Shown here in pieces: positions 1 to 32,275 of a stretch of 32,275 nt of DNA (position 1 is the first letter of the stretch; every line of letters starts with the position of its first letter). A model generated the notes under the pieces. The model was not told where the DNA came from. It worked only from the letters and a program-made list of their open reading frames with translations, and made no database searches. Source of the DNA: Deltaproteobacteria bacterium (GTDB lineage: Bacteria; Desulfobacterota; Dissulfuribacteria; Dissulfuribacterales; QOAL01); NCBI GenBank assembly GCA_026995935.1, contig JALWNK010000074.1:1-32275 (forward strand), written 5' to 3'. A program made the translations under genes and the position numbers.

Positions 1-121
1 TTTGTGTTTGGACAACCACATTTTACCGGAAAGGAGGCTTTTTGCATTTAAAAACAGCCAGTTATTTTGTCACAAACTCACTAGCACATGCCGTTTAAAA
101 ACGGGAACTGCATAATTTGGG
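1..121 (-). repeat. Inverted repeat copy 1: inner end of a probable insertion sequence
   Basis: Bases 1-121 are the exact reverse complement of 32153-32273. Identity stops at 121/122, where the sequence becomes the host nucleotidyltransferase gene. Read outward from the host gene, the repeat starts CCCAAATTATGCAG, contains the near-palindrome CCGTTTAAAAACGG (91-104), and ends in an AAAGCCTCCTTT segment that is the complement of a strong ribosome-binding site. This fits the 5' end of an IS whose transposase lies outside the window. No transposase codons are visible, so the family is not assigned. The element is inferred; the repeat itself is seen directly. Confidence 0.8.
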
Positions 122-297
122 ATAAATTTCAGGCCGATTGGCCTATCAAATTCCACGACTAAATCAATATCACTCTGGTCTCTATCTGCTTTTTTGGCAA
201 CAGACCCAAATACACCTATCCTTTTAATCCCGAATTCAGACGATAAATTCGGATATTGAGACTTTATTTTTCCGATTACTTCATCAAGATAGCTCAT
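70..297 (-). pseudogene. Minimal nucleotidyltransferase (MntA-like antitoxin), 3' end cut off by the IS
   Basis: The gene part runs from ATG at 297 to about 122. The last codons of the frame (PNYAVPVFKRHVLVSL) come from the repeat and are not native. The N-terminus carries the nucleotidyltransferase signature GVFGS followed by SDIDLVVEF, that is GS plus DxD, typical of MNT-domain proteins of about 95-110 residues. Only about 58 native residues remain, so the C-terminal helix is lost. In HEPN/MNT (type VII) toxin-antitoxin pairs, MNT proteins AMPylate and neutralise a HEPN ribonuclease. No HEPN gene is visible here; if one existed downstream it would lie beyond the IS. The family call is firm, while the antitoxin role and loss of function are inferences. 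Confidence 0.75.
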
Positions 298-714
298 AAC
301 AATTCTTCATATCTGTAATGATCGGCTAACATTATTAATATCTGTATCGGTTTCTGGATATTTTTCCCTTATAGGTGTCCAAAATTTCCACATATTCTGA
401 TATCAACCCACCCCAAGTGGAAAAACGAGGCATATATGCCATTTTTGCCTCAGAAAATCCATATATTGGCATAGTATGGCAAGAGCTATGGATAATCAAG
501 TAAAATTTCACGAAATTAAACCATTTATGCCATTAATAACCGTTCATATTCACCTCCTAGGCCTCCCCTTACGAGGCAGTCTTTCTGATCATGAACCTTT
601 TTGCCCTTTAAGGGTACATACTGTCAAAAAGCAGGGATTGAGCAGGCCGGCCTTCGCGAAATTCTAGGCATTTAACCAAAATGCATTGAGTCTTAAGGAA
701 AGGAGGATAAAAAA
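298..714. other. Gene-poor spacer with one doubtful small ORF
   Basis: No recognisable gene lies here. On the minus strand, 442-335 reads as a 35-residue frame (MAYMPRFSTWGG... ending RNRYRY) just upstream of the nucleotidyltransferase, behind a weak GAGG. It matches nothing I know and may be the tail of a decayed gene, because the same frame stays open upstream to a stop at about 530. A plus-strand frame at 476-667 has no ribosome-binding site and unconvincing composition. Bases 700-714 hold the strong AAGGAAAGGAGG site of the next gene. I see no clear terminator or promoter. Confidence 0.4.
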
Positions 715-1992
715 ATGAAAGGCAAAATTAGTACAGCCATTGGATTATTCTTTTTTCTGCTGTCCGCCGTGTGCATGGCAGGGCAGATTCCTAATCTTTC
801 TGGGCAGGCACAAGGTGTTCCTACAGGTCCGGAAGCTTTAAAACGAAAACCGGATTTGAAGATAACCTACATCGGTCTTAGCAAGTCAAATCCTGTGGTG
901 GGGGAGAGATTTGATATCATAGTAACGGTCAAGAATTCGTCTGGTCATTCGATGCTACTAGGGGCGGTTTCTTCCGGCCTCACCAGCGCGGATAAGTATG
1001 GGCCCCACGGCCCCGGTCCTAAAGGCAGCGGGAAGGTTTTCCAGGTGCCAGGAACCAGCAGCGGCCCAACACAACTTATAGTCAAAATTGGAAACGAAGC
1101 AAATCCACGCACCTTCCAGGTGCCTGCCCTAGCCCCGGGGAAAACGGCTACATTCCGCAGGAGCTATACGGCCGCCAATCACGGTAATCTTATAGTTTCG
1201 TGCACTGTTGACCCGGCAAACCTTGTGGACGAAGAAAACGAACGTAACAACTCTCTTACGAAAACGTTTCGTATTTTGAACCTGCCAGATTTCAGGGTAA
1301 TAAACTTTTACATCAAACCTGCCTCAAATGTCCGGGCCTTGGACAAGATGACCATTTATGCGACCATCAAGAATTTTGGTGAATCCGGGGCCGAGACCTT
1401 TATGCGTTTTGACATCAGTGGAGACATTCCAGGTAGTAGCGATGTTGTTGAACACCCTGAGGTTCCTGTGCCCTTTCTGGGACCTAACCAGCAGACCACT
1501 GTTAAATATGTATTTACCCCTCTCAAGCCCGGCATGTACACATTTGGAGGTGGAGTGAATACGCCGGCCAGAACCAGTGAAAGCAATACTCACAATAACC
1601 TCGTCCCGAGGATATTACAGGTTCGGGTAAAACCTGGCGGGGTGGACCTGGCGGTAAATATAATTACGCCCCATAAGCGCAGGCATTGGTACCAGAATTT
1701 CAACATAGAAGTAATAGTTACAAATATGGGAAATATGGCAAGCGGTCCCTTCAATGTCCACTTCCACAGAGCTCACGACTGGCCAGCTGGAACGGCACAG
1801 GGCACATGGGTGGATTCTGTTAAAAGTTGTCCAGGCCTTGCTCCAAACAGATCTTGCCACGTGACTTTCACTTTTAAATACAAGATATTTTTGGGTTCAT
1901 TTAATGCCTATGCAGAGGCAGATCCTGAACGCAGGGTGAGGGACGTAAACAGGGCGAACAACAAAAAAACCATCCGCCTTACGGTCTTTTAA
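715..1992 (+). CDS. Secreted protein with three CARDB-type Ig-like repeats
   Basis: The 425-residue protein begins with a clear signal peptide (hydrophobic stretch to about residue 22, likely cleavage near CMA|GQ) and is therefore exported. Three tandem repeats of about 120 residues follow, each with the CARDB-like pattern: an opening strand (DLKITYIGLS near 48, DFRVINFYIK near 192, DLAVNIITPH near 315), a central I-x-V-x-V/I-x-N strand, and a closing segment ending in N-N (NERNN, NTHNN, NRANN). CARDB modules are adhesion-like beta sandwiches with no catalytic residues. No membrane anchor or sorting signal is visible, so it may be released or periplasmic. The start is fixed by AAGGAAAGGAGG about 7 bases upstream. 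It stands alone, with a strong terminator behind it. Two single-domain relatives lie at 23289-24530. Confidence 0.75.
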   Translation: MKGKISTAIGLFFFLLSAVCMAGQIPNLSGQAQGVPTGPEALKRKPDLKITYIGLSKSNPVVGERFDIIVTVKNSSGHSMLLGAVSSGLTSADKYGPHGPGPKGSGKVFQVPGTSSGPTQLIVKIGNEANPRTFQVPALAPGKTATFRRSYTAANHGNLIVSCTVDPANLVDEENERNNSLTKTFRILNLPDFRVINFYIKPASNVRALDKMTIYATIKNFGESGAETFMRFDISGDIPGSSDVVEHPEVPVPFLGPNQQTTVKYVFTPLKPGMYTFGGGVNTPARTSESNTHNNLVPRILQVRVKPGGVDLAVNIITPHKRRHWYQNFNIEVIVTNMGNMASGPFNVHFHRAHDWPAGTAQGTWVDSVKSCPGLAPNRSCHVTFTFKYKIFLGSFNAYAEADPERRVRDVNRANNKKTIRLTVF

Positions 1993-2033
1993 AACACCAT
2001 TACTGGTATACCCTCAAAGAAAAACAACGAACA

Positions 2034-2068
2034 GGACCAGGAGGCCAAAGGCCCCTGGTCCTTTTTTT
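2034..2068 (+). terminator. Rho-independent terminator after the CARDB gene
   Basis: GGACCAGG-a-GGCC pairs with GGCC-c-CTGGTCC across an AAA loop, followed by seven T. It is a strong intrinsic terminator 42 bases after the stop codon and separates this gene from pyk. Confidence 0.9.
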
Positions 2069-2214
2069 GTGCAAAGGAGAAGGAGGTTCTGGCACTTCAG
2101 AACAAGGGATGATAACCTGGATGAGGATATCAGCCAAAGGCAGTTGGGTCATTAAGGTCCGCATGGGAAAATACCCCGGTCAGGCCAGTTCCTTCAAGAA
2201 GGGTTTCACGAGCA

Positions 2215-3666
2215 ATGGGTAAGAGGTTTTTTTCAAACAAGACAAAGATTATTTGCACCATTGGGCCTGCTTCAGATTCCCTGAACATGCTTAAGCGTAT
2301 GCTTCGGGCAGGTATGAATGTTGCCCGTTTGAACTTCTCCCACGGAAATTTTGATTATCATGCTGAGGTCATAAAAAGGGTGCGAAGGGCCTCGGCCGAC
2401 ACAGGAAGGCCCGTTGCAATCATGGCAGATCTTCCAGGCCCAAAGATGAGAATAGGCGAGTTTGAGACTGAGCCGGTGCTTCTTAGAAAAGGGGCCACCT
2501 TTACCCTTACAACCAGGAAGGTGGTTGGAAACCAGGAGATTGTTTCCATATCCATGAAGGAGCTTCCCCGGGTTGTCAAAAGAGGGGACATTCTTTTCCT
2601 GAATGACGGCCTTATTCAACTTAAGGTCCAGGAGACCACGGGCACGGAAATCAGGTGCAGTGTGGTGGTTGGCGGTGAGCTAAGATCCAGAAAGGGCCTA
2701 AACATTCCGGGTATAAAGTTTGGCAAAAGCGCCTTTACCAGGCACGACCACGAATGCATGAAATTTGCCCTTGAACACGGGGTGGAAGCGGTAAGCCAGT
2801 CCTTTGTGGGGAGTCCGGACGATATAAAGAGGCTGAGGCGTGCTGCCAGGAAGCATGGCTATGATCCCTTTGTTATTGCAAAAATTGAGCGCTCCGTGGC
2901 TGTTGGGGTTATAGACGAGATAATCCGCGTGTCTGACGGCATAATGGTGGCCCGTGGAGACTTGGGCGTTGAGATACCCATAGAACGGATAGCAATAGCC
3001 CAGAAATTCATCACAAGAAAGGGAAACATCTGGGGGAGGCCGGTAATTACCGCAACCCAGATGCTTCAATCCATGACACATAGCAGAAGGCCCACCAGGG
3101 CTGAGGCCACAGACGTTGCAAACGCAATCCTCGACGGAACAGATGCGGTCATGCTCTCTGAAGAGTCTGCCATGGGCGAGTACCCGGTCGAGGCTGTGAA
3201 AACGCTTTCCAGCATTGCCAGGGAGACAGAGCCTTTCATTGAAAGGGGGCATTTCAGACGACTTTTGGAGGAACACTCGAAACAGGCCGGCACAGGCCCA
3301 GTTGACCTGATTGCCCTTGGCGTGGACAACATGGTTGAAAGGATGGAAACCGCAGCGGTTTTCTGCCCAACAGACTCCGGTGCCACTGCAAGACGGGTTA
3401 CACGCTTCAGGCTTCCATGCTGGATAGTTGCACCCACAACGAGCCAAAAGACCTATCAGGAACTTCTATTTTCCTTTGGTGTTTACCCCTGGTTGCTTAA
3501 GGAGAAGCCCACAAGGTGGAAGGAACATGTGAAGGAAATGGCCAGGGAACTAAGACTTACTGGCAGATACGCTCTGGTAACAGAAGGACCTTCCATGGTG
3601 AATCCAGACACGGATCACCGCCTGGAGATAGTGCCTCTTAAGGGCAAAAGGACAAAAAAGGGCTGA
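2215..3666 (+). CDS. pyk: Pyruvate kinase
   Basis: This glycolytic enzyme transfers phosphate from phosphoenolpyruvate to ADP, giving pyruvate and ATP in the cytoplasm. The 483-residue length is normal. Visible motifs are KTKIICTIGPAS near the N-terminus, NVARLNFSHG (about 35-44), ADLPGPKMR (about 70), and the active-site block IAKIER with Lys223 and Glu225, followed by GIMVARGDLGVEIP. ATQMLQSM and RAEATDVANAILDGTDAVMLS then follow. The C-terminal regulatory domain (about 360-475) is present. The ATG has only a weak AAGAAGGG upstream, and no better in-frame start exists before the conserved N-terminus. It is followed after 95 bases by glycogen phosphorylase on the same strand, probably in one transcript, linking glycogen breakdown to lower glycolysis. 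Confidence 0.96.
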   Translation: MGKRFFSNKTKIICTIGPASDSLNMLKRMLRAGMNVARLNFSHGNFDYHAEVIKRVRRASADTGRPVAIMADLPGPKMRIGEFETEPVLLRKGATFTLTTRKVVGNQEIVSISMKELPRVVKRGDILFLNDGLIQLKVQETTGTEIRCSVVVGGELRSRKGLNIPGIKFGKSAFTRHDHECMKFALEHGVEAVSQSFVGSPDDIKRLRRAARKHGYDPFVIAKIERSVAVGVIDEIIRVSDGIMVARGDLGVEIPIERIAIAQKFITRKGNIWGRPVITATQMLQSMTHSRRPTRAEATDVANAILDGTDAVMLSEESAMGEYPVEAVKTLSSIARETEPFIERGHFRRLLEEHSKQAGTGPVDLIALGVDNMVERMETAAVFCPTDSGATARRVTRFRLPCWIVAPTTSQKTYQELLFSFGVYPWLLKEKPTRWKEHVKEMARELRLTGRYALVTEGPSMVNPDTDHRLEIVPLKGKRTKKG

Positions 3667-3761
3667 GAAAAACAAGCCGTATGTGAACGTTTTGGCGGCT
3701 AAAACATAGCGGTTTGTCAAAAGACGCCGTTTTGAAGAGGTCTTTTAAGGAGAATCTGAAA

Positions 3762-6293
3762 ATGAACACCACGAAAAGTCAGCAGAAAGGGTCAAGGAGG
3801 GAACGGGTCAACGAGCTTAAGCGCGCCCTTGCCTACAATCTTTTTTACAACCAGGGCAAGGCCCCAGAAAACGCAAGCCCGAACGATTATTACATGGCCG
3901 TGGCGCTCACGGTTCGGGACAGGATGCAGCACCTTTTCATAAACTCCGTTGAGGGCCTTTTAAGGGAGCCAGTCAAGATCGTCTGCTACCTTTCGGCAGA
4001 GTTTCTCCTTGGGCCGCACCTTCACAATAACCTTCTTTGTCTGGGGCTCTATGACGATGTAGCCCAGGCCCTTTCGGAAACCGGCCTTGACATTCGGCAG
4101 ATTATTGAGCACGAGGTGGAACCTGGCCTTGGAAACGGCGGTCTTGGAAGGCTTGCAGCCTGTTACATGGACTCCCTTTCAACTACCCAGGTCCCGGCCA
4201 TAGGTTACGGCATCCGTTACGAGCACGGCATGTTTCACCAGGTAATAGAGGACGGCTGGCAGAAGGAGCTTAGCGACAAGTGGCTCCATTACGGCAACCC
4301 TTGGGAGATAAAAAAGCCAGATATCTCCTACGAAATAGGCCTTGGAGGGCGCACAGAAAGCTACAGGGACGAAAAGGGACGCCTGCGTATGCGCTGGCTG
4401 CCTGCCCGAATGGTAAATGCGGTGGCCTATGATACGCCCATCCCGGGCTATAGGGTAAACAATGTAAACCTGCTGAGGCTTTGGAGCGCAGAGGCAGTGG
4501 ATTCCTTTGATTTCGAGGAGTTCAACGTCGGTGACTACTTTGGCGCTGTGGAAGAGAAGATAAAGGCAGAAAACATTTCAAAGGTCCTTTATCCAAGTGA
4601 CCAGCAGTGCGCAGGAAAAAGGCTCAGGCTCGAGCAGCAGTTTTTCTTCGTATCCGCCTCCCTGCAGGACATGATCCGCATTCATCTCATGAAGCACGAC
4701 AACCTCGACGAGCTGCCCGAAGGCTTTGCAGCCCAGCTAAACGACACCCATCCTGCCGTTGCTGTTCCCGAACTCATGCGCCTTCTAATGGACGAACATG
4801 CCTACGGCTGGGACAGGGCCTGGGAGATCACCACAGCCACCCTTTCCTACACCAACCACACCCTGCTGCCAGAGGCAATGGAGAAATGGCCCCTACCCCT
4901 GTTCTCAAGTCTGCTTCCCAGGCACATGGAGATCATCTTCGAGGTGAACCGCAGGTTCATGGATCACGTTTCAAAAAGGTTCCCAGGGGAGACAGAACGC
5001 CTCCGCCGCATGTCCATAATTGATGAAGAGGGCGAAAAGTTTGTTCGCATGGCAAACCTTGCCTGTATTGGAAGCCATGCCATAAACGGGGTTGCCCGCA
5101 TACACACAGACCTTCTAAAAGGCCATACTCTTAAGGACTTTGACCAACTGTGGCCCGGGAAGATAAGAAACGTCACCAACGGCGTGACCCCGCGGCGCTG
5201 GATCGGTGTTGCAAACCCCCGCCTTTCAAGGCTTATAACAGATGCCATAGGCGACAGTTGGCTCACTGATCTGGAGGAGCTCAGAGGCCTTGAGAATCTT
5301 TCAGAGGATGCCTCCTTCAGGCAGGAATGGCAAAAGGTACAGGAGGCCAACAAGCAGGAGGTGGCACAAAGGGCGGCTGAGATGGGCATCAAGGTGGACC
5401 CTTCATCCCTCTTTGACGTTCAGGTCAAGCGCATTCATGAGTACAAGAGACAGCACCTGAACGTCCTTCACATAGTCACCCTTTACAACCGGATAAAGAA
5501 CCAGCCGGACATTGAAATAACCCCGCGATCCTTTGTATTTGGAGGCAAGGCTGCGCCTGGCTACTACATGGCAAAGCTTATAATCAAGCTCATTAACTCT
5601 GTGGCAGAGGTCATAAACAACGACCCGGACGTCAGGGACAGGCTGAAGGTGTTCTTCATCCCCAACTACAACGTGAAGGTTGGGCACACGGTGTATCCCA
5701 TGGCAGACCTTTCCGAGCAGATTTCCCTGGCAGGCAAGGAGGCCTCAGGCACTGGAAACATGAAATTTTCCATGAACGGCGCCCTGACCATTGGGACCCT
5801 GGACGGTGCAAACGTGGAGATAAGGGAAGAGGTGGGGCCTGAAAACTTTTTCCTTTTTGGCCTAACTGTTGACGAGGTCATGGAACTCAAATCCTCTGGT
5901 TACGACCCCATGGATTACTATCATAAGGATGAAGAGCTTCGCGCTGCCCTTGATCTCATTGGCTCGGGCTTCTTTTCAGGAGGGGACAGGGAGCTTTTCA
6001 GGCCCCTTGTGGACTCCCTTCTTTTTCGTGACGAATATATGCTTCTTGCCGATTACCGCTCCTATGTTGACTGCCAGGACGAAGTGGGTAGGGCCTACAG
6101 GGACAAAGAGCGCTGGACGCGCATGTCCATTTTAAATACGGCCCGCATGGGCAGGTTCTCATCGGATAGGTCCATAAGAGAGTATTGCCAGGATATCTGG
6201 CATGCAAGGCCCCATCCTGTAAAACTACGCTGGAAAAGGATTCCAGAGGAAGGGATAGTTTTCAAAAGGCCCGCTCACACCTCCAGTCACTAG
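3762..6293 (+). CDS. glgP: Glycogen/maltodextrin phosphorylase
   Basis: This PLP-dependent enzyme releases glucose-1-phosphate from alpha-1,4-glucans by phosphorolysis. From the chosen start it has 843 residues, the usual bacterial length. The block GLGNGGLGRLAACYMDSL with GYGIRYEHGMF and the PLP-lysine block GTGNMKFSMNGALTIGTLDG (Lys668) are intact. The frame is open up to a TTG at 3714, but ATG 3762 is preferred because AAGGAG lies 9 bases before it; the TTG version would add 16 unconserved residues. It lies behind pyk in the same orientation and ends in a terminator, so a two-gene pyk-glgP unit is likely. No allosteric phosphorylation site is evident. Confidence 0.95.
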   Translation: MNTTKSQQKGSRRERVNELKRALAYNLFYNQGKAPENASPNDYYMAVALTVRDRMQHLFINSVEGLLREPVKIVCYLSAEFLLGPHLHNNLLCLGLYDDVAQALSETGLDIRQIIEHEVEPGLGNGGLGRLAACYMDSLSTTQVPAIGYGIRYEHGMFHQVIEDGWQKELSDKWLHYGNPWEIKKPDISYEIGLGGRTESYRDEKGRLRMRWLPARMVNAVAYDTPIPGYRVNNVNLLRLWSAEAVDSFDFEEFNVGDYFGAVEEKIKAENISKVLYPSDQQCAGKRLRLEQQFFFVSASLQDMIRIHLMKHDNLDELPEGFAAQLNDTHPAVAVPELMRLLMDEHAYGWDRAWEITTATLSYTNHTLLPEAMEKWPLPLFSSLLPRHMEIIFEVNRRFMDHVSKRFPGETERLRRMSIIDEEGEKFVRMANLACIGSHAINGVARIHTDLLKGHTLKDFDQLWPGKIRNVTNGVTPRRWIGVANPRLSRLITDAIGDSWLTDLEELRGLENLSEDASFRQEWQKVQEANKQEVAQRAAEMGIKVDPSSLFDVQVKRIHEYKRQHLNVLHIVTLYNRIKNQPDIEITPRSFVFGGKAAPGYYMAKLIIKLINSVAEVINNDPDVRDRLKVFFIPNYNVKVGHTVYPMADLSEQISLAGKEASGTGNMKFSMNGALTIGTLDGANVEIREEVGPENFFLFGLTVDEVMELKSSGYDPMDYYHKDEELRAALDLIGSGFFSGGDRELFRPLVDSLLFRDEYMLLADYRSYVDCQDEVGRAYRDKERWTRMSILNTARMGRFSSDRSIREYCQDIWHARPHPVKLRWKRIPEEGIVFKRPAHTSSH

Positions 6294-6320
6294 AAACAAT
6301 AGGGGGCTTTTACCTTTTAA

Positions 6321-6354
6321 GGGGCGTAACAATCAATGTTGCGCCCTTTTTTAT
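6321..6354 (+). terminator. Rho-independent terminator after glgP
   Basis: GGGCGTAACA pairs with TGTTGCGCCC (one G-T pair) around a 4-base ATCA loop, followed by six T. It closes the pyk-glgP unit. Confidence 0.85.
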
Positions 6355-6485
6355 TTAGAATCAGGAAAAGTTTTTCCACAAGGCCACCTTTTTACCCAAA
6401 CTAACCAAAAGTTTTTCCATCTTTTCTTCATTACCTTCAAAAATAGGCCTGTCCCCACGTAAAAGGCAAAAAAGATTAAAAATTG

Positions 6486-6501
6486 TGGCACGGATCGAGC
6501 A
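6486..6501 (+). promoter_or_regulatory. Sigma-54 (RpoN) type promoter of the PEP-CTERM gene
   Basis: The sequence TGGCACGGATCGAGCA matches the -24/-12 consensus TGGCACG-N4-TTGCA. GG is at 6487-6488 and GC at 6499-6500 with the required 10 bases between; only the two T of the -12 box differ. The predicted RNA start is near 6512, giving a leader of about 29 bases containing AGGAG (6527-6531), 9 bases before the ATG. PEP-CTERM genes in several bacteria are known to be under sigma-54/PrsR control, which agrees with this placement. Confidence 0.7.
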
Positions 6502-6540
6502 TTTATTGAAATACAAGATATAAAACAGGAGATTTATCTT

Positions 6541-7335
6541 ATGAAATCTTTTATGAGTATCGTTCTTGCAGCATGTATCGCTTTTTTTATGAGTCTTATG
6601 GCTGTTTCCAAGGCCCACGCACTGGAGCTTGGGATTAATATAACCAAGTACGATGGAAGCTCATCTCAACAGTCAGGATGGCATGGCAAAAACGAGGACA
6701 ACGAGGTGGAGCCTGGTTGTGTTACAGACCAGAGCTGGGACTTAGAGGGCTTTTTCCTTAAGGGTTCTGAACTTCAGGTAGTTGGTGGTTTTGACTTCCT
6801 AAATGGAAATGGAAACATCAAAATAGGAGACATATTCATTGATGTGGATGGAAGCTATGACCCTGATGCATATACCATGACTAAAAATGGCAATGTTAAA
6901 GTGAAAAACAATTTTGGTTACGAGTATGTGTTTGATCTTGACGTAGGAAACAATAAGTACACGGTCTATGACATCTCAAAGGGTGCCTATACAGAGACAG
7001 TTTATTACAAAGGCAATCACCATTCCAACGCCTATCGTTATGTTTCTGGAGGGAAAAAAATTGCAAGCGGCACCCTCAATTACCTTAGCGGCCTTTTTGA
7101 CAGTGATGTTGGGGGCCTTTCAGGTGGTACCCATTACGCCCTTACTGGAATAGACCTTGGCTTTATTGCAGGAAAGGATTTTACAGCCCACCAGACCCTT
7201 GGCTGCGGAAACGATAATTTAATGGGTTCTGGTACGGCCCCTGTACCAGAGCCGGCCACCATTTTGCTTGTGGGCTCAGGCCTGGCACTTTTTGGCGCAA
7301 TGGGAAGAAGGAAGGCTGGAAGCAAAAGGGTGTAA
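6541..7335 (+). CDS. PEP-CTERM sorting domain protein, exported
   Basis: The 264-residue protein has an N-terminal signal peptide (cleavage likely after AHA, residue 28) and a textbook PEP-CTERM tail: VPEPAT at 235-240, a hydrophobic stretch ILLVGSGLALFGAMG, then a basic RRKAGSKR end. Such proteins are processed by an exosortase at the inner membrane and usually go to the surface or the exopolysaccharide matrix. The middle (30-230) is rich in Gly, Asn, Asp and aromatic residues and resembles no enzyme I know. No exosortase gene is in the window. The start is set by AGGAG 9 bases upstream and a sigma-54-like promoter before that. It ends at a terminator shared with the convergent small gene. 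Confidence 0.9.
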   Translation: MKSFMSIVLAACIAFFMSLMAVSKAHALELGINITKYDGSSSQQSGWHGKNEDNEVEPGCVTDQSWDLEGFFLKGSELQVVGGFDFLNGNGNIKIGDIFIDVDGSYDPDAYTMTKNGNVKVKNNFGYEYVFDLDVGNNKYTVYDISKGAYTETVYYKGNHHSNAYRYVSGGKKIASGTLNYLSGLFDSDVGGLSGGTHYALTGIDLGFIAGKDFTAHQTLGCGNDNLMGSGTAPVPEPATILLVGSGLALFGAMGRRKAGSKRV

Positions 7336-7356
7336 GATCCCCACCTTGAATACCGA

Positions 7357-7399
7357 ATAAAAGGCCCGGTGCCACTTTCATGTGACCCGGGCCTTTTTT
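7357..7399. terminator. Bidirectional terminator between two convergent secreted-protein genes
   Basis: AAGGCCCGG pairs with CCGGGCCTT, with an inner CAC/GTG pairing, followed on the plus strand by a run of T and preceded by A-rich sequence that gives CCTTTTATT on the other strand. It can end transcription of the PEP-CTERM gene and of the gene at 7431-7754. Confidence 0.85.
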
Positions 7400-7430
7400 C
7401 TTTTTATGGCAGATTAGCAAAGGTATTTCG

Positions 7431-7754
7431 TTACCAGCCTCTGTGGCCGTGTCCATGCCGGCTGCCATGTCCTTTTCTGCAACCGCTTCCCTTGCAGTTA
7501 CCGTAGCCCTTGTTTCCAGCGCAGTTTCCCTGGCCCCAGGCATACATTTGCCTTTCTTCGTCCGAGGCCTGTTGCATCTTCTCCCTCCAGGCGCTTCTGA
7601 AGGCGTCCCTGTCTTCATGGGACATATTCATCATGTTGCACCTCATCTGGGAAAGCTCTTTTAGGGAATAGCCTGAGTAATCAGTAGCAAGGGCAGCAGA
7701 GGCAAGCGCAAGGGCGCATGTAACCATCAGTGCCAAGAGCGTGTTTCTTTTCAT
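7431..7754 (-). CDS. Small secreted protein, DUF1104-like body with His/Cys/Gly-rich tail
   Basis: The 107-residue protein starts with a signal peptide (cleavage after ALA, about residue 23). Residues 24-70 (DYSGYSLKELSQMR...MSHEDRDAF...DEERQMY) resemble the small exported DUF1104 family, whose function is unknown. The tail from about 74 is low complexity: three Cys spaced among Gly and Lys, then GHGSRHGHGHRGW with four His. That suggests metal binding, but this is inference. The start is firm, with AAGGAGG about 9 bases upstream. It lies convergent to the PEP-CTERM gene, shares its terminator, and has its own sigma-54-like promoter, so the two may be expressed together. Confidence 0.75.
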   Translation of the reverse strand: MKRNTLLALMVTCALALASAALATDYSGYSLKELSQMRCNMMNMSHEDRDAFRSAWREKMQQASDEERQMYAWGQGNCAGNKGYGNCKGSGCRKGHGSRHGHGHRGW

Positions 7755-7790
7755 TTCTTGTTCCTCCTTGTCTTTGTTTGGTCTTTCTAA

Positions 7791-7806
7791 CTCAATTACC
7801 GTGCCA
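7791..7806 (-). promoter_or_regulatory. Sigma-54 type promoter of the small secreted-protein gene
   Basis: On the minus strand TGGCACGGTAATTGAG matches TGGCACG-N4-TTGCA at every consensus base up to TTG; the C of the -12 GC is A here. Spacing is correct. The element lies about 38 bases before the start codon, almost the same as the 41 bases for the PEP-CTERM promoter at 6486, and shares its TGGCACGG core. The A at the -12 position could weaken it. Confidence 0.6.
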
Positions 7807-7955
7807 AGGAGGTTTTTGTTTGGAAAAGCAAGTAAAATTAACCAGTTAAGGACAAACTGGATTTACAATTTTCCCCATGAGGCTGACCAAAGGAGCCCCT
7901 TTATCGTCCAAATTGTCGAAGATGGAACTTTCTATAAGGATGTGAGCAAAAGTGG

Positions 7956-8474
7956 CTAATAGACCCCGGCAACCCTGTGGTGAATGATTTCGGCCAGGTC
8001 CTGGCTTATCTTTTTAAGGGCGTTTTCCTTGAAACCTTCCGTCTTCATGAGGCTTTTGCCTACATAGAAGCCTTCTTCCCTGTAAATGGGAGGGCTTTTC
8101 CATATCTCCTTCCCTGTTTTTGCATCAACGAGGCGTACAGAGCATTCAACACCGATGCGCCTTTCAACGGAGACGTCGTAGCGCACGTAGGAAAGGCCCG
8201 TGGTGTATGCACTTTCAATTGTGCCTTCAAGGATGATGTCTGCCTGATCCCTGGGCACAAGCTCAAGGCCCGAGTCTCTTAGAAACTCCTCCCTGAGCTC
8301 CTGGGTGACCCACTGGCCCAGGTGAAGCTCAGTGCTGTTGTTCTTCCAGGGGGCTATGTAAACGGTGCGGATCCAGGAAGGAAGCTGGACCTCGGTCTCC
8401 TGCCTGTGGTAGCCGCAGGCTGAAAGGAAGAGCACTATTAAAAGAATAAGGATGAGTCCCTTTGTATTCTTCAT
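7956..8474 (-). CDS. lptE: LPS-assembly lipoprotein LptE
   Basis: The 172-residue lipoprotein has a hydrophobic signal ending in the lipobox LSAC, with the CGYH start of the mature protein that is typical of LptE. LptE plugs the LptD barrel that inserts lipopolysaccharide into the outer membrane. The body has the expected features: WIRTVYIAPWKNNS, then LTQ-like helix QWVTQELREEF and a conserved EGTI strand, then a C-terminal helix. Overall sequence conservation in this family is low, so the call rests on the lipobox, the pattern and the position. It starts 4 bases after leuS, the same leuS-lptE order found in many proteobacteria. It is the last gene of the rib-nusB-leuS operon; I see no strong terminator after it. 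Confidence 0.85.
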   Translation of the reverse strand: MKNTKGLILILLIVLFLSACGYHRQETEVQLPSWIRTVYIAPWKNNSTELHLGQWVTQELREEFLRDSGLELVPRDQADIILEGTIESAYTTGLSYVRYDVSVERRIGVECSVRLVDAKTGKEIWKSPPIYREEGFYVGKSLMKTEGFKENALKKISQDLAEIIHHRVAGVY

Positions 8475-8478
8475 GCCT

Positions 8479-10971
8479 TTAAACCACGATGTTAAGGAGC
8501 CTGTCCTGCACGTAGATCACCTTTCTTATCTCCTTGTTTTCAAGGTGTTTGAGCACATTTGGCTCCTTTCTGGCAAGCTCCAGAACCTCGTCCTGTCCTG
8601 CGCCTGCCGGAACCTCTATGCGGCCGCGCACCTTCCCCTTTATCTGGATCACAATGGTTACACTATCCCTTTTTGCCGCCTCCTCATCATATTCTGGCCA
8701 GCTTTCCTGGGCTATGATATTCGTGTGGCCAAGAAGCTGCCACATCTCTGCGGTAACATGGGGAATCATGGGTGAAAGGAGCAGTATGGCAGACTCCAGG
8801 GCCTCCCTCATAACCTTCCAGAACCCTTCGCTCTTTTGCACATTTTCCTTTTGAAGCAGGGAGGTGATCTCGTTTACAAGCTCCATAACACTGCTTATGG
8901 CTGTGTTGAAATGGTACCTGTCCTCTATATCCTCGCTGACCTTTTTAACGGTCTGGTGCGTCTTTTGCCTAAGGGCCTTTAAATCCTTGTTTTTGGAGCA
9001 GATGGCGCCTAATTCCTCCCTTGAAAAGGTGGCGGATTTGAGCTCATTGAGGTTGTCTGTAACAAGGCGCCATAGCCTGTGAATGAACCTGTGGGCACCT
9101 TCCACGCCCCTGTCGCTCCACTCAAGGTCCCTTTCAGGGGGGGCTGCAAAGAGGATAAAGAGCCTTACGGTGTCGGCCCCGTATCGTTTTATCATGGTGT
9201 CCGGGTCCACCACGTTTCCCTTGGACTTTGACATCTTTGCCCCGTCCTTTAGCACCATGCCCTGGGTGAGCAGCCTGTCAAAGGGTTCATCCGCAGAAAG
9301 GTAGCCAAGGTCCCTCAGGGCCTTTGTGAAAAAGCGGGAGTAGAGAAGGTGGAGTATGGCGTGTTCTATGCCCCCAATGTACTGATCAACAGGAAGCCAC
9401 CTGTCCACACGTTCTTTGTCCAGGGGCTTTGAATCCTCATCCGGGCAGATGTAGCGGGCAAAATACCATGAGGACTCCACAAAGGTGTCCATGGTGTCTG
9501 TTTCCCTGCGGGCAGGAGCGCCGCACTTGGGGCAGGTAGTCTTATAAAAACTTTCGAGCATGGGAAGCGGTGAGCGGCCCGTTGGGTCAAATTCAACGTC
9601 AAAGGGAAGCTCAACGGGAAGATCCTCTTTATTTACTGGAACTGGGCCGCACTTATGGCAGTGGACAATGGGAATGGGCGCACCCCAGTACCTCTGGCGG
9701 GATATGCCCCAGTCCCTCAGCCTGTATGTCACCTTTTTCTTGCCCTTGCCCTGACCTTCCAGGAATTCTACGATCCTTTTCTTTGCCTCCTCGTTGTCAA
9801 GCCCGTTGAACTGGCCGGAGTTTACAAGGATTCCGGGACCCTCCCAGGCCTCCTCCATATCCTCCTCTTTGAGCTCCTTGTCCCTGGGCATTATGACAAT
9901 GCGGATGGGAAGGTTGTACTTTTTTGCAAACTCAAAATCCCTCTGGTCATGGGCGGGAACGGCCATTACAGCACCTGTTCCGTATTCCATGAGCACGAAA
10001 TTGGCAATGTAAATGGGAACAGGCTCCCCAGTTAGCGGATGGGCTGCATAGCTTCCGGTGAAGACGCCCTCCTTTTCCGTCTGGCCGTAACGCTCGCTTT
10101 TAAGGGCAGCCTTCCACTTCTCAACAAAGGCCCGCACCTCCTCTTCCCTGCCTGTTCCTTCGGAAAGGGAGAGTGCCAGGGGATGCTCAGGGGAAATGCT
10201 CATGAAAGTAACACCAAAGAGGGTATCAGGCCTTGTGGTAAAGACCTTTAGGACCTCTTCCCTCCCCTTAATGGGAAAAGCGATTTCAGCGCCAACGCTC
10301 TTTCCTATCCAGTTTCTCTGCATGGTAAGGACTTTTTCAGGCCAGCCCTTGAGCCTGTCACAACCCTTAAGAAGCTCCTCTGCATAGGCAGTTATCCTGA
10401 AAAACCAGCTGTCAAGCTCCCTTTCCACCACCTGGCTGTCACATCTCCAGCAGAGGCCGTCTTCTACCTGCTCGTTGGCAAGGACGGTCTGGCACGACTC
10501 GCACCAGTTGACCTTTGCCTTTTTCACGTAAACAAGGCCCTTCTCCAGCATCTCAATGAAAAATAGCTGCTCCCACTTGTAGTAGTTTGGATCGCAGGTG
10601 GCTATCTCCCGGGACCAGTCATAGGAAAGGCCCATGCGCTTTAGCTGGGTCCGCATGTAGTCGATGTTCTCGTAGGTCCACTTGGCTGGATGTATGCCGT
10701 GCTTTATGGCGGCGTTTTCTGCCGGAAGGCCAAAGGCGTCCCAGCCCATTGGATGAAGCACGTCAAAGCCCTGCATCCTTTTGTAACGGGCAATAACGTC
10801 CCCTATGGAGTAGTTCCTGACATGCCCCATGTGGATGCGCCCCGACGGGTAGGGAAACATCTCAAGACAGTAGTAGGGACGCTCAGCCCCCCTGTCATCC
10901 AGCCGGAAAATCTCCTTTTCCTCCCAAAGCCTCTGCTGCCTCTCCTCTATCTTTGAAAAGTCGTATTTCAT
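8479..10971 (-). CDS. leuS: Leucyl-tRNA synthetase
   Basis: This enzyme charges tRNA-Leu with leucine. The 830-residue length is normal. The class I signature HMGH is at 47-50 within [19 protein letters not shown], and the KMSKS loop is intact ([15 protein letters not shown]). Cys pairs CESC...CWRC (about 158-178) and CHKC/CPKC mark zinc-knuckle regions. The editing domain contains [12 protein letters not shown] and the conserved [15 protein letters not shown]. The C-terminal tRNA-binding end with [14 protein letters not shown] is present. It lies 7 bases after nusB and 4 bases before lptE, so it is co-transcribed. Confidence 0.97.
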
Positions 10972-10978
10972 GGCAGGC

Positions 10979-11455
10979 CTATCCCTCTGCCTCCTTAAGA
11001 TGCATCTTCTTTTGGCAATGTTTCCTGTAAACAGAATCCAGGATGCCGTTTACAAAGGCCGGAGAGTTGGCATCTCCAAATCTCTTTGCCAGCTCCACTG
11101 CCTCGTTTATGGCCACCTTGGGCGGCATGTCAGGGTGGAAGCAAAGCTCGTATATCCCAAGCCGAAGGATGTTCCTGTCCACCATGGCCATTCTCTGTAT
11201 CTTCCAGCCCTTTGAAAACCTCTTTATTATCTCATCCACCCTGGAGCGCCTCTGGAGCACGCCTGTCACAAGGTCCCTTATGAAATCCCTGAGCTCAGGG
11301 TCCTCCACCGAGTTTGCTGGCGCAAGGTCCTTTTCGTACTCTTCCAGGGCCCTTGAAGCGAACTCCTCCATCTCCTGAGGGTCCATCTGCCTTTCCCAAT
11401 CTGCCTGGTAGAGTATCTGCAGGGCGATTTCCCTTCCCTTTCGTCTGCCTGGCAT
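10979..11455 (-). CDS. nusB: Transcription antitermination factor NusB
   Basis: NusB, with NusE (S10), binds boxA RNA and supports antitermination of rRNA operons. The 158-residue protein begins [18 protein letters not shown], the typical helix 1 motif. Later it has [11 protein letters not shown] and [17 protein letters not shown], then [12 protein letters not shown], all standard NusB blocks. Its ATG overlaps the ribH stop codon by one base (TAATG), implying translational coupling. The ribH-nusB adjacency is common across bacteria. Confidence 0.95.
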
Positions 11456-11925
11456 TAACCCTCTATGGTCTTCAGCAGGTTGGCCATCTCAACTGCTGCA
11501 AGGGCCGCATCCCATCCCTTGTTGCCGGCCTTGGTTCCAGCCCTTTCAATGGCCTGTTCTATGGTCTCCGTGGTGAGTATTCCAAAGGCCACCGGGCAGT
11601 GGGATTTCATGGCCACCTGGGCGATACCCTTGGATGATTCCGCTGCCACATAGTCAAAGTGGGGAGTTGCGCCTCTTATTATGCAGCCAAGGCAGATGAC
11701 GCAGTCATACCTGCCAGTGTCCGCCATCTTCTTGGCCACAAGGGGTATCTCAAAGGCGCCCGGTACCCATGCAACCTCAACGTCCTTATCCGATGCCCCG
11801 TGGCGAATCAGGGCGTCCATGGCCCCACCAAGGAGCTTTGTAGAGATGAACTCGTTAAAACGGGAAATGACGATTCCTATTCTAAGTCCGCTGGCATCCA
11901 GGTGCCCTTCGTACGTTTTAGGCAT
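11455..11925 (-). CDS. ribH: 6,7-dimethyl-8-ribityllumazine synthase
   Basis: This enzyme condenses 5-amino-6-ribitylamino-uracil with 3,4-dihydroxy-2-butanone 4-phosphate, the penultimate step to riboflavin; it usually forms hollow 60-mers or pentamers. The 156-residue protein shows SRFNEFI (21-27), [11 protein letters not shown] (54-64), [16 protein letters not shown] with the catalytic His89, and the NKGWDAA end motif. It overlaps ribBA by 8 bases and nusB by 1, so the whole block is one tightly coupled operon. Confidence 0.97.
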
Positions 11926-13153
11926 CTATCTTCTCCTTTATCTTGTCGAGCCTCAAGAGATGGCCCATTTTTTCTGCCTTGCACTGGAGATACCTCATGT
12001 TTTCCTCCTGGGGCGGGATCTCAATGGCTACCCTTTCCACCACCTCGAGTCCGTAGCCTTCAAGACCCACGATCTTCTTGGGGTTGTTGGTCATAAGGCG
12101 CATCTTTCTAACGCCGAGGTCTCTTAGAATCTGTGCGCCCACGCCATAGTCGCGAAGATCCGCCTTGAAACCAAGCTCCTGGTTGGCCTCAACGGTATCC
12201 CTGCCCTTGTCTTGAAGGCAGTAGGCCTTGAGCTTGTTCAAAAGGCCTATGCCCCTTCCCTCCTGGCGCATGTAGAGGAGTATCCCCCTTCCTTCCCTGC
12301 CTATCTGCATCATTGCATGCCTTAGCTGGGGGCCGCAGTCGCAGCGAAGGGAGCCGAAGACGTCTCCTGTTAGGCACTCAGAATGTACCCTTACAAGTAT
12401 CTTGTCATCAGGGCCAAAGTTTGGGTCCCCGTGAACCAGGGCGATGTGCTCGTGCTTGTCAAGAAGGGATGTGTATGCAATAAGCTTCCACTCACCGCCG
12501 TAGGCAGAGGGAAGCCTGGTCTCCACCTCCCTTTTAACAAGGCTTTCGTTCTTGAGCCTGTAGGCAATGAGATCGGCAATGGTTACGATCTTGAGCCCGT
12601 GCTCCTTGGCAAATATCTCGAGGTCCGGCATCCTCGCCATGGTGCCGTCATCCTTCATGATCTCGCAGATGACGCCTGCAGGTTTAAGCCCTGCAAGGCG
12701 GGCAAGGTCCACGGAGCCTTCTGTCTGGCCTGCCCTGACCAGCACACCGCCATCCCGCGCCCTCAAGGGGAAGACGTGGCCAGGGGTTGCGATATCGTCC
12801 GGTGTGCAGTCGTCCTTCATGACCGTCAGTATGGTGGTTGCCCTGTCATGGGCGGAAATGCCCGTTGTGACCCCGCGCCGTGCCTCAATGGACACGGTAA
12901 ATGCCGTGCCAAAACGGCTGGTGTTCTTTGATGCCATCATGGGAAGGCCCAGTTTGTCCACAATGGAGCCTTCAAGGGCAAGACAAATGAGCCCCCTTCC
13001 ATACTTTGCCATGAAATTTATGGCCTCAGGGGTCACCTTTTCTGCGGCCATGCACAGGTCGCCCTCGTTTTCCCTGTCCTCGTCATCCACCAGGATGACC
13101 ATCTTACCCTCTTTTATGTCTTGAATTGCCTCTTCTATGGTTGAAACTGGCAT
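11918..13153 (-). CDS. ribBA: Bifunctional 3,4-DHBP synthase / GTP cyclohydrolase II
   Basis: It makes both starting units of riboflavin: DHBP from ribulose-5-phosphate (N-terminal RibB) and the pyrimidine precursor from GTP (C-terminal RibA). The 411-residue length fits the fusion. RibB motifs are [12 protein letters not shown] (22-33) and [15 protein letters not shown]. RibA motifs are [20 protein letters not shown], with the three zinc Cys, then [11 protein letters not shown], and TNNPKKI near the end. Both halves look catalytically complete. It sits 32 bases after ribE and overlaps ribH. Confidence 0.97.
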
Positions 13154-13185
13154 CTTGCTACACCTGCCTGTATTTTTTTAATTTT

Positions 13186-13845
13186 TTATAAAAATCCGTG
13201 CCTGGCCAGAAACTCCATGTCAACGGAGCGCTCATTTTTCTGGCCCTTTTGCCCCTTTTCAGAAAGGAGCAGCTTTTCAATATACTTTCCAAGCACATCC
13301 AGCTCAATATTAACCTTATCCCCTGGCTTTCTGAAGGAAAGGGTGGTCATCTTTGCCGTATGCGGAATGATGGCCACGGAGAAGCCTCCGGGCTGGCACT
13401 CATTTACCGTAAGGCTGATTCCGTCAATGGCAATGGAGCCCTTTTCGATGATGTACCTGTCAAGGCTGGGGTCAAGGCTGAAGGAGAAAAAGATGAAATC
13501 CCCCTTTTCCTGCCTTGAGGAAACCGTTGCCACCGTGTCCACGTGCCCGCTTACTATGTGCCCGCCGAGCCTGTCAGAAAGGCGAAGGGCGCGTTCAAGG
13601 TTCACCTTGTCGTTGATCCTTATGGAGGAAAGGGTAGTGCGTTTAAGGCTTTCAGGAGAGACATCCACGCTGAAGGCATCTGAAACAAGTGTTGTAACCG
13701 TCAGACACACACCGTTTACGGCTATTGATTCACCAAGCTCCGGGTCCTTTAGCTCAAAATCTGGCCTTATCAAGAGCCTAGTCCCGCGCTTTATTGGTGA
13801 AATACCGGTTACTGTGCCAAGACCCTGGATGATTCCTGTAAACAT
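13186..13845 (-). CDS. ribE: Riboflavin synthase alpha chain
   Basis: It dismutates two 6,7-dimethyl-8-ribityllumazine molecules to riboflavin. The protein starts MFTGIIQGLG, the family's conserved N-terminus. The frame extends 4 codons further to a TTG at 13857, but ATG 13845 has GGAG 7 bases upstream and gives the standard start, 219 residues. Two lumazine-binding barrels are visible: the first with VNGVCLTV, the second beginning HIVSGHVDTVA and containing IDGISLTVNE. A short tail follows (GQKGQKNERSVDMEFLARHG), absent from many homologues. The ribD stop lies two bases before the ATG. Confidence 0.95.
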   Translation of the reverse strand: MFTGIIQGLGTVTGISPIKRGTRLLIRPDFELKDPELGESIAVNGVCLTVTTLVSDAFSVDVSPESLKRTTLSSIRINDKVNLERALRLSDRLGGHIVSGHVDTVATVSSRQEKGDFIFFSFSLDPSLDRYIIEKGSIAIDGISLTVNECQPGGFSVAIIPHTAKMTTLSFRKPGDKVNIELDVLGKYIEKLLLSEKGQKGQKNERSVDMEFLARHGFL

Positions 13846-13847
13846 GG

Positions 13848-14987
13848 CTAGCTCCAAAACCTTTCAAGGTTGCTTACAAGGCCTGAAAGGAGCACGTTGT
13901 CCCCGAACCATCTGCACTTGACCTCATGTAGCCTCGGTGCCTGGCTCACCTTCTCCACCCCCTGGCCAAGAACAGAAGAAGGGGCTTCCTTTCCACCTAT
14001 CACAATGGGGGCGAAAAAGAAAAATGCCTCGTCAACGAGCCCTTTGTCCCAGAAGGAGCCGTGAACGTGTGCCCCGCCTTCAACCAGGACGGACTGGATA
14101 CCACTTGCACCAAGAAACTTCATGAGCTCACGTACGTCAACCTGGCCCTCTGGGCTTGCTGGAAGCTTAACCACCTGTACCCCTCTTTCCTCAAGGGCCC
14201 GGCTCTTTTCCTTAGGCGCATCCAAAGTTGTTACAACCAGTGTTGGCGCCTCCCCACTTACCTCGAACACCTTGAGTTCAAGGGGAAGGGAGAGTCTTGA
14301 GTCGAGTATTACCCTTAGAAGCTTCTTTGAAGGCCTTCCCCTTTTCCTGAAGGTGAGGCTTGGATCATCTTTAAGGGCAGTGTTTTTTCCAACGAGTATG
14401 GCGTCACTCCACTGGCGAAGCTCCTGGCCAAAGCCCCGGGCTTGCTCATTTGTGATCCACTTTGAGTGCCCAGTCCTTGAGGCGACCCTGCCGTCAAGGC
14501 TGCTTGCCGCCTTAAGCCTCACCCACGGAAGCGCAGTACGCATATGCTTTGCAAAGGGCGCAATGAGGCGCATGCATTCCCCTTCCAGGCATCCTGTTTC
14601 CACCTGAAGGCCCTTTTTTCTCAGAAACTGCGCCCCGCCTCCCTTTACCTTTGGATTTGGATCCATTGCGCCAATCACTACTCTTTTTATGCCTGCCTCA
14701 AGTACTGCCCTTGTACAGGGTGGGGTCCTGCCCGTGTGGTTGCAAGGCTCAAGGGTCACGTAAATGTCTGCACCCTTGGCTTCTGAGCCTGCGTCCCTAA
14801 TGGCATTTACCTCTGCATGGGCGGTGCCTGCCCTCTTGTGCCAGCCTCGTCCAATGACCTTGCCATCCTTAACTATTACCGCCCCCACTGCGGGGTTTGG
14901 GGTGGTGTAGCCAAGGCCTTTTCTGGCAAGGCCAAGGGCCATGCTCATAAATTTTCTATCTGTTTTGTCAAAAGGGATGGCACTCAT
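13848..14987 (-). CDS. ribD: Bifunctional pyrimidine deaminase/reductase RibD
   Basis: It deaminates and then reduces the GTP-derived pyrimidine intermediate of riboflavin synthesis. With the start at ATG 14987 it has 379 residues, the normal size. The zinc deaminase site is complete: HAEVNA (57-62) and PCNHTGRTPPC with Cys82 and Cys91. The reductase half begins at WVRLKAASSLDGRVA and includes ITNEQARG and ILVEGGAHVHG. The frame is open for another 105 codons upstream, but a sigma-70 promoter at 15061-15033 falls inside that extension, so the shorter start is chosen. No FMN riboswitch fits in the roughly 40-base leader. It is the first gene of the seven-gene operon. Confidence 0.93.
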   Translation of the reverse strand: MSAIPFDKTDRKFMSMALGLARKGLGYTTPNPAVGAVIVKDGKVIGRGWHKRAGTAHAEVNAIRDAGSEAKGADIYVTLEPCNHTGRTPPCTRAVLEAGIKRVVIGAMDPNPKVKGGGAQFLRKKGLQVETGCLEGECMRLIAPFAKHMRTALPWVRLKAASSLDGRVASRTGHSKWITNEQARGFGQELRQWSDAILVGKNTALKDDPSLTFRKRGRPSKKLLRVILDSRLSLPLELKVFEVSGEAPTLVVTTLDAPKEKSRALEERGVQVVKLPASPEGQVDVRELMKFLGASGIQSVLVEGGAHVHGSFWDKGLVDEAFFFFAPIVIGGKEAPSSVLGQGVEKVSQAPRLHEVKCRWFGDNVLLSGLVSNLERFWS

Positions 14988-15032
14988 CTTATTAATTGCA
15001 AGAAATGTTGGCACTTTGCCCAGGTTGAGGGC

Positions 15033-15061
15033 ATTATTGTTAAAAAGTAAGAAGGCGTCAA
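15033..15061 (-). promoter_or_regulatory. Sigma-70 promoter of the riboflavin-nusB-leuS-lptE operon
   Basis: On the minus strand TTGACG (15061-15056) and AATAAT (15038-15033) are separated by exactly 17 bases. The RNA start would be near 15026, about 39 bases before the ribD ATG. Confidence 0.7.
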
Positions 15062-15225
15062 TAAAATAAAAGACCCTTTTTAAGGCCGTTTTCTCGTGTT
15101 CCTTTGTAATGAATTTGTAATCAAGGGGACAAACCTGAAAGAGGGCGCCATTTAGGCTGTCTTTTATTGTGGCGTATTGATAATCTAAGGCCAATTCAAA
15201 CAAGGCTGTGTGGGGGAATCCGGAA

Positions 15226-16299
15226 ATGGAAACAAACAGGAGTTTTGAAAAGATGGCCATGGAGGCGGCAATCAGGATAGCCGTGGTTGCCGCCCTTGTC
15301 ATATGGACCTACCAAATCATAAGGCCGTTTCTTATGCCCCTTATCTGGGGCGTTATCATCGCCATTGCAGTGGACCCTTTCATAGAAAGGTGCGCTAAAC
15401 TCCTTGGAAACAGGAGGAGGCTTACAGCCGCTCTTTTTGCCCTCGTAATCATGGTAACCCTTGTTGTTCCAGTGGTTATGCTTTCCACCTCGTCCTTCCA
15501 GGCCCTTCAGCCCTACATAAAGGATATCCACAAGATACATCTCACCATACCTCCACCCCCAAAGAACGTCTATGGCTGGCCGGTTATCGGCCCCCTTGTA
15601 GCCAAGTTCTGGACAATGGCCTCCCATAATCTTGGGGCAATAGTCAAACAGTTTGAGCCACAGCTAAAAGGCATTTTTCTTTACCTTATTGGCCTTGTGG
15701 GCGGGGGCTTCAAGGCGGTCTTTCTTTTTGTCATCTCCATAATCACCGCAGCGGCCCTCCTTGCCAATGCCCAGAAGGCCGCATCGGTTACTAGGCGAAT
15801 AATATGCAGGTTTTCCGGAGAAAAGGGGCCTGAGATAGTTGCTCTTGCCAGCGCCACCATCAGGGCCGTTATGCTTGGGGTGGTAGGGGTCGCCATTATT
15901 CAATCGGTCCTTTCTGCCGTTGGGATGATAATCATGGGCGTTCCCCTTGCCGGGCTTTGGGCAGTGCTTGTGCTTGTCTGTGCAGTCATGCAGCTCCCAC
16001 CCCTGCTTATCCTTGGGCCAGTGGCAGGCTGGGCCTTCATGACATATGACACCACCCCTGCGGTGATCTTTCTCATATGGTGCCTCGTTGTAAGCGCAAG
16101 CGACAGCTTCCTAAAGCCCCTACTCATGGGAAGGGGAGTAAAGATTCCCATGCTGGTTATCCTTCTTGGCGCCCTTGGGGGCATGATGGTCTCTGGAATC
16201 ATAGGGCTTTTTCTTGGCGCGGTGATAGTGGCCATCAGCTACGAGCTATTTTTGGCCTGGGTGGCAGAGGTGGATGAGTCACGGCCAGGTTGCAGTTAG
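15226..16299 (+). CDS. AI-2E family (PerM/YdiK-like) membrane protein
   Basis: The protein of about 357 residues is a multi-pass inner-membrane protein of the AI-2 exporter superfamily. Hydrophobic segments lie near the N-terminus (two close together), after the large soluble loop, and four or more in the C-terminal half. Family-typical features are IRPFLMPLIWGVIIAIAVDPF near the start and the C-terminal SDSFLKPLLMGRG, which fits the conserved D-N/S-x-L-x-P-x-x-x-G motif. The superfamily includes proteins linked to AI-2 export or Na+/H+ antiport; substrate cannot be told here. ATG 15226 is preferred over GTG 15208 because GGGGGA lies about 9 bases before it. It diverges from ribD and converges on the cysteine-cluster gene. 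Confidence 0.85.
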   Translation: METNRSFEKMAMEAAIRIAVVAALVIWTYQIIRPFLMPLIWGVIIAIAVDPFIERCAKLLGNRRRLTAALFALVIMVTLVVPVVMLSTSSFQALQPYIKDIHKIHLTIPPPPKNVYGWPVIGPLVAKFWTMASHNLGAIVKQFEPQLKGIFLYLIGLVGGGFKAVFLFVISIITAAALLANAQKAASVTRRIICRFSGEKGPEIVALASATIRAVMLGVVGVAIIQSVLSAVGMIIMGVPLAGLWAVLVLVCAVMQLPPLLILGPVAGWAFMTYDTTPAVIFLIWCLVVSASDSFLKPLLMGRGVKIPMLVILLGALGGMMVSGIIGLFLGAVIVAISYELFLAWVAEVDESRPGCS

Positions 16300-16340
16300 C
16301 CAGGTAGCCTCCTTGCAAGCTCAGGCAGCAAATCAATATT

Positions 16341-17057
16341 TCAGGAAAGAATCTGCCAGTTCTCAGGCAGCAGGTCCCCCACTGTTTTGCCCCCCTCAAT
16401 TTCTACCTTTGAAAGCCTTCTCATAAAGGACTTGAATCTCATGGTCTCATCTGGCGGAATGATAAAGCAGGGAAGGGGCCGGTTGGTCTTTATCTTTCCT
16501 TCCAGGGAATCTGCAGCCTGCTTAAGGCCCTCCCGGTTTCCCGAAACCAGGGTTAACATGTCCAGGAGGTTTCCATACCACCCCCTGGAATCAATATGTT
16601 CCAGTATCTGGTACATGGCAAGGTTCACTGTTACCAGAAAGGGCGACATAAAGGCCTCACCGCCTTCTGTGCAAAGGGTTTCTGAATTCATGGCCCTGCA
16701 TGAAAAGGGGCGCGCCTGGTAAATGGAGCAAAGGCCGTCATTGGTCAGGAGCGGACACGGGTCAAAGGTGATAGGAGAGGTCTCTTCGGGCATCTGGTTT
16801 TCAGAAAGGCACATAGCTGCAGAGGTATTTATGGTAGTACTTGGCACGAAGTGGTCCTGCAAGGCTGCCTCCCTGACCTTTTCCTCGAGCCTTTGTGTGA
16901 GCAAGCCAGAGTCCAGGATGTATTCCACCTCCAGGGAGGTTACGGACACGTTTGTGGTGCAACAGGTTGCGCATCCCTTTTTGCAGGCAAGAGGAGTGCC
17001 CTTTAGAAATTTGTCGTAGAAGTCATATATGGCCTTAAGGGCCTTTGTATTCGCCAC
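16341..17057 (-). CDS. YkgJ-type cysteine-cluster protein (putative metal-binding)
   Basis: The 238-residue protein carries the YkgJ/UPF0153 pattern: an N-terminal CKKGCATCC cluster (Cys25, 29, 32, 33) and a second block CPLL...GLCSIYQARPFSCR. These Cys are thought to bind zinc or iron; biochemical function is unknown for most members. The frame is open to a TTG at 17132, but GTG 17057 has AAGGAG 6 bases upstream and is the better start. The longer version would overlap the -35 region of the rplM promoter. After the cluster comes an alpha-helical C-terminal part of about 130 residues without motifs I recognise. It is a single gene, divergent from rplM and convergent with the AI-2E gene. Confidence 0.8.
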   Translation of the reverse strand: MANTKALKAIYDFYDKFLKGTPLACKKGCATCCTTNVSVTSLEVEYILDSGLLTQRLEEKVREAALQDHFVPSTTINTSAAMCLSENQMPEETSPITFDPCPLLTNDGLCSIYQARPFSCRAMNSETLCTEGGEAFMSPFLVTVNLAMYQILEHIDSRGWYGNLLDMLTLVSGNREGLKQAADSLEGKIKTNRPLPCFIIPPDETMRFKSFMRRLSKVEIEGGKTVGDLLPENWQILS

Positions 17058-17120
17058 CTGATTCTCCTTGATTTTTTCCAAGAATAAATCAAAAAAGGCG
17101 CCAAGTACAATCTTTTTGCC

Positions 17121-17147
17121 TTGACAATCCAACCAGATTCATATAGT
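17121..17147 (+). promoter_or_regulatory. Sigma-70 promoter candidate of rplM-rpsI
   Basis: A perfect TTGACA (17121-17126) is followed by TATAGT (17142-17147) after 15 bases, or by TAGTAA after 17. Either gives a start some 50-60 bases before the rplM ATG. The spacing of the better -10 is short, so the exact box is uncertain. Confidence 0.5.
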
Positions 17148-17209
17148 AATCCGAATGCCTTTTTAAAAGGCGGACAAGATACGTGTGTCATAAGCAAGGA
17201 GAGCACAAG

Positions 17210-17644
17210 ATGAAGACCCCGCTTCCAAAGGTCAACGAGATAGAAAAGAAGTGGTACGTTGTTGATGCCACTGACAAGGTCCTGGGGCGTCTTGCCACGC
17301 AGATAGCCTTGAGGCTTAGGGGCAAGCACCGTCCAGACTTTACACCCCACCTGGACACCGGTGATTTTATAATAGTAATAAATGCGGAAAAGGTCAGACT
17401 TACAGGCAGAAAGCTGGACCAGAAGATGTATCACAAGCATTCTGGTTATCTTGGCGGGCTCAAGAGCATGACTGCAAGGCAGATGCTTGAGAAGAAGCCC
17501 GAGGAGGTCATTCGGCTTGCTGTGCGCCGCATGCTTCCAAAGAACAAGCTTGCCAGGCACCAGCTAAAGAAGCTCAAGGTTTACAGGGGGAGTGAGCATC
17601 CCCACGAGGCCCAGACTCCAGAGCCCCTGGAAATTTCAGCATAA
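17210..17644 (+). CDS. rplM: 50S ribosomal protein L13
   Basis: A structural protein of the large ribosomal subunit. The 144-residue protein shows [34 protein letters not shown] and [18 protein letters not shown], which are standard L13 blocks. ATG 17210 is chosen over a GTG nine codons earlier because AAGGAG sits 8 bases before it and MKTPLPK is a normal L13 start. It is followed after 22 bases by rpsI, the universal L13-S9 pair. Confidence 0.97.
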
Positions 17645-17666
17645 AGGAAGGATGGACAGGTAAGAC

Positions 17667-18053
17667 ATGGATACAGTTTACGCCACAGGTAAGAGAAAGA
17701 GTGCGGTTGCAAGGGTCTGGATCGCTCCAGGCACTGGACAAATAACAGTAAACGGCCGTGATTTCGACGACTATTTCGACATTGCGGTTGCAAGGCTAGT
17801 CGTAAGCCAGCCCTTTGAGATAACAAACACCCTTGGAAAGATAGACGTAAAGGCAACAGTGAAGGGCGGTGGGAAAAACGGGCAGGCAGAGGCCCTGAGA
17901 CACGGAATCGCAAGGGCACTTCAGCTAATGGACCCGGATCTGAGGCCCGCGCTAAAGAAGGCAGGCCTTCTTACCCGTGATGCCAGGGTCAAGGAGAGGA
18001 AAAAGTACGGCCTTGCTGGCGCAAGAAAGAGGTATCAGTACTCCAAGCGTTAA
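17667..18053 (+). CDS. rpsI: 30S ribosomal protein S9
   Basis: A small-subunit ribosomal protein whose C-terminal tail reaches the decoding site. The 128-residue protein begins with [14 protein letters not shown] and ends with the basic [17 protein letters not shown] tail, both diagnostic. It is co-transcribed with rplM and closed by a terminator 28 bases after the stop. Confidence 0.97.
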
Positions 18054-18080
18054 CAGGCCATGCAATAGCAGGTGTGATTT

Positions 18081-18109
18081 AAGGGGAAGGCCTGGCCTTC
18101 CCCTTTTTT
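18081..18109 (+). terminator. Rho-independent terminator after rpsI
   Basis: AAGGGGAAGG pairs with CCTTCCCCTT around CCTGG, followed by six T and a further T run. It ends the rplM-rpsI transcript 35 bases before argC, so argC must be reached by read-through or its own promoter. Confidence 0.9.
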
Positions 18110-18143
18110 GTTTTTTTATCCTTGTAAGGAGGGGAAAAGAAAA

Positions 18144-19184
18144 ATGGCAATCAAGGTATCCATACTGGGCGGTTCCGGTTATACAGGGGTTGAGCTTCTA
18201 AGGCTTCTGTCCATGCACCCTGAGTGCGAGGCCGTTTCTGTTACCTCGCGAAAACTTGCAGGCAAACGGGTTGACGAGGTCTTTCCTTCTCTTACAGGTT
18301 TTTGCGACCTTTCATTTGAGGAACCCTCCCTGGATGCCCTGGCCTCTGGCGCAGATTTCGTTTTCACCTGCGTGCCCCATCAAACCGCAATGGATGTGGT
18401 CCCCGGCCTTCTTAAGCGAGGGGTAAAGGTCATAGATCTTTCAGCGGATTTCAGGATAAGGGACAAGGACGTGTACGAAAAATGGTACCAGCCCCACAGC
18501 TGCCCCGAATATCTTGAAGAGGCGGTTTACGGGCTGCCTGAGATCTACCGTGAGAAAGTAACAAAAGCGCGCCTTGTGGCCAACCCGGGCTGCTATCCTA
18601 CTAGCACCATTCTGCCCCTTTTCCCCCTTTTGAAAAAGGGCCTCGTAAGCCATGAAGGCATTGTGGTTGATTCCAAGTCAGGGGCAAGCGGTGCTGGAAG
18701 GGGGGCAAGTGTAGCTACCCTTTTTTGCGAGGTGGACGAGGGCTTTAAGGCCTACAAGGTGACTGAACACAGGCATACCCCTGAGATAGAGCAGGAGCTT
18801 GGCGTGGCCTCTGGCACTACTGTGCGAATAAACTTCACTCCGCATCTTGTACCCATGTCAAGGGGAATCCTGACCACCGTTTGTGCCAGGCTTTCAAGGG
18901 GCGCAACAGAGACGGATCTGAGACAGGAGCTGGCCTCCTTCTACCAGGATTCTTTCTTTGTAAAGGTGCTTCCCCAAGGCTCCTTTCCAAACGTCTTGAA
19001 CGTACGGGGTTCAAACATCTGCCACATCGGGCTAAAGAGTGACCCTCGAACAGGCAGGGCCATAATAGTCTCTGCCATAGACAACCTCTGCAAAGGGGCA
19101 TCTGGACAGGCAGTGCAGAACATGAACCTCATGGCAGGTCTTAATGAGACCTCAGGGCTCAGGCTTCCAGGGCTTTATCCATAA
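18144..19184 (+). CDS. argC: N-acetyl-gamma-glutamyl-phosphate reductase
   Basis: This NADPH enzyme performs the third step of arginine synthesis, reducing N-acetylglutamyl-phosphate to the semialdehyde. The 346-residue protein has the nucleotide-binding ILGGSGYTGVELLRLL at the N-terminus, the catalytic ANPGCYPTS with Cys150, DSKSGASGAGR, and EHRHTPEIEQEL. ATG 18144 follows an AAGGAGGGG site; the TTG at 18108 in the same frame falls inside the terminator's T run and is rejected. The rplM-rpsI-argC order recurs in Desulfobacterota and Geobacter relatives. No other arg genes are in the window. Confidence 0.96.
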   Translation: MAIKVSILGGSGYTGVELLRLLSMHPECEAVSVTSRKLAGKRVDEVFPSLTGFCDLSFEEPSLDALASGADFVFTCVPHQTAMDVVPGLLKRGVKVIDLSADFRIRDKDVYEKWYQPHSCPEYLEEAVYGLPEIYREKVTKARLVANPGCYPTSTILPLFPLLKKGLVSHEGIVVDSKSGASGAGRGASVATLFCEVDEGFKAYKVTEHRHTPEIEQELGVASGTTVRINFTPHLVPMSRGILTTVCARLSRGATETDLRQELASFYQDSFFVKVLPQGSFPNVLNVRGSNICHIGLKSDPRTGRAIIVSAIDNLCKGASGQAVQNMNLMAGLNETSGLRLPGLYP

Positions 19185-19190
19185 AAAATA

Positions 19191-19219
19191 AAAAAAGCCA
19201 TAAAACCATTGGCCCTTTT
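19191..19219 (-). terminator. Terminator-like hairpin, better on the minus strand
   Basis: Minus-strand AAAAGGGCCA pairs with TGGCTTTTTT (two G-U pairs) around a 9-base loop and runs into more T. On the plus strand the same arms have two A-C mismatches and only a short T run, so it is a weak terminator for argC. It could end a minus-strand transcript coming from the structured spacer at 19288-19437. Confidence 0.4.
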
Positions 19220-19287
19220 GGCTCAGGAATGGCCCCTTCAGGATCTCATGGGCAGTCGCATTTTCCCTGGCAAGAGGTAAAGAGACA

Positions 19288-19437
19288 AAAAGGCAAATCC
19301 CCAAGAGCTGGCTCAAGGGAGATAAAACAGGGGCATTCCCCCCTGAGCCATTGATTTTCAAGGCAACGGGCTGTAACCCCCCGCGTTCCCGAGGCCTCAC
19401 GGTAGGTTCGTGAAAGCCCAGGCCCGAGGATTTCTTT
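19288..19437. ncRNA. Candidate structured RNA in the argC-kinase spacer, family unknown
   Basis: The 485-base spacer 19185-19669 holds no convincing gene but several nested inverted repeats. A closing stem AAAG-gc-AAATCC (19288-19300) pairs with GGATTTCTTT (19428-19437). Inside lie three hairpins: GGCTCA (19310-19315) with TGAGCC (19344-19349) plus an inner GGGG/CCCC; AACGGG (19365-19370) with CCGCGTT (19381-19387, one bulge); and GGCCTCACG (19393-19401) with CGTGA (19409-19413) and AGGCC (19420-19424). Together they form a multibranch fold. Strand is open: on the plus strand it would be a long leader of the kinase gene; on the minus strand it would precede the hairpin at 19191-19219. It matches no riboswitch, tmRNA, RNase P or 6S pattern well. 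The minus strand also stays open as a 144-codon frame. Confidence 0.4.
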
Positions 19438-19669
19438 GAGTAACCGATATGAACAAGTGCATGTTTGTGTGATGGCCGAGTAGATATTCCTGCTTTCGCA
19501 TAAAGCCTTACGGGCCGATTAATAAAAACAGGAAAGGTACGGCTAGTTGAAATGGTTTCATTTGATATTACGATAGATATGCGCAATTTTTTGTTTTATA
19601 ATAAGAATATTAAGAACCGGTGGCCTTTTCCTGGTCTGACTTAGTTAATCTAAAAATATATCCGTTTTT

Positions 19670-22546
19670 ATGGCCGAGCCTAGATTTAAGCATAATATTC
19701 AGGTCTTTCTTCCTATAAGCTTTCTTATACTGCTTGTGGCAGTTGTGGCCGTTGTCATCTACACCACCCAACACATAGTGCAGCCGGTACTTCTCAAGGA
19801 GCGCATTTTCAGTATTGAAGAGACCGGCAAGGCCGTTGTTTCAAGGCTTGCCAGTATGCTTGCCCAGACAGAGACAGCGGCAGAAATGGTGGGGAAAACC
19901 GCAGTCAACCTCTGCCCGGATTTCCAGGCAATAAGGGAAACCGTACCTGATATTTTCAATGCCGATAGTCTGGCACAAATAACTGCTGGCGGCGGGGTCT
20001 GGCCTGAACCATATAAGTTTCATCCCAGGAAAAGGAGATGCAGTTTTTTCTGGGGTAGAAACAGTCAGGGCAAACTTATTTTCTACGACGACTACAACAA
20101 ATCTGGATACCGTCATGAGGAGTGGTACGTACCTGTAAGGTATCAAAAAGGACGCAAGGTCTATTGGTCAAGGGCCTACATAGACCCCTATTCCCACGAG
20201 CCCATGGTTACCTGCTCAGCAAAGATGTTCAAACACGGCCATTTTGCAGGTGTTGCCACAGTGGATCTCAGGCTGGACGGTCTCAGCAAACTCTTTTCCA
20301 AGGCCTCCAGAGAGATAAGCGGTTACATCTTCGCTGTTGACAGAAACAACAGGTTCATTGTTTTCCCCAGGGAAGAATATGTGCTTATCAAAGGGAAGGG
20401 CCAGTCAAATTCCCCTTTACAAAAATACATAACGAGTTCCGAGCTGGCAAAAAGGTATCCGGAATTTGAGCCTGTGGACCAGAGGCTTAAACAGATGAAC
20501 CGGCAGATGATCGCTCTTGCCAGAAAAAAGGCCGACATCGACACCATTGCCAAGAAAATAGACAAGGAATCCCATCAGATAGGGCCTAAAGAGGCCCTTC
20601 TTATCGCGGCCCTTCTGCAAGATTCACTTGATACTAACCTCCTGGGGCAGATCCATCCAGTTAGTTTCCATGTAGAAAAGGATATAATTTACCGCAGGCC
20701 TGCCAGGGCCTTTGTTTTTCCTTTGCCTGAAACATATTGGAAACTTGTGGTTACCGTGCCTGATGATGTTATGGCAGCGCCTGTTGGCAAAATAACCGAT
20801 CATCTAATGATGTCTCTTTCCGTTCTTATTGTTCTGGTGCTCTTTCTGGCAGGCCTTTCGCTTTACCATCATATTTTAAAACCCCTAAGGCACATGACAA
20901 ACCAGTTAAAAAGGATAGAACAAGAGTCTGGGGATCTTTCCCTGGAACTTGACATCCCTGCAAACAATGAACTTGGAGAGCTTGCCTATTACTTTAACAG
21001 GCGTACAAGGGAGCTCAAAAACAGCGAGGAAAAGTATAAAACCATATTTAACGGTGCAAGCGAAGGCATCTCCTTGAGCGCGATATCAGGGGATTTTATC
21101 GCGGTAAATCCAAGGTTTGCGGAAATCTTTGGTTATGACTCTCCTGAAGATGTAATAAACAATGTCAAGACCTACGAACTTTATCTAAATCCCTCTGACA
21201 GGCAGAGAATACTTTCAGACCTCAGGCCAGGCGGTGAATACGTCCACGCCGAGGTTTGGCTCAAGAAAAAGGATGGAACCCCCATCCTTATCTCCTTGAA
21301 TCTTGCGCCAGTTACCGATGAAAACGGCAAAATCTCCTATCTTATAGCAATGACCCAGGACATTACGAAGACCAGGAAACTGGAGAGGGAGCTTCGACAA
21401 GCCCAGAAAATGGAGGCTATTGGCACCCTGGCAGGGGGCATTGCCCATGATTTCAACAACATCCTTGCTGCAATAACCGGCTACACGGAGCTGGCCCAAC
21501 TCAAGGCCCAGGACCGGCCGGATATTCTTTCCTACCTCTCACAAATAGAACTGGCCTCAACGAGGGCAAAGGAGCTGGTACAGCAGATACTGACCTTTAG
21601 CAGATACTCGGACACCAAGAAAGAACCCCAGGATATGGGAATGATTGTAAGGGAAGCGCTTAAGTTACTAAGCTCCACTCTCCCTGCCAATATTGATATC
21701 GAAAGCCATCTCTTGCCTACGGATCCCGTAATGGCGGATTCTTCAGACCTCCACCAGATAGTCATGAATCTTTGTACAAATGCCTACCATGCCATGAAAG
21801 AGAAGGGAGGGATACTTACAATCCGCCTTGACCAGCGCCTTGTTGAACAAGAGGATGTGCAAGATCTCGGACTTCAACTTGGCAGTTATGTCGTCTTGGA
21901 GGTTCAAGACACGGGATGCGGCATGACCAAGGAGGTGATGACAAAGATATTTGAACCCTACTTTACCACCAAGGGCAAGAAAGAGGGGACAGGCCTCGGT
22001 CTGGCAGTGGTACATGGCTTAGTAAGGGGGCTCAACGGGGCAATAGAGGTGGAAAGCAGCCCTGGAAAGGGCGCCCTTTTCAGGGTCTTTATTCCTGTTG
22101 CCGAAAGCGGTGAACCGAAGGCTTTGAAAGGCAAGGAAGAGGAGCTGGATATCTCCATTGATGGTAATGGGTGGACCGTCATGTTCGTGGACGATGAAGA
22201 GATGATTTGCTACATTTTCAAGACCATGCTTGAAAGTGCAGGCTTTAACGTTCAGGTTTTCATGGACGGCCAAAGCGCCCTTTCTGCCATGATGAAAAAC
22301 CCTCATGGATGGGATATTCTAATAACTGACATGACCATGCCTGGATTAAGTGGAGCTGACCTTGCAAAAGAGGCAAGGAAGTTGAACCCGGATATACCGA
22401 TTATTCTTTGTAGCGGTTACAGTGACATCTTGACCGATGAGCTTCTTCGCAGCCTCAATATCAATGCCTTTCTTTCCAAACCCGTAAGCAGAAAAACCCT
22501 GTTCAAGGTACTGTCGAGGCTTTTCCCACGCGGAAACAACACGTAA
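19670..22546 (+). CDS. Hybrid sensor histidine kinase with Cache-type sensor, HAMP, PAS and receiver domain
   Basis: The 958-residue membrane protein has a TM segment at about 12-32 and a second near 370-395. Between them lies a large extracytoplasmic sensing region resembling dCache (GGGVWPEPYKF, RCSFFWGRNSQGK, EEWYVPVRY, FAGVATVDLRLDGL). After it come HAMP, a PAS domain (about 455-570), and the kinase core with GGIAHDFNNILAAI and phospho-His593. The ATPase has the N-box NLCTNAYHAM, DTGCGM and GTGLGLAVVHGL. The C-terminal receiver has VDDEE, phospho-Asp887 in ITDMTMPG, and Lys in LSKPV. All phosphorelay residues are present. The ligand is unknown and no partner regulator is adjacent. The start lacks a good ribosome-binding site, but the TM segment follows directly. 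A TATAAT at 19597-19602 could be its -10. Confidence 0.9.
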   Translation: MAEPRFKHNIQVFLPISFLILLVAVVAVVIYTTQHIVQPVLLKERIFSIEETGKAVVSRLASMLAQTETAAEMVGKTAVNLCPDFQAIRETVPDIFNADSLAQITAGGGVWPEPYKFHPRKRRCSFFWGRNSQGKLIFYDDYNKSGYRHEEWYVPVRYQKGRKVYWSRAYIDPYSHEPMVTCSAKMFKHGHFAGVATVDLRLDGLSKLFSKASREISGYIFAVDRNNRFIVFPREEYVLIKGKGQSNSPLQKYITSSELAKRYPEFEPVDQRLKQMNRQMIALARKKADIDTIAKKIDKESHQIGPKEALLIAALLQDSLDTNLLGQIHPVSFHVEKDIIYRRPARAFVFPLPETYWKLVVTVPDDVMAAPVGKITDHLMMSLSVLIVLVLFLAGLSLYHHILKPLRHMTNQLKRIEQESGDLSLELDIPANNELGELAYYFNRRTRELKNSEEKYKTIFNGASEGISLSAISGDFIAVNPRFAEIFGYDSPEDVINNVKTYELYLNPSDRQRILSDLRPGGEYVHAEVWLKKKDGTPILISLNLAPVTDENGKISYLIAMTQDITKTRKLERELRQAQKMEAIGTLAGGIAHDFNNILAAITGYTELAQLKAQDRPDILSYLSQIELASTRAKELVQQILTFSRYSDTKKEPQDMGMIVREALKLLSSTLPANIDIESHLLPTDPVMADSSDLHQIVMNLCTNAYHAMKEKGGILTIRLDQRLVEQEDVQDLGLQLGSYVVLEVQDTGCGMTKEVMTKIFEPYFTTKGKKEGTGLGLAVVHGLVRGLNGAIEVESSPGKGALFRVFIPVAESGEPKALKGKEEELDISIDGNGWTVMFVDDEEMICYIFKTMLESAGFNVQVFMDGQSALSAMMKNPHGWDILITDMTMPGLSGADLAKEARKLNPDIPIILCSGYSDILTDELLRSLNINAFLSKPVSRKTLFKVLSRLFPRGNNT

Positions 22547-22550
22547 AACA

Positions 22551-23198
22551 GTGAATGAAACCAAGGACATAGAAACCATCTTGAACAAGGTGGCCCAGAA
22601 GGTGGAAGGTAAAGGGGCACCTGTAGATGACTTTGAAAGATTACAGACCACAGAACCCTTCAGGGTGCTGGTTGCCACCATACTTTCTGCCCGAACAAAG
22701 GATGAGGTCACATCTGCTGCTGTAAAAAGGCTCTTTTCCAAAATCAAGGGCCCTGAGGATCTGGAAAAACTTTCGACAGAGGAGCTAGAAAGGCTTATCT
22801 ATCCAGTTGGCTTTTTTCGGAACAAGGCGCGTTTCCTCGCTGCCCTTCCCCGGGCCCTTAAGGCCTTTGGCTACAAGGTTCCTGACAATCTCCATGACCT
22901 GCTAAAGATTCCCGGTGTGGGGAGGAAAACCGCGAATCTGGTTCTTTCAAGGGCCTTCGGAAAGAAGGCAATATGCGTTGATACCCACGTCCATCGCATA
23001 ATGAATATGTGGGGATTTGTAAAAACCAGGACACCAGAAGAAACGGAAAGGGCCCTTGAGAAGATATTGCCCAAAGGCTGGTGGAGCCGTATAAATCCCG
23101 TGCTTGTTGCCTTTGGGCAGACCATTTGTAAACCAGTGGCACCCCGCTGCAAGGAATGCCCTGTGAAAAGGGAGTGTCCTAAGTTTAGAAGCCGCTAG
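22551..23198 (+). CDS. nth: Endonuclease III (DNA glycosylase/AP lyase)
   Basis: It removes oxidised pyrimidines in base excision repair. The 215-residue protein has the helix-hairpin-helix LLKIPGVGRKTANLVL with the catalytic Lys, then VDTHVHRIMNMWGF with the catalytic Asp. The C-terminal four-cysteine cluster CKPVAPRCKECPVKREC follows the C-x6-C-x2-C-x5-C spacing of the 4Fe-4S site. The start is GTG 22551, 4 bases after the kinase stop, which suggests co-transcription with the kinase though no functional link is known. Confidence 0.95.
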   Translation: MNETKDIETILNKVAQKVEGKGAPVDDFERLQTTEPFRVLVATILSARTKDEVTSAAVKRLFSKIKGPEDLEKLSTEELERLIYPVGFFRNKARFLAALPRALKAFGYKVPDNLHDLLKIPGVGRKTANLVLSRAFGKKAICVDTHVHRIMNMWGFVKTRTPEETERALEKILPKGWWSRINPVLVAFGQTICKPVAPRCKECPVKRECPKFRSR

Positions 23199-23288
23199 TA
23201 TCTGGCACGCATCTGTACTTTTTTCAGTGGGCTTACGGTTTTTAAAAAAACCTATCTACAGTCTTTTCCCAATGAGGTTGTGAAGAAT

Positions 23289-23858
23289 TTAGTGGTACAA
23301 TGGACCCGAAAATATGAATGGTATTCTCTTTAGATTATTTGTTTCGTTCCATTCATCGATCCAGTTAAGGCTATCGACAATGGCAACATAAGTAAGCGCA
23401 CCTGCCTTGGGAACAAGTAAGTTAAATGTTACGGTTTGGCTAGCCCCCGGTGCAAGGGGCCTGATGATGGCCCTGGCCACCTCGTGCAGGTGTCTGCAAG
23501 ATGCCACGGAGCTACAGTGGGATGGGTCGTCAATACAAAACCTGAATTTGAATTTACCTCTTGAAAGCATGGCCATACCACCCCTAGTCAGGGAGTTTGC
23601 TGTGGAAGCGGCCCTTGGCCCGCTGGCCTGGTTTTTAACCGTAACAGAAAATTGTATGAGCTGTGCATCTGGATGTCCTGCAGGAGATCTGTCCAATAAC
23701 CTGTTTTCTATATTTGACACGATCAGATCAGCCTTTTGCAAAAGTGGTATCTTACCAGGCCCCTTAGGATTTTTGTTTGAATCCATGGCAACAGCCAGGC
23801 ATGAAGTGAACATCAGTGCTAACAGGGCCAATAAGGTGGCGATTATCTTGGATTTCAT
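23289..23858 (-). CDS. Secreted single-CARDB protein, tandem paralogue 1
   Basis: The 189-residue protein begins with a signal peptide (MKSKIIATLLAL..., likely cleavage after AVA near residue 24; the Cys at about 20 does not sit in a good lipobox). The mature part is one CARDB-type Ig-like domain: DLIVSNIENRLL, a central QFSVTVKNQASGP strand, PLAPGASQTVTFNLLVP, and the closing WIDEWNETNN. A short Cys-bearing insert (CIDDPSHCSSVASC) may form a disulphide. It has no catalytic motif and probably acts in adhesion or envelope structure. It lies 99 bases downstream of a close paralogue on the same strand, with the same GGAGGACACCACC leader before the ATG. Confidence 0.7.
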   Translation of the reverse strand: MKSKIIATLLALLALMFTSCLAVAMDSNKNPKGPGKIPLLQKADLIVSNIENRLLDRSPAGHPDAQLIQFSVTVKNQASGPRAASTANSLTRGGMAMLSRGKFKFRFCIDDPSHCSSVASCRHLHEVARAIIRPLAPGASQTVTFNLLVPKAGALTYVAIVDSLNWIDEWNETNNLKRIPFIFSGPLYH

Positions 23859-24605
23859 GGTGGTGTCCTCCTATTGGGCTATAAGGTACTAATGAGGTTA
23901 AATGCGCCCGGTCTCTGTTTTTTTGTGGCTAGATATTTAAAAAGATTCAAATCCATTTCATGAGTGTTCCCAGTTAAATGTAAATGGCAATATTATCCTC
24001 GTTAAGTTATTTGTTTCGTTCCATTCATCGATCCAGTTATGGCTATCGACAATGGCAACATAAGTAGGCCAACTTACCTTGGGAACAAGTATGTTAAACC
24101 TTACGGTTTCGCTGGCTCCCGGTGCAAGGGGTCTGATGATGGCCCTGGCCACCTCCCGCAGTTGTCTGCAAGATTCCACTGAGGTGCAGTGGGATGAGTT
24201 GTCAACACAAAACCTTAATTTGAATCTACCCCTTGAATGCATGGCCATACCTTCCCTTGTCAGGGAGTTTGCCGTGGAAGCGGCCCTTGGCCCTGTAGCC
24301 TGATTTTTAACAGTGATAGAAAATTGTATGAGCTGTCTATTTGGATGGCCAGCAGGAGATCTGTCCAATACCTTATACTCAAGATTTGACACGATCAGAT
24401 CTGCCTTTTGCACAAGAGGGACCTTGCCAGGACCCTTAGGATTTTTGTTGGAATCCATGGCAACAGCAAGGCATGAGGTGGACATCAGTGCTGACAGGGC
24501 CAATAAGGTGGCGATTATCTTGGATTTCATGGTGGTGTCCTCCTATAAGGTTGTAAGGAACTAATTAATGATGCTAAACGCTCCAGTCTTTGTTTTTTGT
24601 GGCTA
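23310..24605 (-). repeat. Tandem duplication of a CARDB gene with its leader
   Basis: Two direct units of about 620 bases, roughly 23310-23935 and 23985-24605, share the coding region and the upstream leader. The element CTAGCCACAAAAAA (minus strand) about 70 bases before each ATG and the identical AGGAGGACACCACC show that the copy included the control region. Exact borders need an alignment. Confidence 0.7.
23958..24530 (-). CDS. Secreted single-CARDB protein, tandem paralogue 2
   Basis: The 190-residue protein is nearly identical to paralogue 1 over the signal peptide and first 50 residues, and clearly similar to the end. Shared blocks include DSNKNPKGPGK, LDRSPAGHP, GPRAASTANSLTR, EVARAIIRPLAPGAS and WIDEWNETNN. 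The Cys-bearing insert is kept (CVDNSSHCTSVESC). Differences cluster in the middle and at the extreme C-terminus. Its ribosome-binding site AGGAGGACACCACC is identical to that of paralogue 1. It is the upstream gene of the pair and may drive both. Function is unknown beyond an exported Ig-like domain. Confidence 0.7.
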   Translation of the reverse strand: MKSKIIATLLALSALMSTSCLAVAMDSNKNPKGPGKVPLVQKADLIVSNLEYKVLDRSPAGHPNRQLIQFSITVKNQATGPRAASTANSLTREGMAMHSRGRFKLRFCVDNSSHCTSVESCRQLREVARAIIRPLAPGASETVRFNILVPKVSWPTYVAIVDSHNWIDEWNETNNLTRIILPFTFNWEHS

Positions 24606-24957
24606 GAAATATAAAAAAGGTTCAAAATTTATTAAAAAAAGACTTAACCCTGACTAATAACCCTTAATAATTAATAGGGCCTGAATAATCAACATCCACG
24701 GCAGAAAGAAAAACTTTTTGTTGACGAAGTGGATTCTGTCATGTACCCTCGGTGAGTCATTTGAATTGAGGCCTGTCTGAATCTGCCATTCGCATAATCA
24801 GTCAAATCCCAATTATCTGACAAAGCAAGTCACTTAGTATGGATTCAGAATGACCTTCCATGCGGATCTTCCCGTGGGGGCTTTTCGAACCAGCAAGTGC
24901 AACACATTGGGTCGGAAGTGCCCAGTAACATTTTAATCTATTTAAAGGAGAGATCTC
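24531..24957. other. 427-base spacer: CARDB promoter region and long leader of the cold-shock gene
   Basis: The left part is AT-rich and must hold the minus-strand promoter for the CARDB pair; I see no clean -35/-10. It includes a small imperfect hairpin near 24659-24678 (CCCTTAATaATTAATAGGG). The right part, about 24790-24957, resembles a structured cold-shock leader: TGGG and CCCA arms around 24908-24924 and two AAGTGC copies about 20 bases apart, with AAAGGAGAG just before the ATG. A weak TTGACG is at 24721-24726. No gene is visible. Confidence 0.4.
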
Positions 24958-25152
24958 ATGAAAGGAACAGTCAAGTGGTTTAATGACCAGAAGGGTTTTG
25001 GTTTTATTTCCCAGGAGGAAGGACCTGACGTATTCGTACACTACACAGCCATTCAGGGTGACGGCTTCAAGTCCCTGGAAGAAGGCCAGACAGTGGAGTT
25101 TGACATCACTGAAGGCCCCAAGGGCCCCCAGGCAGCCAATGTAAGAGCATAG
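24958..25152 (+). CDS. Cold-shock domain protein (CspA family)
   Basis: This small single-stranded nucleic acid-binding protein acts as an RNA chaperone. The 64-residue OB fold has [16 protein letters not shown] (RNP1-type KGFGFI at 12-17) and DVFVHYTAI (RNP2-type, 24-32), with the usual GQTVEFDI strand. AAAGGAGAG lies about 7 bases before the ATG. The upstream spacer is long, as is usual for csp leaders. It has its own terminator and precedes another small RNA-binding protein gene. Confidence 0.95.
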
Positions 25153-25180
25153 GCCGTATCTGAAAAAAGCGAAAAATGGA

Positions 25181-25217
25181 AGGGGCAGGTCCTTATCAAG
25201 GCCTGTCCCTTTTTTTT
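25181..25217 (+). terminator. Rho-independent terminator after the cold-shock gene
   Basis: GGGGCAGG pairs with CCTGTCCC (one G-T) and an inner CCTT with AAGG, followed by eight T. Strong. Confidence 0.9.
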
Positions 25218-25270
25218 GTGCGTTTCCGTTTCCAACTAATGGAACCAAAAGAGAAAAAAGGAGAAGAAAT

Positions 25271-25540
25271 ATGAAACTTTACATAGGCAATCTGGCCTAC
25301 AATGTGGCAGAGGAAGACGTAAGAAGCATGCTTGAAGAGTACGGCAGCCTTGAATCCTTCGACTGGATTACGGACAAGTACACTGGAAAATCCAGGGGCT
25401 TCTGTTTTGCCGAAATGGATAACAGTTCTGCAGACAAGGCAATAAAGGCCCTAAACGGCAAGGAGTTCCATGGAAGGAATCTCAAGATCAACCAGGCACG
25501 CCAGAACAAGAAGGACAAAAAGAGGAGGCGTTTCTGGTAG
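25271..25540 (+). CDS. RRM-domain RNA-binding protein
   Basis: The 89-residue protein is a single RNA recognition motif with RNP2 LYIGNL at 3-8 and RNP1 KSRGFCFAEM at about 40-49, plus a short Lys/Arg-rich tail (NKKDKKRRRFW). Bacterial proteins of this type bind RNA and are often cold-induced in cyanobacteria and Desulfobacterota; the target is unknown. AAGGAGAAG precedes the ATG. It lies just after the cold-shock gene but behind that gene's terminator, so it is probably transcribed separately or by read-through. Confidence 0.92.
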   Translation: MKLYIGNLAYNVAEEDVRSMLEEYGSLESFDWITDKYTGKSRGFCFAEMDNSSADKAIKALNGKEFHGRNLKINQARQNKKDKKRRRFW

Positions 25541-25607
25541 AAATACCTTTGGCTCTTGGGCAGTAGACCTTCTCTTTGCCCTTGTTGAAAAAACAGGTTA
25601 ATAGTTT

Positions 25608-25641
25608 AAGGCCGTTTCAACCATTTGGGACGGCCTTTTTT
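25608..25641 (+). terminator. Rho-independent terminator after the RRM gene
   Basis: AAGGCCGTtTCAA pairs with TTGgGACGGCCTT around a short loop, followed by T6. It lies 68 bases after the stop codon and just before the ABC-F gene. Confidence 0.85.
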
Positions 25642-25668
25642 CATCCATTGAGAAAGACTTTAAGATAA

Positions 25669-27681
25669 ATGTTACAGGCAAGGAAACTGAGCTTGGAAAT
25701 AGGCGGTAAAAGGCTCCTTGACAATGTAAGTTTCACCATTACCAGGGGCCAGAAGGTGGGCCTTGTGGGAAGAAATGGCCAGGGGAAGACCACCCTCCTG
25801 AAGGTGCTTTGCAAAAAGGCCGAATGCCCAGACGGACAGATACACGTGAGCAGAGGCTTCAGACTCTGCTACCTGCCACAGGAAGTGGTTGTCCCCGAAA
25901 AGGGAGAGCGAACTGTCTTTCAGGAGGCAGAGGAGGCATTTTCAAGGCTTTTTGAAAAAAGGCGGCAGCTGGAGCACCTGGCGGAAAAGCTCAAGGAGCT
26001 AGACGAAAATGACCCTGACCATTCCAGAATCCTTGAAGAACACGACACAATTTTTGAAGAGCTCAACCAACAGGGTTACTACAATATCAAGGGGCGTATT
26101 GAGGCCGTTTTAAGGGGCCTTGGCTTTAGGCAAGATGCCTTTCACCTTCCCGTCTCATCCCTTGGTGGCGGCTGGGTAATGAGGGTGGAGCTTGCAAAGA
26201 TACTTCTTTCAAGTCCGGATCTCATCCTTCTTGATGAACCGACCAACCACCTGGACCTTCCAAGCCTTACCTGGCTGGAGGACTTTCTGAAAAAGGCAGA
26301 GGCGGGCTGCATCATCGTCTCACACGACCGGGCCTTTCTTGACAGTGTGACTGACGAGATATGGGAGCTTGAACAGGGGCGTCTTCACGTTTACAAGGGG
26401 AACTATTCCTACTACCAGAAAGAGAAAAAAAGGAGACTCGAGCAGCAGGAGGCTGCCTGGAAAAACCAACAGAAAAGGCTTCAAGAGATAAATGGTTTCA
26501 TCCAGCGTTTCAGGGCCAAGGCCACAAAGGCAAAACAGGTCCAGAGCCGGATAAGGCAGCTTGAAAAGATAGAGCTTGTTGATGCGCCCTGCCTGGAACA
26601 GGAATACCATTTCCATCTTCCCGAGCCAAAAAGGGCGGGAAAGATTGTTCTCGAGGCAAAGGGCCTTTCAAAGGGCTTTGGTAAAGACCGCCTCTTTTCA
26701 GATCTGTCCTTTCTTGTTAAGCGCGGTTCAAAGATGGCCGTGGTGGGGCCAAATGGGGCAGGTAAATCCACCCTCTTAAAGATACTTGGTGGAAGGATGG
26801 CCCCGGACAGCGGCCAGGTAATCCTTGGGCACAACGTTGAGGTGGCCTACTTTGCCCAGCATCAGGCCCTTGAGTTTGACGTTGAGGAAACGGTCCTGGA
26901 CACCTTGCGCCTTCGCCGCCAGGACCTGTCCGAGACAAGGCTCAGGACCATCCTTGGAACCTTCATGTTCAGGGAGGACGACGTCAAGAAACGGGTATCT
27001 GTGCTTTCTGGTGGGGAGAAGAGTAGGCTGGCCCTGGCTGTCATAATGGCGCGTGGTGCAAACCTGCTTCTTCTGGATGAGCCCACGAATCATCTGGATA
27101 TAGAGGCCCAGGAGGCAGTGAGGACGGCCCTTTCCCAGTTTGAGGGTTCTGTTGTTGTGGTATCTCACAATCGCTACTTTCTTGACGGCTTTGTGGACTG
27201 CGTTCTGGAGATTTCAGATGGAAAGACCTCTCTTTTTCCTGGAAACGTCTCCAGCTTTCTCGAACACAAGGAATCCATGGAAAAAGTTGAACAGGATGAC
27301 AAAGGCCCAATCAACACGCCAAGGCACTCTGCAGCAGGCAACAGGGACAGCGGCAGCAGGCTTTCACGAAGGGAGAAAAAGCGTATCGTTGCAGAGCTTC
27401 GACAGGAGAAGAGCAGAAAGCTTTTGCCCTTTAAGGAGAAGGCCATGGAGATAGAGTCTGCCATAACGGCCCTTGAGGATGAAAAGACAGCCATAGAGGA
27501 GCAGCTTTCAGATGTTACTACCTACAATGACCAGGAGAGGGCGGCAACGCTCAACAAACGCTACAGGCGCGTAAAGCACGAGCTTGAGGGGCTTTATTCC
27601 TCTTGGGAAAGGGCATGTCAGGTGGTAGAAGAGATGCAGGCAGAGTTTGACAAAAGGATAATGGAGGCAGAGGCGAGGTGA
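25669..27681 (+). CDS. ABC-F family ATPase (Uup/YheS-like)
   Basis: This soluble protein has two ABC ATPase domains and no membrane segments; ABC-F members act on ribosomes. Domain 1 (about 1-250) has the Walker A GRNGQGKTT and Walker B LILLDEPTNHLD. Its signature reads SLGGGWVMR instead of the usual LSGGWRMR, with the Ser replaced by Gly. The linker (about 240-320) is a charged helical hairpin. Domain 2 (about 325-530) has GPNGAGKST, LSGGEKSRLALA and LLLLDEPTNHLD, all standard. A C-terminal coiled-coil of about 100 residues, as in Uup, follows a flexible stretch. The 670-residue length is normal. ATG 25669 has only a weak ribosome-binding site. Its TGA overlaps the tsaD GTG. Confidence 0.93.
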   Translation: MLQARKLSLEIGGKRLLDNVSFTITRGQKVGLVGRNGQGKTTLLKVLCKKAECPDGQIHVSRGFRLCYLPQEVVVPEKGERTVFQEAEEAFSRLFEKRRQLEHLAEKLKELDENDPDHSRILEEHDTIFEELNQQGYYNIKGRIEAVLRGLGFRQDAFHLPVSSLGGGWVMRVELAKILLSSPDLILLDEPTNHLDLPSLTWLEDFLKKAEAGCIIVSHDRAFLDSVTDEIWELEQGRLHVYKGNYSYYQKEKKRRLEQQEAAWKNQQKRLQEINGFIQRFRAKATKAKQVQSRIRQLEKIELVDAPCLEQEYHFHLPEPKRAGKIVLEAKGLSKGFGKDRLFSDLSFLVKRGSKMAVVGPNGAGKSTLLKILGGRMAPDSGQVILGHNVEVAYFAQHQALEFDVEETVLDTLRLRRQDLSETRLRTILGTFMFREDDVKKRVSVLSGGEKSRLALAVIMARGANLLLLDEPTNHLDIEAQEAVRTALSQFEGSVVVVSHNRYFLDGFVDCVLEISDGKTSLFPGNVSSFLEHKESMEKVEQDDKGPINTPRHSAAGNRDSGSRLSRREKKRIVAELRQEKSRKLLPFKEKAMEIESAITALEDEKTAIEEQLSDVTTYNDQERAATLNKRYRRVKHELEGLYSSWERACQVVEEMQAEFDKRIMEAEAR

Positions 27682-28712
27682 ACACTGGCCCGAGGCTCAT
27701 TTTAGGAATTGAAACATCCTGCGACGAGACGGCGGCTGCAGTTTTGCTTGAGGAAAAGGGGCTTTTAAGCAACATCATTTCCTCCCAGGTTGACATCCAT
27801 GCAGAGTATGGCGGCATAGTGCCTGAAATAGCCAGCAGAAAGCATATCGAGGCCATAGATTTTGTAGTGAAAAGGGCCCTTGATGAGGCACGTATCACCT
27901 TCAATGAGATTGAGGCCCTTTCGGTAACCCAGGGGCCAGGGCTCGTTGGCTCCCTGGTGGTGGGGCTATCCTATGCCAAGGCCTGTGCATTTTCTTCAGG
28001 AAAACCCATTACGGGAGTCAACCACATTCACGCCCACCTCATGGCATGTTTCCTGGAAAAGGAGACTACACCGCAGTTTCCCTTTGTGGGCCTAGTAGTC
28101 TCTGGCGGGCATACGAGCCTGTACCGGGTGGACCATTATCTTAAGGTTGAGCTCCTTGGAAGCACCAGGGACGATGCTGCAGGGGAGGCCTTTGACAAGG
28201 TGGCTAAGATCCTTGGTCTTCCCTATCCTGGAGGCCCGGTGATAAGCCGTCTGGCAGAAAAGGGAAGGGCGGACGCCTTTTCCTTTCCCCGGGCAAGGCT
28301 CCCTGAGACCCCGTTTGATTTCAGCTTTAGCGGGCTCAAGACGTCTGTCCTTCAGACCGTGCGGAAGCTGGAATCACAGGGGAAGAAGGTGGTAGTGGAA
28401 GACGTTTGTGCCTCCTTTCAAGAGGCTGTGGTGGACGTCCTTACGGAAAAGACCATCCAGGCGGCAATGGAGCACCAGGTAGGCTGGGTGGTGGCATCAG
28501 GGGGGGTGGCCTCCAACAAAAGACTTCGAAACCGTCTAAAAAAGGCCTGCCAGGAAAAGGGCTTAAATTTCATGGTTCCAAGGCCTGTTTTTTGTACAGA
28601 CAACGCTGCCATGGTGGCCCTTACTGGCCTTTACCAGATAAGGGGCGGCATCACCCTTGGCCCGGATGCAGACGTATTTTCAAGGTTGCCTGTAAAGTTT
28701 TTGAAAAGGTAA
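27678..28712 (+). CDS. tsaD: tRNA N6-threonylcarbamoyladenosine transferase TsaD
   Basis: It transfers the threonylcarbamoyl group to A37 of ANN-decoding tRNAs, with TsaB, TsaE and TsaC; the partners are not in this window. The 344-residue protein has GIETSCDETAAAVL at the N-terminus, the metal-binding NHIHAHLMA with His116 and His120, VSGGHTSL, and DDAAGEAFDKVAK. CTDNAAMVAL with the third metal ligand is at the end. It starts with GTG overlapping the ABC-F stop by four bases (GTGA), implying translational coupling, and is followed after 4 bases by the cytochrome gene. Confidence 0.97.
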   Translation: MNTGPRLILGIETSCDETAAAVLLEEKGLLSNIISSQVDIHAEYGGIVPEIASRKHIEAIDFVVKRALDEARITFNEIEALSVTQGPGLVGSLVVGLSYAKACAFSSGKPITGVNHIHAHLMACFLEKETTPQFPFVGLVVSGGHTSLYRVDHYLKVELLGSTRDDAAGEAFDKVAKILGLPYPGGPVISRLAEKGRADAFSFPRARLPETPFDFSFSGLKTSVLQTVRKLESQGKKVVVEDVCASFQEAVVDVLTEKTIQAAMEHQVGWVVASGGVASNKRLRNRLKKACQEKGLNFMVPRPVFCTDNAAMVALTGLYQIRGGITLGPDADVFSRLPVKFLKR

Positions 28713-28716
28713 GCAG

Positions 28717-30249
28717 ATGGAAAAAGGCACCGAAAATAGAGACCGTAAGGGGTATGAGGCTGTGAAACAGGGCCTAAAGGGGTGTAAGACCTGGTTTATA
28801 CCTTATGCCAGGGCGGTATTTATGGCCCTTCCACTTTTCCTTGCGCTTTTTTCATGCACGCCTCATGATGGTAAAATATACGAAAAATATGGGCAGTGTG
28901 TCAGCTGTCACCACATAAAAGCAGATAAAAACCACGACTTTTCCTGTGTAACCTGCCACCTGGGTGATGACAGGAGCCCTTTTAAGAAAAAGGCCCACGC
29001 AGGCATTGTTAATAGCCCGTCTTCCCCGCATTTTGCAAAAAGATTTTGTGTAAAATGTCATAAGGAACAGGTTGAGGACGTTCAAAAATCCACCCACTAT
29101 ACCCTGTCAGGTGAGATAGAAGGTGTCTGGAATGCCTTTTTCCCAAGTGAAAGGCCACCTTCCATCCGGGAGCTGAGGGCAGTGGAGAGACCGGGAAACA
29201 AGAGGGAGCTGGTAAAAGACCTTCTTGCAAGAAGGTGTCTCAGGTGTCACGTCTATTATCAGGGGGATGATTACGCTGGGACAAGGCGCGGAAGGGGTTG
29301 TGCGGCCTGTCACATGCCGGTTGGGAACAAGATCCGCCACATTTTCAAAAAGCCTTCTGTCACAAACTGTCTTTCCTGTCACTACGCAAACTTTACAGGC
29401 TGGGACTTTGTGGGCCGTTTCGAAAAGGACTACCCTGAAGACTTCAGGGCACCTTTAAAAAGAGGACAACACATATCGAGACCCTACGGGGTTGAATGGC
29501 TCCAGATGGTTCCTGATGTCCACAAAAAGGCGGGCCTTACCTGCCTTGACTGCCACAAAAAAGGCCTGTTCCACGTGGAAAGAAAGGATTCCAAGGTGAT
29601 TTCCTGCCGCAGTTGTCACAAGATGCTTTCAGACCGGCCTGGACACAGAAAGAATGGGGCCTGCAGGGCGGATTGTCAGGCCTGCCATGCCCTTTGGGCA
29701 CCCTGGGATGCGGAACGCTCCCTTATGAGACTGGATACGGTGGACCCAGAAGAGTGGCAATTTCTGGAGGTAGAGGGAAGCAGCGAGGTGGAGGAACAGA
29801 TAAAGGGCGCCTCAGGCCTTGAGGATACGGACAGTTTCAGGCCCGTCATGTCAGACAAGATACACGGCGGCAATTTTCCAGGGCTCTGGTTCCAGGGCTT
29901 TGAGAAAAGGCGCTGGGCACCACCCGTTCTCGGTCAAGACCATTCTGGCAGGATAGCAGTGTTAAGGCCCATAACGGATATGAGCCTTAGTTACGTTGAT
30001 GAGACAGGTGAGACCCTGTTTGACAACCTTAAGCCAAGGCCGTTGAATAACTGGAGAATAGTATACCCGGGTGGATTTACATCTTCGTCATCAGGGACAT
30101 CTGGTGCCTCCTTCTCCCTTCCCTTCCATCCCCATACAATAGGGAAAGCGGACATCTTCCGGACCATCCTGGTTGAAAGGTTGCTGAGCTCCTGTATGTC
30201 TCGCAGCCGGACAGTACCGGTCGGATCATCCGGAAAAGACGGAAAGTAA
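28717..30249 (+). CDS. Nonaheme c-type cytochrome, probable lipoprotein
   Basis: The 510-residue protein carries nine CxxCH heme-binding motifs, at Cys61, 77, 111, 174, 195, 218, 276, 297 and 320. An N-terminal signal (about 25-46) ends in LFSC, a plausible lipobox with Cys47, so it should be exported and lipid-anchored. The first 24 residues form an unusually long cytoplasmic-side extension. After the last heme (about residue 324) the remaining 185 residues have no heme motif and are rich in Ser, Gly and charged residues; this part is unrecognised. Multiheme lipoproteins of this kind serve extracytoplasmic electron transfer, but the partner is unknown. It starts 4 bases after tsaD, and its end overlaps the convergent kinase gene by 24 bases. 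Confidence 0.85.
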   Translation: MEKGTENRDRKGYEAVKQGLKGCKTWFIPYARAVFMALPLFLALFSCTPHDGKIYEKYGQCVSCHHIKADKNHDFSCVTCHLGDDRSPFKKKAHAGIVNSPSSPHFAKRFCVKCHKEQVEDVQKSTHYTLSGEIEGVWNAFFPSERPPSIRELRAVERPGNKRELVKDLLARRCLRCHVYYQGDDYAGTRRGRGCAACHMPVGNKIRHIFKKPSVTNCLSCHYANFTGWDFVGRFEKDYPEDFRAPLKRGQHISRPYGVEWLQMVPDVHKKAGLTCLDCHKKGLFHVERKDSKVISCRSCHKMLSDRPGHRKNGACRADCQACHALWAPWDAERSLMRLDTVDPEEWQFLEVEGSSEVEEQIKGASGLEDTDSFRPVMSDKIHGGNFPGLWFQGFEKRRWAPPVLGQDHSGRIAVLRPITDMSLSYVDETGETLFDNLKPRPLNNWRIVYPGGFTSSSSGTSGASFSLPFHPHTIGKADIFRTILVERLLSSCMSRSRTVPVGSSGKDGK

Positions 30250-32157
30250 GACCCTGCTTATGGTTTCGAGCTTGTAGGGTTTTGGCAGCGAGGCGCAGAA
30301 GCCGTACTTTTTGTAGTTGGTGATGGTATCATCCTTGGAATAGCCACTTGACACTATGATTTTGGCCTTTGGATCTATTTTAAGAAGCTGTTGCGCAGCC
30401 TCCCGTCCGCCCATGCCCCCTGGAATGGTAAGATCCATAATCACTGCATCAAAGGGTCTGCCATCTTTCATGGCCTCCTGGTACTTCATGACGGCCTCGT
30501 TTCCATCCCGGGCAGTTTCATTTTTATAGCCAAGGTACCTAAGGCTTTCCCTCAAAAGCTGCAATACATTAGGGTCATCGTCCATAATAAGGACTCTTTT
30601 GCCCATGCCGCTGCCGGAAATGGAACCCTGCTCCTGGTGATCCTCAGGGATGATTTCCTGAAGGGCAGGCAGGTAGATGCGAAAGGTCGTGCCCCTCCCC
30701 GGTTTAGACTCCACGGTTATAAAGCCACCGTGTTTCCTTACTATGGAAAAGCATACGGCAAGCCCCAGGCCGCTTCCCTTTTCCTTGGTGGTAAAGTAGG
30801 GGTCAAATATCTTTGGAAGGAACTCCTTGGGTATGCCACATCCTTCGTCTTGAACGGTTATGACCACATAATCTCCAGGTGGCACCATGGAACGGCTGGA
30901 CTTTTGAACGGTTTTGTTTCTGGCCTCTATGCGTATTATGCCGCCATGGGGCATGGCCTGGTCTGCATTGAGTATCAGGTTGTGCAGCACCTGGCTGATC
31001 TGGCCTGGGTCCACCTCCACCACCCACAGGTCCTTTGCAAAGTCGAACTTGCAGGCCACATTTGAGCCCTTGAGAGCAAATTCGGCGGTCTCAAGTATTA
31101 TGCGTTTGAGAGAGGATCGGCGTTTCACTGGCGAGCCACCCTTTGCAAAGGTGAGCAGCTGCTGGGTGAGATTCTGCGCCCTGATGCTCGCCTTCTCCGA
31201 TGCCTCAAGCCGCTTATAGATGGAACTTGACGGATCCGCCTCCATCTTGGCCAGGGAGATATTCCCAAGAATGGCCGTCAACAAGTTATTGAAATCGTGG
31301 GCGATTCCCCCGGCAACCACGCCCAAAGACTCCAGTTTTTCTATCTTTGAAAGTTCCTCAGCGGCAAGCTTCTGCTCTGTGATGTCAAGGTTGCTTCCCC
31401 TGACGCCAATAAATTTCCCAGATGAGTCATATATCTTGTTGCAGTTGTGGCTGATCCACCTGATATTTCCATCCCTTGTGACTATTCTGAACTCCAGGTT
31501 CTTGTGTGGCTGGTCTGTGACTACAGAGCGAAGGTGTTCCTCGAAAAATGGCCTGTCACGGTCAAATATGATTTTTTTGATAAGATCCGGGTCCTCTTGA
31601 AACTCTTCAGGTGAATAACCCGTTATCTCCTTGCACTTCATGGAATTGTATTTGAAACGTCCGGACTCATCCAACCAATAGGCCCAATCTGCCGCATATT
31701 CGATAACCGTTCTGAAAAGCTCGTCCCTCTGGATGATTTCCTTGTTTTTTTCCTTTATGGTCTCAAGCATCTTTTTCACGCTTTCAATAATGGCCCAAAA
31801 TTCCACGCTTGTTATTTTCCATTTTGAGGGCTGCGCTGACCTGTCTGGATCAAGGGGATCAATACGCAAAAGCCAATTGGCAATATCCTTCAGCGGCTGG
31901 GAAATTCCACGGGATATCAAAAAATCCACCAGGAATACAACGCCAATAAATATGGCAAATATGGTAATGACAATTGGCCACATGTGATGCAAAAGGTAGG
32001 GAAGAATCTTTGACTGGGGAATGGCTGCATAAAAAAACCAGGACCTTGGGTAGCTGAAACCCTTTTTCATGCACCAGTAGCGCGTGCCATCCAGCAAGAC
32101 GGTATAAAAGCCCATTGAATCGGGCCCGAGCCACTCCTCGAACCGGCTTAAACCCAA
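30226..32157 (-). CDS. Hybrid sensor histidine kinase, N-terminus cut off by the IS
   Basis: The frame of 643 residues enters from the repeat; its TTG start at 32157 lies inside the IS end and is not native. Native sequence begins near 32152 in what looks like the last part of a Cache-type sensor (FYTVLLDGTRYW). A TM segment (about 58-82) and HAMP-like linker follow, then a PAS domain (about 145-265) and the kinase core GGIAHDFNNLLTAI with phospho-His287 (codon 31297-31299). ATPase motifs are NLILNADQAM, DEGCGIP and GSGLGLAVCFS. The C-terminal receiver has MDDDP, phospho-Asp575 in IMDLTIPG, and KPY. The first TM and most of the sensor are missing, so signalling is probably lost even though the catalytic parts are intact. 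The architecture matches the complete kinase at 19670. Confidence 0.85.
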   Translation of the reverse strand: MGLSRFEEWLGPDSMGFYTVLLDGTRYWCMKKGFSYPRSWFFYAAIPQSKILPYLLHHMWPIVITIFAIFIGVVFLVDFLISRGISQPLKDIANWLLRIDPLDPDRSAQPSKWKITSVEFWAIIESVKKMLETIKEKNKEIIQRDELFRTVIEYAADWAYWLDESGRFKYNSMKCKEITGYSPEEFQEDPDLIKKIIFDRDRPFFEEHLRSVVTDQPHKNLEFRIVTRDGNIRWISHNCNKIYDSSGKFIGVRGSNLDITEQKLAAEELSKIEKLESLGVVAGGIAHDFNNLLTAILGNISLAKMEADPSSSIYKRLEASEKASIRAQNLTQQLLTFAKGGSPVKRRSSLKRIILETAEFALKGSNVACKFDFAKDLWVVEVDPGQISQVLHNLILNADQAMPHGGIIRIEARNKTVQKSSRSMVPPGDYVVITVQDEGCGIPKEFLPKIFDPYFTTKEKGSGLGLAVCFSIVRKHGGFITVESKPGRGTTFRIYLPALQEIIPEDHQEQGSISGSGMGKRVLIMDDDPNVLQLLRESLRYLGYKNETARDGNEAVMKYQEAMKDGRPFDAVIMDLTIPGGMGGREAAQQLLKIDPKAKIIVSSGYSKDDTITNYKKYGFCASLPKPYKLETISRVLLSVFSG

Positions 32158-32275
32158 ATTATGCAGTTCCCGTTTTTAAACGGCATGTGCTAGTGAGTTT
32201 GTGACAAAATAACTGGCTGTTTTTAAATGCAAAAAGCCTCCTTTCCGGTAAAATGTGGTTGTCCAAACACAAAGG
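32153..32275 (+). repeat. Inverted repeat copy 2: inner end of a probable insertion sequence
   Basis: Bases 32153-32273 are the reverse complement of 1-121; two further bases are visible here. The copy interrupts the kinase gene. Read rightward it gives CCCAAATTATGCAG, the near-palindrome CCGTTTTTAAACGG, and then GCAAAAAGCCTCCTTT (32229-32244). The window stops at AAAGG (32271-32275), which is complementary to CCTTT and could be the start of a hairpin hiding the transposase ribosome-binding site. Transposase codons lie outside the window. Confidence 0.8.

Follow-up and report, generated by a model that had tools for sequence, protein, structure and literature searches.

Introduction

Several described systems resemble the arrangement analyzed here. 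ZraSR is an enterobacterial zinc/envelope-stress sigma-54 two-component system, in which divergent sigma-54 promoters serve the zraSR regulator operon and zraP, the gene of a small periplasmic protein of the metal-binding type; the activator site of Salmonella ZraR is listed as not known (PMC4987338). In the PEP-CTERM/EpsH system with PrsK-PrsR-PrsT, each PEP-CTERM gene is described as forming an operon of its own, preceded by a large intergenic region in which an activator motif is found together with a -24/-12 element (Haft 2006, PMC1569441). An individual example is pepA of Aquincola tertiaricarbonis, an RpoN-dependent PEP-CTERM gene with a mapped sigma-54 start, TGGCAC at -24, and a predicted enhancer upstream (PMC9850573). 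Additionally, HP0721, a DUF1104 protein of Helicobacter pylori, was among the proteins captured on immobilized nickel (PMC2225478), which is a weak pointer to metal binding because many proteins were retained likewise.

The window analyzed in this study is the whole stretch of 32,275 nucleotides of contig JALWNK010000074.1 (assembly GCA_026995935.1, Deltaproteobacteria bacterium). In this window, a PEP-CTERM gene and a gene for a small secreted protein (hereafter, the small gene) converge, each of them behind a sigma-54-type element. An earlier note on this DNA had suggested that both genes may belong to one sigma-54-controlled exosortase program. The reading that we favor, with a probability of roughly 0.83, is that the two genes use the same sigma factor and promoter type and would respond to two different activators.

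Results

Sigma-54-type elements in the window

The two genes, the elements before them, and the hairpin between them are as follows.

6541..7335, + strand: gene of a secreted 264-aa protein with the C-terminal PEP-CTERM sorting signal VPEPATILLVGSGLALFGAMGRRKA (PF07589, 26.9 bits, cut-off 20.7; TIGR02595, 21.7 bits, cut-off 16)
6486..6501, + strand: sigma-54-type -24/-12 element TGGCACGGATCGAGCA of the PEP-CTERM gene, with GC at -13/-12; top-scoring site of the window
7359..7400, no strand assigned: bidirectional intrinsic-terminator-like hairpin between the convergent genes (-25.4 kcal/mol, z -6.0), with a T-run on one side and an A-run on the other
7431..7754, - strand: small gene, encoding a secreted 107-aa protein with a signal peptide, a DYSxYSxxELxxMR helical core, and a Gly/His/Cys-rich tail; divergent DUF1104-like family
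7791..7806, - strand: sigma-54-type element TGGCACGGTAATTGAG of the small gene, with GA at -13/-12, at a fixed distance from the upstream site that is kept in relatives

Both elements claimed in the earlier note were present (6486–6501 on the plus strand and 7806–7791 on the minus strand), and the GG-N10-GN spacing was correct in both. The two elements have TGGCACGG in common, and the start codons of the PEP-CTERM gene (6541) and the small gene (7754) lie approximately 39 and 36 bp, respectively, from the end of the 16-mer. The agreement with the promoter consensus was partial: the spacing held for both elements, and GG-N10-GC was found before the PEP-CTERM gene, with CGAGC in place of TTGC, but the GC doublet at -13/-12 was not found before the small gene, which has GA in the window.

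The window was scanned with an approximate sigma-54 matrix based on the published consensus, whose scores are relative only, and 19 sites scored at least 9. Seventeen of these were located within ORFs, and the sole intergenic sites were TGGCACGGATCGAGCA and TGGCACGGTAATTGAG, which agrees with the claim that no comparable element precedes any other gene of the window. A bare consensus scan of the window and the genome was uninformative (TGGCACN6TGC with one mismatch gave 776 matches), and the bare hexamer pattern with two mismatches occurred 34 times in the window vs. 38 times expected from shuffles, i.e., there was no excess. Because the plain pattern count was not above chance, the case for function rests on position and conservation. 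Both of these hold: the small-gene element is kept across relatives, and other PEP-CTERM genes of this genome have such sites. Furthermore, candidate enhancer sites lie upstream at distances that agree with the 70–150 bp expected for sigma-54 promoters, and the genome encodes a single RpoN along with 16 genuine enhancer-binding proteins of the AAA+ activator type. We consider sigma-54 control of both genes to be well supported.

The PEP-CTERM gene and its palindrome

Two candidate activator sites were found upstream of the PEP-CTERM element.

6363..6378, + strand: candidate PEP-CTERM-type upstream activator site AGGAAAAGTTTTTCCA, which differs from TGGAAAANNTTTTCCA at one position and lies 107 bp ahead of the -24 element
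6405..6419, + strand: second, degenerate copy CCAAAAGTTTTTCCA, which follows the first at approximately 41 bp and lies 66 bp ahead of the -24 element

The palindrome TGGAAAANNTTTTCCA (TGGAAAA-NN-TTTTCCA) is common to other PEP-CTERM genes of the window's genome, which has six PEP-CTERM genes in total and EpsH-type exosortases on contig C18. With ≤ 1 mismatch, the palindrome occurred in 10 places in this 2.59 Mb genome, and three of these precede PEP-CTERM sigma-54 sites, by 69, 69, and, for the window gene, 107 bp. A fourth place lies within a tandem array on contig C17, before a sigma-54-like site and the gene of a 74-aa secreted protein. This array (C17:13950-14133, L207) consists of three TGGAAAA-NN-TTTTCC-like sites 41–42 bp apart, together with the sigma-54-like site TGGCATGAAATAAGCA, and the distance between AGGAAAAGTTTTTCCA and CCAAAAGTTTTTCCA matches that of the tandem sites at C17:14035-14133. 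The 74-aa protein is unannotated and missed by PF07589, and its end, SEPTAIVLFGAMLVGVGGLFRRNFNRT, is PEP-CTERM-like; it is probably a missed exosortase substrate, located from the activator motif alone.

With regard to the exosortase, PrsK, and PrsR that the earlier note had suggested looking for, the EpsH-type exosortase was found in the window's genome, and neither regulator reached its cut-off there: the best scores were 461 bits for PrsR (TIGR02915, cut-off 502.6) and 103.5 bits for PrsK (TIGR02916, cut-off 300). Assignment of PrsR by NCBIfam was dropped because the models could not tell the 16 activators apart, of which only L082 had TIGR02915 as its best match, below the cut-off. On inspection by eye, TTTACA, with which Haft motif 1 is described as ending, was not found within 330 bp upstream of the window's PEP-CTERM gene. 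The palindrome TGGAAAANNTTTTCCA is likewise unlike Haft motif 1 as described.

The small secreted protein and its family

Homologues of the small protein were found in 18 of 99 related genomes, and all 18 belong to the order of the window's genome. The family core is DYSxYSxxELxxMR...SxEERxAFRxxW. The DUF1104 profile (PF06518) matched 8 of the 18 members (best 2.8e-7) but not the member in the window, and the family profile matched PDB 2XRH (H. pylori HP0721) with an E-value of 7.6e-6. The ZraP profile PF13801 gave 17.0 bits on the small protein, vs. a cut-off of 29.2. The predicted structure, with short helices and a disordered tail, was of low confidence (mean pLDDT 62), and a fold search with this model gave nothing significant. 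The proteins of the window and of its relative G007 are 92% identical, with the frame intact. Outside these genomes, a gammaproteobacterial homologue was observed near an OmpR-type two-component pair in Sedimenticola selenatireducens (L205, 5185-5676); neither a sigma-54 element nor an activator site was found there, so sigma-54 control does not extend to every member of the family. The composition of the tail, the ferritin-like operon mate described below, and the analogy with ZraSR-ZraP would give the small protein and its regulon a metal or envelope-protection role, for which we see slightly less than an even chance.

The small protein ends with GHGHRGW and matched neither PF07589 nor TIGR02595. 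An EpsH-type exosortase was found in 8 of the 18 genomes with the small gene vs. 25 of the 81 others (p = 0.28; within the order, p = 0.53). Ten of the 18 have no strong EpsH-type match and six have no PF09721 match at all, and the sigma-54 module is present in these genomes. The earlier note had named homologues without the element in exosortase-containing genomes as an observation that would speak against its proposal; what we found was the element in genomes without exosortase, which breaks the link between the small gene and the exosortase from the other side. As a side observation, C67:46852-47310 encodes a short exosortase-like protein of about 180 aa that matches PF09721 weakly; counterparts occur in several relatives, including genomes without an EpsH-type exosortase.

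A conserved module upstream of the small-gene operons

The module consists of the palindrome TCGACAAWWTTGTCGA (TCGACAA-NN-TTGTCGA), usually a half-site TTGTCGA 12–14 bp on, and then TGGCAY-N5-TTG[A/C], with 71–75 or 94–98 bp between the palindrome and TGGCA. The small gene does not share this site with the PEP-CTERM genes, which have TGGAAAA-NN-TTTTCCA. The module heads the operon in all 18 genomes with the small gene. In 15 of them, the palindrome (≤ 3 mismatches) lies directly upstream, and for each of these no more than 4 in 400 dinucleotide shuffles reached the same quality. In the three apparent exceptions (G012, G017, and G022), the small gene is the second gene of a module-headed operon; the operon head in G022 carries TCGACAAAATTGACGA and TTGTCGA, followed by TGGCACAATAATTGAT at a distance of 96 bp from the palindrome. 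The weakest module, in G010, has TGGCACGGATATGGCA and a palindrome with three mismatches. The exact tripartite site occurred in 30 places in 23 of the 99 genomes, and the reversed control gave single matches in three genomes. Two more MAGs outside the search set have the module before the small gene, and in L203 the small gene, a secreted protein, the kinase, and the activator form one operon. Two classes of spacing between palindrome and promoter can be distinguished, one of about 72 bp and one of about 96 bp, a difference of ~24 bp (L145, L056, L068, and other clusters). No paper describing the TTGTCGA site was found among the best literature matches.

In the window, the module includes a degenerate form of the site.

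7904..7919, - strand: degenerate copy TCGACAATTTGGACGA of the regulon's candidate activator site, with two mismatches to TCGACAAWWTTGTCGA and no downstream half-site; its end lies 97 bp from the -24 element, and none of 400 shuffles reached the same quality

Both mismatches lie in one arm of the palindrome. The copies in the window and in G007 keep the -24/-12 element and a spacing of 96–97 bp, and both have two mismatches and no half-site. Because the window's own site has lost this much of the motif, activation of the orphan small gene may be weak or of a different kind in this genus.

The window's genome contains 33 TGGCAYN5TTGA sites, and among the 31 examined (30 loci and the window site) only those of the window gene and of the DUF2202 gene lie before a gene and outside an ORF; the DUF2202 promoter carries the exact activator site. 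The intergenic TGGCATATAAATTGA at L165 (C4:7897) was rejected, as there is no gene behind it, and an exact activator site at C51:31194, which overlaps an ORF and has no sigma-54 site by pattern, was taken as chance. In a distant genome of the phylum (L161, G064:C269, approximately 1600–2410), the tripartite site and TGGCACAAGGATTGCT precede the gene of a ZraP-like protein (PF13801, 72 bits); this is a single case and may be due to chance.

Kinase, activator, and operon mates

In most relatives, the module stands next to the genes of a histidine kinase and an NtrC-type activator. The activators found there, adjoining the small gene or the site, are orthologous to L072, an activator of the window's genome, with about 53–68% identity outside the genus vs. 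~44% for the next-best paralogue of the window's genome. Such orthologues, with 55–68% identity, adjoin the small gene in 9 of the 18 genomes and the activator site elsewhere. The single exception is G081 (L162), outside the order, in which the neighbor is equally close to L072 and L073. In an ancestral-looking cluster (G014 and G016; G003 is similar), the small gene, the DUF2202 gene, and the Gly-zipper gene run one way, and the genes of a small secreted protein, the kinase, and the activator run the other way, with the activator site between the two divergent arms. Contig C23 of the window's genome carries the DUF2202 and Gly-zipper genes with an intact module, adjoining the kinase and L072, and the small gene lies alone on contig C74, apart from this cluster and with a decayed upstream site. 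G003 has two kinase copies (L064 and L152), 87% and 48% identical to that of the window's genome; one of its kinase clusters keeps the small gene, and the other resembles the C23 cluster without it.

The DUF2202 operon mate, which we take to be ferritin-like, matched its profile with 199.7 bits, and the Gly-zipper (lipo)protein was also matched; the Rubrerythrin match beside DUF2202 was weak. Our literature search found no paper joining DUF2202 with sigma-54. The kinase has two transmembrane segments flanking a periplasmic region of roughly 230 aa. Four divergent regions also carry TGGTAY-N5-TTG[A/C] sites toward the kinase, the weaker ones scoring only 6.6, which suggests that the kinase operon is autoregulated.

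The co-occurrence check proposed in the earlier note pointed away from the exosortase: the presence of the small gene goes with that of the kinase, which was found in 17 of the 18 genomes with the small gene vs. 8 of the 81 others (Fisher p = 3e-12; within the order, p = 3e-6), although part of this co-occurrence reflects shared ancestry. The one small-gene genome without the kinase is G010, which is 88% complete.

The base at -12

In the 29 promoters of the small-gene regulon, the base at -12 was A in 19, C in 7, and G or T in 3, and GG-N10-G was kept in nearly all of them. Owing to common descent, the counts are not independent of one another, and A at -12 is most frequent in the family of the window itself. 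In contrast, all five PEP-CTERM promoters had C at this position. A conserved departure from the GC doublet, with the -24 element and the spacing otherwise kept, appears to be unusual. GA at -13/-12 possibly marks a conserved sigma-54 promoter subclass, with stricter activator dependence or with tuning apart from the other sigma-54 promoters of the cell.

Discussion

We propose that the small gene belongs to a sigma-54 two-component regulon and has been relocated. The observed motifs, spacing, synteny, and co-occurrence form the basis of this proposal, and the pairing of activator and site, the phosphorylation, the signal, and the functions of the proteins are what it would add. In relatives, one palindromic site of the TCGACAAWWTTGTCGA type between two divergent sigma-54-type promoters would serve both of them. 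One promoter would drive the small DYSxYS protein, the DUF2202 ferritin-like protein, and the Gly-zipper lipoprotein, and the other would drive the small secreted protein, the membrane histidine kinase, and the NtrC-family response regulator, the likely activator. The signal that the kinase would sense in the periplasm is probably metal or damage to the envelope, and the phosphorylated activator would bind the site, upon which the sigma-54 polymerase would be opened. The induced Gly/His/Cys-rich and ferritin-like proteins might then bind metal or protect the envelope, like ZraP in ZraSR. The PEP-CTERM gene would be driven from TGGAAAANNTTTTCCA sites, common to other exosortase substrates, by another activator than that of the small gene.

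The proposal of the earlier note, in which the small protein would be part of the exosortase/exopolysaccharide program and the PEP-CTERM activator (PrsR or an equivalent) would serve both promoters, draws on the shared core of the two elements, their similar distances from the start codons, and the presence of EpsH-type exosortases and six PEP-CTERM genes in the genome. Its sigma-54 part stands, but the membership of the small protein is contradicted by the different activator palindromes, the different bases at -13/-12 (GC before the PEP-CTERM gene and GA before the small gene), the syntenic kinase–activator pair of the small gene itself, the missing exosortase association, and the missing PEP-CTERM signal, and we regard such a shared program as extremely improbable. 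The assignment of L072 draws on synteny and co-occurrence only, and with 16 candidates in the genome the small gene could be a sigma-54 target of another enhancer-binding protein; given that L072 orthologues stand beside the small gene in every relative for which an activator was identified in the neighborhood examined, this would be quite surprising.

The state of the upstream site in the window raises the further question of whether the element there is a relic, i.e., whether the site decayed after the gene left the cluster, and the gene is now silent or under another promoter. The two mismatches and the lost half-site in both the window and G007, set against the intact DUF2202 copy on C23, would be expected in that case, but the two copies have retained the -24/-12 element at its 96–97 bp spacing, and the proteins are nearly identical with an intact frame; we therefore judge a relic to be unlikely. 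A broader version of the favored reading is that the order-wide regulon is an undescribed sigma-54 two-component system of uncultivated Deltaproteobacteria-type organisms, which would sense a periplasmic metal or envelope signal and induce DUF1104-like and DUF2202 envelope proteins through a defined site and a GA promoter subclass. We put this forward tentatively, as possible rather than probable.

A plausible but wrong inference of guilt by promoter is thus replaced by a testable regulon, with a kinase–activator pair, a site, a fixed spacing, and targets, namely, the DUF1104-like, DUF2202, and Gly-zipper genes. Two domains of unknown function gain a regulatory context, probably in metal or envelope homeostasis. 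The results also indicate that adjacent sigma-54 genes can be distinguished by their activator sites, and they provide a candidate PEP-CTERM activator motif for a lineage without recognizable PrsK/PrsR, a motif that exposed what is probably a missed exosortase-type substrate.

Comparison with known systems

The PEP-CTERM gene of the window, and only this gene, resembles the PEP-CTERM/EpsH system of Haft in its single operon and activator-type palindrome, which lies 69 bp upstream in two genes of this genome. The motif differs: here it is TGGAAAANNTTTTCCA, whereas Haft motif 1 is described as 17 nt long and ending with TTTACA (PMC1569441); in addition, no regulator or kinase here passes the PrsR/PrsK cut-offs. 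The sigma-54-type PEP-CTERM promoter predicted here resembles that of pepA of A. tertiaricarbonis; that species has PrsK/PrsR equivalogs, of which none was detected in the window's genome. The small-protein family shares a D[YF]S-x(5)-L-x-M core with DUF1104 (HP0721, PDB 2XRH); in contrast to HP0721, the window's protein has no PF06518 match itself and has a Gly/His/Cys-rich tail, and its family is, as far as the promoters indicate, sigma-54-controlled here. The arrangement resembles ZraSR-ZraP in having an NtrC-family response regulator with a membrane kinase and, in relatives and on C23, divergent sigma-54 promoters for the effector and kinase–regulator operons that would share one activator site, as judged from the DNA, with the kinase-side sites being weaker. 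It differs from that system in that the activator scores 353 bits against the ZraR model cut-off of 760, the small protein is DUF1104-like rather than a ZraP (PF13801) protein, and the regulon here has the extra DUF2202 and Gly-zipper genes.
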